Source of the DNA: Fimbriimonadaceae bacterium
Lineage (GTDB): Bacteria; Armatimonadota; Fimbriimonadia; Fimbriimonadales; Fimbriimonadaceae
Reading direction: 5' to 3'
Assembly (NCBI GenBank): GCA_026129685.1
Contig: JAHCHO010000001.1
Span: forward strand, 372,001-436,000
Length of the DNA: 64,000 nucleotides
Shown: piece by piece, positions 1-64,000 of the stretch
Numbering within the stretch: the first letter of the stretch is position 1
How the letters are laid out: every line of letters starts with the position of its first letter
Translations under genes and position numbers: made by a program
The notes under the pieces: generated by a model
Databases searched by the model: none
Seen by the model: the letters and a program-made list of their open reading frames with translations, nothing else
What the model was told of the DNA's origin: nothing

Positions 1-342
1 ACCCGTGCATTATGCCGGGGTTGCCGCGCGTGTTCGACTTGTGCATACTGGTTCTTTCTGGCGCGCCGGGTTGGGTTCCGATCCGCCAATGATCGGTCGC
101 TCCGTGCGGGGCCTCCGGCCTCTCCCGTCGTGCCGACGGAGAACTCGATGAACGGTCCCACCTCGTCTGCCTGGCGATCGCGGCGTTCAGCCCGGTCGTT
201 CCCCGCCTAGCAGCGAACAATCGGAAGCACGTCGGGAAGCGCCAGCTGGAATCCGCTCGCCGACCTTGACAGGAGCGGAACGGTCAATGTGGTCGACTTC
301 CTTCGGTTGCGCGGCACGCTCGGAACGTCTGGAGACGCCTAG
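1..342 (+). pseudogene. Decayed C-terminus of a dockerin-like secreted protein
   Basis: The last 44 codons before the TAG at 340-342 read ...ASWNPLADLDRSGTVNVVDF then LRLRGTLGTSGDA, which looks like the second half of a dockerin-type D-x-D-x-S/D-G repeat as found at the ends of armatimonadotal secreted proteins. This frame has a stop at 208-210 and no start codon. Material resembling the first repeat (LDERSHLVCLAIAAF) lies in a second frame around 145-190, and a piece resembling the preceding domain (VRLVHTGSFWRAGLG) lies in a third frame near 25-80. The gene therefore seems broken by at least two frameshifts, and its start lies left of the window. Homology is judged by eye only. Its stop overlaps the stop of the minus-strand ABC transporter in CTAG (339-342). 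Confidence 0.4.
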
Positions 343-2807
343 GCGGAAACTCCTCGGCCACGACGGGACAGGTGGTCGCCCAAGACCGCCAGCAGGATGA
401 GCCCTCCTTGGATCGCGCGCTCCCAGTAGGTTGCGGACTCGCCGAGCCGCAGGAAGATGAGCACGGTCGCCACGATCCCAAGGAGGGTCGCGCCAAGGAC
501 GGTGCCCAGCACGGTCCCGCGACCACCTCGGATCGACGTGCCTCCCACGATCACCGACGCGACGACGACCAGCTCAAAGCCGTTGCCGAAGCCGGACTCG
601 ATCACCTGAAGCTGGGTCGCTGCGAACAGCGCCGCCACCCCTGAGCCCAGCCCGGTCAGCGCGAACACCGCCATCTGAACGCGGTGGACGGGCACCCCCA
701 CCAACTCGGCCGAACGAGGATCGCTGCCGAGAGCGACCACCCGCCGCCCGAACGGCGTCCTCAAGGAGAGCCATGCGGCGATCAGCACGACGGTGCCGGC
801 CGTGAGGACGCCATAGGGTACGCCAACGAACGCGCCCGTGCCGAACGCGCGCAGCCCGTCCGGTAGGTTCTCGATCCATCGGCCCGCCATCAGCCGCTCG
901 GTCGCGCCTCGATAGACGGTCAGGGTGCCCAAGGTGACGATGATCGAGGGCACCCGCCCATAGGAGACGAGAACACCGTTCAGCAGCCCTCCGACCAATC
1001 CGATCCCGAGGCACACCGCCACCCCCGCGTAGACCGGCAGGGCCAAACGGTCCTCCGAGCACGCGATCCCCAATCCGGCCGCGCAGAGGCCCATCAGCGA
1101 ACCGACCGAGATGTCGATCTCGCGCGCCAACACGACCAGCGTCATCATCGAGCCCACGATCAGCGCCGGGGCGACCTTGACCGCCATGTCGCGCAGATTG
1201 TCGAGTCCGACGAAGCCCGGGTTCACCACCGCCGCTGCGACCAGAGTCAGCGCGAGCAAAGAACCGACGGACAACTCGCGGCGAAGCCTTCGGCGGGGCG
1301 GGGCGGAGACGGCCGGATCGGTCTCGCGAGGTAGTGCCAGTTCCAGGATGCGCTCTTGGGAGGCCTCGCCGCGCGCCAACTCGCCCGCCACCCGACCCTG
1401 CCGCATCACGACCACCCGATCCGCCAGGCGCAGAACCTCCGGCAGGTCGGACGAGACGACGAGGATGGCGACGCCGCGCTTCGCCAGGTCGCCGATCAGC
1501 CGGTGAATCTGCTCCTTGGCGCCCACGTCCACCCCGCGCGTTGGCTCGTCCAGAAGAAGGACGCGGGGATCGGTCGCCAGCCACTTGCCGAGCAGCACCT
1601 TCTGCTGGTTACCGCCCGAAAGCGACGCGACCTCCGCCAGGTCGGAAGCGCATTTGATGGAGAGGGCGCCGATCGTGTCGCTCGAAAGGGCGGCTTCCGC
1701 GCGGCGATCCCGAACCCCCAAGCGCGCGGGACGCTCGACCATCGCGAGGTTGTCGCGGACGGTCATCGGAAGGTGGAGCCCTTCGTGCTGGCGATCCTCC
1801 GGCACGAGGCCGAGGCCCTGCCGAACGGCCCCCGGCGCGTCCGCCGGAACGGCGACCCCGTCGATCGTGATCTCGCCGGCGTCGTAGGCGTCGAGTCCCA
1901 GTATCGCCCGCGCGACCTCGGACCGACCCGCCCCTACCAATCCGGCGAGAACGACCACCTCGCCCCGGCTCACCTCGAGGGAGACCTCGTCGAAAGCGCC
2001 CGTCCGGGACAGCCCGCGCACCTTGAGGAGCGGCTCGCTCGGCGCAAGACGGGTCCCTCCGTCCTCCGCGACTCCCAGTTCGCGTCCCACCATTCGGCGG
2101 ATCAAGCCCTCCCGGTCGGTTGCCCCCGTGCGAAGAGTCTCGACGAGGCGCCCATCCCGTAGGACGGTCACCCGATCCGCCAGCGTGAAGACCTCGTCCA
2201 GCCGGTGGGTCACGTACAGCACGGAGACGCCCCGGTTACGCATCGCGCGCACGACCGCAAAGAGAGCGTCCGTCTCGCGAGCGGAGAGGGACGCGGTCGG
2301 CTCGTCGAGGATCAGCAGCCGGCAGTCGCGGGAAACGGCTCGCGCGATCGCGACCATCTGACGCTGGGCAGGGCTTCGTTCTTCCAGGGGACGCTCCGGG
2401 TCGAACGACTCTCCCAGCGAACGGAGCGCCTCGACCGTGCGTCGTTTCATCTCCCGTCGGTCCAGCCACCACCCTCCGAGGCGAGTCGGCTCTCGCATCA
2501 GGGAAACGTTGTCCGACGCCCCCAAGTGGGGGAACGCGGCGGACTCCTGGTGGACCATTGCGATGCCGGCCGCCTCGGTGGCCGGCACCGATCCGGTGGT
2601 CAACCACCGATCGCCGAACAGGAGTTCGCCCGCGTCCGGAGCGAGAACGCCCGCGAGGATACGGTTCAGGGTGGATTTGCCCGCCCCGTTCTCACCGCAG
2701 ACCGCGTGAACCTCGCCCGCCGATACGTCCAGGCTCACGTCGTCGAGCGCCCGGACGCCGCCGAAGGCCTTGCTCAGTCCTCGGATCGACAGCAACGTTT
2801 CGCTCAA
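339..2807 (-). CDS. Sugar ABC importer: two ATPase domains and permease fused
   Basis: An 822-residue protein in which an RbsA/RhaT-type double ATPase is joined to an RbsC-type permease. ATPase 1 has Walker A GENGAGKST (residues 38-46), an LEERSPAQRQ signature (about 141-150) and Walker B LLILDEP (about 164-170). ATPase 2 has the degenerate Walker A VGAGRSE (about 291-297) usual in this family, a SLSGGNQQ signature (about 395-402) and LLLDEPTRGVD. Residues about 510-822 are a hydrophobic permease with the EIDISVGS motif of ribose-type permeases. I chose the TTG at 2807 because it overlaps the stop of the upstream rhamnosidase gene (TTGA) and begins just before the first ATPase strand. An ATG 195 nt upstream would lie inside that gene. 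The rhamnosidase suggests rhamnose or a rhamnoside as substrate, which is inference. No sugar-binding protein is visible. Confidence 0.88.
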   Translation of the reverse strand: MSETLLSIRGLSKAFGGVRALDDVSLDVSAGEVHAVCGENGAGKSTLNRILAGVLAPDAGELLFGDRWLTTGSVPATEAAGIAMVHQESAAFPHLGASDNVSLMREPTRLGGWWLDRREMKRRTVEALRSLGESFDPERPLEERSPAQRQMVAIARAVSRDCRLLILDEPTASLSARETDALFAVVRAMRNRGVSVLYVTHRLDEVFTLADRVTVLRDGRLVETLRTGATDREGLIRRMVGRELGVAEDGGTRLAPSEPLLKVRGLSRTGAFDEVSLEVSRGEVVVLAGLVGAGRSEVARAILGLDAYDAGEITIDGVAVPADAPGAVRQGLGLVPEDRQHEGLHLPMTVRDNLAMVERPARLGVRDRRAEAALSSDTIGALSIKCASDLAEVASLSGGNQQKVLLGKWLATDPRVLLLDEPTRGVDVGAKEQIHRLIGDLAKRGVAILVVSSDLPEVLRLADRVVVMRQGRVAGELARGEASQERILELALPRETDPAVSAPPRRRLRRELSVGSLLALTLVAAAVVNPGFVGLDNLRDMAVKVAPALIVGSMMTLVVLAREIDISVGSLMGLCAAGLGIACSEDRLALPVYAGVAVCLGIGLVGGLLNGVLVSYGRVPSIIVTLGTLTVYRGATERLMAGRWIENLPDGLRAFGTGAFVGVPYGVLTAGTVVLIAAWLSLRTPFGRRVVALGSDPRSAELVGVPVHRVQMAVFALTGLGSGVAALFAATQLQVIESGFGNGFELVVVASVIVGGTSIRGGRGTVLGTVLGATLLGIVATVLIFLRLGESATYWERAIQGGLILLAVLGDHLSRRGRGVSA

Positions 2808-5800
2808 GGCGCGTAGGGAGCCTCGAAGGCGTATTCGCCCGAGCCGACGTCGTACACCGTCGTCGCCGATTCGCCCTCCACCGGGCGCGGCGAAAGGGAC
2901 GGAACGGACCGAATCGGCCCCCGGCTCGGCACGACGATCTCGGCGCGGACGTTGGGCGGCACGACCACCTTCATCGTCAGGCGACCCTTCGCCACCTTCC
3001 ATTCCGAGACGACCGGGCCCCGGATCGAGTCATAGCGCGACCGCAACCAACTCAGGTTGGGGTCGATTTGCGGCGCGATCCGAACCGCCCCGAAACCGGG
3101 CTCGGTGTTGACGATGCCGGCCGGTTGGGCGAACATCCAGCCGACCACCGCGCCAAAGGCGTAGTGGGCGAACGAGTTCATGCCCGGGTCCTGGAAGCCC
3201 TTGTCCGGAGTCCATCCGTCCCAACGCTCCCAAATGCTCGTCGCCCCGTTGACGATCGTGAAGCCCCAACTGGGGAACGTCGTGTTGTGGAGCAACCGGA
3301 AGGCGACGTCGTTGCGGCCGATCTTGCTGAGAACGTGCATGATGTCCCGCGTGCCGACGAACCCGGTGGAGAGGTGCCCGTCGCGCTTCTCGATGTCGGC
3401 GATAAGCCGGTCGGCCGCGATCTGGCGCTTCGGCTCGTCGAGAAGGTCGAAGCCGAGGGCCAGCACATACCCGCACTGGGTATCGCCTTTAACGACGCCG
3501 TCGTCGGCGACGTAGGCTCGGTTGAACGCTTCGCGCACCTTGGTGTAGAGGTCGCCGTAGACCTCGGCATCGTCGTCGAGGCCCAACGCTCTCGCCGCTT
3601 GCGACACCAGCCGCGCGCTGCCCGCGAAATAGGCGGAATAAATCACTTCGTTCGGGGTCGGCGCATTGATGTTGAGCCAGTCGCCAAAGCAGTGGAACTG
3701 AGCGGGCGGAAGGAGGTCCGGGGTGCTCCGGTTGCGGCAAAACTCGACGAACTTCCTCATCGCCGGGTAATGGCGGGCCAGCAGAGCCCGGTCCCCGTAC
3801 ACGTCATAGGTCGTCCACGGGCAGATGACGCCCGCGTCGGCCCAGGCGGGTCCGCCGTCGCTTCCGGCGACCTTGACGGGCGCGACCATCGGGAACTGCC
3901 CGTCCGCACGCTGAGCGTCGTCCAGCGAGACCAACCACTTGGTGAAGAACGGATGGACGTCGGTCAGCATGCAGGCGGTTCGGATGTAGGCTTGGGCGTC
4001 GCCCGTCCAACCGAGGCGCTCGTCCCGCTGGGGGCAGTCCGTCGGGATGTCGATGAAGTTCATCCGTTGGGTCCACCAAGCGTTGCTCACGAGTTTGTTC
4101 AGCATCGGGTCGCTGGTCTCGAGGGTGCCAACCGTGGGGGTGTCGGTGCTGATCGCGATGCCGACCACCTCGTCCGGTCCCGGTTTGCGGCCCAAGCCGG
4201 TGACCTCGATGTACTGGAAGCCATGGAAGGTGAAGCGCGGCTCCCAGACTTCGGTCCCGCCGCCTCGACACACATAGGTGTCCACGCAACGCGCCATCCG
4301 AAGGTTGGCGGTGTAGAACGACCCGTCGGGATTCAGCCGCTCGGCGAAGCGGAGGGTGATCTTCTGGCCCGGTTCGCCCTTCACCCGGAGCCGGGCGAAG
4401 CCCGCCATGTTCTGGCCGAGGTCCAGGATGTAGGTGCCCTTGGTCGGCTCGGTGACTCGCTTCGCCCGTAACTCGGCGTACGGACGAACGGGTTGCCCGG
4501 GGAACATCTCGACGGCCGGACTCATCTCGGCGCCGGTATCGACCCGTTGCCAGCCCGCCATCGAGGCGCCCGGCGACGTCCAGCCGTCTCGCTCCTTGCG
4601 CGCGTCGTAGGCCTCGCCTTGCAGAAAGTCGGACTCCAGGATCGGCCCGGTGGCGGCGCGCCAGTCGCGCGAGGTGGTGATCGTCTGCCGGGTGCCGTCC
4701 GCGTACTCGATTTCAAGTTGGGCAAGGGCTCGCGGCTTCTTCCCGTAGTGTTCGCGAATCCCTCCGTAGCCGACGTAACCCGCGTACCAGCCGTCTCCCA
4801 GGATCGCGCCCAGCGCGTTTGGGCCTGCCTTCAGCCGCTTGGTGACGTCGTAGGCGCGGGCGTAGACGCGCTTGGCGTAGTCCGTCCAGCCTGGAACGAA
4901 CAGCTCGTCGCTCACCCGTTGCCCGTTCAGGTGGAGTTCGATCAGTCCGAGCGCCGATCCGTAGAGCACGGCGCGCCGGACGGGTTTGGCCAGCGAAAAC
5001 TCGTGTCGCAGAAGGCGCGGCGGCGGAAGTCGCAAGGCCCCTTGCGTCAGCTTGCCCCAAGGAGCCGCGCCGAAGGGCGCGATCACCACTACGGGCGACC
5101 CCGGCCCGCCTTCGACCTCCGATACGCTCCACGAGGAGTCCGACATCACCGTTTCCTTGGTTCCGCTCGCGTAGCTCAGATCGAGCCGCACCAGAAGGCC
5201 GGCATCCCCGCCCGTGTTCTCCGCCCGCACTGCGAAGGTGTTCTCGCCCGCTTTGAGGGCGCGGGTCAAGTCGGCTTCCTTCGGTCGGGACCAGGCGTCC
5301 GTCCCTTCGTCGCTCTGGGAAACCGGCGAACCGTTCACCGAGAGGGCATAGCGGTCGTCGGCGGTGACGTGCAACGTCGCTTTCGTCAGGTTGGGACCCA
5401 CCGTGAACGTCTTCCGGAAGTGACGAACCGCTTTCTCGCGATCGGCGGACCAGATCCAAGAAGCTCCCACGAACGCTCCCTCCTTGACGGGCGGGATCGG
5501 GGCGTCGAAGCCGATCCACTCGGCTTTCCAGTCGGTTGGCTCCAAGAGGCCGACCGAGAACGAGGCGGGGGCCGACCAATCCGAGGTCTGGGCGCGGAGA
5601 TCCAGGACCTGAACCTTCCACCATGCCGCCTGTCCGGACTTCAGCGGCTCGCCCGCGTACACCACACCGTAGGTCTGGCTCGATGCGACGGTCCCCGAGT
5701 CCCACAGGTCCGCCCGCCCGGCCGCCAGCTTCCGGATGTCCGTCGCGACGAGGATTCGGTAGGCCGATTGGGCCAAGTTCCGCGCGCGCCTGTCGGTCGC

Positions 5801-5932
5801 TTCGAGCTTCCAACTTAGGCTTGGCGCGGCGGTCCCGATCCCGACCGGGTCGACGAGGGCTTCGCACTTGAGCTCGACCGGCCGGAGACTCGCGGCGACG
5901 GTGGACGCCAACATCATTGTGGCAAGGAGCAT
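2804..5932 (-). CDS. Secreted alpha-L-rhamnosidase, GH78
   Basis: A 1042-residue glycosidase expected to release terminal alpha-L-rhamnose from plant or microbial glycans outside the cytoplasm. A short signal peptide (about residues 1-15, ending AASLRP) is followed by the family's N-terminal beta domains (PVGIGTAAPSLSWKL, then a carbohydrate-binding-like section near 160-260). The (alpha/alpha)6 catalytic domain carries the hallmark TDCPQRDERLGWTGDAQ near residue 630, which contains the family's acid residues, and ends in a C-terminal beta sandwich. Length is normal for GH78. Its TGA overlaps the TTG start of the downstream ABC transporter, so hydrolysis and uptake are probably co-expressed. 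A TAGACT hexamer lies 10 nt before the ATG. Confidence 0.93.
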   Translation of the reverse strand: MLLATMMLASTVAASLRPVELKCEALVDPVGIGTAAPSLSWKLEATDRRARNLAQSAYRILVATDIRKLAAGRADLWDSGTVASSQTYGVVYAGEPLKSGQAAWWKVQVLDLRAQTSDWSAPASFSVGLLEPTDWKAEWIGFDAPIPPVKEGAFVGASWIWSADREKAVRHFRKTFTVGPNLTKATLHVTADDRYALSVNGSPVSQSDEGTDAWSRPKEADLTRALKAGENTFAVRAENTGGDAGLLVRLDLSYASGTKETVMSDSSWSVSEVEGGPGSPVVVIAPFGAAPWGKLTQGALRLPPPRLLRHEFSLAKPVRRAVLYGSALGLIELHLNGQRVSDELFVPGWTDYAKRVYARAYDVTKRLKAGPNALGAILGDGWYAGYVGYGGIREHYGKKPRALAQLEIEYADGTRQTITTSRDWRAATGPILESDFLQGEAYDARKERDGWTSPGASMAGWQRVDTGAEMSPAVEMFPGQPVRPYAELRAKRVTEPTKGTYILDLGQNMAGFARLRVKGEPGQKITLRFAERLNPDGSFYTANLRMARCVDTYVCRGGGTEVWEPRFTFHGFQYIEVTGLGRKPGPDEVVGIAISTDTPTVGTLETSDPMLNKLVSNAWWTQRMNFIDIPTDCPQRDERLGWTGDAQAYIRTACMLTDVHPFFTKWLVSLDDAQRADGQFPMVAPVKVAGSDGGPAWADAGVICPWTTYDVYGDRALLARHYPAMRKFVEFCRNRSTPDLLPPAQFHCFGDWLNINAPTPNEVIYSAYFAGSARLVSQAARALGLDDDAEVYGDLYTKVREAFNRAYVADDGVVKGDTQCGYVLALGFDLLDEPKRQIAADRLIADIEKRDGHLSTGFVGTRDIMHVLSKIGRNDVAFRLLHNTTFPSWGFTIVNGATSIWERWDGWTPDKGFQDPGMNSFAHYAFGAVVGWMFAQPAGIVNTEPGFGAVRIAPQIDPNLSWLRSRYDSIRGPVVSEWKVAKGRLTMKVVVPPNVRAEIVVPSRGPIRSVPSLSPRPVEGESATTVYDVGSGEYAFEAPYAP

Positions 5933-5996
5933 GACGCTTCCCAGTCTACAAACTTCCGCGCCGGCTTCGCCGGTTTTGAGCCCCGGCGTTACCGCC

Positions 5997-8072
5997 TCAG
6001 CGCTCGGACCAGTTGCCGTCGTAGCCGTACCCCCAGAACAGCGGCCCCGTCTGGAGATGCCACGACGACTCCTCCGCCGCCGTCATGCCCGCCGGGTAGA
6101 CGTCCTTGCCACCGGTATCCAAGAAGACGCCGACGGACATCAGCCGATCGCGGAAGTTGCGCATGGGCGGGTACGGCGCGGCGCTGCCGAACGGCCGGTT
6201 GCCCATCTGCGCCGGATCGAAGGGCTGCATGCGCTTGTACGCGTCGTCGCCTCGGCGATCCCAGAAGACGGCGATGCTGTCGAGGTCGGCGTGGCCGCCG
6301 GTGAGGTTGCCCCACACGTCGTCGCCGTCGCCGTCGATGCAGATGGCGACCGAACCGTCGCGCCCGATCGCTCCCCACCGCTCGACCGCGTCCGGTCGGT
6401 CGTTGTACCGGTCGTCGCCCGACAAGTCGACAAAGCTGCCGATTGCGAAGTGCGCCCCGGACCCGAGGCAGTAGTGCGTGCAGCGATAGACGTCGTTGCC
6501 GCCTCGTTCTTCGAAGATTCCCGCCCCCCACCAGTAGCCGCTTCCGAGGCTGAACACCGACGTGTGGTACTTGTCGTCGCCCGCGCCTTCGATCACGATT
6601 CCGAAGCCGCCGCCTTGGTTCTGGCCATCGCCGGAGTCGCATCGCCGCCCGTACCCACAGCCCAGGCACATGGAGACGGTCTTGCCCCACGCCTTCGACT
6701 CATTGCCCGTGTCGGCGGTGTAGTAGTCGTCGTCGCCCGCCACGTCGACCAGAGCGCCGATTCCCCGGGTCCCGCCGAACCCCATCGACATGCAGATCGT
6801 GCGGTATCGGTCGTTCCCCGCTCGATCGAGCAACAGCCCGACGCCCGCGTAGGCCGCGCCCTGCGCCCATCCCTTCTTCGCCTCGTAGAGGTCGTCGCCG
6901 GCTTCGTCGATCACCATTCCGGTTCCATAAAGCCCAAAACCAATGCCGCCGTTGGAGACCTGGTACCGGTCGTTACCGCCCGTGTCGTGAACCAGCCCTA
7001 GTCCGAACAGCCCACAGCCGACGTTGCCGTCGGTCTTCGTGCCGTCGTAGGCGTCGTCGCCTCCCAAATCGAGAACCACGGAGATCGCGCGCTGCCGGTC
7101 CAGGGGACTCCCGATCAAGCCGGCGTAGCGGTCGTTGCCTCCCAGGTCGAGCGTCAGGAAGCCGCCCGTCCCGTGCTCGTCGACGCCCGCCCCGGCCAGT
7201 TCGACCCGGCCGAGGGGAGTCTCGATGGCGACGCGGTCGAACCGGGCGTCGAGGTTCCTGCTCTTCGCCGCGCGGAACTCGGCGAGGGCGGATTCGTAGT
7301 GGCGCAGGAACAACGCCGAGCCGACGGCGGAGTAGTTGGCGTCCCAGTTGCGCATCGCGTCATAGGCGCGGCGGTCGGCGACGAGGATCGTGTCGTCGTT
7401 GACGTCGCCGAGGTACGGCGAGACGAGCAGATCGTAGTAGGCGCGTCGCGAGGGAGGGCGTCCTGCGAACCAGAAGACCTCGGGGGATGCCGCCCGCAGG
7501 TACGGCGCGGCCTCGTGTCCCGCGATCGCCAGCCTCGCGACCAGGCGAACCACCGCTTCGCCCGCCTTCCCGAGGGCCTTGAGCGTGGCGGGCTCCAGTC
7601 CAAGCGGCGGTTGGGCCGGGCCGGACAGGGCGAGGGAAAGCGCTCGGGTCGGCGGCGTGCCCTTCGGAATCCAGGGGACGCCCCAATCGTTCGCGGCGGT
7701 GGGCGTTTTCCACTCGCGTCCGGCGCGGGCGTCGAGCTGGCTCCAGAGCATGTAGGCGACTTGGGCGGGCTCGCCGGCTTTGGCGAGGAGGTTGTCGCCG
7801 ATCAGCCCACCGAGTTCCGCCGGATCTCGGACGTCGCGAAAGAGGTTCTCGACCGTTCTGAGTCGGAACTCGAACGGTGGGTACCCCAGCATCTGCTCGT
7901 ACGTGTAGCCGAGGGGGCGGTCGGCGTGTCCGGTGTGGCGGCGGACCTGGTCCCAGAGGCCGCTCGGGAAGACGAGTCCCGCCCGGTCCACCCCGGGTCC
8001 CTGTCGGGTCATGAATCCGTCGGCAGCTTGGGCGAAGGCGAGGCCCAGTCCGATGAGCGCGGGGAGTACCAT
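5997..8072 (-). CDS. Secreted protein with twelve G-x-D-x-Y repeats
   Basis: A 691-residue protein of unknown function. The ATG at 8072 gives a clean signal peptide (MVLPALIGLGLAFAQA); an ATG at 8117 would add 15 charged residues before it. The first ~300 residues are a mixed domain I do not recognise. From about residue 307 to 655 there are twelve copies of hydrophobic-D-x-x-G-G/D-N/D-D-x-Y, for example LDLGGNDRY, LDLGGDDAY, HDTGGNDRY, IDEAGDDLY, LDRAGNDRY, VDVAGDDDY, IEGAGDDKY, EERGGNDVY, VDLSGDDRY, IDGDGDDVW, WDRRGDDAY and LDTGGKDVY, about 22-36 residues apart with Gly-rich strands between. This suggests a beta-solenoid that may bind metal on its turns. Cys residues occur in repeats 6-9. 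It is unlikely to be an RTX toxin, because the tandem nonapeptide is absent. Confidence 0.8.
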   Translation of the reverse strand: MVLPALIGLGLAFAQAADGFMTRQGPGVDRAGLVFPSGLWDQVRRHTGHADRPLGYTYEQMLGYPPFEFRLRTVENLFRDVRDPAELGGLIGDNLLAKAGEPAQVAYMLWSQLDARAGREWKTPTAANDWGVPWIPKGTPPTRALSLALSGPAQPPLGLEPATLKALGKAGEAVVRLVARLAIAGHEAAPYLRAASPEVFWFAGRPPSRRAYYDLLVSPYLGDVNDDTILVADRRAYDAMRNWDANYSAVGSALFLRHYESALAEFRAAKSRNLDARFDRVAIETPLGRVELAGAGVDEHGTGGFLTLDLGGNDRYAGLIGSPLDRQRAISVVLDLGGDDAYDGTKTDGNVGCGLFGLGLVHDTGGNDRYQVSNGGIGFGLYGTGMVIDEAGDDLYEAKKGWAQGAAYAGVGLLLDRAGNDRYRTICMSMGFGGTRGIGALVDVAGDDDYYTADTGNESKAWGKTVSMCLGCGYGRRCDSGDGQNQGGGFGIVIEGAGDDKYHTSVFSLGSGYWWGAGIFEERGGNDVYRCTHYCLGSGAHFAIGSFVDLSGDDRYNDRPDAVERWGAIGRDGSVAICIDGDGDDVWGNLTGGHADLDSIAVFWDRRGDDAYKRMQPFDPAQMGNRPFGSAAPYPPMRNFRDRLMSVGVFLDTGGKDVYPAGMTAAEESSWHLQTGPLFWGYGYDGNWSER

Positions 8073-8209
8073 GCCTATCGGATTCGACGCTCGACCGGGC
8101 TCGCCCTCTTGGCTCACCGTGGCCGCCGGGCTGAACCGGCCCGGAAGCGCCCGACCGTCACCAACCTGAATTTCACGAGATCGAGCGCATCTTTTGGTGA
8201 AACCTGCTA

Positions 8210-8215
8210 TATACT
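8210..8215 (+). promoter_or_regulatory. Putative -10 box for the lipoprotein-LacI-pilin unit
   Basis: TATACT in an AT-richer stretch upstream of the plus-strand unit. No convincing -35 is visible at standard spacing. The palindromic operator candidate begins 9 nt downstream, where it would overlap the transcription start. Confidence 0.5.
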
Positions 8216-8223
8216 GTCTTTAG

Positions 8224-8237
8224 CTGAACGCATTCAG
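8224..8237 (+). promoter_or_regulatory. Putative LacI-family operator
   Basis: CTGAACGCATTCAG is a 14-bp inverted repeat (CTGAA-N4-TTCAG) with a central CG, the layout usual for LacI-family operators. It sits 9 nt after the TATACT box and about 70 nt before the lipoprotein gene, whose unit also encodes a LacI-family repressor at 8699-9733. Autoregulation is inferred from position and symmetry. Confidence 0.5.
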
Positions 8238-8307
8238 TAGGGCTCTCGGAGGTTGGTCACGACCGAATTGAACCTACGGACGAGTCAGCGGCAGGTGTTT
8301 GACAGCG

Positions 8308-8640
8308 ATGGTGCTGAACAAGATGAATCGAATTCTCGCCCTTGCGATCGCGACCCTCGCGTTCGGGGCGCTCGTCGGCTGCAATTCCGGGCCGGGCAAG
8401 CCCGAGTCCATCGCCACCGAGGAGAAGGTGAGCAAGGCCGTCGAAATGCGTCAGATGTTCGACAAGGTCGGCGGCGACTGGAACAAGCTGACCGCGGACG
8501 AGCAGAAGCAGTTCACCGAATTCGCGGGCGACGCCCAGAAGGCCGAGTTCGTTTGGTATCGCATGGGACATCCCGGCGCGACCGACGGTCCCGGCGGTTC
8601 GGGCGCGCCCAGTTCGGCCGGTCCCGCCGGCCCTCGGTAG
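8308..8640 (+). CDS. Small lipoprotein of unknown function
   Basis: About 110 residues. MNRILALAIATLAFGALVGC is a lipoprotein signal with lipobox LVGC; lipidation on that Cys would anchor the protein to a membrane. The mature part is charged and helical (QMFDKVGGDWNKLTADEQKQF), then a Gly/Pro/Ser-rich tail (GPGGSGAPSSAGPAGPR). No ribosome site decides between ATG 8308 and ATG 8323; both keep the signal. It is the first gene after the putative LacI operator and is followed by the LacI-type regulator. Function unknown. Confidence 0.7.
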   Translation: MVLNKMNRILALAIATLAFGALVGCNSGPGKPESIATEEKVSKAVEMRQMFDKVGGDWNKLTADEQKQFTEFAGDAQKAEFVWYRMGHPGATDGPGGSGAPSSAGPAGPR

Positions 8641-8698
8641 CGAGCGCTCCATGCCCACCCCTTCGCCGGACCGAACGCGCGCTGAAACGATTCCGCAG

Positions 8699-9733
8699 AT
8701 GCGGCGCAAAACGCTGAGCGACGTGGCGAAACTCGCCGGCGTCGGTAAGGTCACGGTGAGCTATGTGCTGAACGGTCGGGCCGGGGAGGCGCGGATCAGT
8801 TCGGAGACCGCCGAACGGGTCGTGGCGGCCGCGCGGCAACTGGACTACCGCCCCAACGCGCTCGCCAAAATGCTGCTTCGGCAACGAACCGACAGCATCG
8901 CGGTGGTGTTCCAATACGCGGACTACTTCCGGGCCGCCTCAACGTTCACGTCCGAGGCGATGCGCGGCGTGTGCGACGGGTGCGTGGCGGTGGGATTGGA
9001 CGTGCTGTTGCACACCAAGCCCCAGTCCGATCCCATCGCGGAAGCGGACGCGCTTACCGACGGTCGGGTGGACGGCGCGTTGGTGCTCCGCGACGCGAAC
9101 GATCCCGCGATGGAACTGGTGATAGCGCGGCGCCTGCCGGTGGTCCAGTTCTTCTCCCGGTCCGACGATCCGACCGTGCCCTTCGTGGACCTCGACAACT
9201 TCATGGGCGGCAAGATGGCGGTCAACCATCTTCTGGACTTGGGACACCGCAAGATCGGGATGGTTCGCGGTTCGTCCGGATCGGTCGCGTCGAACGACCG
9301 TCACAGCGGCTTTCGCCACGCGCTCGAGGCTCGCGGGGTGCCCCACGATCCGCAATGCGTCGTTCCCGGGGTGCTGGATGGCGCGAACCCGGAGCCGCTC
9401 GTCGCCCTGATGCGCCGCCCCGATCGACCGACCGCCCTGTTCGTGTGGTCCGACGACGACGCCTTCCTCTGCATGAAAATCCTGTCCGACCTAGGCCTGC
9501 GAGCGCCGCGCGATCTCTCGATCGTCGGTTTCGACAGTTCCGCGGTTTGCGATCAGACCTCGCCCCCTCTGACCAGTGTCCGCCAACCGATCGCCGAAAT
9601 GGCACGGCGGGCGACCCAGGTGCTCTTCGACGTCATCAACGGAACCGCCGAGGCCGACAAGCTTCGCGTCGTGTATCCCCCGACTTTGGACGTTCGCGGC
9701 TCGACCGCTCGTCTGTCTGCATCGATCAAGTAA
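8699..9733 (+). CDS. LacI-family transcriptional regulator
   Basis: A 344-residue repressor-type regulator. The N-terminal helix-turn-helix reads [22 protein letters not shown], with the hinge helix at [11 protein letters not shown]. It is followed by a periplasmic-binding-protein-like ligand domain ([44 protein letters not shown]). The ATG at 8699 starts right at the DNA-binding domain and gives the normal family length; an ATG at 8651 would add 16 Pro/Arg-rich residues. The ligand is probably a sugar or sugar derivative (family knowledge). The pseudopilin gene follows after 11 nt, so the two are likely co-transcribed. Confidence 0.92.
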
Positions 9734-9744
9734 GGAACCCCACC

Positions 9745-10608
9745 ATGAGTCATCGCAAAGGCGCATTCACGCTCATCGAACTCCTCGTCGTTATCGCGAT
9801 CATCGCGATTCTTGCCGCCATCCTCTTCCCTGTGTTCGCGCAGGCCAAGGAGTCGGCCAAGGCCACCCAGTCGATCAGCAACACCAAGCAGATCGGCATC
9901 GCCCAGCAGATGTACATCGCGGACTACGACGATGTGTTCCCGATCCGGCGCTTCTGCACGCAGACCCTGCCCCTTCCCACGATCTACTCGTGGAAGCAGG
10001 CGATGCACCCGTACATGAAGAACACGGACATCTTCCGCGATCCGGTGAACAACTCGTCGCGCTTCTTTGACGACACGTCCGAGCCCCTGATCCTCGCGTT
10101 CAACGGCTTCACGCTGCCGTCGGTCTCGCGCATCCCGCAGTTCGCCCGCGGCTACGCGATGACGAACATGGGCTTCTACCTGAACGGCGCCTGGGACTCC
10201 TTCGGCCCCTGCTCCACCGACCCGGCCCGAACGTACAACTCGTTCAACCAGAGCCAGCTCGAGTCCGTCGCCCAGATCGCCGGCATCCTCGAGACGAAGC
10301 TGCAGTGGACGGACATGGGTTCGTACATCAACTGGGCGAACGGCGCCAACGACTACAACGACGACGACGGCGTTCACCGCTTCAGCGGCTGGAACTGGGG
10401 CGGCGGCAAGTGGGGCGAGAAGGCGATGGCCCTCGTCTTTATGGACAGCCACTCCAAGCGGACCGGCCACAGCGCCATCTGCGGCACCCCGGCCGACCAG
10501 GTCAACGTGTTCGGTTGGGTGCGAAGCCGCCTGACGAACATGGCCCCCGGCGGCGACATGAGCTGGCTGGACACCTACTGCCAGACCATGCCGCAAGCGG
10601 TCAAGTAA
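9745..10608 (+). CDS. Type II/IV pseudopilin-like protein (DUF1559 type)
   Basis: A 287-residue protein beginning MSHRKG followed by [20 protein letters not shown], the type IV prepilin cleavage/methylation motif: a prepilin peptidase would cut after the Gly, leaving Phe1 and Glu5. The rest is the secreted body usual in planctomycete and armatimonadotal pseudopilins ([24 protein letters not shown] and a late [12 protein letters not shown] segment matching the gene-end histidine/DGHV region). AAGGA lies 8 nt before the ATG. It sits behind a LacI-type regulator and before a strong terminator. Such proteins are abundant in these phyla, and a structural role in pili or secretion is not proven. 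Confidence 0.9.
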
Positions 10609-10632
10609 CCGGTCTTCCGGCTCGACGAACGT

Positions 10633-10667
10633 GAACGAACCCCGCCGCGAGGCGGGGTTCGTTCTTT
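10633..10667 (+). terminator. Rho-independent terminator after the pseudopilin
   Basis: A perfect 14-bp stem (GAACGAACCCCGCC / GGCGGGGTTCGTTC) with loop GCGA, followed by TTT. It begins 25 nt after the pseudopilin stop and is the clearest intrinsic terminator in the window. Confidence 0.9.
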
Positions 10668-10786
10668 GTACGGCCGTGCGCGGAGCGACGACCGGTGGCT
10701 CCGAACAACGCGCCGCGCCGCACCGAGCGAACAAATCCCCGGGCAACGCGGACTAAATGGATATGCCGCTCGGCTGCCCGACCCGT

Positions 10787-10792
10787 TACAAT
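10787..10792 (+). promoter_or_regulatory. -10 box directly before the PEP-CTERM gene
   Basis: TACAAT ends 6 nt before the ATG at 10799, leaving no room for a ribosome site. A leaderless transcript is inferred. Confidence 0.55.
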
Positions 10793-10798
10793 GACCGA

Positions 10799-11620
10799 AT
10801 GAAGCGCGTTCTCCTGTTCGCGATCGCGTCCGTGTCGTCGGTCACGGCCTTCTCCCAGGTTCCCTATACGGTCACCACGTCCAACACGGGGGCCTGGCTG
10901 GGTTCGAGCCCGACCGGCCAGTTCGTTCAGGACGGGCCGGCCAACCGCTTGACCCACGCCGTGAGCTTCTCCAACATGACGATCGGCGGGGCGGGCTCGT
11001 CCGAAGCGAGGATGGAGGGCTGGGCCAACTACGGCGCGTTGCGCGCGCTGGGCAACGTGACCGTCGATACCGCCGACGGGGGCGCGATGGTCGGCTCCAC
11101 GTTCGCGGACGACCCGGACACGATCGCCGCGTTCGAGGACAACATCCTCATCGGGGGTCCCGCCGGTCCGCACACGTTCCGGCTCTACTACCGGCTCGAG
11201 GGCTTCGCGGGCATGAACGGTCTTGGCACCCTCACGTATGGCGCCGACCTCAGCGCGCAAGTCGTGGGACTTGGCGTCACGGTTCTCAACTCGCCCCAGA
11301 TTCTGCGCGTGAACGGTACCGTTGGGGCGCCGTTCTCGCAGACCGACTTCGTCCAAATCCAGGCCAACAGCGGCTCGACGATGAACGTCCTGGCGGCGAT
11401 GGGAGCCTTTATGATGGTGAGTCGCATCGCCCCGGCGGGAGTGACCACGGCGACGCTGGACATCAGCAACACCGGGGCCTTCTACATCGTCCCCGACAGC
11501 CCCGATACGACGTTCACCGCCGCGAGCGGCGCCAACTACCTCGTGCCCGAGCCGGCGACGCTGTCGGTTCTGGCGCTGGGGCTGTTGCCGCTTCTCCGTC
11601 GCAAGCGAAACGCAGCCTAG
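10799..11620 (+). CDS. PEP-CTERM sorting-domain protein
   Basis: A 273-residue secreted protein. A signal peptide (MKRVLLFAIASVSSVTAFSQ) is followed by a beta-rich body with no recognised domain. The C-terminus is VPEPATLSVLALGLLPLLRR plus KRNAA: the PEP motif, a membrane helix and a basic tail, the exosortase/archaeosortase-type sorting signal. No exosortase gene is in the window. The ATG at 10799 is preferred because the signal peptide and a TACAAT box 6 nt upstream both point to it; an in-frame ATG at 10757 would add 14 residues. The stop overlaps that of the convergent GH4 gene in CTAG. Confidence 0.85.
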   Translation: MKRVLLFAIASVSSVTAFSQVPYTVTTSNTGAWLGSSPTGQFVQDGPANRLTHAVSFSNMTIGGAGSSEARMEGWANYGALRALGNVTVDTADGGAMVGSTFADDPDTIAAFEDNILIGGPAGPHTFRLYYRLEGFAGMNGLGTLTYGADLSAQVVGLGVTVLNSPQILRVNGTVGAPFSQTDFVQIQANSGSTMNVLAAMGAFMMVSRIAPAGVTTATLDISNTGAFYIVPDSPDTTFTAASGANYLVPEPATLSVLALGLLPLLRRKRNAA

Positions 11621-13152
11621 CTTCGGTCCTTCGCCTTGTCGGTTTCGCCCGCGAGGTTCGAGGCGGCTTCCCGGTCGGCCTCCATTTCTTCGACCGACTT
11701 CGTTCGGAGACGCGCCGCCCCTTCCCAGGCGTGGGTGGGCACGAGCGGCCCCGTCGCCAAGCGCTGACGGGCGCGGTCGATCTCGTCCTGCCATTGGGGC
11801 AGCCATGGGGATTGGGCGACGAGCATCTCGTCTGCCATTTGCCAAATCTCCTTCGGGTTGCAGACCGCTCCGGTAAGGGGGTCCATCATGAGCGCCTGCT
11901 TCAGGAGTTGGGCGTCGGCGCGCACGGACGCCTCCACCGCCAAGCGTTGAACCGAGATCGAAACGTTGCACACCGCCGCGCAACCGAGGGGAAGGTCGCC
12001 GACGATCGGGATGCCGATGCCGTTGCGGTCCACGTAGCCGGGAACCTCGACGATCGCGTCGTCGGGCAGATTCGGGATAGACCCGTTGTTCACGACGTTG
12101 AAGTGGCCCCGGTACACCCGGCCCGTCTCAAGCCCCTCGATGATGTAGGAGCCGTGTTCCTCGCTTCGGTTCTCCGGCGCGTAGACGAGCGGCGGCTGGG
12201 ACATCCAGTTCGGAAAATCGTGTTCGAACCAGCGGCGACCCTCGGTGCAGACGCGCAGATAGCCGCCCGTCTCGCCGTTGATCCAGCATCCGAGATCGAT
12301 CCAGTCGGCGATCTCGTCGGGCCGCTTGCGGTACCAGGGCACGTACTCGCTCAAGTGCCCGTTTGACTCGGTGCTGTAGTAGCCGAAACGACGCAGCATG
12401 TCGATCCGCACCTTTTCGGTTCGCCGGAACTCTTCGACCTCTTCAAAGGCCTCGAGCAGGTGCGGGACCATGTCCCGGCCCCGCCACCGAATCTGGACGT
12501 ACCAGGTCTGGTGGTTGATGCCCGCCGCCACGATGTCCACGTCCCGCTTCAGGACGCGATCCTCGGGTCCGATCTCGCCCTGGTCCCGTGCCCAGGTCTC
12601 GATCGCGCGGGCGATCTGGTGATGGCCCCCCTGGACCCCGTGGCAGAGGCCGATCGTGTTCACACCTCCGTACCGATTGCAGGCCCAGGTGAGCATCGCC
12701 ATCGGGTTCGAGTAGTTGAGGAGCAGGCACCCGGGCGCACCCACCTCCCGAATGTCCTTGCAGAAGTCCAGCAGGGCGGGAATGCCGCGCTGGGCATAGA
12801 AGACGCCTCCCGGACCAAGGGTGTCGCCGACGCACTGATCCACGCCGAACCTCAGGGGGATGTCCACGTCGGTCTGGAAGGCCTCCAGGCCGCCCACGCG
12901 AACGAAGCTGAGGACGTAGTTCGCGTCCCGAATCGCCTCACGGCGGTCGAGGGTCGCTTCCAGGGATGCCGAAACGGCGTTGGCCTCGATGTCCCGCCGG
13001 ACGAGGCGCTCCACCATCTCGAGGTTATGGGCGTTGATATCGGTCAGAGCGACCGTGGCATCGGAGAGTTCGGGAACGGAGAGGATGTCGCGGCAGAGAG
13101 TTCGGGTGAAGCCCACGCTCCCGGCGCCGATAATGGCGATCTTGATCGGCAT
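11617..13152 (-). CDS. GH4 alpha-glycosidase (alpha-galactosidase type)
   Basis: A 511-residue NAD-dependent glycosidase of family GH4, which cleaves by an oxidation-elimination mechanism using NAD+, a divalent metal and a Cys/His pair. The N-terminus has the dinucleotide fold IAIIGAGSVGFTRTL. The family sequences LLNYSNPMAM and LCHGVQG (metal-binding Cys-His) are present, as is VAAGINHQTWY. The length is at the upper end for the family. An AAGGAA ribosome site lies 8 nt before the ATG at 13152. There is no signal peptide, so the substrate (probably an alpha-galactoside or alpha-glucoside) would be cleaved in the cytoplasm. The exact sugar cannot be read from sequence. Confidence 0.88.
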   Translation of the reverse strand: MPIKIAIIGAGSVGFTRTLCRDILSVPELSDATVALTDINAHNLEMVERLVRRDIEANAVSASLEATLDRREAIRDANYVLSFVRVGGLEAFQTDVDIPLRFGVDQCVGDTLGPGGVFYAQRGIPALLDFCKDIREVGAPGCLLLNYSNPMAMLTWACNRYGGVNTIGLCHGVQGGHHQIARAIETWARDQGEIGPEDRVLKRDVDIVAAGINHQTWYVQIRWRGRDMVPHLLEAFEEVEEFRRTEKVRIDMLRRFGYYSTESNGHLSEYVPWYRKRPDEIADWIDLGCWINGETGGYLRVCTEGRRWFEHDFPNWMSQPPLVYAPENRSEEHGSYIIEGLETGRVYRGHFNVVNNGSIPNLPDDAIVEVPGYVDRNGIGIPIVGDLPLGCAAVCNVSISVQRLAVEASVRADAQLLKQALMMDPLTGAVCNPKEIWQMADEMLVAQSPWLPQWQDEIDRARQRLATGPLVPTHAWEGAARLRTKSVEEMEADREAASNLAGETDKAKDRS

Positions 13153-13746
13153 GGTGTGGTTCCTTGGCGGTCGCTCCATGTTAGCTTGGCCGCGCAAGAA
13201 CTCGTCCGGCCCATCGCGGGACTTGAACGCTCGCGCCGGGGTTTTCCTCACCGAACTCACCCCTTTCCGCGCCACGCTCCCCGGCGAAGGGAGAAAGAGG
13301 GGCGGGTTCGCGCGAAACGACCGTCTCCCACCGAACTTTTCGGGATCGGTTCGCGTCCAACGCTATGACACCGGTCGAATCTCTTGCCTCGGGCAAGGGA
13401 ACGGGGGACCCACGTCCGGGGTGAATGTCGTCGCAAGGCGACTAGGGTAACTCTTGGCCCGAACCCGTCAGCTAACCCCGTAGACACAGCGAGGGTCGTG
13501 CCTGGATGCACCAGTCGCGTCTAGGAGTAAAGCACTGATCTTCCGATCTTTCGGTCGGTTCTTGGTTCCGCTGGGACCTCGAACGGACTCGTCCGCCATG
13601 CGCGGGCGCAACGTTCGCCCTGTGCGAACCGGCGGGGAGCCCGGGTGCCTCCATGGGCTCCCCCGCCGCAAACAAGAACCGACAAGGGTCCGCCTCGGCG
13701 CGTGGACCCGGCCCCTCGGAACCCTCCGCAGGTATAACGGCGCGAT
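13153..13746. other. Intergenic region, no gene recognised
   Basis: 594 nt between the divergently transcribed GH4 gene and hisB. No reading frame shows protein-like composition. It holds a pyrimidine/purine palindrome-like stretch near 13254-13305 (CCCCTTTCCGC ... GAAGGGAGAAAGAGGGG) similar to one near 20220-20250, and the hisB -10 box at its right end. No tRNA or riboswitch recognised. Confidence 0.5.
13733..13738 (+). promoter_or_regulatory. -10 box directly before hisB
   Basis: TATAAC ends 8 nt before the hisB ATG at 13747, with no ribosome site between. A leaderless start of the his operon is inferred. Confidence 0.55.
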
Positions 13747-14352
13747 ATGAGCAAGGACGCACCCGGCGTGCGCTACGCAGAAGTCGATCGCGACACCAAC
13801 GAGACGCGCATCCACCTCGTGCTCGACCTTGACGGCGGCACTCGGCGCGATATCGCCTCGGGCGTCGGCTTCTTCGACCACATGCTGGACCTCCTCGCCT
13901 TCCACGCGCAGATCGACCTCGGAGTGCGCGCGGAAGGCGACCTGCGCGTGGACGACCACCACACGATCGAGGACATTGGGATCGTGTTCGGGCGGGCGAT
14001 CCGGCAGGCGATGGCGGAGACCGAACCCGTCGTGCGCTACGCGAGCAACCACCTGGTGATGGACGACGCCCTCACCCTCGTCGCGATCGACGTGTGCGGG
14101 CGCGGCCAGCTCCACTGGGACGTGACCTTCCGGCGCGAAAACCTGGGGGGCATGGCCACCGAGGTCGTGAAGGAGTTCTTCCACGCCTTCTGCGTCAACG
14201 CGGGCATCGCGATGCACGTGCGCAACCTTGTCGGCGCGAACGACCACCACGTCTGCGAGTCCGTTTTCAAGGGGGTCGGCCTGACCCTCTACCAGGCGCT
14301 CCAGCGCTCGGATCGGCGTACCCCGCCGAGCACCAAGGGGAAGTTGGATTGA
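13747..14352 (+). CDS. hisB: Imidazoleglycerol-phosphate dehydratase
   Basis: 201 residues, the usual length of a monofunctional HisB. It dehydrates imidazole-glycerol phosphate to imidazole-acetol phosphate in histidine synthesis. Metal-binding motifs are complete: GFFDHMLD (about 41-48), DDHHTIED (about 76-83) and NDHHVCES (about 170-177). It is the first gene of hisB-hisH-hisA; its TGA overlaps the TTG start of hisH (TTGA). Confidence 0.97.
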   Translation: MSKDAPGVRYAEVDRDTNETRIHLVLDLDGGTRRDIASGVGFFDHMLDLLAFHAQIDLGVRAEGDLRVDDHHTIEDIGIVFGRAIRQAMAETEPVVRYASNHLVMDDALTLVAIDVCGRGQLHWDVTFRRENLGGMATEVVKEFFHAFCVNAGIAMHVRNLVGANDHHVCESVFKGVGLTLYQALQRSDRRTPPSTKGKLD

Positions 14353-14936
14353 TCGTCGTTCTCGACTACGGGATGGGCAACCTACGGTCGGTCGAGAAAG
14401 CCATCGATTTCCTTGGTTACCCCTGTTCGGTCCAACCGACGCTGACGGGCGCGACCAAACTGGTGATCCCGGGCGTCGGGGCGTTCGCCAAGGCCATGGA
14501 GCACCTGGGGCCGCTCGCCGATGAGATTCGCGCCTTCGCCCGATCCGGCAATCCCCTCCTCGGAATTTGTCTCGGCCAGCAGCTTCTCTTCGACGAGAGC
14601 GAGGAGATGGGGCGAGCCCGAGGCTTGGGACTCCTGCCGGGGCGCGTGCGCTACCTGCCGAAAACCGAAGGTCTGAAGGTGCCCCACATGGGGTGGAACG
14701 CGCTGAAAGTGCGAGACAAGATCTTCCTCAGCGGCATCGACCCCGGAAGTCAGGTGTACTTCGTCCACTCGCTCTACACGGACTGCGAGGACCCCGATTG
14801 CGTGGCGGCGACCACCGAGTACGGGATCGAGTTCCCCGCCGCCGTTCGGCGCGACAACGTATGGGGCACCCAGTTCCACCCGGAGAAGTCCGGCATCATC
14901 GGCCTCGCGATCCTGCGCAACTTCCTGGCATGGTGA
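14349..14936 (+). CDS. hisH: Imidazole glycerol phosphate synthase, glutaminase subunit
   Basis: 195 residues. HisH releases ammonia from glutamine and passes it to HisF to form imidazole-glycerol phosphate and AICAR. The class I amidotransferase triad is visible: Cys in LLGICLGQQLLF, and His and Glu in GTQFHPEKS. The N-terminus IVVLDYGMGNLRSV is typical. The start is a TTG at 14349 overlapping the hisB stop, the only in-frame start near the conserved N-terminus. The partner hisF is not in this window. Confidence 0.96.
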   Translation: MIVVLDYGMGNLRSVEKAIDFLGYPCSVQPTLTGATKLVIPGVGAFAKAMEHLGPLADEIRAFARSGNPLLGICLGQQLLFDESEEMGRARGLGLLPGRVRYLPKTEGLKVPHMGWNALKVRDKIFLSGIDPGSQVYFVHSLYTDCEDPDCVAATTEYGIEFPAAVRRDNVWGTQFHPEKSGIIGLAILRNFLAW

Positions 14937-15652
14937 TCTTCCCCGCCATCGACGTGCGCGGCGGCCGATGCGTGCGACTGACCCAGGGCGACTACGGACG
15001 AGAAACGATCTACGCCGAGGACCCCGTCGAGCAGGCGCATCGCTTCGTGGACGAAGGCGCCCGCTGGCTCCACATCGTCGATCTTGACGGCGCGCGCGAG
15101 GGCCGGCCCGTCAACGTCGAGCCGATTCGCCGGATCGTTCGGGAAGGAGGGGTGCCCGTCCAGGTCGGTGGCGGGATCCGTACCCTGGAATCTGCCGACG
15201 AATGGCTGGCCGAAGGGGTCTCGAGGGTGATCGTCGGAACCGTCTTGGCTCGAGACGCGGGCCTGGCGGCGCGGTTCTTCGAGCGGTACGGCGAGCGGGT
15301 CGTGGCCGGAATCGACGCGCGCCAGGGCCTCGTGGCGGTCGCCGGTTGGCGCGAGGGAACGAGCGAGGACACGGTGACGTTCGCCCGGCGCATGGTGTCG
15401 CTCGGCGCGCGGCGCGCGATCTTCACGGAGATCGCGGTGGACGGCTCGCTCGACGGGGTTGCGATCGAGGCGACCCGGGGGCTGGCGGAAGCGCTCCGCA
15501 TCCCGGTGATCGCGAGCGGCGGGGTGGGGTCCCTCGCCGACGTCGTCGCCGTCCGCGAATTGGCGTCCGTCGGCGTCGAGGGTCTGATCGTCGGCAAGGC
15601 CCTGTACGAAGGGCGGTTCCGGCTCGCCGATGCGATCGCCGCCACCCGGTGA
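14930..15652 (+). CDS. hisA: ProFAR isomerase
   Basis: 240 residues, a half-barrel-duplicated TIM barrel that isomerises ProFAR to PRFAR in histidine synthesis. The N-terminal PAIDVRGGRCVRL carries the general-base Asp; VQVGGGIRT and VIASGGVGSLADV are the phosphate-binding loops, and the second catalytic Asp lies in IDARQGLVAV. Its ATG overlaps the end of hisH by 7 nt. HisF and HisA are related, but this sequence has the HisA N-terminus. Confidence 0.95.
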   Translation: MVIFPAIDVRGGRCVRLTQGDYGRETIYAEDPVEQAHRFVDEGARWLHIVDLDGAREGRPVNVEPIRRIVREGGVPVQVGGGIRTLESADEWLAEGVSRVIVGTVLARDAGLAARFFERYGERVVAGIDARQGLVAVAGWREGTSEDTVTFARRMVSLGARRAIFTEIAVDGSLDGVAIEATRGLAEALRIPVIASGGVGSLADVVAVRELASVGVEGLIVGKALYEGRFRLADAIAATR

Positions 15653-15739
15653 CCCCGGAAGGGTCAACGGTCCCGCCGGTCTTGTCCGCCCGGCGCAGAA
15701 CCTGTACAATACGCGCACCCGCCCAGAGGTCGATCGCCC

Positions 15740-16015
15740 GTGCTCAGAGTCGAACAAATCGCCGTCTTCATTCCCATCATCGCCCTGCTCATCCCGATCG
15801 TGGCGATCCTCTCGGCGCACCAGCAGAAGATGGCCCGAATCTTTGCCGAACGCCAAAACGCGCCGCAGAGCCTCGAGGAAATCAGCCGGTTGCGGGCCGA
15901 AGTGTACGAACTCAAGCAACTCGTGCACCAGCAAACGATTCAGATGGACAGCCTCTTGTCCCTGTCCACTCGGCCCACCACTCCCTCGGAAGACGTGCCC
16001 CAGCGAATCGGCTGA
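15740..16015 (+). CDS. Small membrane protein with coiled coil
   Basis: 91 residues starting at GTG 15740. One membrane segment (VFIPIIALLIPIVAILSA, about 9-26) is followed by a charged amphipathic helix (about 45-80, SLEEISRLRAEVYELKQLV) likely to form a coiled coil on the cytoplasmic side, then a Ser/Thr/Pro tail. A TACAAT box about 30 nt upstream could drive it. No family recognised. It may work with the sigma factor gene downstream, but nothing in the sequence shows this. Confidence 0.65.
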   Translation: MLRVEQIAVFIPIIALLIPIVAILSAHQQKMARIFAERQNAPQSLEEISRLRAEVYELKQLVHQQTIQMDSLLSLSTRPTTPSEDVPQRIG

Positions 16016-16032
16016 GATCGAGCCGTCGGCGC

Positions 16033-16059
16033 GAAACCTCGGCCCCGCCCGAACGTTCT
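16033..16059 (+). promoter_or_regulatory. Possible ECF-type promoter before the sigma factor gene
   Basis: GAAAC and CGTTCT are separated by 16 nt, resembling the GAAAC / CGT spacing of extracytoplasmic-function sigma promoters. It lies about 130 nt before an ECF sigma gene, so autoregulation is possible. Short GC-rich motifs like these occur by chance. Confidence 0.3.
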
Positions 16060-16190
16060 GGCTGTAGGGGCGCCGCGCCCGGTGAGTGTGACCGGAGACC
16101 CATTCGGGGAACCGTCCCCGATTCGCCGATGTTTCCCCAGTCAGACGCCGTTGGTTGGCCGTTCACCATTCCCCGATAGGAGGTGCATTC

Positions 16191-16808
16191 ATGTTCGCCG
16201 AGGAAACCACCCGTTACGGACCGGAAATCAACGCCCGGTTCGATGAGCTCAGCAAGGCGACCTATCGCAAGGTCTACAACATGGCGTTTCGCCTCGCCGG
16301 GAACCGAACGGACGCCGAGGACCTCACCCAGGAGGCGTTCTTCCGCGCCTACCGGTCGTTCCGCGACTACGAGGGCGACCGACCCTTCGAGAACTGGATT
16401 TTCCGCATCGTGTCGCGCCTGTTCTTGGACCTGCTCCGGAACCGTCGTCGACGCGTCACCTCGGTGTCCCTCGACGCGCCGCTCGCCAACGGGGTGGGTG
16501 ACGACAACCTGATGCTCGAAATGGCGGACGAACGACCGGACCCCGAGCAACACCTTCTCAACCGGTCGATCAACGAGCAGCTTCAGCAGGTGCTGGCGAC
16601 GCTGAGCCCCGAACAGCGTGTGCTCATCACCCTCGCCGATATCCAGAACGTCCCCTACCAAGAGATCGCCGATCTCGTGGGCAAGCCGGTCGGCACGATC
16701 CGCTCGCGCCTCCACCGCACGCGGATGCTGATCCGGAAGCGCCTCCAAGCGCTGGAGGGACAGGAATCCTCCCTTACCCGCCTCGACCTGGGCCTACGGC
16801 CCTGCTAG
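16191..16808 (+). CDS. ECF-type RNA polymerase sigma factor
   Basis: 205 residues. Region 2 spans about 22-88 (YNMAFRLAGNRTDAEDLTQE, then the -10-recognition helix FENWIFRIVSRLFLDLLRNR). Region 4 spans about 137-185 (LSPEQRVLITLADIQNVPYQ then EIADLVGKPVGTIRSRLHRT), the -35 helix-turn-helix. A strong GGAGGT site lies 7 nt before the ATG at 16191. No adjacent anti-sigma gene is seen, which is unusual for this class. The stop shares CTAG (16805-16808) with the convergent tatD. Confidence 0.93.
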   Translation: MFAEETTRYGPEINARFDELSKATYRKVYNMAFRLAGNRTDAEDLTQEAFFRAYRSFRDYEGDRPFENWIFRIVSRLFLDLLRNRRRRVTSVSLDAPLANGVGDDNLMLEMADERPDPEQHLLNRSINEQLQQVLATLSPEQRVLITLADIQNVPYQEIADLVGKPVGTIRSRLHRTRMLIRKRLQALEGQESSLTRLDLGLRPC

Positions 16809-17590
16809 GTCGCGGCCCGGGTCCCCAGCCCGAAGAACCGCTCCGCGTTCGTCGTCGTCAACCGTGCGCAGGCGTCCACATCCAGACTTAAGGTTGCCGC
16901 AAGGCCCGCGTTGACGAGGGTGACCATCGCCGGCCGATTCGGCTTGCCCCGATGGGGGTGCGGCGTGAGATAGGGGCTGTCGGTTTCGACGACCAGTCGT
17001 TCGGACGGCAAGGTCCGAACGACCGCCCGGAGTTCGTCCGCCTTCTTGTAGGTGATCGGGCCGTCCACCCCGAACCACGCTCCCAGCGCCACCGCCCGCC
17101 GAGCGTCGTCGGCGTCGCCCGAAAAGCAGTGCAGGAGGATGAGCGGCAAGTCCTTCCTCGCCTCCAGAACGTCGAGCAGTTCGGGATAGGCCTCGCGGCA
17201 GTGGAACACGATCGGCTTGCCCAACCGGGTCGCCAGATCGAGCTGCTCGACCAGCGCCGTCCGTTGCTGGGGCTTGGTGGCGAAGTCCCAGTGGTCGTCC
17301 AGTCCGATCTCGCCAAGGGCGACCACCTTCGGGTGGTCCAGCATCGCCTCGATCTCGCCGAGGCCAATCGCGTCGAAGGTCGCCGCGTGGTTCGGGTGCC
17401 AACCGACCACCGCGAACACCCCCTCGTGACGCTCCGCGAGGGCGACCGCTCGCCGGCTCGTTTCCGCGTCGCAACCCACGACGATCACCCGGTCCACCCC
17501 CTCTCGCGCCGCCTCCTCGATCGCCGGATCCGGTTCGGGAAAGAGGTCGGGGAAGTTCAGATGGCAGTGCGTGTCGACCAAACGCGTCAT
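16805..17590 (-). CDS. tatD: TatD-family metal-dependent deoxyribonuclease
   Basis: 261 residues, a TIM-barrel metal-dependent hydrolase of the amidohydrolase superfamily, usually a 3'-5' exonuclease in DNA repair or quality control. All family motifs are present: DTHCHLNF near the N-terminus, GEIGLDDHW, HCREAYPE, LLHCFSGD and ETDSPYLTPHPHRGKPNRP. The start at 17590 overlaps the stop of the acyltransferase gene (ATGA). It is last in a yebC / rhomboid / DUF374 / tatD series. Confidence 0.93.
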   Translation of the reverse strand: MTRLVDTHCHLNFPDLFPEPDPAIEEAAREGVDRVIVVGCDAETSRRAVALAERHEGVFAVVGWHPNHAATFDAIGLGEIEAMLDHPKVVALGEIGLDDHWDFATKPQQRTALVEQLDLATRLGKPIVFHCREAYPELLDVLEARKDLPLILLHCFSGDADDARRAVALGAWFGVDGPITYKKADELRAVVRTLPSERLVVETDSPYLTPHPHRGKPNRPAMVTLVNAGLAATLSLDVDACARLTTTNAERFFGLGTRAAT

Positions 17591-18258
17591 GGGCGGTTCC
17601 CCACCGCCCGCTCGGCCTCGTCCTCGAGCCGGTGCATTTCCCGCTCGAAGGCCAGTCGCACCGTTTCGACCTCCTCGGGGGACGCGTCGTGCTCCACGTA
17701 CATCGGCTCCCCGAAGACCATGATCGCCCGGCCAAAGGGAATCGGGACCAGATAACGGTCCCAGGTCGGGGCATGGTAGCAGGGGCGGGCGGCGACTCCC
17801 ACCGGGACCAAGGCTGCGCCCGACTTTTGCGCCATCACCATGATGCCGTCTTGCACCACTCCGGACGGGCCGCGCGGTCCGTCCGGAGTGAACGCCATCG
17901 TTCCACCCTTCCTGAGAATGCGAATAGACTCCACCGCCGCGCGGACGCCGCCCCTTCCGGTGCTGCCACGGATGATCTGGAAGCCGAATCGCTCGAAGAT
18001 GCGCGCCTGCATCTCGCCGTCGCGGGAATGCGAGATGATGGTCCAGACGCCCTTCCCCCGAAACAGGTGCGCCCCGAGGAGGGTACGACCGTGCCACCCT
18101 GCGAAGATCCGGCCCCCCTCCATCGCCTGAAAGCGATCGTAGCCGACCAATTTGAGTCGAACCGTCATCCCGATGAAGCGGGCGACCCCGTAGACCAAGT
18201 GGCTCAGCACATACGGCCGCGCCGCGCGCCATCTCTTCTTCAGTCGGTTCTTGCTCAC
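17587..18258 (-). CDS. DUF374 lysophospholipid acyltransferase-like protein
   Basis: 223 residues. The DUF374 signature TPDGPRGP is present, with an acyltransferase-like AGWHGRTLLG and SHSRDGEMQARIFERFG. Family members resemble lysophospholipid acyltransferases and act at the inner membrane, probably on lipid A-type or other lipids; the substrate here is unknown. I chose the GTG at 18258, which overlaps the rhomboid stop (GTGA) and gives a normal length. A longer frame upstream is Pro/Arg-rich shadow sequence inside the rhomboid gene. Confidence 0.85.
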   Translation of the reverse strand: MSKNRLKKRWRAARPYVLSHLVYGVARFIGMTVRLKLVGYDRFQAMEGGRIFAGWHGRTLLGAHLFRGKGVWTIISHSRDGEMQARIFERFGFQIIRGSTGRGGVRAAVESIRILRKGGTMAFTPDGPRGPSGVVQDGIMVMAQKSGAALVPVGVAARPCYHAPTWDRYLVPIPFGRAIMVFGEPMYVEHDASPEEVETVRLAFEREMHRLEDEAERAVGNRP

Positions 18259-19340
18259 TTCGCCCAGCCCCGGTTGCGCGCAAGGGTGGTGGCGGGATGG
18301 AGAGGGTACCGTTCGATCAGTTCGCGAAGGAGGGTCTGCGCTCGCTCGGGCGCACGGTCGCGTTCGAGGCCGGCGAGGGCGAGGAGGGCATCCGGACGCT
18401 GGCCGTCGTCCGCCCCGCCGTCGAGCACGCTCGCGAGAAGCGCCCTCGAAAGATCCGGACTGGATTCCTTGAATCGCTCCGCGTAGAGCGTGCGTTTGAG
18501 CGGCTCGACCCGGTCGAGAGCGCCCAAGTTCGCCAACCGGGCGAGGCATCGCTCGCACTCGCGGGGCTGTTTCCGGAGGACGGCCAGCACGGCCTCGACG
18601 AGGTCCTCCTTCTCTCCGAGGCTCTCCAGTGCCTCGATGCGTTGTCGGCCGGCTTCCGTGTGGTCCGGATCGTGACGGAGCACCACCTCGGCGGAGGCCA
18701 GGGCGGCGCCCGGACTGCGGTCGCGCATCGCGCGGACGACCTCTCGCCCCTCGTCCCGGGCGGAGAGTCGCGGCACCCGGTAGGCAAGGCTCAGGACCAG
18801 CCCGCCCGCCAGACCACCGAGGTGCGCCCAGAAGGCGGTTCCGCCCGACCCGTCACCCAACCGGACGACGGCGCCGAGGGCCTGGAGGGCGGCCCAACCG
18901 GCGACCACCCAGCCGATCGAAACGGTGATCCGGGGGGCGACGGGCACCTGGACGCGCGCGAACCGAACCGCATAGTAGCTCACGCATCCGGCGACGCATC
19001 CGCTCGCGCCAACCAGCGCCGCGGGCTCCACCGCCTGTCGGGCGAACAGCCAGTGGGTCGCCACCCCCAAGAGGCCGCTCGCCACGTACACCAAAAAGAA
19101 CCGACCCGATCCCGCCGTCCCCTCCACCGCGGGCCCGACCGCCGCCAAGAAAACCATGTTGCCGAGCAGGTGGATCGTATTCTGGTGCAGGAACAGGGAG
19201 GCGAACGCGGCCACGACGGTCGGTCGGCTCGCGTCGAATCCGAAGCGTTCGACGATCCCAGGGTCGTACAGCGTCAGGAACGCCGCGAACAGGTTCGCGG
19301 CGATCAGCAGAAGACAGACGACCGGCGGACGCTCCTTCAC
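18255..19340 (-). CDS. Rhomboid-family intramembrane serine protease
   Basis: 361 residues. The first ~195 are membrane-spanning, with the rhomboid layout: LHQNTIHLLGNMVFL in an early helix, nucleophile Ser113 in GASG, and catalytic His173 in WAHLGGLAGG. The remaining ~165 residues are soluble and helical (repeats such as ALASAEVVLRHDPDHTEAGR and AQTLLRELIERYPLHPATTL), resembling TPR units that may recruit substrates. It lies 2 nt downstream of yebC and overlaps DUF374. Confidence 0.88.
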   Translation of the reverse strand: MKERPPVVCLLLIAANLFAAFLTLYDPGIVERFGFDASRPTVVAAFASLFLHQNTIHLLGNMVFLAAVGPAVEGTAGSGRFFLVYVASGLLGVATHWLFARQAVEPAALVGASGCVAGCVSYYAVRFARVQVPVAPRITVSIGWVVAGWAALQALGAVVRLGDGSGGTAFWAHLGGLAGGLVLSLAYRVPRLSARDEGREVVRAMRDRSPGAALASAEVVLRHDPDHTEAGRQRIEALESLGEKEDLVEAVLAVLRKQPRECERCLARLANLGALDRVEPLKRTLYAERFKESSPDLSRALLASVLDGGADDGQRPDALLALAGLERDRAPERAQTLLRELIERYPLHPATTLARNRGWAK

Positions 19341-19342
19341 CC

Positions 19343-20083
19343 TTACTCTTCGAAGAACTCGTCCGGCACGTCCACGTTCATGTAGGTCTGTTGCACGTCG
19401 TCGAGGTCCTCGAGGGCGTCCAGCAGTTTGACGAGCTTGCGCATATCGTCGGGAGAAAGCTCGCTTTTGTTGGTCGCGAGGTACGTCAGACCCACGTCTT
19501 CCGCCTTCACACCCTGCTTGTCGAGCGCGTCGTTCGCGGCGTGCAGGTCCTCGCGGGCGGTGACGATGTAGAACGCGTCGTCGTCCGAGGTCACGTCCTC
19601 CGCGCCCGCTTCCAACGCCTGCATCGTGAGTTCGTCCTCGTCGCGGCCTTCGCGGGCGACGGTGATCTGGCCGACGTGTTTGAACTGCCAGGCGACGGAG
19701 CCGTTCTCGGCCAGGTTGCCCCCGTGCTTGCTGAACGCGTGCCGAACCTCGGCGACGGTGCGGTTCTTGTTCTCGGTGAGGACCTCCAGAATGATCGCGG
19801 CGCCGCCGGGACCGTACCCTTCATAGGTGAGCGACTCGTAGTTCTCGCCCTCGATCTCGCCCGTGCCGCGCTTGATGCTGCGCTCGATGTTGTCCTTGGG
19901 GACCGAGTTCTCCTTCGCCTTCTGGACGGCGATGCGGAGCCGCGGGTTCATGTCCGGGTCGCCGCCCCCCTCGCGCGCGGCGACGATGATCTCTCGGCTC
20001 AGCTTCGTGAACACCTTCCCGCGAATGGCGTCTTGCTTACCTTTCCGGATGCGGATGTTCTTCCATTTCGAGTGGCCTGCCAT
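19343..20083 (-). CDS. yebC: YebC/PmpR-family regulator or translation factor
   Basis: 246 residues. The N-terminus MAGHSKWKNIRIRKGKQDAI is the family hallmark and fixes the start at 20083 rather than the ATG 9 nt upstream. Also conserved are YEGYGPGGAAIILEVLTENK and NGSVAWQFKHVG. The family was long annotated as transcriptional regulators, and members have since been linked to relief of ribosome stalling. An acidic C-terminus (VPDEFFEE) is typical. A small palindrome TGCCA-AAA-TGGCA overlaps the upstream ATG. Confidence 0.95.
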   Translation of the reverse strand: MAGHSKWKNIRIRKGKQDAIRGKVFTKLSREIIVAAREGGGDPDMNPRLRIAVQKAKENSVPKDNIERSIKRGTGEIEGENYESLTYEGYGPGGAAIILEVLTENKNRTVAEVRHAFSKHGGNLAENGSVAWQFKHVGQITVAREGRDEDELTMQALEAGAEDVTSDDDAFYIVTAREDLHAANDALDKQGVKAEDVGLTYLATNKSELSPDDMRKLVKLLDALEDLDDVQQTYMNVDVPDEFFEE

Positions 20084-20296
20084 GGGTGCCATTTTGGCAG
20101 GTACCTCGAACTCCCGGCATTGCCCGCTTCACGGGACGGCTCTTTGGGCGAGACGCCAACCTGCGGTTTCAAGCGGTTGCCGTTCGCGGCCCTTTCTGTG
20201 TTCATCTTATTTTCATCTTGCCCTCCCCCCCGGCGACGGGTGAGGGGGTGTTATCCTGTCCTCAGCGGAGGAGATTCCGCCTTTGAGGAGCCACGT

Positions 20297-20704
20297 ATGA
20301 GGAAACATCGATTCGTTCTGACGGCCGTTTGCTGTCTTGGGGCCGCGCTGGGGAGCGCGCAACCCTACGACCAGCCCAAGTACCTCGCGATCGCCGACTG
20401 GTGTCAAGGTAGCGGATGCCCGCTCGATCCCAACTACTTCCCGACGGTGTCCGGCGGTGTGACGCTCACCGTGCAGGCCTCCTACGAGTACACCTCGTCG
20501 ACCGCGTGGGTCCACCATTCGGGGTCCTCGACGATCAACTACACGTATACCTTTGCGGCTCACGAGCGCGGGAAAGTGAGGTTCTACGCGAAGAACGCGA
20601 GCATCCCGCCCGGTTCGCCGATCCAGAACGTGATCTACCCCTATAACGACTACGTGCCAGAGGTTGTCATCGAGGTCACATGCCACGGTAGCGGCGATGA
20701 GTAG
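20297..20704 (+). CDS. Small secreted protein of unknown function
   Basis: 135 residues with a signal peptide (MRKHRFVLTAVCCLGAALGS-AQ). The mature part is beta-rich and aromatic, with four Cys (WCQGSGCP and a late VTCHGS), and resembles no family I know. GAGGAG lies 6 nt before the ATG. The following gene starts 8 nt before its stop, so the two are translationally coupled. Confidence 0.7.
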   Translation: MRKHRFVLTAVCCLGAALGSAQPYDQPKYLAIADWCQGSGCPLDPNYFPTVSGGVTLTVQASYEYTSSTAWVHHSGSSTINYTYTFAAHERGKVRFYAKNASIPPGSPIQNVIYPYNDYVPEVVIEVTCHGSGDE

Positions 20705-21866
20705 CGCGCTGCCCGCGTTCCTCGCTCTTGTCGCGTCATTGCCAGGTTCGCACCAGGCGACCCCTTCCTCGGGCCAAAGCGTGCCTGAACGAACGGCGCA
20801 GTTCCGGGCCGCCCTGGCGGAAGTGCCGATGCCGCTGCTGGTGGACTTGGCGGGCGTCGAGACCGTACCGGCCCACCTCGGGAAGACGGGCGCGACGATC
20901 GAGGCGGTGCGCGTTCTCGCGGCGAGCCTGCGTCGAGAACTCGTCGAAGTGGGCGATGCCCTTCTCTTCGCCCAGTCCCTGGCACCGGGCCTTGGGACGC
21001 GACGCCGGGAGCGCCTGATGATGGAGTGGCTCGCCGAAGAGAAGCCCGACCTCGTCAACCGGCTCAAAGACAGCCCCGTGGACTTGCGCGAGGCCAACCC
21101 GAAAGGTCGTCTCGCCCTCGCCGGCTTTCTCTCCGGCATGGAGGCGCTCGTCTACAAGCTGGCGGCCGGCGATCCCGTGCTGATGAAGCTCGCGCCTGCG
21201 ATGATGGCCTATGCATCCGACCCCGTCACGGGTCGCCGTCTGCCGGGTTCTGCTTCGCTGACCGTGGGAGCCACTTACGACACGCTGTTTCCGGACTACC
21301 ACGCCCCCGATGACCCGACCCCATTACCCAGCACACCGCTGGCCAAGGTGGACGACGGCGACCTCGACTTCGGCGAGGGCGAAGTCCTGCCCCTGCAGGA
21401 GGTCGTGGATCGGGCGTTCGCGCTCTGGAAGTGCCGCTACCGGGCCGACGCACGCTTCCTAACCCAGCCGGTCTTCGTCAAGGGGAAGTTCACGCGCAGC
21501 CGTTTAGACGAGACGCTCAAGCGACTGTGCGAACCGATTCGCTACCGGGAGATTCCGGAAGGCGAGGACCCGGTGGCGATCGCCGAGAAGCAGAAGGAGG
21601 CGCTCTACCGGGAGCTCGTGGACCGGGCCGCGCCGGCACTCAAAGACCTTTACGAGCGCGCGCGACAAGGCCCCTTCTCGATCACGGTGGACGAACTCAT
21701 CCGACGCAATCCCGGCTGGTCGGACGAACTGCTGAAGGGTCTGCGCGTTCCGCGCGACGCGACGATCCGGATTGAGCGGTTCTCGATTCGAGCGACCTTC
21801 GGCGGAGACCCGTACACCGTGCCGAAGGAGGTGAAGGGTCCGCTCAGCGCCGCGATTCACTTCTAG
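20697..21866 (+). CDS. Conserved-looking secreted protein, unknown function
   Basis: 389 residues from the ATG at 20697. The start MSSALPAFLALVASLPGSHQ is a probable signal sequence. Most of the protein is alpha-helical and charged, without recognisable motifs. One section (DEVLPLQEVVDRAFALWKC-like, about 225-245) precedes a basic region. It overlaps the small secreted gene upstream by 8 nt and is followed after 19 nt by the metallophosphoesterase gene. I cannot assign a function. Confidence 0.7.
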   Translation: MSSALPAFLALVASLPGSHQATPSSGQSVPERTAQFRAALAEVPMPLLVDLAGVETVPAHLGKTGATIEAVRVLAASLRRELVEVGDALLFAQSLAPGLGTRRRERLMMEWLAEEKPDLVNRLKDSPVDLREANPKGRLALAGFLSGMEALVYKLAAGDPVLMKLAPAMMAYASDPVTGRRLPGSASLTVGATYDTLFPDYHAPDDPTPLPSTPLAKVDDGDLDFGEGEVLPLQEVVDRAFALWKCRYRADARFLTQPVFVKGKFTRSRLDETLKRLCEPIRYREIPEGEDPVAIAEKQKEALYRELVDRAAPALKDLYERARQGPFSITVDELIRRNPGWSDELLKGLRVPRDATIRIERFSIRATFGGDPYTVPKEVKGPLSAAIHF

Positions 21867-21874
21867 CCAGGGTG

Positions 21875-21880
21875 TATCCT
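21875..21880 (+). promoter_or_regulatory. -10 box directly before the phosphoesterase gene
   Basis: TATCCT ends 5 nt before the ATG at 21886, compatible with a leaderless transcript. Confidence 0.45.
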
Positions 21881-21885
21881 GGGCC

Positions 21886-23943
21886 ATGAGTCGTCTCACG
21901 CGTCGCGACGTCTTGCGCGCCGGAGCGGGGCTTGCCCTGGCCCCCGCCCTTGGTCGCCTCGCCCGATCCTCGTCGGGCGCCGAGTCCTTCGACTTCGCCT
22001 ACTTCAGCGATACCCACGTCTCGCTCCAACGGAACGCCGCCGAGTGCGCGAAGATGATGGCCGAGATGCTAGGGTTCTTCCGCCCCGCCTTCGCCATCAA
22101 CGGCGGCGACGTGACCGACTACGGCTGGGCGGGCGAGTACGACACCTACGACAAGGTGCTCGGGGGGTTCGGCGTCAAAACCCACCACGTCCCCGGCAAC
22201 CACGACGTTCGGTGGTCGCCGCTCGGACTCAAGATCTTCCAGGATCGGGTCGGCGTCCCGTTCAAGTCCTTCGATCATCAGGGCGTCCACTTCGTCTTGC
22301 TCGACAGCACGGTGCCGCTCTCGCACTGGGGGCACTACGAAAGCGCTCAGTTGCGATGGCTTGAGGAAGACCTCAAGAAGGTCGGACGCGCCACCCCCGT
22401 CATCGTGACGACCCACCACTGGGTTGGGCGCGAGGCCGAGATGATCGACAACGAGCGGGCGCTCCTCGCGGTTATCGAACCCTACAACGTGCCTATGATC
22501 CTGACCGGCCACGGGCACGGCGACCTCCTCTGGGACTGGGAAGGCCACCTCTGCACGATGAACAAGGGCCTCTACCAGGGCTCTTACCAGCGGGTAGAGG
22601 TGGACTTCGCGAAAAGCGAGGTCCGGCTGAGCCGTCGCACCACCGATAGGCCGGAGCCGACGCTACTTGCTTCCGCCTCGCTCAAGCCCGCCGTCGAGAA
22701 GCGGCCCGTCTGGGCGCTCGGGGTGGCGGCCATCGCCAAGGGACGGCCCCTTCGCGTGACGATCCCCGAAGCCAAGGAAGCCCGCTGGAACGGCGAGCCC
22801 TACGCGCCGATCGTCAACGGCCAGGTCGCGACGGTCGCGCTGTTGCCCGGCGACAACCGCCTGAGCCTTCGGGACCCGGCGTCCAAGCAGGAGCGGACGT
22901 TCATCGTCTCGGTCGTCGAACCGGAGGGAAGGCTGATCCCCAAGTGGAACCGCAAGTTGCCCGGCGGGGTGATGAGCCACCTTTGCCTGGCCGGCGGAAC
23001 GCTCTACGCGAGCGCGATGGACGGTTCGGTCCTGGCGCTCGAACCCAAGACGGGACGGGTTCTTTGGACGGCCAAGACCGGCGGGTACTGCCATTCGTCG
23101 CCCGCCGTCCACGAGGGCCTGCTCGTGGTCGGCAGCGCGGACGGCAACGCCTACGGGTTCGACGCCAAAACCGGCAAGGAGCGGTGGCGCTTCGCCACCC
23201 AGGGTCCGGTCTATGCCAGCGCGGCGTTCGCCAAAGGCGTCGTCGCGATCGCCTCCGGCGACGGTCAGGTGTACGGGATCAACCCGACGACCGGAAAGCC
23301 CGTATGGACCTACGCCCTGCCGAAGTCGAACACCGCCTTCGTGCAAAGTCCCGCCGCGACGGACGGCGAGCGCTTCTATCTGGGCGCATGGGACAACTAC
23401 CTGTACGCCCTCGACGCGAAGACGGGCGGGCTGGCGTGGCGCTCGATCTGTTGCGAGCGGACGTTCGCCTTCTCGCCCGCGATCGGCGGGCCGGCGGTGG
23501 CGGACGGTCGGGTCGTGGTCCCGGCGAACGGCAACGTCCTGTACTGCTTCGACGCCAAGACGGGCAAATCGATCTGGGAGTACGCCTCTCCCGGCGACAA
23601 GGTGGGCTATTCCGGTCCGACTATCGCGGACGGGCGCATCTACATCGGATGCCTCGGCGACATCGGCCAAGCCCGCTGCATCGGCCTCGACGATGGCAAG
23701 GAGGTTTGGTGCGCGACGCCCGGCAAGGTGATCTACGACTCGACCCCCTCGGTGGCGGACGGCTTGGTCGCGGTTGGCTCGGTGGCGGCGCTCCTGAGCG
23801 TGTTCGACCAGAAGGACGGCTCGATCTTCGCGCAGTACCGGATGCCCGCCGGGCACTTCCTCTCCTCGCCGGTCGCAAGGGACGGGTGGATCTGGGCGGC
23901 GACCTACTCGGACTATGTCTACGGGTTCGAAGTCCGGCGTTAG
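21886..23943 (+). CDS. Tat-exported metallophosphoesterase fused to a PQQ-type propeller
   Basis: 685 residues. A Tat-type signal (SRLTRRDVLRAGAGLALAPA) implies export folded with metals. A calcineurin-like phosphoesterase follows with the full dimetal set: FSDTHVS, NGGDVTDYG, VPGNHDV, TTHHW and LTGHGHGD (about 35-210). After a beta linker, residues about 350-685 form a beta-propeller with seven or so repeats ending in D-x-K-T-G-x-x-x-W (LEPKTGRVLW, FDAKTGKERW, INPTTGKPVW, LDAKTGGLAW, FDAKTGKSIW, LDDGKEVW). The propeller resembles PQQ-dehydrogenase or BamB repeats, without evidence for bound PQQ. Substrate unknown; a phosphodiester or phosphomonoester in the periplasm is likely. Confidence 0.9.
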   Translation: MSRLTRRDVLRAGAGLALAPALGRLARSSSGAESFDFAYFSDTHVSLQRNAAECAKMMAEMLGFFRPAFAINGGDVTDYGWAGEYDTYDKVLGGFGVKTHHVPGNHDVRWSPLGLKIFQDRVGVPFKSFDHQGVHFVLLDSTVPLSHWGHYESAQLRWLEEDLKKVGRATPVIVTTHHWVGREAEMIDNERALLAVIEPYNVPMILTGHGHGDLLWDWEGHLCTMNKGLYQGSYQRVEVDFAKSEVRLSRRTTDRPEPTLLASASLKPAVEKRPVWALGVAAIAKGRPLRVTIPEAKEARWNGEPYAPIVNGQVATVALLPGDNRLSLRDPASKQERTFIVSVVEPEGRLIPKWNRKLPGGVMSHLCLAGGTLYASAMDGSVLALEPKTGRVLWTAKTGGYCHSSPAVHEGLLVVGSADGNAYGFDAKTGKERWRFATQGPVYASAAFAKGVVAIASGDGQVYGINPTTGKPVWTYALPKSNTAFVQSPAATDGERFYLGAWDNYLYALDAKTGGLAWRSICCERTFAFSPAIGGPAVADGRVVVPANGNVLYCFDAKTGKSIWEYASPGDKVGYSGPTIADGRIYIGCLGDIGQARCIGLDDGKEVWCATPGKVIYDSTPSVADGLVAVGSVAALLSVFDQKDGSIFAQYRMPAGHFLSSPVARDGWIWAATYSDYVYGFEVRR

Positions 23944-23984
23944 GGCGAACGGGTAGAGTCGGGCCAGGTTACGAGGTCACCAGG

Positions 23985-25406
23985 ATGGGTTGGCGAATCG
24001 CGCTTTGGGTCATGGTCGTCGGGATCGCGGTCTGGTTCCTCTACCTGGTCCGCGCGATCCTGCCCCCCTTTGTGCTGTCGGTGATCCTGAGCGTGCTGCT
24101 CGACCCGACGATCCGTCGACTCCGGCTCCGGGGGTGGCCGCGTTGGGCGGCGGTCAGCTCGGTCTTTCTTGCGTTCTTCGCGATCGTCAGCATCGTGATC
24201 GTCCTCCTGGCCCCCGTCGTTTCGGGTCAGGTTTCGCTCATGCGCGGACGTCTCGACACGATCAGCGCTCAGCTTTCCGGGGCGAGCGAATTCGAAACCC
24301 TCATTGCGGGCCGCCAGGCCGCCCTCAAGGAAGCCGGCCTTCCGACCACCGCCAAGGAATGGCGCCTCCTCCTCAAGGAGATCGCCGACAACGAAAACAA
24401 GCGGCTGGAGGGCTCCGAGCCAAGCGGCATGAGCCGCGCGGAGTTCGACGACAAACTCGCCAACTGGTCCACCACCCTCAACGACGCCGGACTCCCCTAC
24501 ACCTACGCCGAGTGGCAACGGGTCTTCACCGAAAAGTCACGATCGGGCATGGACCGCACCCGCGACGACGCCTACGTTCGGGTGGACGCTTTCCTTGCTT
24601 CGAACAAAGGAATGCTCGAGCGGCTGAACCTCCCGCTGACCCGAGAGGCCTGGGTGCGCCAGTACTTCGACCCCTATAAAGAGCAGTTCGCGAACGGTCT
24701 GCAGAGCTTCCTCGGAGGCTTCCTGGGCATCGTCTCGACGGTGGCGTCCGGCTTGTTCCTGCTCGCCTTTACCCCCCTCATCACCTTTATGATGCTCTGG
24801 GACATGGAGGACTTTAAGCGCCGAAGCGCCTCCTGGATTCCGCCGTCGATCCGGGCCAGTACGATGGACCTTCTGCGCGATATCAGCGAGGTCTTCGTGA
24901 AATACCTGCGCGGGATGACGATGATCGTTCTCGTCTACAGCTCGGTCACCTCGATCGTGCTGTCGATCATGGGGGCGCCCTACGCGATCATCATGGGACT
25001 GTTGATCGCGCTGCTCGGCCTCATCCCGACCATCGGCGCCTTCATCAGCTACTTCGTCACGCTCATGGTCGTTGGGGTAAGCGGCAAGACGGGCAACTTT
25101 ATGTTCGATCTCGGTTCGCCTTGGGCCTTCGGATTGGTCGTCGTCTTCGTCCTCTTCCTCGTGTTGACCACCATGGATCAGATTCTCTATCCGAAACTGG
25201 TCGGGACGGCGGTCGGTCTGACGCCCGCCGTCAGCATGTTCGTGCTGTTCAGCGCGGGCGCGTTGTTCGGCCTGGTCGGGACCATGATCGCGTTCCCGCT
25301 TGCGGGGGCGGCGAAGGTCGTCTTGGACCGAATGCTCCGCGTCGCGACGGGGGGCGAGGCGGCGCTCGCCCTGCCCCGGGTCCCTCTTCGTCACCGAGAG
25401 ACATGA
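23985..25406 (+). CDS. AI-2E family transporter with a repeat insert
   Basis: 473 residues, longer than the usual ~350 of this PerM/YdiK family of membrane exporters or antiporters. The N-terminal helices (about 5-80) and C-terminal helices (about 240-450; IIMGLLIALLGLIPTIGAFI, ILYPKLVGTAVGLTPAVSMF) are typical. Between them, residues about 95-225 form a soluble insert with three related motifs: EAGLPTTAKEWRLLL, DAGLPYTYAEWQRVF and RLNLPLTREAWVRQYF. GAGGT lies 7 nt before the ATG. Its stop overlaps the next gene (ATGA). The transported substrate is unknown; family naming after AI-2 is historical. Confidence 0.87.
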   Translation: MGWRIALWVMVVGIAVWFLYLVRAILPPFVLSVILSVLLDPTIRRLRLRGWPRWAAVSSVFLAFFAIVSIVIVLLAPVVSGQVSLMRGRLDTISAQLSGASEFETLIAGRQAALKEAGLPTTAKEWRLLLKEIADNENKRLEGSEPSGMSRAEFDDKLANWSTTLNDAGLPYTYAEWQRVFTEKSRSGMDRTRDDAYVRVDAFLASNKGMLERLNLPLTREAWVRQYFDPYKEQFANGLQSFLGGFLGIVSTVASGLFLLAFTPLITFMMLWDMEDFKRRSASWIPPSIRASTMDLLRDISEVFVKYLRGMTMIVLVYSSVTSIVLSIMGAPYAIIMGLLIALLGLIPTIGAFISYFVTLMVVGVSGKTGNFMFDLGSPWAFGLVVVFVLFLVLTTMDQILYPKLVGTAVGLTPAVSMFVLFSAGALFGLVGTMIAFPLAGAAKVVLDRMLRVATGGEAALALPRVPLRHRET

Positions 25407-25918
25407 TCGAGTTCTCGGACGACGTGCTCCTTGCCATGACGCCGTGGGTCCGACGGACCCGCTTCGTCGCTTTCGACTTCGACGGCGTGTTCACCGACAA
25501 CGCCGTGTACGTGGATCAGGACGGGCGCGAAACGGTGCGCTGTTCCCGCTGGGAGGGATTTGGGCTCCAAGCCCTGCGCGATCGGGGCGTTCTGCTGGCC
25601 GTGATCAGCACCGAGGCGAACCCCGTCGTGGGCGCCCGCTGCGCCAAACTCAGACTCGATTGCCACCAAGGCGTCGAGGACAAACCCACGGTCCTCCGCG
25701 CCCGGTGCGCCGAGGCGGGGATCGCCCTCGCCGAAACCGCGTTCGTGGGCAACGACGCCAACGATCGGGGTTGCCTCGAGATCGTCGGCTTTCCCATCGT
25801 CGTCGCGGACGCCCACCCGAGCGTCGCCTCGCTCGGTCGGTATCGGACGAAGACCCCCGGCGGCCACGGCGCGGTGCGCGAAATCTGCGACCTTTTCGTG
25901 GCAGTATGGAACCGGTGA
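25403..25918 (+). CDS. KdsC-like HAD phosphatase
   Basis: 171 residues, the size of KdsC (KDO-8-phosphate phosphatase) and related nonulosonate phosphatases. HAD motifs: FDFDGVFTDN (nucleophile Asp and acid/base Asp), VISTE, the Lys in EDKPTV, and VGNDANDRG. It lacks a cap domain, as KdsC does. It starts at the AI-2E transporter stop and overlaps the SDR gene by 13 nt. No kdsA, kdsD or neuB-type gene is in the window, so the exact sugar phosphate (KDO, sialic- or legionaminic-type) is open. Confidence 0.82.
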   Translation: MIEFSDDVLLAMTPWVRRTRFVAFDFDGVFTDNAVYVDQDGRETVRCSRWEGFGLQALRDRGVLLAVISTEANPVVGARCAKLRLDCHQGVEDKPTVLRARCAEAGIALAETAFVGNDANDRGCLEIVGFPIVVADAHPSVASLGRYRTKTPGGHGAVREICDLFVAVWNR

Positions 25919-26706
25919 CCCCGGACCCCCTCTTCGACCTTACCGACCGCGTCGTCGTCGTGACGGGCGGGCTCGGCCAACTTGGCCGAAGCTACGCCAA
26001 GGCCCTCAGGGAACGGGGGGCACGGGTGGCGATCCTCGACCTCCGAGCCGAACCCGCCGAAGCCGAGCGAGTCCTGACGATCCCGGCCGACGTGGCCGAT
26101 CGGTCTAGCCTGGAGCGCGCGCTGGCCACGATCGAGGCGGCATGGGGGACCCCTTACGGTCTGGTGAACAACGCGGCCCTCGATTCGCCACCGAACGCGC
26201 CCGCCGGCGAGAACGGCCCGTTTGAGGAGTACCCCGAGTCGTCTTGGGACCGCGTCATCGAAGTGAACGTCAAGGGAGTGTTCCTTTGTTGCCAGGTGTT
26301 CGGTGGGGCGATGGCTCGCGTCGGCGAAGGCTCGATCGTCAACATCGGCTCGATCTACGGCCTGGTATCGCCCGTGCAGGACATCTACGAGTACCGTCGG
26401 GAACGCGGCGAGACCTTCTTCAAACCGGCCGCCTACGCCACCTCGAAGTCCGCCCTGCTCAATCTGACTCGCTACCTTGCGACCTACTGGGCGAGGAAGG
26501 GCGTGCGGGTCAACAACCTGACCTTGGCCGGCGTGTTCAACGATCAGGAGGAGGCCTTTCTCGAAGCCTACCAAGAGCGGATGCCGATCGGCCGGATGGC
26601 GCGGGAGGACGAGTACGACGGGGCGGTGCTCTTCCTCCTGTCCCGGGCGTCCTCTTACATGACGGGCGCCAACCTCGTCGTGGACGGCGGCTGGACGGCC
26701 TGGTGA
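25906..26706 (+). CDS. SDR-family oxidoreductase
   Basis: 266 residues, a classical short-chain dehydrogenase. The cofactor motif is TGGLGQLG near residue 18, with LVNNAAL and the active-site YATSK (Tyr-x3-Lys) preceded by SIVNIGSIYG. The Asp in AILDLRAE suggests NAD(H). It resembles SDRs of surface-polysaccharide or flagellin-glycan loci. It overlaps the KdsC-like gene by 13 nt and the next gene by 1 nt (TGATG), so the three are one transcript. Confidence 0.88.
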   Translation: MEPVTPDPLFDLTDRVVVVTGGLGQLGRSYAKALRERGARVAILDLRAEPAEAERVLTIPADVADRSSLERALATIEAAWGTPYGLVNNAALDSPPNAPAGENGPFEEYPESSWDRVIEVNVKGVFLCCQVFGGAMARVGEGSIVNIGSIYGLVSPVQDIYEYRRERGETFFKPAAYATSKSALLNLTRYLATYWARKGVRVNNLTLAGVFNDQEEAFLEAYQERMPIGRMAREDEYDGAVLFLLSRASSYMTGANLVVDGGWTAW

Positions 26707-27452
26707 TGAAGTTCCCCTACAAGCTCCTGCGTCGGCGACCCGACCACCACTACGTTCCCACGATCTACGGGCGGACGGCGGGCAAAATGCGCGACATCCG
26801 GGACGACGCGGTCTTCAAGCGCTTGGCCGACCGCGTGATGCTCACCGAACCTCGACGGACGCTGCTGTACTACGACCGGTTGCACACGCTGTACCAGGCC
26901 TTTTTGAACGCTCGGGACCTCGCGGAGGACGGGCCGCACATGGCGGAGATCGGCGTCTTCCGAGGCGGCGGTTCGGCGTTCCTCGCGTCTCTTTGCGCCG
27001 AGTTCGGCCGGGATCGGGCGAGCCTCGTGGCGATCGACACCTTCGAGGGCCACGCCGCCGCCGACCTGCCCGAGGGCGTCGAAGCCGCTCACGAAACGGG
27101 CACGTTCGACGAGACCGCCTACGAGGACGTGCGCGGTTATCTCGCCCCGTACCTTTTCGTCGAGGTCGTTCAGGGTCGGGTGCAGGACCGGACCGACTGC
27201 ATCGACCGGCACGACTACGGACTGGTTCACCTCGACGTGGACATCTACCTGCCGATGATCTTCGGCCTGCGGCACTTCGGGCCGCGCATGCTCCCAGGCG
27301 GGATCATCGTGTGCGACGACCACGGGTTCGTCACCTGCCCCGGCGTGCCCAAAGCGGTCGACGAGTTCCTTGCCGAATCGCAACGCCGATTCACTCGCCT
27401 GAACCTGATGACCGGGCAATGCGTGCTCATCGCCGGGACTACCGCACCTTGA
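26706..27452 (+). CDS. TylF-like SAM-dependent methyltransferase
   Basis: 248 residues. MAEIGVFRGGGSAFLASL is the SAM-binding loop, IDTFEGH the second motif, and HLDVDIYLPM with GGIIVCDDHG the metal/acid residues seen in TylF/macrocin-O-methyltransferase relatives. These often methylate sugars in glycans or antibiotics. Being third in a KdsC-like / SDR cluster, it probably methylates a surface-sugar precursor (inference). The 3' end overlaps the convergent membrane protein gene by 14 nt. Confidence 0.82.
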   Translation: MKFPYKLLRRRPDHHYVPTIYGRTAGKMRDIRDDAVFKRLADRVMLTEPRRTLLYYDRLHTLYQAFLNARDLAEDGPHMAEIGVFRGGGSAFLASLCAEFGRDRASLVAIDTFEGHAAADLPEGVEAAHETGTFDETAYEDVRGYLAPYLFVEVVQGRVQDRTDCIDRHDYGLVHLDVDIYLPMIFGLRHFGPRMLPGGIIVCDDHGFVTCPGVPKAVDEFLAESQRRFTRLNLMTGQCVLIAGTTAP

Positions 27453-29298
27453 TGAGCCGCCACTGGGTGCCCTCGACCACGACGGTCCCCAGATGCGTCA
27501 CATCGGCGATTTGCGGATAGGCCTCGGGGACCGGCACCACCACGAAGTCGGCTTGGGTTTCGGCGAGGATGGCGCGACGGGTTTCATCGGACGTCTGCGG
27601 CAGAAAGAAGCGCAGGGCCAGGTCGCGGCGTCGCAAGTAATCGGGCGTCTCGCTCCAATGCCCGGCGTAGGTGTACGAGCCGGTCAGACCCGAAACGACC
27701 GGGTTCAGGTCGGGCAGATACGGGGTCGAGAACGAATCCTTCGAGTTTTCGTCCGGGCTCGGCACCCCGGGAATGGCGAGCACGACCTTCCTTCCCGGCT
27801 GGGCGTCGAGATACTCCAGAATGCGAACGGCGTCGCTGCTGACGTAGGGAGAGTGCACGGTTGTGCTCGCCACCTCCCTTCGAATCAGGTCGAACTGCCG
27901 CACCAGCCACCGGAACGAGGTGGCCGAGACGATCACGATGGACAGGACGGTGACCAGATTGCGCGTGCCCCGGTCCTTGAGCCGGTGCATTAGGTGCGCC
28001 AGACCGAGCGCCGCGAGAATCGCCCACGGAATGCTCAACCCCATTAGTAGCTTCCGCTGGAACAGACCCGGAAAGTAGGGCGCCACCACCCCGACGATCG
28101 CCCAGGCCAGAATCAGGTTGCGGGCGGGCGACTCGTCCGCGTTCAGCGCAACGATCGCGACGGCAAAGGCGAACAACCCGAGCCACGAGGGCAGGGTCAT
28201 CCAGAAGCCTTCGGTGTGCCCTCGTGCCCCGATCAGCATCCCCACCGGCATGAGGGCCATCAGACCGACGCCCAACCGACGGCGTACCGGGGACGAAGCG
28301 GGCAGGGCGCTCCACGCGCCCCACAGCCCCAACGCCAACAGCGGCAGGTACCCCCAGAACACCTGAAGAAAATTGGACGTGTACGTTTCGGTCTCCGCTC
28401 GCTTGCGGAACACCGGATCGGCGCTGAGGACGTGCAGGAAATACAGCGCTGTCGGAATCGCGCCGCAACCGATCAGGACGGCCCGGCCCAGCCAAGGCAA
28501 CGTCAGGGTCCGGGAGACGAGCGCCGCCCCCAGAAATCCCATCATCACCAGCGCGACGAGCAAGGCGTCGTAGGCGTGGACGTTCATCAGAACGAGCATC
28601 GCCAGCCCGCCCTTCCACACCGCGTTCCAGTCGTCGCGCGCGTCGAGAAAGGCCGAAAACGCGATCAGAATGAGGCTGAGGCTGGCCATGAACAGCCCGT
28701 TCGTCAGCATCGACGGGAACACGAAGCCCTCGGGTTGCCACACGTCCGTCGGCTGCATGCCGCCCATCCAGCCGCGCAGGAACTCCGGCATCGGGTTCAC
28801 GAGGGCCCGCCCGAAGTTGTGCCAGACAAGGAACCCGAATCCCGCGCCGAAACAGACGAGGGCGAGCGCGATCTTAATGGCGAACACGTCGCGCGTCACC
28901 CGTCGAATCAGCCCGTAGGCCAGCCAGACGAAGACCGCGACGAACCCGACCTTCGCCAGGGTCGCCGCCCAGAAGAGCCCGACGACCTTCGCGAACCAGC
29001 CGACCACCAGGAAGTACAGATGGATCGTGATCCCCGGCTGCGGGTCGATCGCGAACCGGTTGTCCATCAGGATCCGGCCCTCCATCGCCTGCCGCATCCA
29101 TGCGGCGTACACCATGTGGTCGTCGAAGGCGAAGGGATGGCCCAAGAAGCGGAAACCCTGCTGCGTTGTGAGGATCCCGAACAGGGGAGGCAACAGCGAC
29201 AGCAGGGCGCACACGCCCATCATGTTCCGCACGTACGGAAACTCGACCCGGTCCCGGGTGCGTTCCGGGGCCCGATGGATGGGCGCTTCTTCGGTCAA
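27439..29298 (-). CDS. Large polytopic membrane protein, GT-C glycosyltransferase-like
   Basis: 619 residues with about a dozen membrane segments between residues 25 and 460, then a soluble C-terminus. FAFDDHMVYAAWMRQAMEG in the first large loop resembles the acidic motif of GT-C glycosyltransferases and related lipid-linked sugar enzymes. The soluble part (ILEYLDAQPGRKVVLAIPG, VVVPVPEAYPQI) also fits such proteins. No close family recognised. It is convergent with the sugar-modifying genes, so a role in envelope glycans is plausible but unproven. Confidence 0.65.
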   Translation of the reverse strand: MTEEAPIHRAPERTRDRVEFPYVRNMMGVCALLSLLPPLFGILTTQQGFRFLGHPFAFDDHMVYAAWMRQAMEGRILMDNRFAIDPQPGITIHLYFLVVGWFAKVVGLFWAATLAKVGFVAVFVWLAYGLIRRVTRDVFAIKIALALVCFGAGFGFLVWHNFGRALVNPMPEFLRGWMGGMQPTDVWQPEGFVFPSMLTNGLFMASLSLILIAFSAFLDARDDWNAVWKGGLAMLVLMNVHAYDALLVALVMMGFLGAALVSRTLTLPWLGRAVLIGCGAIPTALYFLHVLSADPVFRKRAETETYTSNFLQVFWGYLPLLALGLWGAWSALPASSPVRRRLGVGLMALMPVGMLIGARGHTEGFWMTLPSWLGLFAFAVAIVALNADESPARNLILAWAIVGVVAPYFPGLFQRKLLMGLSIPWAILAALGLAHLMHRLKDRGTRNLVTVLSIVIVSATSFRWLVRQFDLIRREVASTTVHSPYVSSDAVRILEYLDAQPGRKVVLAIPGVPSPDENSKDSFSTPYLPDLNPVVSGLTGSYTYAGHWSETPDYLRRRDLALRFFLPQTSDETRRAILAETQADFVVVPVPEAYPQIADVTHLGTVVVEGTQWRLIKVR

Positions 29299-29301
29299 GG
29301 T

Positions 29302-29751
29302 CTACTCCGGAACGGGCCGACCCATCTGTTTGTAGATCGCGACGATCATGTCGTGCGCTTCCTTCGCCCCTTCGTTCTTGGGATCCAGTTTCAGCACCTC
29401 GCGGTAGACCTTGAGCGCAGGCGCGTACTTCTCACGGGGCGGCAGGTTGGCCTTGAACGTCCGGTAGTCCGCGTAGGCGACGCCCGCCTCGACGAGCGCC
29501 TTCTTGGTGGCCTCGTCCTTGCTCTTCTCGTAGGCCGCCTGGGCGTCTTCGTACTTCTTTGTGAGCTCGGCAATTTTCGTCGCCGTCGCTTCGGGCGTCT
29601 CGGTGGATCCTTCCGCCATCGGCGGCGCCTTGGGGTCGGCGGTGGTGGTCACAGGCTTCTCGCCTTCCTTGGCGGCGGGCGTCTCGGGCGGAGCGCAACC
29701 GAACGAGGCGGCGAGGACGGCAAGGGCGAACAGGAGCGGCAATCGCTTCAT
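29302..29751 (-). CDS. Small TPR-like lipoprotein
   Basis: 149 residues. MKRLPLLFALAVLAASFGC is a lipoprotein signal (lipobox SFGC). A Pro/Thr-rich linker precedes a charged helical part (EATATKIAELTKKYEDAQAA, then YREVLKLDPKNEGAKEAHD) resembling one TPR unit. The start at 29751 fits the signal peptide and the TATAAC box 7 nt upstream. It is followed after 3 nt by the membrane protein gene. Function unknown. Confidence 0.72.
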   Translation of the reverse strand: MKRLPLLFALAVLAASFGCAPPETPAAKEGEKPVTTTADPKAPPMAEGSTETPEATATKIAELTKKYEDAQAAYEKSKDEATKKALVEAGVAYADYRTFKANLPPREKYAPALKVYREVLKLDPKNEGAKEAHDMIVAIYKQMGRPVPE

Positions 29752-29758
29752 TGCGACG

Positions 29759-29764
29759 GTTATA
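29759..29764 (-). promoter_or_regulatory. -10 box directly before the TPR-like lipoprotein
   Basis: TATAAC on the minus strand ends 7 nt before the ATG at 29751. A leaderless transcript is inferred. Confidence 0.55.
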
Positions 29765-29793
29765 CCGCCCGGGGCCGGTCGCCGACCCACCGG

Positions 29794-30492
29794 TCAGTCC
29801 ATGCGCAGCTCGCCGCCGAACGCCCTCAGGTAGATCATCGCCGTCGCCATCCAGATCACCGGGTAGGTGAAGAGCAAGCCGACCAGGCAACAGAAGGCGC
29901 CCACGACCTGCAGGAAACCAAGCGCGAGGATGAACAACGACATCGCCAGCCACTCCGACTTGAGCGCGTTCACGCTTTCCATGATCGCCTTGAAGGGGTC
30001 CGTCTGGCCCGCGACGATCCTCGGAACCGCGAGGCTGAACAAAGCGGTCAGAACCAGGCCGGGAAAGCAACAGGCGAGGGTGCCCATCGTCGTCGCGACC
30101 GTCGTGATCACCGCCACGATCAGGAGCGGCACGATCCGGTGCGTCACCGCCAGCATGTCCGTCAGTCGAATCGCCCGGCCGGACAACTTCATCAGCGCTA
30201 ACCGGGTCAGACCGGCCGACACCAGGGTGCCGATGACCATGCTCAGGACCTTGAGCCAGAGACCGACTCCGACCAGAGCCAAGATGCCGGTGATGCCGAT
30301 CGGGCCGGGGATTCCCGTCCAAGGCGTATCCCCTTTGCCGTCGAAGCGCAGGTCGAAGCCGTTTGGGACCCCCGCCAGGAACAGGCCGATGAACGCCGCC
30401 GGCACCCAGACGTTCAGGTCTTCCTTGACCTTGGTCCAAGCGTCGCCGATGGTTTCAAATTGAACGAGAGGAGCCGAAAGAGGATCGCGCAT
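29794..30492 (-). CDS. Polytopic membrane protein of unknown function
   Basis: 232 residues with about five membrane segments (VWVPAAFIGLFLAGV; ILALVGVGLWLKVLSMVIGT; LLIVAVITTVATTMGTLACC; WLAMSLFILALGFLQVVGAF; LVGLLFTYPVIWMATAMIYL). The layout resembles DUF975 or glycerophosphodiesterase-type membrane domains. The ATG at 30492 starts a plausible cytoplasmic N-terminus; a longer frame to 30561 is Arg/His-rich. Confidence 0.68.
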   Translation of the reverse strand: MRDPLSAPLVQFETIGDAWTKVKEDLNVWVPAAFIGLFLAGVPNGFDLRFDGKGDTPWTGIPGPIGITGILALVGVGLWLKVLSMVIGTLVSAGLTRLALMKLSGRAIRLTDMLAVTHRIVPLLIVAVITTVATTMGTLACCFPGLVLTALFSLAVPRIVAGQTDPFKAIMESVNALKSEWLAMSLFILALGFLQVVGAFCCLVGLLFTYPVIWMATAMIYLRAFGGELRMD

Positions 30493-30635
30493 ATCGTGGC
30501 CGTGCCTTCTGCACCGAACAGGATAGGGCCATTTCTGTCCAAGGACCGCCCTTAGGCCCATAGCCGGGCTCTTGTTTCCCTCTCCGTCTACAGGGGTGCG
30601 AGCCGGTGCGACGTTATGCCGGTTCGAGAAAGGCG

Positions 30636-31185
30636 ATGGACGTCCAGTTGCACGAGCTTCCGCTCCGCGAGGCGTTGCACCTGGAAGGGCGCCCCTTGTG
30701 TCGGCTTGCCGAAGAGCACCGGCGGCTACGGATCGCCGCCTTGTTCACCGAGGGCGTCAACGACGTCGGTTGGAGAGCGCGCATGCGAGAGGGCGGACTC
30801 TGTCGTTGCCATGCCCGCCTGATGCTCGAACAGGGCGACCCCCTGGCCCTCTCCATCGTGGCCGCCGACCTCGTCGCGACGCGGCGCGAACCCTTCGATC
30901 GGCGCGTCTTGGCATGTTGGCTTTGCGAACAGGACTCGGCCGACGAGTCGTCGCTCGTAGGCACGCTGGCCTCGGCGCTTCGCCCTCTCCCACGCCGCCG
31001 CGCTCGCCAAGAAGCTCGCGCCCGCGACCCGGACCTGGTTCGAGCAGATCGAACAGGACCGCCTGGCCGCGCTACAGGAGCAGTTGGCCGCTTCGATCCG
31101 ACACTTCGACCATCGCGACCAAACGCCCTGGGGCGAAGAGCGCGGCAGTTGGGAACGGGCTCTGCTCAAGGTGAGCGACCGTTGA
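30636..31185 (+). pseudogene. DUF6062-like protein, frameshifted
   Basis: The frame from the ATG at 30636 encodes MDVQLHELPLREALHLEGRP, then CRLAEEHRR, LFTEGVNDVGW, GLCRCHARLMLEQGDPLALS and ACWLCEQ, matching what I recall of the Cys-rich DUF6062 family (C-x-x-C, VND, F/LC-x-x-H). From about 30961-30990 the sensible sequence moves to the +1 frame: RRFALSHAAALAKKLAPATR, FEQIEQDRLAALQEQL and ERALLKVSDR, ending at TGA 31183-31185. The original frame becomes Arg/Pro-rich shadow. One indel therefore breaks the gene; it may be real decay or a sequencing error. Zn binding is likely for the family. Function unknown. Confidence 0.6.
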
Positions 31186-31195
31186 GGCCCGCCGC

Positions 31196-31573
31196 GTGCT
31201 GACGTGGTTCTGTCCCTACTGCTGGGCGGAAATCGGCGAGCGGGACGAGCGTTGCGGCCATTGCGGCGAATCGCTCGCGGAGTACGGGAACCTGCCCTAT
31301 GCCGACAAACAGATGCTCGCCTTGCGTTGCCCGACCACGCCGACGCGAGCGAGCGCGATCACCAATCTCGGCAGGATGCGCCATTACGCGGCGACCGAAA
31401 CCTTGTCCCGAATCCTCGACGAGGAAGAAGACGTGTCGCTCCTTGCGGCCGCCCTCGAGGCGCTACGCGACATTGGAAACGACGATGCCCGGGATCGCCT
31501 GCTCAGGGCCGCCGACCGACACGGCAGTCCGGTCGTTCGCCGCATAGCCCGGTCCTTGCTCGAGGCTACTTGA
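31196..31573 (+). CDS. Zinc-ribbon and HEAT-repeat protein
   Basis: 125 residues from GTG 31196. The N-terminus FCPYCWAEIGERDERCGHCG is a four-Cys zinc ribbon. The rest holds two or three HEAT-like helical pairs (RASAITNLGRMRHYAATETL; DVSLLAAALEALRDIGNDDA; SPVVRRIARSLLEA), a combination suited to protein interaction. It lies 10 nt after the frameshifted DUF6062-like gene and overlaps the convergent universal stress gene by 8 nt. Role unknown. Confidence 0.75.
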   Translation: MLTWFCPYCWAEIGERDERCGHCGESLAEYGNLPYADKQMLALRCPTTPTRASAITNLGRMRHYAATETLSRILDEEEDVSLLAAALEALRDIGNDDARDRLLRAADRHGSPVVRRIARSLLEAT

Positions 31574-31988
31574 CGACGAGGGTGCTACAGGGTGCGTGCA
31601 TCACGAGGGCGCTCGTCGTGCTGCCGAAGAGCCGCTCCGAAATCGCGGAATGGCCGTGGTAACCGAGCACCAGCAGGTCGAACCCGCCCTCCACGGCGAA
31701 GCGAACGATCGCGTCCACCTCGTGCCCAACCGACAAATGGGTCGCGATTTCGATCCCCTGCTCGCGGGCATATTCCTCGGCCTCCCTGAGCACAGACCCG
31801 AAGTAGCGGTCGCTGCGCTGCTTGACGTCGTCGAGTTCGATCAGGGTCTCGGCATACTTGGGCAGGTCCTCCTGAACGCAGAGGACGTGCAACGAACCAC
31901 CCGTTGCTTTCGCGAGTTCGACCGAGACGCGATGCGCGCGGCGCGCCCCGTCCGAACCGTCGTGAGCCAACAGAATCTTCTTGAACAC
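31566..31988 (-). CDS. Universal stress protein (UspA family)
   Basis: 140 residues. KKILLAHDGSDGARRAHRVS is the N-terminal nucleotide-binding strand and loop, and GYHGHSAISERLFGSTTSAL fits the ATP-binding pattern G-x2-G-x9-G-S/T. It is last in the fluoride-riboswitch operon, 3 nt after the remains of the antiporter gene. UspA genes are known companions of fluoride riboswitches. Confidence 0.92.
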   Translation of the reverse strand: MFKKILLAHDGSDGARRAHRVSVELAKATGGSLHVLCVQEDLPKYAETLIELDDVKQRSDRYFGSVLREAEEYAREQGIEIATHLSVGHEVDAIVRFAVEGGFDLLVLGYHGHSAISERLFGSTTSALVMHAPCSTLVVK

Positions 31989-31991
31989 GGG

Positions 31992-33140
31992 CTAAGCCTC
32001 CTGAGTGCCCGCCCCAACGTCCGACGGGCGGGGACGGAAAAAGCCTTGGGCGATCATCGTGGGCACCACCGCGCTCCCGATGACCACCGATACCAGGACG
32101 GTGTACTGCTGTTGCGTGATGTACTTGTGGGTGAGCCCGAACAGCGCCGAGATCGTGCCAAAGGTCAGACCGGTCGCCATCAGGAGAGTGGTGTATGAAC
32201 TGACCCGGTGGTCCATCTTGAAAGCGCGACACACCGGATAGGTCCCGAGGCACTTGGCCGCCAGCTTCACCGCGAGCAACGCCAGCGTGAGGGAGAGCCC
32301 GGACCAAGTGGCAAGGATGGGCAACGACACATAGCTGCCCGCCTTCAAAAAGTAGAAAGGCGTCAACAACCGTGAACACCGTCGACCTCATGTTGCCGAC
32401 GATGTCGCGATGCTGTTCCAGCACCTAGGCCACCACGAGTCCCAAGAGGTAGGCGGTCAGGACGGCTTCGGAGTTGGCCTGGGCCGCAAGGCCCCCTAAA
32501 AAGAAAAGGAGCAGGAAGATCAGCTTGATCTCTGGCTGGCTCACATGGTCGCCGAACCGTCCGAAAAACCAGCGGGTGAAGCGGGGAGTCACGATCAGAA
32601 CGCCGGAGGTCACGATGGCGAACAGGGCCAGCCAAACGTTCGCGTTGGCAAAAAGCACGCCCAGGGCCAAGACGGTGCCCAGGTCTGTGACGAAACAAGC
32701 GGCCAGGATGACCTTGCCCAGTTCGGTTCGGTTGAGCCCGGACTCGATCATCACCGCGTAGACCACCGCCACCGACGTGGTCGACAGCGCGATCCCACAG
32801 ATCTTCGCCCCCTCCGAGGACCAACCGGCGACGTGCTGGGCGAACGCCCACGCCCCCAGAAACGGCAGCAGAAACGACACGAAACCGATCGCCAGAACCG
32901 GACGCCAATGTCGGCGCATCGTCCCCGCCTCGATCTCCGCTCCCGCCAAAACGTGAGCATGACGCTTCCAAGTCCGGCGAGGAAGGTCACCCACTCCGTC
33001 ACATCGAGGTGAAAGACGTTGCCGCCGATCACGCCAAACAGAATCTCCGTCAAGGCGACCGACACCGCAAAGCGAATCGAAACGATCGACGCGCCAAGGG
33101 CCAGCGCCATCCAAAGCGCGGCGGTCAACCACTGGTTCAC
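31992..33140 (-). pseudogene. Na+/H+ antiporter (CPA2/KefB-like), broken
   Basis: Three reading frames together make a ~380-residue cation/proton antiporter membrane domain. Segment A from GTG 33140: LGASIVSIRFAVSVALTEIL, FGVIGGNVFHLDVTEWVTFL. Segment B: LAGAEIEAGTMRRHWRPVL, SSEGAKICGIALSTTSVAVV, ILAACFVTDLGTVLALGVL. Segment C: LTPFYFLKAGSYVSLPIL, MDHRVSSYTTLLMATGLTFG. Lesions: a missing base in the AAAA run at 32948-32951 (T4 on the coding strand), an in-frame TAG at 32425-32427 after LLGLVVA, and an extra base near 32364-32371. The GTG start overlaps the cytidylate-kinase-like stop. One lesion is homopolymeric and could be a sequencing error; the other two are not. Confidence 0.82.
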
Positions 33141-33700
33141 GGAACGCCCCGCGCGAGGGCGACGAGGAGGTCGGTCGTACCCTCGATTCCGAGGCGAGAC
33201 GCCGCGATCGTCGCATCGTACTGTAACGGGTCCGTCCAGTCCAGATCGAAGAACCGGCGATGGTACGCGATGCGATGGGCGTCGCTCTCCCGAATGATCG
33301 CCTTGGCGCGATCCTCGCTCACCCACCGGACCTCCATCACGCGCCGAATCCTGAACGGCATATCGGCGATGAGGCGGACGTGCAACGCACCCTGCTCGCG
33401 CAGCAGAAACCCGGCGCCCCGGCCGACGAGCACGACGTTCCCTTCTTCGGCGACGCGCAAGACGACCCGACGCAACGCCCCGAAGAACCGCTCTGCGTTC
33501 TCGGAAGCGAACCACCGGTCCGTCCACCGGGGGGCTCGCTCGTCGTGCGCGGCCACTTCCGGCAACGGCGCCCCCAAGTCCGCCGCCTCACGATCGAGAA
33601 ACTCGCGGTCGAGCAACCTCCAGCCGAGCCTTTGGGCCACGACCGGCGCGATGGTCGTCTCGCCGGCGCCGATCTGTCTGCTGATGGCGAGGGTGCCCAT
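33137..33700 (-). CDS. Cytidylate kinase-like protein
   Basis: 187 residues. ISRQIGAGETTIAPVVAQRL is a P-loop-like start in which the canonical GxGKG/T-type Lys is replaced by Glu (GAGETT), as often in the Cytidylate_kin2 family. NVVLVGRGAGFLL and LIADMPFRIRRVM follow the family pattern. Its substrate is unknown. It is third in the fluoride operon, 6 nt after DUF190, and overlaps the antiporter pseudogene (GTGA). Confidence 0.82.
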   Translation of the reverse strand: MGTLAISRQIGAGETTIAPVVAQRLGWRLLDREFLDREAADLGAPLPEVAAHDERAPRWTDRWFASENAERFFGALRRVVLRVAEEGNVVLVGRGAGFLLREQGALHVRLIADMPFRIRRVMEVRWVSEDRAKAIIRESDAHRIAYHRRFFDLDWTDPLQYDATIAASRLGIEGTTDLLVALARGVP

Positions 33701-33706
33701 CGCGCG

Positions 33707-34057
33707 TCACCTCCGGGGGTCGTCGTGTGCGTGGACATACCGTTCCACGTTGACCTCCCACGTCACGACGAGGCCCTCGCTGACCATCGAATCCAACTGG
33801 GACAGCAGGAGGTCCACCCGTTCGTCCACGTCGAACACCTGGATCACCACCGGCAAGTCCTCTGACAGACGCAGAATTGCGGTCGTGTGGATGCGGCTGT
33901 TCGCGCCGAAGCCCATGATCCCGCGCGTCACGGTCGCTCCCGCGAGCCCGAGTTCCCGGGCCTTCTCCACGATCGCCGCGTAGAGCGGACGGCCCCGCCA
34001 TTGATCGGTCTCGCCGATGTAGATCGCGAGCGCCTTTGCCCGACCTTCGATCTTCAC
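33707..34057 (-). CDS. DUF190 (PII-like) protein
   Basis: 116 residues. LAIYIGETDQWRGRPLYAAI, VEKARELGLAGATVTRGIMG and FGANSRIHTTAILRLSEDLP are hallmarks of DUF190, a small ferredoxin-like/PII-like fold. VIQVFDVDERVDLLLSQLD continues the pattern. The GTG start at 34057 overlaps the crcB stop (GTGA). DUF190 (COG1993) is a known companion of crcB and fluoride riboswitches; it may sense a ligand or regulate the channel. Confidence 0.92.
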   Translation of the reverse strand: MKIEGRAKALAIYIGETDQWRGRPLYAAIVEKARELGLAGATVTRGIMGFGANSRIHTTAILRLSEDLPVVIQVFDVDERVDLLLSQLDSMVSEGLVVTWEVNVERYVHAHDDPRR

Positions 34058-34449
34058 GTCACACCTCCGAGAAGCAGCCTGGAGGTCACCAAACCGAGCC
34101 ACGCGCCCACCACCGTCAGCACCGCCGTACCCTCGACGTACAGCAACAGCGGCAGGTAACGACCGTCGCCCAACATGGCCACCGCCTCGTACGCGAAGGT
34201 CGAGTAGGTGGTGTAGCCGCCGAAGACGCCGATCGCGAGGAACAGCCGCCAGTTGGGCGACCAATCGAGGCCGGCGAAAAGACCCATGAACAAACCGATC
34301 GCGAGCGAACCCGTGACGTTGATGAACATCGTCTGCCACGGGAAGGCTCCGCCGGTCCGATCCTGAATCCAACCGCCGAGCCAATAGCGGACGTTGGCTC
34401 CGAGGAACCCGCCCGAACCCACCAGTGCGATCTTCGTGATCGTTTCCAT
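34054..34449 (-). CDS. crcB: Fluoride channel CrcB/FluC
   Basis: 131 residues with four membrane segments, exporting fluoride as a dual-topology dimer. Family motifs: GGFLGANVRYWL, the Na+-site and pore region FINVTGSLAIGLFMG, and GVFGGYTTYSTFAYEA, which carries the Phe-box and Thr/Ser track. The start MET at 34449 is just after the riboswitch; the open frame running to 34521 is riboswitch sequence, not protein. First gene of the operon. Confidence 0.97.
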   Translation of the reverse strand: METITKIALVGSGGFLGANVRYWLGGWIQDRTGGAFPWQTMFINVTGSLAIGLFMGLFAGLDWSPNWRLFLAIGVFGGYTTYSTFAYEAVAMLGDGRYLPLLLYVEGTAVLTVVGAWLGLVTSRLLLGGVT

Positions 34450-34459
34450 TGCGCGCACG

Positions 34460-34514
34460 GTAGGAGTCATCGTCCCCGCGACGCGGGGCGGTTGAACGGG
34501 CGAACTCCAGGCCC
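34460..34514 (-). promoter_or_regulatory. Fluoride riboswitch (crcB motif)
   Basis: On the minus strand the leader reads CGGGC-CTGGAGTT-CGCCCG, then TTCAACCGCC, a CCCGCG-TC-CGCGGGG-type stem, and GATGACTCCTAC. This matches the fluoride aptamer: P1 GGGC/GCCC enclosing TGGAGTTC, AACCGCC, and the conserved terminal GATGACTCCTAC whose CTCC pairs with GGAG. The only visible departure is C in place of the usual A before TGG. It ends about 10 nt before the crcB ATG, so control of translation initiation is likely. Confidence 0.92.
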
Positions 34515-34519
34515 GACCC

Positions 34520-34525
34520 ATTGTA
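34520..34525 (-). promoter_or_regulatory. -10 box of the fluoride operon
   Basis: TACAAT on the minus strand. Transcription would start about 7 nt downstream, at the 5' edge of the riboswitch P1 stem. No clear -35. Confidence 0.6.
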
Positions 34526-34566
34526 ACACGGCCCCTTTCGTCTCGCGGCGAACCAAGGACCCTTCT

Positions 34567-35550
34567 CTACTTCTGAATCTCGTTCGCGCGGGCGCGGATC
34601 GCTTCGGGGATGGCGATCCCGAACTCACTTGCCGTCTTCTCTCCCAGAACGAACCGCACCTTCGTCGGAATCTGAAGCGGCAGTTCTTTCGGCTTCTCGC
34701 CCTTGAGGACGCGCGCGGCGAGCAACCCCGCTTCGTGACCCTCTTCCGAGAAGTCCCAGCCGATCGCGCCGACCAAGCCTTGCTTCACTTGGTCGTACTG
34801 CATCGAAAAGGCGGGAATCCGCAGCTTCTTCGCCTCCGCCACGAGCGCGTCCATCGTCGAGTTGAGTTTGTTGCTCGGCAAGTGCACCATCGCCTGAACG
34901 CCCCGGCTCTGGAGGGCCTGGACGCCGGGGATCGCGTCGGTGACGTCGCTGACCGGCACCTCGACCCAACGGAGGCCGTGCTTGGCGCAGGCTTCCTTGG
35001 CCTGCTTCTGGAGTTGAGCGGTGAACGGCTCGCCAGGATCCACGAGGGAACCGACGGTCGTGACGGACGGCATCAGGTCCTTGACGAGGGCGACGACCGG
35101 CTCGACGTCGAACGGGTTGTACACGCCCGTCACGTTCGCGGGCATCTGATCGAGCGAGGGCCCGCCGCCCGCGACGACGGGATCGATGACGCCCGTGAAC
35201 ACCACCGGAATCTCCTTCACGTTCTGCAAAGCCGCCTGAAACGCCGCCGACGAGACGGTGCCGACGAGGTCCACCTTCTCGTCCACGAAGCCCTTCATGA
35301 TGAGCTGAAGGCTGGCGATGTCGCCCTGGGCGTTCTTCTGGAGCAACACGAGGTTCTTCCCTTCCTCGAACCCACCGTCCTTGAGGCCCCGGATGTAGCC
35401 CTCGCGGAGTTCGTCGAGGCTGCTGTTCGAGATCTGCTGGGCGAATCCGACCTTCTTCTTGCCTTCCGTGGACCCGGTCGCCGTCTTGCCGGGTTCGCCA
35501 CATCCGACCAGGGCAACCAATCCGACCGCCACTATCACTTCGCGCCACAT
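34567..35550 (-). CDS. ABC transporter substrate-binding lipoprotein (TrpX type)
   Basis: 327 residues. MWREVIVAVGLVALVGC is a lipoprotein signal. The mature protein is of the TrpX/PF04392 type (GFAQQISNSSLDELREGYIR; IPVVFTGVIDPV; QGLVGAIGWDFSEEGHEAGL; LGEKTASEFGIAIP). Such proteins bind amino acids or other small ligands for an ABC importer, but no permease or ATPase gene is adjacent here. Its -10 box lies 9 nt before the ATG. Confidence 0.88.
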   Translation of the reverse strand: MWREVIVAVGLVALVGCGEPGKTATGSTEGKKKVGFAQQISNSSLDELREGYIRGLKDGGFEEGKNLVLLQKNAQGDIASLQLIMKGFVDEKVDLVGTVSSAAFQAALQNVKEIPVVFTGVIDPVVAGGGPSLDQMPANVTGVYNPFDVEPVVALVKDLMPSVTTVGSLVDPGEPFTAQLQKQAKEACAKHGLRWVEVPVSDVTDAIPGVQALQSRGVQAMVHLPSNKLNSTMDALVAEAKKLRIPAFSMQYDQVKQGLVGAIGWDFSEEGHEAGLLAARVLKGEKPKELPLQIPTKVRFVLGEKTASEFGIAIPEAIRARANEIQK

Positions 35551-35559
35551 CGTGCCGCC

Positions 35560-35565
35560 ATTGTA
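35560..35565 (-). promoter_or_regulatory. -10 box directly before the substrate-binding protein
   Basis: TACAAT on the minus strand, ending 9 nt before the ATG at 35550. Compatible with a leaderless or nearly leaderless transcript. Confidence 0.5.
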
Positions 35566-35618
35566 CGCGCTTGGGTCCGGTTGGACGGCGCTCCGTTCCG
35601 ACGCGGGTAAAAGGGGAC

Positions 35619-36770
35619 ATGAACGGATTCCGCGTGCGCCCCTATGAGGAACGAGATTGGGAGGCCTACGCGGCCGTGCGCTCCGCCACCTACCGGGGCG
35701 GGAAGCCCGTCGAACCGGGCGCCAAATTGACGCCCGACGACTCGGTCGGCTACGTGGTCGAACGGGAAGGGCGGGTGGTCGGGTCAGGCATTTCGATCGA
35801 GATGACCGCTTCCCTCGCCGGCGGGGGCGACCTCCGGAACGCGGGCATCGGGAGCGTGGCCGTCCTGCCCGAGGAGCGGCGGGCCGGGGCCGGTCTCGCC
35901 CTCATGCGGGACTGGATGCCGCTGTTGCGCGAGGCGGGCTTCGAGTTCACCTCCCTCTACGCCTTCCGCGAGTCGTTCTACCGAAAGGCGGGCTACGAAA
36001 CCTGCGGCGGAAGAACCCTTGTCACCGTTCCCGGGCACCTGCTTCCCCACTACGCGGGCGAACTCCAGTCCAGGGACCTGCCGCTAGCGGAGTGGCGGGC
36101 GCTCGAGCCGTGTTACGAGGCGTTTCGCTCCCGGTACTCGGGAATGAACAAGCGGCTCGAGTCGCAATGGCGACGCTCCTTCCGGGGCGATCCGCCCAAG
36201 GTCTACGCGATCGGTGAACCGGTTGAGGCTTTCCTCGTCCTGTCGCTTCAGGACACTTTCTGGGGCGAGCAGTTCGTCTCCGACTTCGTCTGGAGTACCC
36301 CCGAGGGGTATCGGGCAGGCCTGGGCCTCATGCGCGCTCTCACGATCAACCAAGAGCGCGCCGCCTGGTACGAGCCGCCCGACCTGCCCTTCCTGATGCG
36401 GCACCTCGACCACGGACCAAGGTTCGAACTGACAAAGTGGATCATGTTCCGGTGCCTGAACGTGCCCGCGTCCCTCGAGAAGATGCGCCCCGACCGATCC
36501 GGCCACTTCACGCTTCGGGTTCGCGACGCCGAAGTCCCCGCGAACGTCGGCCCCTGGCGCGTCGAATTCAACGAGGGGGGTGTTCGCGTCGAACCTTGTT
36601 CCGGCCACGAGGTCGAGATCGACATCCGCGCGCTGACCCAGGCGATCCTCGGCGCGCTGTCGGCGGAGGAGTTGGCCGCCCAGGGTCACGTGTCCGCCGA
36701 TCCGGACGCCCTGGCGCGTCTGGGCCGTCTCTTCACTCGCCGCCCGGTCTACTGCATGGACGACTTCTGA
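35619..36770 (+). CDS. Eis-like GNAT acetyltransferase
   Basis: 383 residues, the size of Eis-family enzymes (two GNAT domains plus a sterol-carrier-like C-terminus). The acetyl-CoA loop is visible in AGIGSVAVLPEERRAGAGLA followed by LMRDWMPLLREAGFEFTSLY. YRKAGYETCG and the terminal acidic VYCMDDF (C-terminal carboxylate as base in Eis) fit. AAGGGGA precedes the ATG at 35619. Likely acetylates amines; substrate unknown. Confidence 0.85.
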   Translation: MNGFRVRPYEERDWEAYAAVRSATYRGGKPVEPGAKLTPDDSVGYVVEREGRVVGSGISIEMTASLAGGGDLRNAGIGSVAVLPEERRAGAGLALMRDWMPLLREAGFEFTSLYAFRESFYRKAGYETCGGRTLVTVPGHLLPHYAGELQSRDLPLAEWRALEPCYEAFRSRYSGMNKRLESQWRRSFRGDPPKVYAIGEPVEAFLVLSLQDTFWGEQFVSDFVWSTPEGYRAGLGLMRALTINQERAAWYEPPDLPFLMRHLDHGPRFELTKWIMFRCLNVPASLEKMRPDRSGHFTLRVRDAEVPANVGPWRVEFNEGGVRVEPCSGHEVEIDIRALTQAILGALSAEELAAQGHVSADPDALARLGRLFTRRPVYCMDDF

Positions 36771-36778
36771 GCCACGCG

Positions 36779-37633
36779 CTAAGCGTAGGACCGGTAGAGC
36801 ACTTCCCCGCTCTCGGCATCCACGATGATCGTCGTCTTCTGGGTGTCATCGAAAACGAACTCGTACCCGAGCCGGGCTCGAACCACGCCCACGTAGTCGG
36901 GGTGCGCCTCGGCGTCGCTCACTCCGTAGCCGTATCGCACCGTAAGCGGCGTCGGGCTATCGCTCGATTCGAAGATCTTGTGCCGATCCGCCCGATAGGT
37001 CGCGATCGCCGTGAGGCGCGCCTCGTCCTCGGGGACGCGACGCTCCGTGGTCTGAACCTCAATGTCCTGCCGAATACTGAAGTGAACCAGTTGGCCGTCG
37101 CCGGGATCGAGATAGATCAGAGCGCGGTTACCTTTGTTCAGGAACGGGAGCCCGTTCGGGTGTTCTTCGTACCGGCCTCGGGACCTGCCCCATACGCCCT
37201 TCTCCTCCGGGTACAGCGGGTTACGGTCCAGCACGTGCTCGACCGGACCCTCCATCCAACCGGTCGGAACGCCCAGGCGCATCCGCCATCCGCGCACGCG
37301 AATGAGAGCCTCTTCGGGCGTGGTTAGGGCGAAGCTCGCACGTGGCTCATGGGAGTCCAGAAAGGCCGATTCCTTTCGCCGATCGGTCAGCCCGTCCACC
37401 GTGCATGTTCTTCGGCGAACCGACAGATGGTACGCCCCGTTTTGGATGAACACGTACTTCCCGACAAAGCTCGAACGCTCCATGCGGAGATCGCCTGACC
37501 CACCAACGTTGAAGCCGATTCGCGCCAGAAACGTGCGCGCAGCGTACAAGAAGGTTTGGTCGCCATCCCCGTCGCTTGAAGCGACGGGGGCGAACAACGA
37601 CGCAAGGCAAAACAGCGAGCCGATAACCATCAT
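36779..37633 (-). CDS. Secreted protein, PepSY-like C-terminus, unknown function
   Basis: 284 residues from the ATG at 37633, which overlaps the stop of the upstream gene (ATGA). MMVIGSLFCLASLFAPVASS is a signal peptide. The C-terminus (GYEFVFDDTQKTTIIVDAES-GEVLYRSYA) resembles the end of PepSY-type repeats. No catalytic motif seen. Local base composition looks less GC-rich than the neighbours. It probably works with the caspase-like protein encoded just upstream. Confidence 0.68.
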   Translation of the reverse strand: MMVIGSLFCLASLFAPVASSDGDGDQTFLYAARTFLARIGFNVGGSGDLRMERSSFVGKYVFIQNGAYHLSVRRRTCTVDGLTDRRKESAFLDSHEPRASFALTTPEEALIRVRGWRMRLGVPTGWMEGPVEHVLDRNPLYPEEKGVWGRSRGRYEEHPNGLPFLNKGNRALIYLDPGDGQLVHFSIRQDIEVQTTERRVPEDEARLTAIATYRADRHKIFESSDSPTPLTVRYGYGVSDAEAHPDYVGVVRARLGYEFVFDDTQKTTIIVDAESGEVLYRSYA

Positions 37634-38658
37634 GACTCCCACGCCACTGCAAACCACACCGTCGAAGCCGATCCGTCGGGGTTCCCGTCGTAGGCGCCGT
37701 AGAGCTTTGCCGCTTGGTCTCCGTATATGGCGACACTTGACTCCCATGCAGGATCGTCGAAGGTGCTGGTGTACGCTTCCTTCACGGCCATCTTGAGCGG
37801 CTTCCCATCGGCCAAGTTGACCATGAGCTGGCTGCCAAACCCAACACCATCTTTGGCGCTTACTTGTACCTTGAAGCCAACCGCAGCGCGACCCACGACG
37901 GACTGGCTTCCCGCCAAGTACGAGTTGCCAAAGGTCTCGTTCGCAAAGGCGTCGCAGGCGACGATCACCGCGAGGTTCAGAGGGGGCCTGCTTGTTGGCT
38001 GTCCCGTTGTGACCGCCGTCTCGACATGGCTCGCCTGAACGTACTGCCCTCCCGGGGGCGCCAAGAGCCCGGAGGATGCGCCGTGCATGGCAGAAAACAC
38101 GATGGTCCCGTTGATGATGGAATCCGAACCAAAGCGATAATCGTTGGCGTTGAACGTTCCGTTGGTCACATACGCTTCTTCCGAGTGTTTGGGCGGGTTA
38201 CCCAGGCGAAGCACGCCTTTGGCGAGTGCCGCCGCTAGGAACGCGTCCGCGATGCTTGTGTCCGCATGGATCGCGTACCGATTGAAAACCGTCCTGGTCG
38301 CCGTCTGCTCCGAGAACGCCTCGTCGCCACCCCCAAAGTTCCTCAACACGTAGTTGACCTGGACCCCAACGCTCGAACCAGCGGTGAAGTGCGTGCTGTC
38401 GAAGACGATGTCCGATTGACACACGACCGAAGGCGTCGCAAATGAACGACCGTCCACGAACTCGCCCCCGATTCGGATTTCGTAACTCCGTACGCCCGCG
38501 TATCCGAGAGGGTCAATGCGTACGTTCACGTTGTTCCGACTTCCGCTCCAGAAGTTCGGCAACGCGGAGAAGGTAACCCAACCTTCCGGCGGATCCTCGA
38601 CTTGGGCCGCCCCGAGTCCGGCCAGCACAATCCCGAGCAAAACAAACCCTTGTTTCAC
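37630..38658 (-). CDS. Secreted protein with caspase-like His/Cys motifs
   Basis: 342 residues from GTG 38658, with AGGAGG 8 nt upstream. A signal peptide (MKQGFVLLGIVLAGLGAAQ) precedes a beta-rich region (about 25-125). After that, TIVFSAMHGASSG (His192-Gly193) and LAVIVACDAFANE (Cys235-Asp236) follow the His-Gly ... Ala-Cys-Asp order of caspase-like folds (CHAT, gingipain, clostripain types). The C-terminal part (LMVNLADGKPLKMAVKEAYT) would complete the fold. This is inference from motif order. The base composition is less GC-rich than the surroundings, hinting at transfer. Confidence 0.6.
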   Translation of the reverse strand: MKQGFVLLGIVLAGLGAAQVEDPPEGWVTFSALPNFWSGSRNNVNVRIDPLGYAGVRSYEIRIGGEFVDGRSFATPSVVCQSDIVFDSTHFTAGSSVGVQVNYVLRNFGGGDEAFSEQTATRTVFNRYAIHADTSIADAFLAAALAKGVLRLGNPPKHSEEAYVTNGTFNANDYRFGSDSIINGTIVFSAMHGASSGLLAPPGGQYVQASHVETAVTTGQPTSRPPLNLAVIVACDAFANETFGNSYLAGSQSVVGRAAVGFKVQVSAKDGVGFGSQLMVNLADGKPLKMAVKEAYTSTFDDPAWESSVAIYGDQAAKLYGAYDGNPDGSASTVWFAVAWES

Positions 38659-39179
38659 GAACGACTCCTCCTGTCGGATACGTTCTTACCCTCCGGGGGG
38701 GGGAATCAAGGGTCTTACGCCCGGTCCGCGTCCTTCTGCCAATTGGGCCAAAAGATCTAGCCGGCAAGGTCGAGTCGGTCGCCGTGATCGGCAAACGAGG
38801 AACCCCGGCAACTCCCTTACCGGAGGGTGGGCGCGCATCGGGGCCCGCGAAGGGGCCGGCCGACACGTTGACGCCGGGCGAAACCTGTCCGGCGTCGCAC
38901 CGCCCGGTTGACAAAACGCCGTCCGCACGGGCAAGTTGGATAGGGCCGCGTGCATCGACCCTTCGGTCGGATCTCTGAGCAGATCCCCGGTTGTTCAAGT
39001 GAGCGCAAATGACGGGAATGACGGGAAAGCCCATTCTCGGCAACCTGAAGAAGACCGCCACAGGGGTGGCGATGCGCGCGAGACACAAGGAGCGACGGGA
39101 ATGACGAGAACGGCCGCCCGCGACGGCCGGAAGAAGCCCGAAAGGGAACGCCGACCCCGACGCCGAATCGAAGGGCCGG
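38659..39179. other. Intergenic region with a G9 tract and a short repeat
   Basis: 521 nt between divergent genes. It includes the G9 run at 38695-38703 (C9 on the minus strand), about 40 nt before the GTG of the caspase-like gene, and two near-identical 17-mers. No convincing gene; frames here are Arg/Pro-rich. Confidence 0.5.
39011..39110 (+). repeat. Pair of 17-bp direct repeats
   Basis: GACGGGAATGACGGGAA at 39011-39027 and GACGGGAATGACGAGAA at 39094-39110, one mismatch, 83 bp apart in non-coding DNA. Purpose unknown; they could be protein-binding sites or remains of a dispersed repeat. Confidence 0.45.
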
Positions 39180-40442
39180 ATGGAACTCCCACGATTTCGA
39201 TACCGAGGCGTCTGGTGCGGCGCGTCCGATGCCGGCATGTCCGAGCAGAGCGTCGAGGCGTACGTGGATCGCGTTCACGCGATGGGCATCAACGTCATCC
39301 TCGTCGAGGTCAAGGGCGGGCACGGGCTCCTCTCCTGGCCGAGCGAGGTGCGTCCGGAGGCGGTCGCGCCCGGCTACGAGTCTTTCGACCTCCCCAAGGT
39401 CTTCGCCGCCGCCTGCCGAAAGCGCGGCATCGAGTTCCACGCCTGGTTCATCGACTTCTACGAGGGCGAGAACTCCCCCGCCGCCGTCGCCCACCCGGAA
39501 TGGCTCCAGCGGGATCGAATGGGCCGGACCACCGCCGAGGAAGCCCTGCGCGGGCGGCGCTTCGCGTCCGTGTGGATGTGCCCCGCCCAACGTCCCGGCT
39601 ACGCCGACCAATGGCTGATCCCCCTGATGGCGGAGTTCGCACGGCGGTACGACGTCCACTCGATCCACCACGACTACATCCGCTACCCCGGGGACCTGGC
39701 CCCGGACCAATACTGCTTCTGCGACCGCTGCCTCGAGGACATGCCGCGCGCTCTCGGCTACTACTCGAAGCGCTTTCCGGGCGAAGCCTTCCCCCATCCC
39801 CTCTACGATCGTGAGTACCTGGAGGCGCACTGGGAGCCGACCCCGCGCGTCTTACCCGAGAACTGGGCGACGCTACGGCGGCACATGAAGGCCGACTTTC
39901 TGCTCGATGGTTCGTTCTTCGCGGGCGGTCGCTACGACCTCGACTACTTCTTCTACCTCTACCGGACCGACGCGATCCGCCGATTCGCACGCGAGGCGCA
40001 CGCGGCGATCAAGGCCGCCAACCCCAAGGTGGGGGTCTCCGCCGCCGTCTTCAAGAACCCCATCCATAGCGGCCGCTTTATCGGTCAGGACTGGCGCTAC
40101 TTCCCTCCCTTTGTGGACACCTGCATCCCGATGAACTACGGAGCCCACATTCCGGGGACGTTCGAGCAACAACTGGTCCTTCATCAAGAGACGATCGAGG
40201 ATCAGAAAGTTTGGGCCGCCGACTACCCCCGTTACTGGCCGGGCATCTCGGTCGGCGACGTGTTCGCGGAGGACGCCGGTGGCCAAAGAGATGTTGGGAC
40301 CGAGTTCTGGCCGCAGGACAAGCTTCGCCGTGCGATCGAGGCGGTCGCCGAAACCGGGGTCGAAGGCATCTGTTTCTTCAGCGAAGGCCTCGTCCGTCGG
40401 TACGGGGGCGCCGAGACCATCCGCAAGGCGACCACGGGCTAG
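39180..40442 (+). CDS. GHL10-type glycosyl hydrolase-like protein
   Basis: 420 residues. The opening RYRGVWCGASDAGMSEQSVE and AMGINVILVEVKGGHGLLSW match the start of glycosyl hydrolase-like 10 proteins (YngK type), which have a TIM barrel. FHAWFIDFYEGENSPAAVAH, HSIHHDYIRYPGDLAPDQYC and the late CIPMNYGAHIPGTFEQQLV continue the pattern. No signal peptide is visible at this start. The substrate is unknown. Its stop shares CTAG (40439-40442) with the convergent feoB. Confidence 0.82.
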   Translation: MELPRFRYRGVWCGASDAGMSEQSVEAYVDRVHAMGINVILVEVKGGHGLLSWPSEVRPEAVAPGYESFDLPKVFAAACRKRGIEFHAWFIDFYEGENSPAAVAHPEWLQRDRMGRTTAEEALRGRRFASVWMCPAQRPGYADQWLIPLMAEFARRYDVHSIHHDYIRYPGDLAPDQYCFCDRCLEDMPRALGYYSKRFPGEAFPHPLYDREYLEAHWEPTPRVLPENWATLRRHMKADFLLDGSFFAGGRYDLDYFFYLYRTDAIRRFAREAHAAIKAANPKVGVSAAVFKNPIHSGRFIGQDWRYFPPFVDTCIPMNYGAHIPGTFEQQLVLHQETIEDQKVWAADYPRYWPGISVGDVFAEDAGGQRDVGTEFWPQDKLRRAIEAVAETGVEGICFFSEGLVRRYGGAETIRKATTG

Positions 40443-42604
40443 CCGAGCCAGAGCCCCACGCGGTGGATCGCCACCGCCGCCACATAGGCCAAGGCGCTCA
40501 TGTAGGCGAACACGAAGAGCGGCCACTTCCAGGTGTTCGTTTCGCGCTTGATCGCGGCGAGCGTCGCCATGCACTGGCAACAAAGGGCGAAGAACACCAT
40601 CACCCCGACCGCCACCCAAGTCGTGACGAGCGGGCGACCGTCCGGCCAGGTGGCGCGGGCGAGGGCGTCGCGCAGATCGGTCGAGGATTCGTCGGTATCG
40701 GATCCCAGATTGAACAGGATGCCGAGCGAGGACACCACGACCTCGCGGGCCGGAAAGGCGGAGAGGATCGCCGTCGAAATGCGCCAGTCGAAACCGGCGG
40801 GGGCGAAGACCGGTTCGATCGTGCGGCCCGCCCGTCCGAGAAAGGAGTTCTCGAGTTGCCTCGCTTGAACGTGTCGGCCAATCGCCGCCTCGCCCGCACC
40901 GGGGTTCGCAGCGACGAACTCCCGTTCGTAACGCCTCGTCTCGTCGTCGGACCTCGGGAAGTAGCTGAGCGCCCAGATCACGAGAGACAGCGCGACGATG
41001 ATCGTGCCCGCCGTCTTGAGGAACAACTTGCCGCGAAAGTAGACGGTGATCCAAACGTCGCGCGCTTTCGGCCACTGGTAGGGCGGCAACTCCAGCACGA
41101 AGGGCAACCGCGTCCCCTTCAACAGCTTGCGGTTCAGCAGGTAGATGATCGGGATCGCCACCGCCAGACCCAGCAAGTGCATCGCGAACAAGGCGAAGCC
41201 GGCCCAGAACGGCCCGAACCGGGGTTCGATGAACGCGCCGATCAAGACCAGGTACACGGGCAGCCGCGCACTGCAACTCATCAGCGGAGCCACAAGGATC
41301 GTGGCCAACCGGGACTTCGGGTCCGGCATGACCCGCGCGGCCATGATCCCCGGGACGGCGCAAGCGAAGCTCGAAAGCAGGGGGATGAAGGCGCGTCCGT
41401 TCAGTCCCGCCCAGCCGAGCAGGCGATCCATCAGAAACGCCGCCCGCGCCAGGTAACCACTCCCCTCCAGCACCGAGATGAACAGGAAGAGGATCAGAAT
41501 CTGCGGAAGAAAGACGACCATCGAGCCGACGCCGGTGATCAGCCCATCCACCACGAGCGACTCGAGCACGGGCCTCCCGGCCAGGGCCGGACGAACGGCC
41601 TCCCCGGCGCGCCCGAACGCGCCGTCGATCAACTCCATCAGCGGCGTCGCGAAGGTGTAGATGGACTGGAACACCAGGTACATCACCGCGACGAACACGG
41701 CCAGGCCGAACACCCGGTGGGTGAGGACGAGGTCGATCTTCTCCGTGGTCGTACGTCCGGTGCGCGCCTTGGCGAGGACGGCCCGGCTGACCATCCCGCA
41801 CCAGTCGTAGCGCCGCTCCATATCCAGCGCCGGACCCTCGATCCCCTGTTCGGCCAGTTCGCGGCGTCCGTCCTCGACGTAGCGGCGCAACTCGGGCAAC
41901 TCGGCCAACGTCTCCTCGAACGGCGAGTTGGGGTTCAGGAGGGCTTGGCGGACCTCGTTCTTAGAGGCGTCCACGCCGATCCGCGCCATCCGTTCCGCCA
42001 TCGAGGCGACCTTCGCTTCCAACGACGTCGGGAAACCGAAGTCCCGATTCGGACGTCGCGAACCACCCAGGTTGCGCTCGAGGGCTTCGCGCAGTTCGGC
42101 CAGGCCGGTCCGTCGGTGGCCCACGACCCGAACAACCTCGACCTCGAGCAACCCCTGCAGCCGCTCGATGTCCACCCGACCGCCGTTCTTCTCGACGACA
42201 TCGGTCATCGTCAGCGCGACCACGACGGGCAGGTCAAGGTCCGCCAGTTGGCTGAAGAAGTAGAGGTTTCGCTCAAGGTTGCCCGCGTCCAGCACATAGA
42301 GCAGAAGGTCGGGCCGGCCCTCCCTTCGGCCGCGCAACACCTCGATGGCGACGCGCTCGTCCTCCGAGTTGGCGGTCATGCTGTAGAGGCCGGGAACGTC
42401 GAGGAGGTCCACGTCGCGGTCGCCCAGGCGCATGGTGGCTCCGACGCGCTCGACGGTGACGCCCGGGTAGTTTCCCACGTGCTGGTGGGAGCCGGTGAGG
42501 GCGTTGAAGAGGCTGGTCTTACCCGAATTGGGGTTACCGACGACCACGACCAGTGGGCGGTGGTCGATCTTGGTCTTCGCCGACGAGGCGGTGGGCGGGC
42601 TCAC
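40439..42604 (-). CDS. feoB: Ferrous iron transporter FeoB
   Basis: 721 residues. The N-terminal G domain has G1 GNPNSGKT, switch NYPGVTVE and G3 DVPGLYS; the G4 motif reads TMTD rather than the common NxxD. Residues about 290-715 are membrane helices with the Gate motifs (PLMSCSARLPVYLVLIGAF, FPAREVVVSSLGILF), and a Cys-rich tail LCCQCMATLAAIKRET. It imports Fe2+ through the inner membrane. The GTG start overlaps the feoA stop (GTGA). Confidence 0.97.
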   Translation of the reverse strand: MSPPTASSAKTKIDHRPLVVVVGNPNSGKTSLFNALTGSHQHVGNYPGVTVERVGATMRLGDRDVDLLDVPGLYSMTANSEDERVAIEVLRGRREGRPDLLLYVLDAGNLERNLYFFSQLADLDLPVVVALTMTDVVEKNGGRVDIERLQGLLEVEVVRVVGHRRTGLAELREALERNLGGSRRPNRDFGFPTSLEAKVASMAERMARIGVDASKNEVRQALLNPNSPFEETLAELPELRRYVEDGRRELAEQGIEGPALDMERRYDWCGMVSRAVLAKARTGRTTTEKIDLVLTHRVFGLAVFVAVMYLVFQSIYTFATPLMELIDGAFGRAGEAVRPALAGRPVLESLVVDGLITGVGSMVVFLPQILILFLFISVLEGSGYLARAAFLMDRLLGWAGLNGRAFIPLLSSFACAVPGIMAARVMPDPKSRLATILVAPLMSCSARLPVYLVLIGAFIEPRFGPFWAGFALFAMHLLGLAVAIPIIYLLNRKLLKGTRLPFVLELPPYQWPKARDVWITVYFRGKLFLKTAGTIIVALSLVIWALSYFPRSDDETRRYEREFVAANPGAGEAAIGRHVQARQLENSFLGRAGRTIEPVFAPAGFDWRISTAILSAFPAREVVVSSLGILFNLGSDTDESSTDLRDALARATWPDGRPLVTTWVAVGVMVFFALCCQCMATLAAIKRETNTWKWPLFVFAYMSALAYVAAVAIHRVGLWLG

Positions 42605-42855
42605 TCCACGATCTCGATCTCAAGGTCCAGCGCTTCGCGCCGCCGGACGCAGAGCCGCGATCCGCGCACGCAGATTTCGATCGGATCGTTCAGGGGCGCA
42701 ACTTTGGTGACCTCGAACACGGTTCCGGCGGTGAGGCCCAGTTCCTGAAGCCGCAACCCGTGACCGCACTCGCTGCAGGACCGGACGATACGGGCTTTCA
42801 TTCCGGGCTTCAGGTCCCAGAAGGTGAAGGTCGGTTGAAGAGGGATCGCTTCCAT
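42601..42855 (-). CDS. feoA: Ferrous iron transport protein A
   Basis: 84 residues, an SH3-like protein that works with FeoB. LKPGMKARIVRSC, CGHGLRLQELGLTAGTVFEV and IEICVRGSRLCVRRREALDL are standard. It is the first gene of feoAB. No Fur or DtxR box is apparent upstream. Confidence 0.95.
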   Translation of the reverse strand: MEAIPLQPTFTFWDLKPGMKARIVRSCSECGHGLRLQELGLTAGTVFEVTKVAPLNDPIEICVRGSRLCVRRREALDLEIEIVE

Positions 42856-43043
42856 GCGAAATCGCGCTACCTTGACTTGATACCCGAGTCGGCGTCGGTT
42901 CGCCTCTGTATTCTGACGCGTTCATCAAGAATGGACGAGCCGAGGGACCCAAGACCGCGCCCCGACCGAGCGAGCCGCCTTCGCCCAGGGCATCTGAAGG
43001 GAGAGAACCGGAATCCTCCCCGGCATTCGGGTTGAAACGGACC

Positions 43044-43130
43044 TGGTGCCCAGGAAAGGACTCGAACCTTCACTCCCTTGCGAGAACTAGTACCTGAAAC
43101 TAGCGCGTCTACCAATTTCGCCACCTGGGC
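43044..43130 (-). tRNA. tRNA-Leu (CAG)
   Basis: An 87-nt tRNA on the minus strand, including encoded CCA. Acceptor GCCCAGG pairs with CCTGGGC. The D arm contains AATTGGTAGACGCG, the anticodon arm is CTAGT-TTCAGGT-ACTAG with anticodon CAG, there is a class II variable arm TCTCGCAAGGGAG, and the T arm carries GGTTCGAGTCC. The long variable arm and UUG-type D loop fit leucine. Confidence 0.97.
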
Positions 43131-43145
43131 AGGTCGCAAGGAGAC

Positions 43146-43151
43146 ATTATA
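43146..43151 (-). promoter_or_regulatory. -10 box of tRNA-Leu
   Basis: TATAAT on the minus strand, 15 nt upstream of the mature tRNA 5' end. No standard -35 seen. Confidence 0.65.
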
Positions 43152-43368
43152 CAGGCTTCTCGCCCGCCGTGCGTTCACTCGGGAGGGACGAAGATCCTCG
43201 CCGGTGACGAAATCCACGGGTCCGAGATCGTTGCCCCCGGTTCAAGTCCGTTTTGGACATCCCGATGATCATCACGGGCGCGCGCTTTTCGTTTAAGACC
43301 GCTGCAACCGGGCTCCGGGCCGTTTCCCGTCCGTACCAAGGGTTCTCCGGCGGGTCGAGGCGTCAACC

Positions 43369-44166
43369 ATGTCGAGCGACCGAGCCCCCATAATGTTTGC
43401 GCCGATGCAGGATGCGGTTCACGAGACGACATGTCGGGCGTTCCGCGCCGCTCTGTCGCTGTGCCACCCGGTGACCCCCGCGCTGCCCCTCGGCAGACTC
43501 CTCAACAACCTGGATCGGTATGCGCTCCAAGGCACGTTCTACGTGTACCCGGCGGTCGCCATCGAACGAGCGAAGCTGCTCCGCACCGCTGCCATCGCGG
43601 GTCACGAGTTGGGGAACGGCGCGCTCACGGGCCTTGCGGACGAGAACGGTCTCCTCCTCCTCGAGGACGACGCCCTGCTCGAGGAGGAATTTGCCGAGAC
43701 CGAGCGCTTCTTGTCGGAGGTCCTGCGTTCGAGCGGCCCACGCTCGTTCTGCTACCCCCTCCCGGCGATGGTCGAGGTCCGCGCGGGCGCCGCGCTTGCG
43801 GAGATGACGCAACGGCACGGGGCAGCGATCGTCGAGAACGTCGCGAGCCGTCGATTCCGATTCGGACGCGGTTCCGCCCACGGTCGGAACGACCCCCGCG
43901 ATCTGGTTCCGCTTGCCCTGCGCACCGTCCCGGTACCGGAATCCGAACCGGAAACCGCGATCCTCCTCGCCGAAGAAGCCGTCGAGGCGGGTGCATGGAC
44001 GATCCTATCCTTTCAATGCGCGCGCAACCGTGCTCGAGGACCCCTCGTCGAAGCTCACGAGCGTCTATGCGGGCGGCTCGACTCGCTTCGGAGGTCGGTG
44101 CTGGTTGGAGGCGTCCAAGAGGTTGGATCGGCCCTGCTAGACGGAAAGCTGCGTCTCGGCGGGTAG
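43369..44166 (+). CDS. Polysaccharide deacetylase-like protein, probably inactive
   Basis: Up to 265 residues. The layout (LPLGRLLNNLDRYALQGTFY, AAIAGHELGNGALTGLADEN, FCYPLPAMVEVRAGA, AWTILSFQCAR) follows NodB-type polysaccharide deacetylases, but the metal/catalytic positions are altered: GHELGNGALT replaces GHEIGNHT-x-x-H, and no DDG motif is seen. Start uncertain: ATG 43369, 43393 or 43405. A CATAAT box at 43389-43394 lies 10 nt before ATG 43405 and would favour the shortest form. It is 33 nt before the iron-sulfur oxidoreductase gene. Confidence 0.6.
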   Translation: MSSDRAPIMFAPMQDAVHETTCRAFRAALSLCHPVTPALPLGRLLNNLDRYALQGTFYVYPAVAIERAKLLRTAAIAGHELGNGALTGLADENGLLLLEDDALLEEEFAETERFLSEVLRSSGPRSFCYPLPAMVEVRAGAALAEMTQRHGAAIVENVASRRFRFGRGSAHGRNDPRDLVPLALRTVPVPESEPETAILLAEEAVEAGAWTILSFQCARNRARGPLVEAHERLCGRLDSLRRSVLVGGVQEVGSALLDGKLRLGG

Positions 44167-44199
44167 GAGTTCGGACGCGCGCGCCGAAACCGAATCGTC

Positions 44200-46200
44200 G
44201 TGACCCCGACACGAAGCGAGTTTCTCCACTTTGCCCCGTGGGAGAAGGCGCTCTTCTATGTACTCATCGCGGCCGCCGTGGCGACGATGGCGTGGCAGAT
44301 ATGGGATCGCCGCCGCCTATGGATGCAGGGCCGACCCGTCGGGTGGAAGCAGGATCGCTTCGGCAACCTGGTGCGGTTCGTGCTCGGTCAGAAGAAGGTC
44401 CAAGGCGCCCGCCCCACCCACGGCGCGCCCATGCATCTCGGCCTGTTCTACGGCTTCCTCACCCTTTTGGTCGGGACGACGCTGCTGGCCATCAACACCT
44501 ATTCGGAGGCCTTGCTCGGAATCAAGTTCCACCAAGGAGCCTACTACCTCGTTTACGAGACGGTGCTCGACGTCATGGGGGCGGTGTTCGTGATCGCGGT
44601 GATCTGGGCGATCGGGCGGCGCCATCTGTCGCGCCCGAAGGGAGCGTCGCACGCCTCGTCCGACACCTACGCCCTGCTGCTCCTTCTGCTGCTCGGTCTG
44701 ACCGGCTTTTGGCTCGAAGCCGCCCGAATGGCGAACGATCCGCAGTCCTTTGATTCCTCGGCTCCCATCGGCTACGCGCTGTCCCGGTGGATGGGCTCGG
44801 TCGACGTCGGGCTCTACAAGTTCGTTTGGTGGTTCCACATGGCATGGGTGGCGGCGTTCTTCGTCCTCCTTCCCCGGATGCGGATTCGCCACATCGTCCT
44901 GGCCCTTTTCAGCACCGCGGGGACACCACCGCGCGCCTTCGGCCACCTGACGCCGATCTCAATGGAGGAGGTTGAAGCGACGGGCCGGATCGGGGTGTCC
45001 GAGGCGAAAGACTACTCGCGGTGGCATCTGCTCTCGACCGACGCCTGCATGGAGTGCGGCCGCTGCACGGAAGCCTGCCCCGCTTGGAACGTTGGCAAGG
45101 TCCTCAACCCGAAAGAGGTCGTGCAGGGCGTGCGCCGCGCGATGGTCAGCGGCGAAGGGATCGTCGACGCGGTCGGCGTAGAGGCCCTGCTGGACTGCAC
45201 GACGTGCGGCGCGTGCGTCGAGGCGTGCCCGGTCAACATTCGCCATCTCGACCTGATCGTGGACGCCCGCCGCAGCATCGTTGCGGAAGGTGGCCTGAGC
45301 GGCACGGCGGCCACCATGCTTCGCCAGCTATCGGGAACGGACAGCGCCTGGGGACAGAATCGCAGCGACCGTGAGGCCTGGATGAAGGGGCTCGAGGTAC
45401 CCCTCTGCCGGGAAGGGGCGGCCTTCGACGTGCTGTTCTGGGTGGGATGCGCGGGCGCGACCGATCCCGCCGCCATCCGCACGACCAAGGCGATCGCCCG
45501 GCTCCTTTCCAAGGCAGGGGTGCGCTTTGCGTGCTTGGGCCGCGAGGAGGCTTGCACCGGCGACCCCGCGCGACGGCTCGGCGACGAGTTCCAGTTTCAG
45601 GAACAGGCGGGCAAGCTCGTGCCGCTGTTCGAGAAGTACGAGGTCAAGACGATCCTGACCGCCTGTCCCCACTGCCTCAACACGTTCCGCCACGAATACC
45701 CCGACTTTGGGGGCCGGTACGAGGTGATCCACCACACGCAGTTCCTGGCCCGCCTGGTCGAGGAGGGCAAGCTCCAAGCGTCGACAGCGGGCAACGTCAC
45801 CTACCATGACCCGTGCTACCTGGCACGGATGAACGGCGAAAGCGATGCGCCCCGACTTCTCCTCGGCGATCGAACGAACCTCAACGACGACGCGGCGGCG
45901 CTGGTCCACTGGATACAGTCCGAACCCGGATCGCCCTTGCGCCGGGTGCGGGAACCGGCAAACCATGGGCGCAAGACCCTCTGCTGCGGCGCGGGCGGCG
46001 GACGCATGTTCATGGAGGAGCCACGGGAGAAGCGCCCGGGCGTGCGCCGCGCCAACGAACTCATCGAGACCGGAGCGGCGACGGTGGCGGTCGGATGCCC
46101 GTTCTGCCGCATCATGCTCGACGCCAGCCTCGGCCAGGCGAGCGACGCCCCGCCCCGGCTCGCCGACGTCGCCGAACTCCTCAGCGAGGCCAACCCATGA
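44200..46200 (+). CDS. Membrane-bound HdrD/Etf-quinone-type iron-sulfur oxidoreductase
   Basis: 666 residues from GTG 44200. Residues about 15-250 form a NarI-like membrane domain with five or so helices and His ligands for b hemes. Then two ferredoxin motifs, CMECGRCTEACP and CTTCGACVEACP, bind two [4Fe-4S] clusters. Two CCG-type domains follow (CLGREEACTGDPARR with CPHC; then HDPCYLAR, CCGAGGGRMFMEE, GCPFC), as in HdrD/HdrB. This fused layout is known in proposed electron-transfer-flavoprotein:menaquinone oxidoreductases, so it probably feeds electrons from a flavoprotein to the quinone pool. No etfAB is in the window. Its stop overlaps the acpS ATG (ATGA). Confidence 0.9.
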   Translation: MTPTRSEFLHFAPWEKALFYVLIAAAVATMAWQIWDRRRLWMQGRPVGWKQDRFGNLVRFVLGQKKVQGARPTHGAPMHLGLFYGFLTLLVGTTLLAINTYSEALLGIKFHQGAYYLVYETVLDVMGAVFVIAVIWAIGRRHLSRPKGASHASSDTYALLLLLLLGLTGFWLEAARMANDPQSFDSSAPIGYALSRWMGSVDVGLYKFVWWFHMAWVAAFFVLLPRMRIRHIVLALFSTAGTPPRAFGHLTPISMEEVEATGRIGVSEAKDYSRWHLLSTDACMECGRCTEACPAWNVGKVLNPKEVVQGVRRAMVSGEGIVDAVGVEALLDCTTCGACVEACPVNIRHLDLIVDARRSIVAEGGLSGTAATMLRQLSGTDSAWGQNRSDREAWMKGLEVPLCREGAAFDVLFWVGCAGATDPAAIRTTKAIARLLSKAGVRFACLGREEACTGDPARRLGDEFQFQEQAGKLVPLFEKYEVKTILTACPHCLNTFRHEYPDFGGRYEVIHHTQFLARLVEEGKLQASTAGNVTYHDPCYLARMNGESDAPRLLLGDRTNLNDDAAALVHWIQSEPGSPLRRVREPANHGRKTLCCGAGGGRMFMEEPREKRPGVRRANELIETGAATVAVGCPFCRIMLDASLGQASDAPPRLADVAELLSEANP

Positions 46201-46547
46201 TTCTAAGCATTGGTACGGACGTTGTTTCGGTCGCCCGAATCCGGCGACTCATGTTGCACCCGCGCTTCCTGTCGCGCGTTCTCAGCGAGCGCGAACGAAC
46301 GGGACTCGACCCGACGGCTCAGCGGGTGGCGGGGCGATGGGCGGCGAAGGAAGCGGCGGCGAAATGCCTCCTGCCCCTCGGACTGCACCCGGGATGGCAC
46401 GATGTCGAGGTCCTGAACCGCGCGGACGGGAGCCCCTACCTGGTGTTCGCCCCGTCGCTTGACCTGGACGAGCGATGGCGATTCCACCTCTCGATCAGCC
46501 ACGAGCGTGAAACGGCGGTGGCGTTTTGTGTCGCGGAAGCCCCGTAG
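46197..46547 (+). CDS. acpS: Holo-[acyl-carrier-protein] synthase
   Basis: 116 residues. AcpS moves the phosphopantetheine arm of CoA to apo-ACP. SIGTDVVSVARI has the Mg-binding Asp, RWAAKEAAAKCL the Glu/Lys pair, and LSISHERETAVAFCV the C-terminal strand. It overlaps the iron-sulfur oxidoreductase stop by 4 nt. Confidence 0.93.
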   Translation: MILSIGTDVVSVARIRRLMLHPRFLSRVLSERERTGLDPTAQRVAGRWAAKEAAAKCLLPLGLHPGWHDVEVLNRADGSPYLVFAPSLDLDERWRFHLSISHERETAVAFCVAEAP

Positions 46548-46548
46548 G

Positions 46549-47166
46549 CTAGCCGAACACGTCGCTACGCTCGACGACGCGAACGCGATCGTCGTCCACC
46601 CCGACGATCACCACCGGCGTACCGGCGGGGAGGGCCTTGGCGTCGTCGGAGATCGCCAGGAGGTCCACGATGTCGCCCTTGGTCTCGATTCGGACGCGGC
46701 CGAGTTGCCCTTCGCGCGCCGAGACGAGCAACGTGCCCTCGACGCCCACCAGGTCCTTCGTGCTCACGTTGCTGTCGATCTCGTTGCGCTGCACCAAGCG
46801 CATCGTCAGGGCGATGGTAAGCCCGGCGATCAAGCCCCCGATCCCTGCCACGCTGCCGACCATGGGCTCGTGCCACGAGGTTCCCACCGTCATGATCACG
46901 CCCAGGATTCCGAAGAACATCGCGAAGAAGGTCCAGAACCTCATGCTCAGGAAGAGGGTCCAGGCGGGGTCGGAGGTACCCGCGTCGGAATCCCCCTCTT
47001 GACCGCCGGATGCGCCGTGGCCCGCATCGCCATGCCCCATGTCCCCATGTCCAATACCGCCGTGATCGACGCTTCCGGCATCGCCGCCGTGTTGCGCACC
47101 CATGATTACGGAGTACAGCACGAGTACCAACCCGATCACGCCCGTCCAGATGTAGATCGCAAGCAT
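46549..47166 (-). CDS. NfeD-like membrane protein
   Basis: 205 residues. The N-terminal helix is followed by a Gly/His/Asp-rich loop (HGGIGHGDMGHGDAGHGASG), then two membrane segments and a C-terminal OB-like domain (VGVEGTLLVSAREGQLGRVR; ALPAGTPVVIVGVDDDRVRV), as in short NfeD proteins that partner with stomatin-type proteins. The His-rich loop could bind metal. No stomatin gene is adjacent. Confidence 0.72.
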   Translation of the reverse strand: MLAIYIWTGVIGLVLVLYSVIMGAQHGGDAGSVDHGGIGHGDMGHGDAGHGASGGQEGDSDAGTSDPAWTLFLSMRFWTFFAMFFGILGVIMTVGTSWHEPMVGSVAGIGGLIAGLTIALTMRLVQRNEIDSNVSTKDLVGVEGTLLVSAREGQLGRVRIETKGDIVDLLAISDDAKALPAGTPVVIVGVDDDRVRVVERSDVFG

Positions 47167-47188
47167 GGGAATCGCCGCCGTCGTCCCA

Positions 47189-48394
47189 TTATGCCCGGGC
47201 CGCTTCGGCGACCCGTCGAAGGGGAAATCGACGCCCCTCCGCCGCGCACCGCCACAGCCATTCGACCGGCCCCATCACGTGGTTTCGAAGCCACCAGCGG
47301 GTGAAAGCGGCATTCGCCACCCAGACACCGAGCACGACCGCCGTCAGCAGGTAGCCGTGCCATCGGTCGAAGCGGGCGAAGCCCCACGAGTAGAAGAGGG
47401 TCGTGCACAGGACGGACTGGAGCAGGTAGTTCGACAACGCCATCCGCCCGATATCCTGGATCCGGCGGCGCAGCGCGGCTGCCCGGCCCGACCACACCCA
47501 TAGAACGATCGAGGCGAGGTACCCGACGGACAGGGTGGGGCCGCCGATGAACTCGACCATCAGTTCGAGGGCGGACGGGTGGGGAGTCCAGAACGGGAGG
47601 AGCAGGCTCGCGTTCAAAGGGAGGCCGACGCCGAGACCGAAGACCGCCATGGCGCGAACGATCTTCCGACCGCGCTCGCGGTCCGCCAGAATGCCGGAAC
47701 GACCCAACTCGAAGCCGACCAGGAACAGGGGGGTCACCGCGATCACCACGAAAAGGTAGGAGAGCCAGATCGCCGGGAGGGTCTCGATCCGGTACGCGAT
47801 CTGCTCGGCGTACGAGCCACTTTGGAAGACGCGAATCTCGCGGGCGAGTTCCTCGGTCCCCTTGTCGGCAAACATCTTGGCCAGTTGCTCGGAGACGATC
47901 GTCAGCACGACCAAACCCAACATCAGACCTCCGCTGAGGATGACACCGATCAGCGTCAGGACCCGGCGAACGGTTTCGGGCATGAGAGCGAAAACCGATA
48001 CGATGGCGGCGACGATCGCGTAGGGGAACAGGATGTCGCCGTACCAGATCAGAACGTAGTGGAAGAGGCCGATGAGGGCGAGGAGCAGGGTCCGCCGCAG
48101 GTAGCTCCCGGGCCAGGAGGCGCCCGCCGCCTCGCGCTTCGCGAACTGCAAGGCGACGCCCGCGCCAAAGAGCATCGCGAGCATCGAACGGAACTTGCCG
48201 TTGACGAAAACGACCGTGAACGCCTCGACCGGGTGGCGCCCGACCTCTTGGATTCCGCTCAGACGCGCACCGAGTTCGGGTCCGGAGAAGGCGGCGATGT
48301 TGGCGAGCAGGATTCCTAGAATCGCGATCCCGCGGATCGCGTCCAAGGTCTCGATCCTCCCATCCAGGGTCGGGGCGACGGGCGCCTTTGCCAT
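47189..48394 (-). CDS. DUF418 (YeiB-like) membrane protein
   Basis: 401 residues. The N-terminus GRIETLDAIRGIAILGILLA is the family hallmark, and the C-terminal GRMALSNYLLQSVLCTTLFY and GPVEWLWRCA are the DUF418 signature. About ten membrane helices. Function unknown; members are related to acyltransferase-3-like membrane proteins. Confidence 0.9.
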   Translation of the reverse strand: MAKAPVAPTLDGRIETLDAIRGIAILGILLANIAAFSGPELGARLSGIQEVGRHPVEAFTVVFVNGKFRSMLAMLFGAGVALQFAKREAAGASWPGSYLRRTLLLALIGLFHYVLIWYGDILFPYAIVAAIVSVFALMPETVRRVLTLIGVILSGGLMLGLVVLTIVSEQLAKMFADKGTEELAREIRVFQSGSYAEQIAYRIETLPAIWLSYLFVVIAVTPLFLVGFELGRSGILADRERGRKIVRAMAVFGLGVGLPLNASLLLPFWTPHPSALELMVEFIGGPTLSVGYLASIVLWVWSGRAAALRRRIQDIGRMALSNYLLQSVLCTTLFYSWGFARFDRWHGYLLTAVVLGVWVANAAFTRWWLRNHVMGPVEWLWRCAAEGRRFPLRRVAEAARA

Positions 48395-48469
48395 TGATGG
48401 GCCATGTTACATCGGGCCCCGGGTTCGCGATGGGTCCGGAGGGCGCGCCGGAGGTAAGGTGGCGACCAG

Positions 48470-49363
48470 ATGCAGGAACCGCGCCGCGTCCGCGTCATCC
48501 TCAACCCCGCCGCCGGACGGGGCCAGGGAGCACGCCGGATCGACGCGATCGGGATGGCCCTGACCGAGGCGCCCAAAGCGCGGATCGCGGAATGGAAGCT
48601 TTGGGAGACGCGGGGACCCGGGCACGCCCGAGAACTGGCCTCGCAAGCGCTCGCGGAGGGCGCGACGGTGTTGGCGGCGGCGGGGGGCGACGGCACCCTC
48701 AACGAAGTGCTGAACGGCGCGTGGGCGGGTCCCGCCGAGTTCGCCGTCCTCCCCATCGGCACCGGCAACGACTTCGCGCGCGCCCTTTCGTTCGGCACCG
48801 ACTTCGACGCGGCGTTGAACGCCCTCGTGAACGGGGAGCCCCGACCGGTGGACGTGGGATTCGTGAACGATCGGGCCTTCCTCAACATCGCCGGATGCGG
48901 CTTCGACGCGATGGTGGCGGACCGCATCAACCGGGGCTACCGCTCGTTGAGAGGGACGGCGGCCTACGTCGCGGCGGTCGTCGAGTGCCTGTGCCGGTAC
49001 CGGGCGGCCGAGTTCCGCATCCTCTGCGGTGACGAGGAACTCGTTTTCCGCGCGATGCTTTGCTCCGTGGCGAACACGTGCAGCTACGGCGGCGGCATGC
49101 GCATCGCCCCCGACGCCCAGATCGACGATGGGCTGTTCGACGTGGCGGTCGTGCGGGAGACGAGCCGGTTCGAGTTCCTTCGGGCCTTCCCTTCGGTGTT
49201 TCGGGGGAAGCACACGGAGCACCCGAAGTACCTGCACCGCCACGCCCGCTGGGTGCGGGTCGAGAGCGATCCGCCGATGCCGGTCTTGGTGGACGGGGAG
49301 GTGGTCGGCACCACGCCCGCAACCTTCACCATCCGGCCACGAGCGATCCGGGTCCTGACGTGA
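48470..49363 (+). CDS. Diacylglycerol/lipid kinase (YegS/BmrU type)
   Basis: 297 residues. RVILNPAAGRGQGARR, AAGGDGTLNEVLNG (the GGDGT catalytic loop) and LPIGTGNDFARAL are present, with a C-terminal beta sandwich ending in VLVDGEVVG. Phosphorylates diacylglycerol or a related lipid at the membrane. Divergent from DUF418; a TAAGGT hexamer lies 9 nt before the ATG. Confidence 0.92.
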   Translation: MQEPRRVRVILNPAAGRGQGARRIDAIGMALTEAPKARIAEWKLWETRGPGHARELASQALAEGATVLAAAGGDGTLNEVLNGAWAGPAEFAVLPIGTGNDFARALSFGTDFDAALNALVNGEPRPVDVGFVNDRAFLNIAGCGFDAMVADRINRGYRSLRGTAAYVAAVVECLCRYRAAEFRILCGDEELVFRAMLCSVANTCSYGGGMRIAPDAQIDDGLFDVAVVRETSRFEFLRAFPSVFRGKHTEHPKYLHRHARWVRVESDPPMPVLVDGEVVGTTPATFTIRPRAIRVLT

Positions 49364-49390
49364 GGACGATCGGGAGTCGCACAATGGGTC

Positions 49391-50473
49391 GTGCTCTTTG
49401 AGCCGTTTCGCCTGCCCTCGGGCCTCGAGTTGCCCAACCGCGTCGTCGTCGCCCCGATGACCACCTACTCGTCGCGGCCCGACGGTCGGATCGATCCTGA
49501 GGAACTCGAGTACCTGGCGCGCCGCGCGCGAGGTGGTTTCGGCACGGTGATCACGGCGGCCTGCTATGTTTCGCCGACCGGGCACTGCTTTCAGGGCCAA
49601 TGGTCCTGTGCCGACGACGCGACCCTGCCTTCGCTGACGAGCGCCGCCCGGGCGATCTGCGAGGGAGGGGCGGTGTCGGTCCTGCAGATTCACCATGGAG
49701 GCCGGATGTGCCCCGACCACCTCTGTGGGGGACGGGGCACATCCGCGAGCGAAGTTCCCGCCCCTCGGCCAAACGCGAGCACGCCCCGATCTCTGACGAA
49801 CGAGGAGATCGAGGAGTTGATCGCCGCGTTCGCTTCGGCGGCCGCACGAGCGAAGTCGGCGGGATTTCATGGGGTCGAGATTCACGGCGCGAACACCTAC
49901 CTGCTTCAGCAGTTCGTCAGCCCGCACAGCAATCGCCGGACCGATCGTTGGGGGCAGAACCGGCGGTTGTTCCCCTTGCGGGTCACCGAGGCCGTCCTCG
50001 ACGCGGTCGGCCCCGGATACCCGGTTGGGTATCGGTTTTCACCCGAAGAGGCCGAAACGCCGGGTCTGCGCTGGGCCGACACCGAGGACCTCGTGAGGGC
50101 GTTGATCGAGTTGCCCCTTGACTGGTTGCACGTCTCGCTTCCTCGGTACGACCGGGCGAGCCTCGTGGGCGACTTCGCCGAGCCGACGCTCGCCCGGCTC
50201 GCCCGCACGATCGGGCGACGGGTCCCCCTCATTGGCGTGGGCGGCGTCAAGACACGGGCCGACGCCGAGGCCGTCCTCGCCCTCGGCGCCGACCTGGTGG
50301 CCCTGGGGCGCGTCGCGATCTCGGAGCCCGAGTGGCCGATCCGCGTCGCGGAAGGCCTCGCGCCCCGGCTCACGATCCCGTGCGCCGATGCCGGATCGCG
50401 GCTCACGATCCCGACCGGCCTCGAGCGGCGAATCTACGAGGTCAAGGGCTGGTTCGACGTTGACGACGCATAG
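49391..50473 (+). CDS. Old Yellow Enzyme family NADH:flavin oxidoreductase
   Basis: 360 residues from GTG 49391, a TIM-barrel FMN enzyme. LPNRVVVAPMTTYSS, LQIHHGGR, GFHGVEIHGANTYLLQQFVS and HSNRRTDRWG are family motifs; the active-site H-x-x-N pair is EIHGAN. Reduces activated C=C bonds or nitro compounds; true substrate unknown. Confidence 0.93.
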   Translation: MLFEPFRLPSGLELPNRVVVAPMTTYSSRPDGRIDPEELEYLARRARGGFGTVITAACYVSPTGHCFQGQWSCADDATLPSLTSAARAICEGGAVSVLQIHHGGRMCPDHLCGGRGTSASEVPAPRPNASTPRSLTNEEIEELIAAFASAAARAKSAGFHGVEIHGANTYLLQQFVSPHSNRRTDRWGQNRRLFPLRVTEAVLDAVGPGYPVGYRFSPEEAETPGLRWADTEDLVRALIELPLDWLHVSLPRYDRASLVGDFAEPTLARLARTIGRRVPLIGVGGVKTRADAEAVLALGADLVALGRVAISEPEWPIRVAEGLAPRLTIPCADAGSRLTIPTGLERRIYEVKGWFDVDDA

Positions 50474-50483
50474 GGCCGTTGCC

Positions 50484-50777
50484 ATGAAGGAGGCGTCCCG
50501 GGCGAACCCGAACGAGAACTCCGTGATCACCGTCCTGTTCGACGAACCCGACCTGAGGGCCGACACCCTCTCGGAGAAGGACCTCGCCCTTAAGCGCATC
50601 GTCGAGCAAGCCGTGGCGGGCCTCGTGGCGGACCTCGACTGCCCCGCCCACCGGGCGGCGAAGCACTTGACGATCACCATATTCGGCGATTGGCGGGCGG
50701 GCGACCTCTCGTGCGACGTGGAGGGTTGCTGCCCGGCCTTCGAGGAGCAGGCACTGCGCGCGCTCGCCAAGGGCTAG
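50484..50777 (+). CDS. Small protein of unknown function
   Basis: 97 residues. MKEASRANPNENSVITVLFD is followed by a helical part and VADLDCPAHRAAKHLTITIF with a Cys pair near the C-terminus (LSCDVEGCCPAFE). Lies 10 nt after the Old Yellow Enzyme gene, so probably co-transcribed. No family recognised. Confidence 0.6.
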   Translation: MKEASRANPNENSVITVLFDEPDLRADTLSEKDLALKRIVEQAVAGLVADLDCPAHRAAKHLTITIFGDWRAGDLSCDVEGCCPAFEEQALRALAKG

Positions 50778-50908
50778 CAACGCTTGGGCCTCAATAGCGT
50801 CTGACCTTGGAAAGCCCGTGAAGCCGTCCCGCTCGCCCTCTTTGCCATGATCGCCCTGGGCGCGGCGCATGATAGTCGCGCTTCGCGCGCCCGTCGGGCG
50901 CCCCGAGA

Positions 50909-53377
50909 TCAGCCACCGCTGCCCAGTCGCGGGCAATCGTCCTGCCCTCCGGCCATGCCGATCGGTTGTCCCGGCGGTAGGACCGGTGGCGCCGACCTCG
51001 CCGTCGCCGAGAACGGCCGCTCCATCCAGCGCTTGATCTCGGCGCCGAGGCGCCGTGCGTGGGCCAACTCCTGCGGGTCGGCGGTGGAGCCACGGCTCGA
51101 AAGGCGCTCCTGCATCCGGACGAGCGCAGCCTCCGCCCCCGCGCGAACCGCCGGCGAGGCGTCGGCCCCCGCTCCCAGGTCCATCAGTCGGGTTGCCACG
51201 ACGCTCTGCACGGTTCGTCCGAGTTCGCCGCTCCCCGCGAACGCGCGATCCACCAACGCGCCCAAAGCCTGGTCCAGGGATGGCATCGCACGGTCCCGGC
51301 GATGAAACTCGACGAGGCGGGCGCACCGTTCTGGGTTCGTGAGCAAGCCGACGACGATATCCGCTCCGGCGCCCGCCGCCGCGAGCGCGTCGAACGTTGC
51401 CCCGGTCTGATTCGGGAACTGCTCACGGTTCCGGGCAAACCCCGCCGGGCGGGGAGCGAGGAGGCGCAACACGCTCTCCGGAATGTCCAGAAAGTCCGGG
51501 TCCAGGCAACGCAGGACGAGGGCGAGGGCTTTGGTTTGGCGCGCACCGGGGACGGGCGCGGTCGGAACCTGACCGTCGCCGCGGAGGGCGAACGCGTACT
51601 CCATGCCCCCAACGAGTTTGGCCGCCGCCTCGAGCTGGTAGCGGTGCCAGTAGTAGACCGGGGCCAAGACCTCTTCGAGGCTGGCGAGCGGTTGACCGGG
51701 TTCGATGTTGCGCTCGCCGAACTTGAGGAGGGCGATCTGTCGAACCTTGATCGCCTCTTCCAACGCCGCGAGGGGGTCGGCGCCGTTGTCCCAAAGATGG
51801 GCGGCCGGGTGGGCCGAGCCGGGACTCCGCGCATCCTGGTCGGAAAGGAACAGGTAGCCCTGCTTGATCCCCTCGCGAACCAGGTCGTCTTGGGCCTTGG
51901 CCTCGTCGGCGCCCGCAGGGTATTCGCCATACGACCAGCGGACGGTGTGCAGGTCCCATTCGCCGATCCCGGTCCGATACGAGCGTGCCACATCGAGCGT
52001 CCCGTCTTCCCGAGCCAGCACGAGCGGAGCCGGGTAGTCCATCACCGACGCGCGGTTGTTGACGCTCGCCGCGAAGTTGTGGGAGAAGCCGAGGGTATGG
52101 CCCACCTCGTGCGCGGCCAATTGCTTCATCCGCTCCAGCGAGAGCCGGACCGGGTCCTCCAGATCGCCGGAACCGGTCTTGTCGGTTCCGAGCAACCCTT
52201 CGAAGAGCAGACGGTCTTGGCGGACGCGCAACGATCCGAGCGTGACGTGGCCCTTCAGGATTTCGCCGGTACGCGGGTCCACCACCGAGTTGCCGAACGA
52301 CCATCCTCGGGTTGCCCGGTGGACCCACTGAATCACGTTGTAGCGCACGTCCATCGGGTCGGCGTCGTCGGGCAGCAGTTCCACGCGAAACGCGTCCTTG
52401 AACCCCGCCTTCTCGAAAGCCTCCGCCCACCATCTGGCCCCCTCGACGAGGGCGGTGCGAACGGGTTCCGGCACCCCCCGGTCCACGTAGTACACGATCG
52501 GCCTCTTGACGGGCGAGATCGCCGCCGATGGGTCGGTCTTCTCGAGCCGAAAGCGGCAGACGAGGCGCTTCTCGATCGGTTCGTCGAGCGGCGCCGCGTA
52601 ATCGAAGAAGGCGACATGGAAGGCCCCGATCCGCGGGTCGTAGGTTCGCGCACGGTACCCGGGAGCGGGCGGGCGCACCAACGAGACGTGCTGCGTCAGG
52701 GTCACGGAGGTCGGTTCGGGGGTGGTGGCCCGGACGAAGGCACCAGGGGAGGCGTCCGTCGCGAACGTCAGCAAGGCCTCGAACTCGAGGTTATCGGGGA
52801 AGGCGGGGCACTGGCCACTGTCGAGCACGCTACGGTTGGCGTCGAGCCGGTACGTCCCCTGTTGGGAGCCGCGCAGCGAGGCGACCACGTCGTGAGCGTC
52901 TCGCACGACGAACGAGGTGAAATCCACCAGGCTGGACCCGTCGGCGTCGAGGCCCGCGATCTTCCCCGCCCACAGGACGGACGTCGCGAAGGACTCGCGC
53001 ACGGCCCGCCGTTCCTCGGGAAAAGGACTCTGGGCGCGGTACCGCAGATTTGGCGCCTCAACCAGCACGCGATCTCCGAGGCGACGCAGTTCGACGAACA
53101 GGGTCTGCCCCATTTGTCCCCGATCGAGACCCACGTCGTTGGACCCCAGGCCGGAGCGCAGGCCCTCTTGGTAGATCGCCTCGGCGCAAAGCTGTCGGTC
53201 CCCGGTCGGGGCGGGTAGCCGAAGGTAGACCCGAGCGTTGGCACGGTCGAGATAGGTGGTCAGAAACCCGTCGCGGCGCGCGAGGCCGGCGACCTTTTCG
53301 GCGATCGACGGCGTCTTGTCCTGGAGTCCGACTCCAAGGTTGAGGGCGCACACGAAGAGGGCGATCGACGCGGGCAT
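50909..53377 (-). CDS. Secreted zinc metalloprotease (DUF5117/DUF4953 type)
   Basis: 822 residues. A short signal (MPASIALFVCALNLGVGLQ) precedes the DUF5117-like N-terminal domain. The zinc site AAHEVGHTLGFSHNF (HExxHxxGxxH, about 425-440) makes it a metzincin-like peptidase; NNRASVMDYPAP just after it is the Met-turn. The C-terminal half is helical. Probably degrades extracellular proteins. Confidence 0.9.
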   Translation of the reverse strand: MPASIALFVCALNLGVGLQDKTPSIAEKVAGLARRDGFLTTYLDRANARVYLRLPAPTGDRQLCAEAIYQEGLRSGLGSNDVGLDRGQMGQTLFVELRRLGDRVLVEAPNLRYRAQSPFPEERRAVRESFATSVLWAGKIAGLDADGSSLVDFTSFVVRDAHDVVASLRGSQQGTYRLDANRSVLDSGQCPAFPDNLEFEALLTFATDASPGAFVRATTPEPTSVTLTQHVSLVRPPAPGYRARTYDPRIGAFHVAFFDYAAPLDEPIEKRLVCRFRLEKTDPSAAISPVKRPIVYYVDRGVPEPVRTALVEGARWWAEAFEKAGFKDAFRVELLPDDADPMDVRYNVIQWVHRATRGWSFGNSVVDPRTGEILKGHVTLGSLRVRQDRLLFEGLLGTDKTGSGDLEDPVRLSLERMKQLAAHEVGHTLGFSHNFAASVNNRASVMDYPAPLVLAREDGTLDVARSYRTGIGEWDLHTVRWSYGEYPAGADEAKAQDDLVREGIKQGYLFLSDQDARSPGSAHPAAHLWDNGADPLAALEEAIKVRQIALLKFGERNIEPGQPLASLEEVLAPVYYWHRYQLEAAAKLVGGMEYAFALRGDGQVPTAPVPGARQTKALALVLRCLDPDFLDIPESVLRLLAPRPAGFARNREQFPNQTGATFDALAAAGAGADIVVGLLTNPERCARLVEFHRRDRAMPSLDQALGALVDRAFAGSGELGRTVQSVVATRLMDLGAGADASPAVRAGAEAALVRMQERLSSRGSTADPQELAHARRLGAEIKRWMERPFSATARSAPPVLPPGQPIGMAGGQDDCPRLGSGG

Positions 53378-53418
53378 GGGAATCCACGGTTCGTCGCCCG
53401 GAGTCGGGGTTCCTTCCG

Positions 53419-55854
53419 CTAGGACGAACCCTTCGGTTCGAGCGCCAGCCGCAAGACCTGGGCCGCGTTGTGGACGAAATGAACCTCGAGCCCCTTGCGG
53501 ACCTCCTCGGGAACTTCCTCCAGGTAGTCCTTCTGGTTCCGCTCCGGCAAAAGCAGGATCGCGACGCCCGCCCGATAGGCAGCGAGCACCTTTTCCTTAA
53601 TCCCTCCGACGGGAAGGACCTGCCCCTGAAGAGTCACCTCCCCGGTCATCGCGAGCCGCGCTTTGACCTTGCGGCCGGTAACGAGCGAGGTGAGGGCGGT
53701 GAGCATCGTCACCCCGGCGCTCGGACCGTCTTTCGGAACCGCGCCGGCGGGGACGTGAACGTGGATTTCCGACTCCTGAAAGAGCTTGGGGTCGATGTCG
53801 TACTCGGTCGCGTGGCTCCGCACGTACGTCAGGGCCGCGCTGACCGACTCTTTCATCACGTCGCCCAACTGACCGGTAAGGAGCAGGCCCTTCGTGCCAG
53901 GCATCAGGGCCGTTTCGATGAACACGATGTCTCCGCCGACGGGCGTCCAGACGAGACCCACCGCCGTGCCCGGTAACAGGTCTCGCTCGAGGACCTCCTC
54001 GTAAAGGAAGCGAGGCGCGCCAAGGGCCGTCTCCAGGTACTTGCGCGTGACGGTCAACTTGCCCTTTCGCCCCTCGGCGAACCGGCGCGTCGCCTTGCGG
54101 ACGACGGAAGCGATCTCGCGTTCGAGATTGCGGACCCCCGCCTCGCGCGTGTAGTGACGGACCAGCTCGTGAATCGCCCGGCCGTCGAACACGATTTGGG
54201 ACTTCCGAAGACCGTGCTCCCCGATCTGCTTGGGGATCAGGTGGCGGATCGCGATCTCGACCTTCTCCTCTTCGGTGTAACCGCCGAGTTCGATCACCTC
54301 CATGCGGTCCCGCAGGGGGGGCGGGATCGTGTCGAGCCGGTTCGCGGTCGTTACGAAGAACACGTTGCTCAGGTCGAACGGCGCGTCGATGTAGTGGTCT
54401 CGGAACGTGCTGTTCTGCTCGGGGTCCAGCACCTCGAGGAGGGCCGAGGACGGATCGCCTCGGAAGTCGTTCCCAAGTTTGTCGATCTCGTCCAGCATGA
54501 AGACCGGATTGCGGCTCTCGCACCGCCGCAGACCCTGGACGATCTGACCGGGCAGGGCGCCGATATAGGTTCGCCGATGACCGCGAATCTCGGCCTCGTC
54601 GCGCATGCCGCCGAGCGAAATGCGAACGAACTTGCGCCCCATGGCATGGGCGATCGAACGGCCCAGCGAGGTCTTCCCCACCCCCGGGGGACCTGCGAAG
54701 CACAGAATGGGCTGGCGGATCTTGCCGTCCGTCTTCACCTTGCGGACGGCGAGGAACTCAAGGATGCGGTCCTTGATCCTCTCCAGGCCGTAGTGGTCGG
54801 CGTCGAGGACTTCCTTCACCAACACGAGATCGAGCACGTCGTCGGTGGCCTTGGCCCACGGGAGGGCGACCATCCAGTCGATGTAGGTGCGGGCGACGGT
54901 GTACTCGGGAACGCCCGGCGACATGCGTTTCAGGCGATCGAACTCGCGATGGACCTCTTTGAGGGCCTCCTCGGGCATCTGGGCGGCGTCGATCTTTTGA
55001 CGGAGTTCGTCAAGGTCCTCCGCTCGATCGTCGACCTCGCCGAGTTCGCGCTGGATCGCCCGGAGTTGTTCGCGCAGGTAGTACTCGCGCTGCGTCTTGC
55101 TGAGTTCGGTGTTGACCTCGCTCTGGACCTTCGAGGTCAGCTCGAGGACGCGGACCTCCTTGCTCAAGAGCTCCAGGAGCTTTCGAAGGCGCTTGTCCGC
55201 CGGCACCGTTTCGAGGACCTGCTGCTTTTCCTCGACCGTCAGAGTCATGTGCGCGGCGACCAAGTCCGCCATCACGTTCGGTTCTTGAACGGCCTGGGTG
55301 AGGGTACGAAGTTCGTCCGGTAGGTTGACGGACAACCGAATGGCCTGCTCGAAAAGGGCGGCGACGGAGCGACGCAGGGCCTCGACCTCCTCGTCTCGCT
55401 CTTCCGGCGTGATCGGCTCGTCCAGCACCTCGATGCGCGCCCGCAGATACGGCTGCTCGTGGATGCGCTCGACGATTCGAAATCGCGAGACCCCCTGCAC
55501 GATCAGCCGGACGCCGTCCGGCATCTTGACGAGGGTGCGAATGATCACCGCGCAACCGTATTCGTACACGTCGTCGAAGCCGGGCTGGTCGATTTGGGGC
55601 TGGCGTTGGGCGATCGTCCCGATGACGCGGTTGTTGCCGACGACGGTTTCGTCGATCAGCTGGACGCTCGATTCCCGTCCCACGCTAAGCGGGGCGATCA
55701 GCATCGGAAAGATCACCGAGTCGCGCAACGGCAGGAGGTTCAGCTCGGTCGGGACTTCGGGCTTCCGTTCCTCTTCCGGCTCGTCGTCGAGCCGGGGCTG
55801 AGTCTCTTCCTGCGCCGCGCTCTCTTCTTCGACGGGCAGTTTGACTTCGGACAT
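53419..55854 (-). CDS. lon: ATP-dependent protease Lon
   Basis: 811 residues, full length. N-terminal substrate domain (about 37-240; LPLRDSVIFPMLIAPLSVGR), AAA+ module with GPPGVGKTSLGR and the Walker B FMLDEIDKL, and a protease domain with the catalytic Ser in PKDGPSAGVTML and the Lys in GGIKEKVLAA. Removes misfolded and regulatory proteins in the cytoplasm. The ATG overlaps the hsp20 stop (TAATG). Confidence 0.98.
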   Translation of the reverse strand: MSEVKLPVEEESAAQEETQPRLDDEPEEERKPEVPTELNLLPLRDSVIFPMLIAPLSVGRESSVQLIDETVVGNNRVIGTIAQRQPQIDQPGFDDVYEYGCAVIIRTLVKMPDGVRLIVQGVSRFRIVERIHEQPYLRARIEVLDEPITPEERDEEVEALRRSVAALFEQAIRLSVNLPDELRTLTQAVQEPNVMADLVAAHMTLTVEEKQQVLETVPADKRLRKLLELLSKEVRVLELTSKVQSEVNTELSKTQREYYLREQLRAIQRELGEVDDRAEDLDELRQKIDAAQMPEEALKEVHREFDRLKRMSPGVPEYTVARTYIDWMVALPWAKATDDVLDLVLVKEVLDADHYGLERIKDRILEFLAVRKVKTDGKIRQPILCFAGPPGVGKTSLGRSIAHAMGRKFVRISLGGMRDEAEIRGHRRTYIGALPGQIVQGLRRCESRNPVFMLDEIDKLGNDFRGDPSSALLEVLDPEQNSTFRDHYIDAPFDLSNVFFVTTANRLDTIPPPLRDRMEVIELGGYTEEEKVEIAIRHLIPKQIGEHGLRKSQIVFDGRAIHELVRHYTREAGVRNLEREIASVVRKATRRFAEGRKGKLTVTRKYLETALGAPRFLYEEVLERDLLPGTAVGLVWTPVGGDIVFIETALMPGTKGLLLTGQLGDVMKESVSAALTYVRSHATEYDIDPKLFQESEIHVHVPAGAVPKDGPSAGVTMLTALTSLVTGRKVKARLAMTGEVTLQGQVLPVGGIKEKVLAAYRAGVAILLLPERNQKDYLEEVPEEVRKGLEVHFVHNAAQVLRLALEPKGSS

Positions 55855-56306
55855 TAGGTGCGTCGTAAGACAACGGTTCGACGCCCGAGGACGGTCACCT
55901 TCTTCGGGATCGAGACCAATAGCATTCCGTTACGGTAAATGGCGTGCGTCTGTTCGACGTCGAGGTCGACGGTGGGCATCGCGACCTCGCGCTCGAATTC
56001 GCCGTAGAAAATCTCCAGTTGGTGGCAGGCGGTTCGCTCGTCGGCGGTGGCGTCCTCCTCGCGTCGGCGCCCCTTGAGGATCAGGACGTTGCGCTCCTCG
56101 CTGTAGCTGACGGCAAGGTCCTCGCCGCGCATTCCCGCCGCTTCACATCGGACGACGACCTCGAAGGGAGTCTCGAGGACGTCCACCCGGGGTTCCCACA
56201 GTCGGTGCGAGAGCATCCCCGGCGCGACGCGCACCATCTCGTCGCCCAAGCGCTGCAACTCGGACCCCACGTGGAAGATCCAGTCCTCGGTCTTTCGCCG
56301 CGCCAT
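55854..56306 (-). CDS. Small heat shock protein (Hsp20)
   Basis: 150 residues. The alpha-crystallin domain runs from about 38 to 140 (PRVDVLETPFEVVVRCEAAG; NVLILKGRRRE; YGEFEREVAMP; AIYRNGMLLVSIPK). Holds unfolded proteins, which suits pairing with lon, 0 nt away. A TAAACT box lies 6 nt before the ATG; no CIRCE or HspR site seen. Confidence 0.93.
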   Translation of the reverse strand: MARRKTEDWIFHVGSELQRLGDEMVRVAPGMLSHRLWEPRVDVLETPFEVVVRCEAAGMRGEDLAVSYSEERNVLILKGRRREEDATADERTACHQLEIFYGEFEREVAMPTVDLDVEQTHAIYRNGMLLVSIPKKVTVLGRRTVVLRRT

Positions 56307-56315
56307 TCGTTCAGT

Positions 56316-60545
<4,230 letters not shown>

Positions 60546-60549
60546 GGTC

Positions 60550-61731
60550 TCAGCCCAAGATGCCGCAGGTCGAGATGCGGCGGACGGCTTCCGCGATCCG
60601 GTCCCCGGCGGCGTCGCCCTTCACGGTGAGGGACATCCGCACGTAACCCTCGCCGTGAGCTCCGTAACCGATCCCGGGCACCGCCAGGACGTGCGCCCGG
60701 CGCATCAGTTCGGCGCAGAAGGTCTTGCTGTCCATCCCCGCCACCGGCACCCGCGTCCAGACGAAAAACCCTGCCTTGGGCTTGTCCATCGGCCAACCCG
60801 CCGCCGTCAGACCGTCGCAAAGCACGTCTCGTCGGCGAGCGTACTCGGCAAACGAATCGGCGTTCGAGACCCCATCGAGGGCGACGGCCGCCGCTTCCGC
60901 GATGGCCCCAAACTGCTTGCTGTCCAGGTTGGACTTTAGGCGGGCGAGGGTGGCGACGGCGTCCGGGTTGCCGAGGGCAAAGGCGATCCGCCAGCCCGTC
61001 ATATTGAACATCTTGCTGAGTGAGTGGAACTCGAGGGCCACGTCCTTCGCCCCCGGAATCTGAAGCACCGTCGGGTTCACGAAGCCGTCGAAGGTGACGG
61101 TCGCGTAGGCCATGTCGTTCACGAGCAGGATGTCGTGATCGCGGCAGAAGCGGACGGCGTCCGCATAGAACTCCGAAGTGGCGACCGCCCCCGTCGGGTT
61201 ATGGGGATAGCAGAGGTAGAACAGCTTGGCGCGACGGGCAACCTCGGTCGGGATATCGGCCAACCGGGGGAGGTAGGCGTTCGTTTCCGTGAGCGGGGTT
61301 TCGTACACGTCGGCGCCCGCCATGAGGGCGTTCACCTTGTAGACCGGATAGCCCGGATCGGGCACGATCGCCACGTCGCCCCGGTCAAGGTACGCCCACG
61401 CGAGGTGGGCCAGACCCTCCTTCGATCCGATGAGTTCCAGTAGCTCCCTAGACGGGTCGATCGCCACCCCAAACGACCGTTCGTACCACGCCGCCGCCGA
61501 GTCGAGGAACCGTGGCCACCCCCGGGGGGACTCGTCGTAGCGGTGCGTCTCCGGGTTCTCGACGGCGGTCGCGAGCGCCTCCCGAATCGCCGCTGGGGTG
61601 GGTATGTCGGGGTCGCCGATGCCGAGGTCGATGACGTCCGCTCCGGCCGCGACGGCATCGGCGCGGATTCGGGCGAGTTCGGCGAAAAGATAGGGCGGGA
61701 TAAGGTCGAGTCGCTTGGACGGGGATGCCAT
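60550..61731 (-). CDS. dapL: LL-diaminopimelate aminotransferase
   Basis: 393 residues, a fold-type I PLP enzyme. [48 protein letters not shown], and the PLP-Lys in [20 protein letters not shown] match DapL, the one-step route to LL-DAP for lysine and peptidoglycan. A TACAAT box (61744-61749, minus) lies 12 nt before the ATG at 61731. Other subgroup I aminotransferases are possible. Confidence 0.88.
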
Positions 61732-61795
61732 CAGGAGGTCCCGATTGTACCGACCGGCGGTCCGTTCGCCCCGACGGCTCGAACTCGCCTCGTCC

Positions 61796-61801
61796 CATAA
61801 T
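61796..61801 (+). promoter_or_regulatory. -10 box directly before leuB
   Basis: CATAAT ends 6 nt before the leuB ATG at 61808; the divergent dapL TACAAT box lies at 61744-61749 in the same 76-nt gap. Confidence 0.55.
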
Positions 61802-61807
61802 CCGTCC

Positions 61808-62869
61808 ATGGCCCACAAAGTCGCCGTTCTTCCCGGAGACGGGATCGGTCCCGAAGTGACGCGCGAGGCGGTTCGAGTTCTCAAGGCGACGGGCGTGCCG
61901 ATCGAGTTCGAGGAAGCCCTCGTCGGCGGATGTGCCTACGACCAGACCGGCCACCCGCTTCCGCAGGCGACCCTCGATCTGTGCAAGTCGGCGGACGCGG
62001 TGCTGCTCGGCGCGGTCGGCGGGCCGAAGTGGGACAGGCTCGAGCCCGTCGCGTTGCGCCCGGAAGTCGGCGCCCTCCTTCCCCTTCGCCGCGAACTGGG
62101 GCTGTACGCCAACGTCCGTCCGGCGAAGACCCTCGCCCCTCTCGCCAAGGCGAGTCCATTGAAGGGCAAGCGCGCCCTTCTGGATCTCGTCGTCGTCCGC
62201 GAACTGACCGGCGGCATCTACTTCGGCAGCCCTCGCGAGCGGCGCGCGAACGGCACTCTCGCCGTGGACACGTGCCTCTACCACGTCTACGAGGTCGAGC
62301 GCATCGCCGAGGTCGCCTTCGCGGTCGCCAAGACCCGCCGATGCGAGGTCGTCAGCGTGGACAAGGCGAACGTCCTTGAAACGAGCCGGCTGTGGCGCGA
62401 GACGGTGGACCGAATGACCCCGGCGCACCCCGAGTTGCGGATCGCTCACATGCTGGTGGACAACTGCGCGATGCAACTCGTCCGTGACCCGCGCCAGTTC
62501 GACGTGATTCTGACGGAGAACATGTTTGGCGACATCCTGTCGGACGAGGCGTCCATGCTGACGGGGTCCCTCGGCCTGCTTCCGTCGGCCTCGCTCGGCG
62601 AACCCAGGCAGGGTCGCCCTTTCGGCCTTTACGAACCGATTCACGGTTCGGCCCCGGATATCGCGGGGCAAGACCGGGCCAATCCGATCGCCGCCGTCCT
62701 GAGCGCCGCGATGATGCTGCGTCACACGTTCGCGGAGTCGGAGGCGGCGGAGCGAATCGAGCGCGCGGTCGAACGCGCCTTGGCCGATGGCCTCCGCACC
62801 GCCGACCTCGCGGGTCGCGACTCCATCGGAACGGCCGCGATGGGCGAGGCGATCCTCGCCCGACTCTGA
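61808..62869 (+). CDS. leuB: 3-isopropylmalate dehydrogenase
   Basis: 353 residues, NAD-dependent enzyme of leucine synthesis. [56 protein letters not shown], and the Asp set VDNCAMQLV and [17 protein letters not shown] are complete, and GSAPDIAGQ closes the NAD site. Confidence 0.97.
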
Positions 62870-62921
62870 CCCAGGCCCGCGCGCGGAAGGGGGGTAAACA
62901 CGAACGGTCGAGGTTCCACCG

Positions 62922-64000
62922 ATGCAACGTTCGCGACGCGCCCGCTTCGTATTGCCGATCTTGGCCCTGCTGGTTCTGACTGGCCCATCCCTCTCGCAGG
63001 TCGCGCCTCCGGCGGGCGGGACGCCCGTCTTCCCTATCAACGCGCACCTGACGACCCCGGTGAGCGGTCTCGAGCGAACCAAGGCCACCGGCAACGTGTT
63101 CGTCGTGAAGGGACCCGGTTTCCAGCGGGCGTTGCACGTCGCGATCGGGACGACCTCCCCCGACACCAACGTCACCCAACTCACGGTTCTGAACACCGTC
63201 GCCGTGAGCAAGGGCGACGCCCTCTTGGCGACGCTCTTCATTCGCGGCCGAACCGCCACCGGCAAGCCCGCCCGCGCCGAATTCCTGTTCGAGCGCAGCA
63301 CCGATCCGTGGACCAAGTCCGCGACGTTGCCGATCGAGGCGTACCCCGATCCGTTGCGATGGCGACAGGTTTGGGTCGCCTTCCGCTCCGTCGAGACCTA
63401 CTCGCCGGGAGAGGTCATGACGTCGGTTCGCCTCGCGTTCGGACCGCAAACCGTTGAACTCGGCGGACTCACCGTTCTCAACTACGGCAAGAGCCGATCG
63501 CTGGACGATCTCCAGGGATTCACCATGAACGCGAGCCCGCTCGGCAAGGCGACCGTCGTCCTGAACCCGCGCAAGACCAAGCAGACGATGCGGGGGTTCG
63601 GCGGAAACTTTTGCCAGCCCCGCTACGGCGCGAACGAGCCGTTCGATCCGGTCGGGCGCTACACCCTGAGTAACCTCAAGGTGGTCCACGCGCGGGTCGG
63701 GGTTCCCCTCGAGCGCTGGGCGCCCGAGCCCGGCGTGTACAAGGACGATGGCCCGGCGCGCGCGTCACTCCTTCAGCTCCAGGAGTTCGCGCGCCGGAAG
63801 ATTCCTACCGTGGCCTCGGTCTGGGAGGGTCCCGAGTGGATGTTGCCGGGACGGCGCGAGCAGAACGGTAAGGTGCTGCCGCTTAACCGCTACGAAGACT
63901 GCATCGAAGCGATCGCCCAATACCTGGTCACCGCCCGCGACAAGTACGGCGCACCGGTCGAATACTTCTCGTTCAACGAACCCGACTACGGGGTGAACTT
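62922..64000 (+). CDS. Secreted GH30-like glycoside hydrolase, 3' truncated by window
   Basis: The frame is open from ATG 62922 to the right edge (359 codons seen). A signal peptide (MQRSRRARFVLPILALLVLTGPSLSQ) is followed by a beta-sandwich section of about 170 residues that may bind carbohydrate. MRGFGGNFCQPRYG resembles the N-terminus of GH30-type barrels, and VEYFSFNEPDYG has the Asn-Glu-Pro acid/base motif of clan GH-A enzymes. The nucleophile lies beyond the window. Substrate unknown. Confidence 0.82.
   Translation, partial: MQRSRRARFVLPILALLVLTGPSLSQVAPPAGGTPVFPINAHLTTPVSGLERTKATGNVFVVKGPGFQRALHVAIGTTSPDTNVTQLTVLNTVAVSKGDALLATLFIRGRTATGKPARAEFLFERSTDPWTKSATLPIEAYPDPLRWRQVWVAFRSVETYSPGEVMTSVRLAFGPQTVELGGLTVLNYGKSRSLDDLQGFTMNASPLGKATVVLNPRKTKQTMRGFGGNFCQPRYGANEPFDPVGRYTLSNLKVVHARVGVPLERWAPEPGVYKDDGPARASLLQLQEFARRKIPTVASVWEGPEWMLPGRREQNGKVLPLNRYEDCIEAIAQYLVTARDKYGAPVEYFSFNEPDYGVN

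Follow-up and report, generated by a model that had tools for sequence, protein, structure and literature searches.

The window, which is the whole 64,000-nucleotide stretch of DNA that was analysed, belongs to a genome of 3.94 Mb in 18 contigs, estimated to be 99% complete. It holds a fluoride-related operon on the minus strand, with the order riboswitch, crcB, DUF190, cytidylate-kinase-like gene, antiporter and uspA. At the head of the operon, directly upstream of crcB, lies a degenerate fluoride riboswitch aptamer (RF01734, 34454-34523). The crcB gene itself, encoding a Fluc fluoride channel, is intact (34054-34449), with a PF02537 match of 91.5 bits and a TIGR00494 score above the equivalog cutoff (84.1 versus 80.45 bits). 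The GTG start of the DUF190 (COG1993) gene (33707-34057; PF02641, 129.5 bits) overlaps the crcB stop. Further downstream is the cytidylate-kinase-like gene (Cytidylate_kin2, 33137-33700; PF13189, 140.6 bits), whose stop is overlapped in turn by the GTG start, at 33140, of a CPA2-type antiporter pseudogene (31992-33140). The last gene, uspA-like, occupies 31566-31988 and is matched by PF00582 over 1-141/141 at 107.7 bits. Read from the sequence, the few-base overlaps at crcB/DUF190 and kinase/antiporter make the arrangement resemble a translationally coupled operon. Convergent to it, on the plus strand, are an intact zinc-ribbon/HEAT-repeat gene (31196-31573; PF13646) and the remnant of a DUF6062 gene (30636-31185; PF19538 on its N-terminal piece). 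The crcB, DUF190, kinase-like and Usp genes are all open, with normal coding GC3. A foreign insertion marked by GC content was considered and rejected, the profile being flat at about 0.60-0.67.

The antiporter reads in one frame from the GTG (NQWLTA...SVMLTF) as far as a TTTT run, past which the homology continues one frame over (LAGAEIEA...). Reading the gene against its nearest intact relative, L008, we located three disabling lesions, which class it as a pseudogene. The T run at 32948-32951, T4 on the minus strand, is short of one base. A TAG, arising by substitution, stands where L008 has a serine (32425-32427, CTA on the plus strand). Lastly, one base is extra near 32364-32371 (minus strand GTTCACGGTTGTTGACGCC), which brings the reading back into the N-terminal frame; the first and last pieces thus share one frame. 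The profile PF00999 picks up the gene in two parts, along with a TAG (64.5 and 29.7 bits; cutoff 26.2), and in a search of Armatimonadota the L008 protein matches it as three adjacent fragments with 80, 79 and 82% identity. The sequence-only reading had placed two frameshifts and a stop at these same positions, and the comparison with L008 and the fragment matches agree on all three. Since 309 of 381 residues are identical to the 392-residue L008 protein in an end-to-end alignment of all the pieces, and each piece keeps a coding GC3 of 0.81-0.83, as in the neighbouring genes, chance similarity is excluded. Translation would leave the original frame near codon 64, at the first frameshift; from there the next stop in the list of open reading frames, at 32751, gives a product of about 129 residues, which leaves no complete transporter.

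A comparison with relatives, which the sequence-only reading had proposed, did yield an intact gene. The L008 orthologue, from a metagenome-assembled genome labelled Armatimonadota, is one continuous frame in which the lesions are absent, and it scores 116.8 bits against PF00999, above the cutoff. Its neighbours are a fluoride riboswitch, a kinase-like gene, a Usp gene and an enolase gene. An antiporter is absent from two genomes of the same genus as the source (G001 and G002), neither of which aligned to the window region, and a member of the same family (G010) keeps the riboswitch, crcB, DUF190 and kinase genes without the antiporter. Rescue by a paralogue was also considered and set aside: the source genome has two intact PF00999 genes on other contigs, and neither was retrieved by the antiporter query.

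Damage at the locus extends to the aptamer, which falls below the RF01734 gathering score (27.8 versus 34 bits; E 6.9e-6). The reversed Watson-Crick pair A6-U38 of the fluoride aptamer has been described (PMC11586693), as has probing of the B. cereus fluoride aptamer (PMC10687018). Both positions of this pair are C in the window, the substitutions being A6 to C and U38 to C, and are A and U in all 31 compared aptamers, a set that contains one or more pairs taken from a single sequence and in which the four aptamers missed or misread by the pattern script at A6, and the one at U38, were read by eye. With these changes the window aptamer may have lost fluoride sensing, and fluoride-gated expression would then be lost or altered too.

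The DUF6062 gene is frameshifted near 30975 and lacks about 16 codons relative to L007; its remnant gives two matches in different frames with the proteins of L007, L009, L011 and L175. DUF6062 genes lie downstream of fluoride riboswitches in L007, L009, L011 and G026, with the HEAT gene adjoining in G026, and a homologue of the zinc-ribbon/HEAT-repeat gene stands beside a fluoride riboswitch in L175/G026. Given these associations elsewhere, the window copies look like part of the same island, of which the DUF6062 remnant is likely a second pseudogene. A search of 30300-30700 at E up to 5 gave no second fluoride riboswitch upstream of DUF6062. The description of an otherwise intact operon in the sequence-only reading therefore stands for the four other genes, all open, and fails for the sub-threshold riboswitch and the adjoining convergent DUF6062 gene, which is also frameshifted.

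To place the loss in a wider context, we compared the distributions of the antiporter and of CrcB across 291 Armatimonadota genomes, comprising 29 that bear the antiporter besides the window and 261 that do not. CrcB occurs in 4 of the 29 and in 161 of the 261 (p 6.5e-7). Counting any CLC protein alongside CrcB, whether of the fluoride type or not, gives 6/29 against 214/261, so that neither is found in 23 of the antiporter-bearing genomes versus 47 of the others (p 4e-11). The difference persists when only high-quality genomes are counted (CrcB in 1/18 versus 124/175; p 6e-8) and when the data are collapsed to genera (p 0.0017), these statistics carrying no formal phylogenetic correction. Six families (f1, f5, f31, f32, f35 and f42) contain some members with only the antiporter and others with only CrcB. 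Among 40 relatives the antiporter subfamily is present in four, three without CrcB (G022, G026 and G030) and one with it (G028). Seven of the eight genomes with the closest antiporter homologues lack CrcB; that of L008 carries it elsewhere. A fluoride riboswitch above the gathering score was found at 23 of the 29 Armatimonadota antiporter loci. Outside the phylum, 22 of 50 antiporter genomes also carry CrcB, and several loci there have crcB, DUF190 and the antiporter side by side.

Two Armatimonadota genomes with neither CrcB nor a CLC protein, G188 and G189, have broken antiporters. In G188 (L205) the antiporter is cut off after about 173 residues and followed by the apparent end of a Usp gene, an apparent internal deletion; the G189 copy (L204) is split into two fragments that overlap, and carries a TAG and a TAA. 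G008, a further member of the source family, has neither CrcB nor the antiporter; at its locus L174 (4559-5911) a fluoride riboswitch stands at the head of a stretch that includes a CLC-type transporter, which would give the one family a third option for the exporter.

We considered whether the lesions could be consensus mistakes over a gene that is intact in the cell. Two of the three are single-base indels, one of them in a T run, and the frameshifted DUF6062 gene only 1.4 kb away could mean a locally poor stretch. The amino-acid sequence across the lesions also shows normal constraint. At columns at least 95% conserved among 81 intact homologues, the window mismatches 1 of 104, compared with a family mean of 1.4% and 3 of 106 for L008; a relative-rate test of the window against L008 was not significant with any outgroup, and the pair differ by a dN of 0.13 and a dS of about 1.55. 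The remnant thus has no excess change at conserved columns, a test of low power for a young pseudogene, and with no relaxed constraint detectable the choice is between a very recent decay and lesions that are errors. Against the latter, the window and 20 other stretches of the source genome (456 kb in all) were scanned for reading frame with a three-periodic Markov model, which flagged few breaks; read by eye, about two of those lying outside the window seem to be true frameshifts. This background of about two in roughly 390 kb, or about one frameshift per 200 kb, is a lower bound, the scan being blind to in-frame stops and to frame breaks at places where a stop and a start also fall; at such a rate, two or more frameshifts in 1.15 kb have a probability of order 1e-5, so a uniform error rate does not explain why a single gene of that length should carry two indels as well as a nonsense codon. 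The 49 ABC-transporter domain matches in the source genome are all free of stops and breaks, and this survey and the scan together rule out a generally poor assembly. Moreover, the TAG is a substitution, the DUF6062 gene is also short by its missing codons, and the aptamer substitutions fall at invariant sites. Error, which had to be excluded at the homopolymeric lesion in particular, is therefore unlikely, and the normal constraint up to the lesions instead points to a recent loss. Of the two frameshifts read outside the window, one is in a hydrolase-like gene that changes frame mid-gene at about 6609 of L135 (G000:C1, about 358609), a probable frameshift or error, and the other is a probable mid-gene frameshift at about 14931 of L140 (G000:C11, about 314931). 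A working protein might also be made from the broken gene by programmed frameshifting with stop readthrough, or from split subunits by re-initiation; the shared frame of the first and last pieces and start-like codons near the piece boundaries are compatible with this. Such a scheme would need three separate events, however, and 81 of the 84 retrieved homologues are single open frames of at least 340 residues, as are nearly all Armatimonadota copies in being single frames, which makes recoding highly improbable.

If the lesions are real, their cause may be sought either in CrcB or in the habitat. We favour the view, at a probability of roughly two in three, that the CPA2-family antiporter gene at 31992-33140 was truly inactivated, and recently so, in a partly decaying fluoride-defence operon, its loss tolerated through CrcB. 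Under this model CrcB would have taken over fluoride efflux in the lineage, leaving the antiporter unneeded and loss-of-function mutations tolerated. The alternative is that the whole island decays since fluoride no longer matters in the habitat. Damage to the aptamer and to DUF6062 besides the antiporter fits that account, as do G188 and G189, where the antiporter broke in genomes without CrcB or CLC; yet CrcB, DUF190, the kinase-like gene and Usp are still open with normal GC3, and CrcB is retained in most of the family, so we regard disuse as a serious but doubtful explanation. Returning to tolerated loss through CrcB, the pairing of a decayed antiporter with an intact CrcB, as the sequence-only reading had it, is borne out by the lesions and by the crcB profile matches. 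Its further suggestion that fluoride export is redundant is partly supported: the rarity of CrcB among antiporter-bearing Armatimonadota and its absence from most genomes with the closest homologues provide statistical support, with clear exceptions in the genomes elsewhere that carry both and in G188 and G189; the published view is that such antiporters serve pH homeostasis. The loss looks like the replacement of one fluoride defence by another.

The pseudogene is ordinary; the complementarity with CrcB is the interesting part. We speculate, tentatively, that the riboswitch-linked CPA2 antiporter itself removes fluoride, standing in for CrcB and CLC-F, and is not a mere accessory of pH homeostasis. 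The idea draws on the excess of antiporter genomes with neither CrcB nor CLC and on the families of mixed membership. If true, the window catches the hand-over, in a CrcB-bearing lineage from which the antiporter has only just been lost. The pH-homeostasis role of riboswitch-controlled Na+/H+ antiporters in fluoride loci has been assigned by association, and the near-complementary distribution across the phylum, together with a loss beside an intact CrcB, makes fluoride removal by the antiporter directly testable.

Na+/H+ antiporters are the next commonest riboswitch-associated genes after exporters and have been linked to pH homeostasis (review, PMC11139923); a literature search of a limited collection found no papers on DUF190 with fluoride riboswitches or linking cation proton antiporters to fluoride resistance. 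The L008 orthologue resembles CPA2 monovalent cation:proton antiporters of the KefB/NapA kind, aligning over residues 18-357 to the Na+/H+ antiporter chain 4bwz, and falls outside the CPA2 subfamily TIGR00932 (94 bits, under the cutoff of 238.3). Unlike NapA-type proteins, the subfamily aligns Thr-Asp (70/81, and in the window) or Asn-Asp (11/81) to the Asp-Asp (IDD) of 4bwz. The second Asp of the pair is kept in all 81 members, and 76 of 81 have Lys or Arg in the TPFYFxKAG stretch. As read from the alignment, these residue changes would fit altered ion coupling and say nothing certain about substrate. The window operon, headed by a riboswitch remnant, is like the fluoride-riboswitch-associated Na+/H+ antiporter loci already described (PMC11139923), and differs from them in that its antiporter is a pseudogene and its aptamer degenerate. 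With the CrcB/Fluc operons of G010 and G028 it shares crcB and DUF190 behind a fluoride riboswitch; unlike CrcB/Fluc operons, it continues past this pair with a kinase-like gene, a broken antiporter and a Usp gene.
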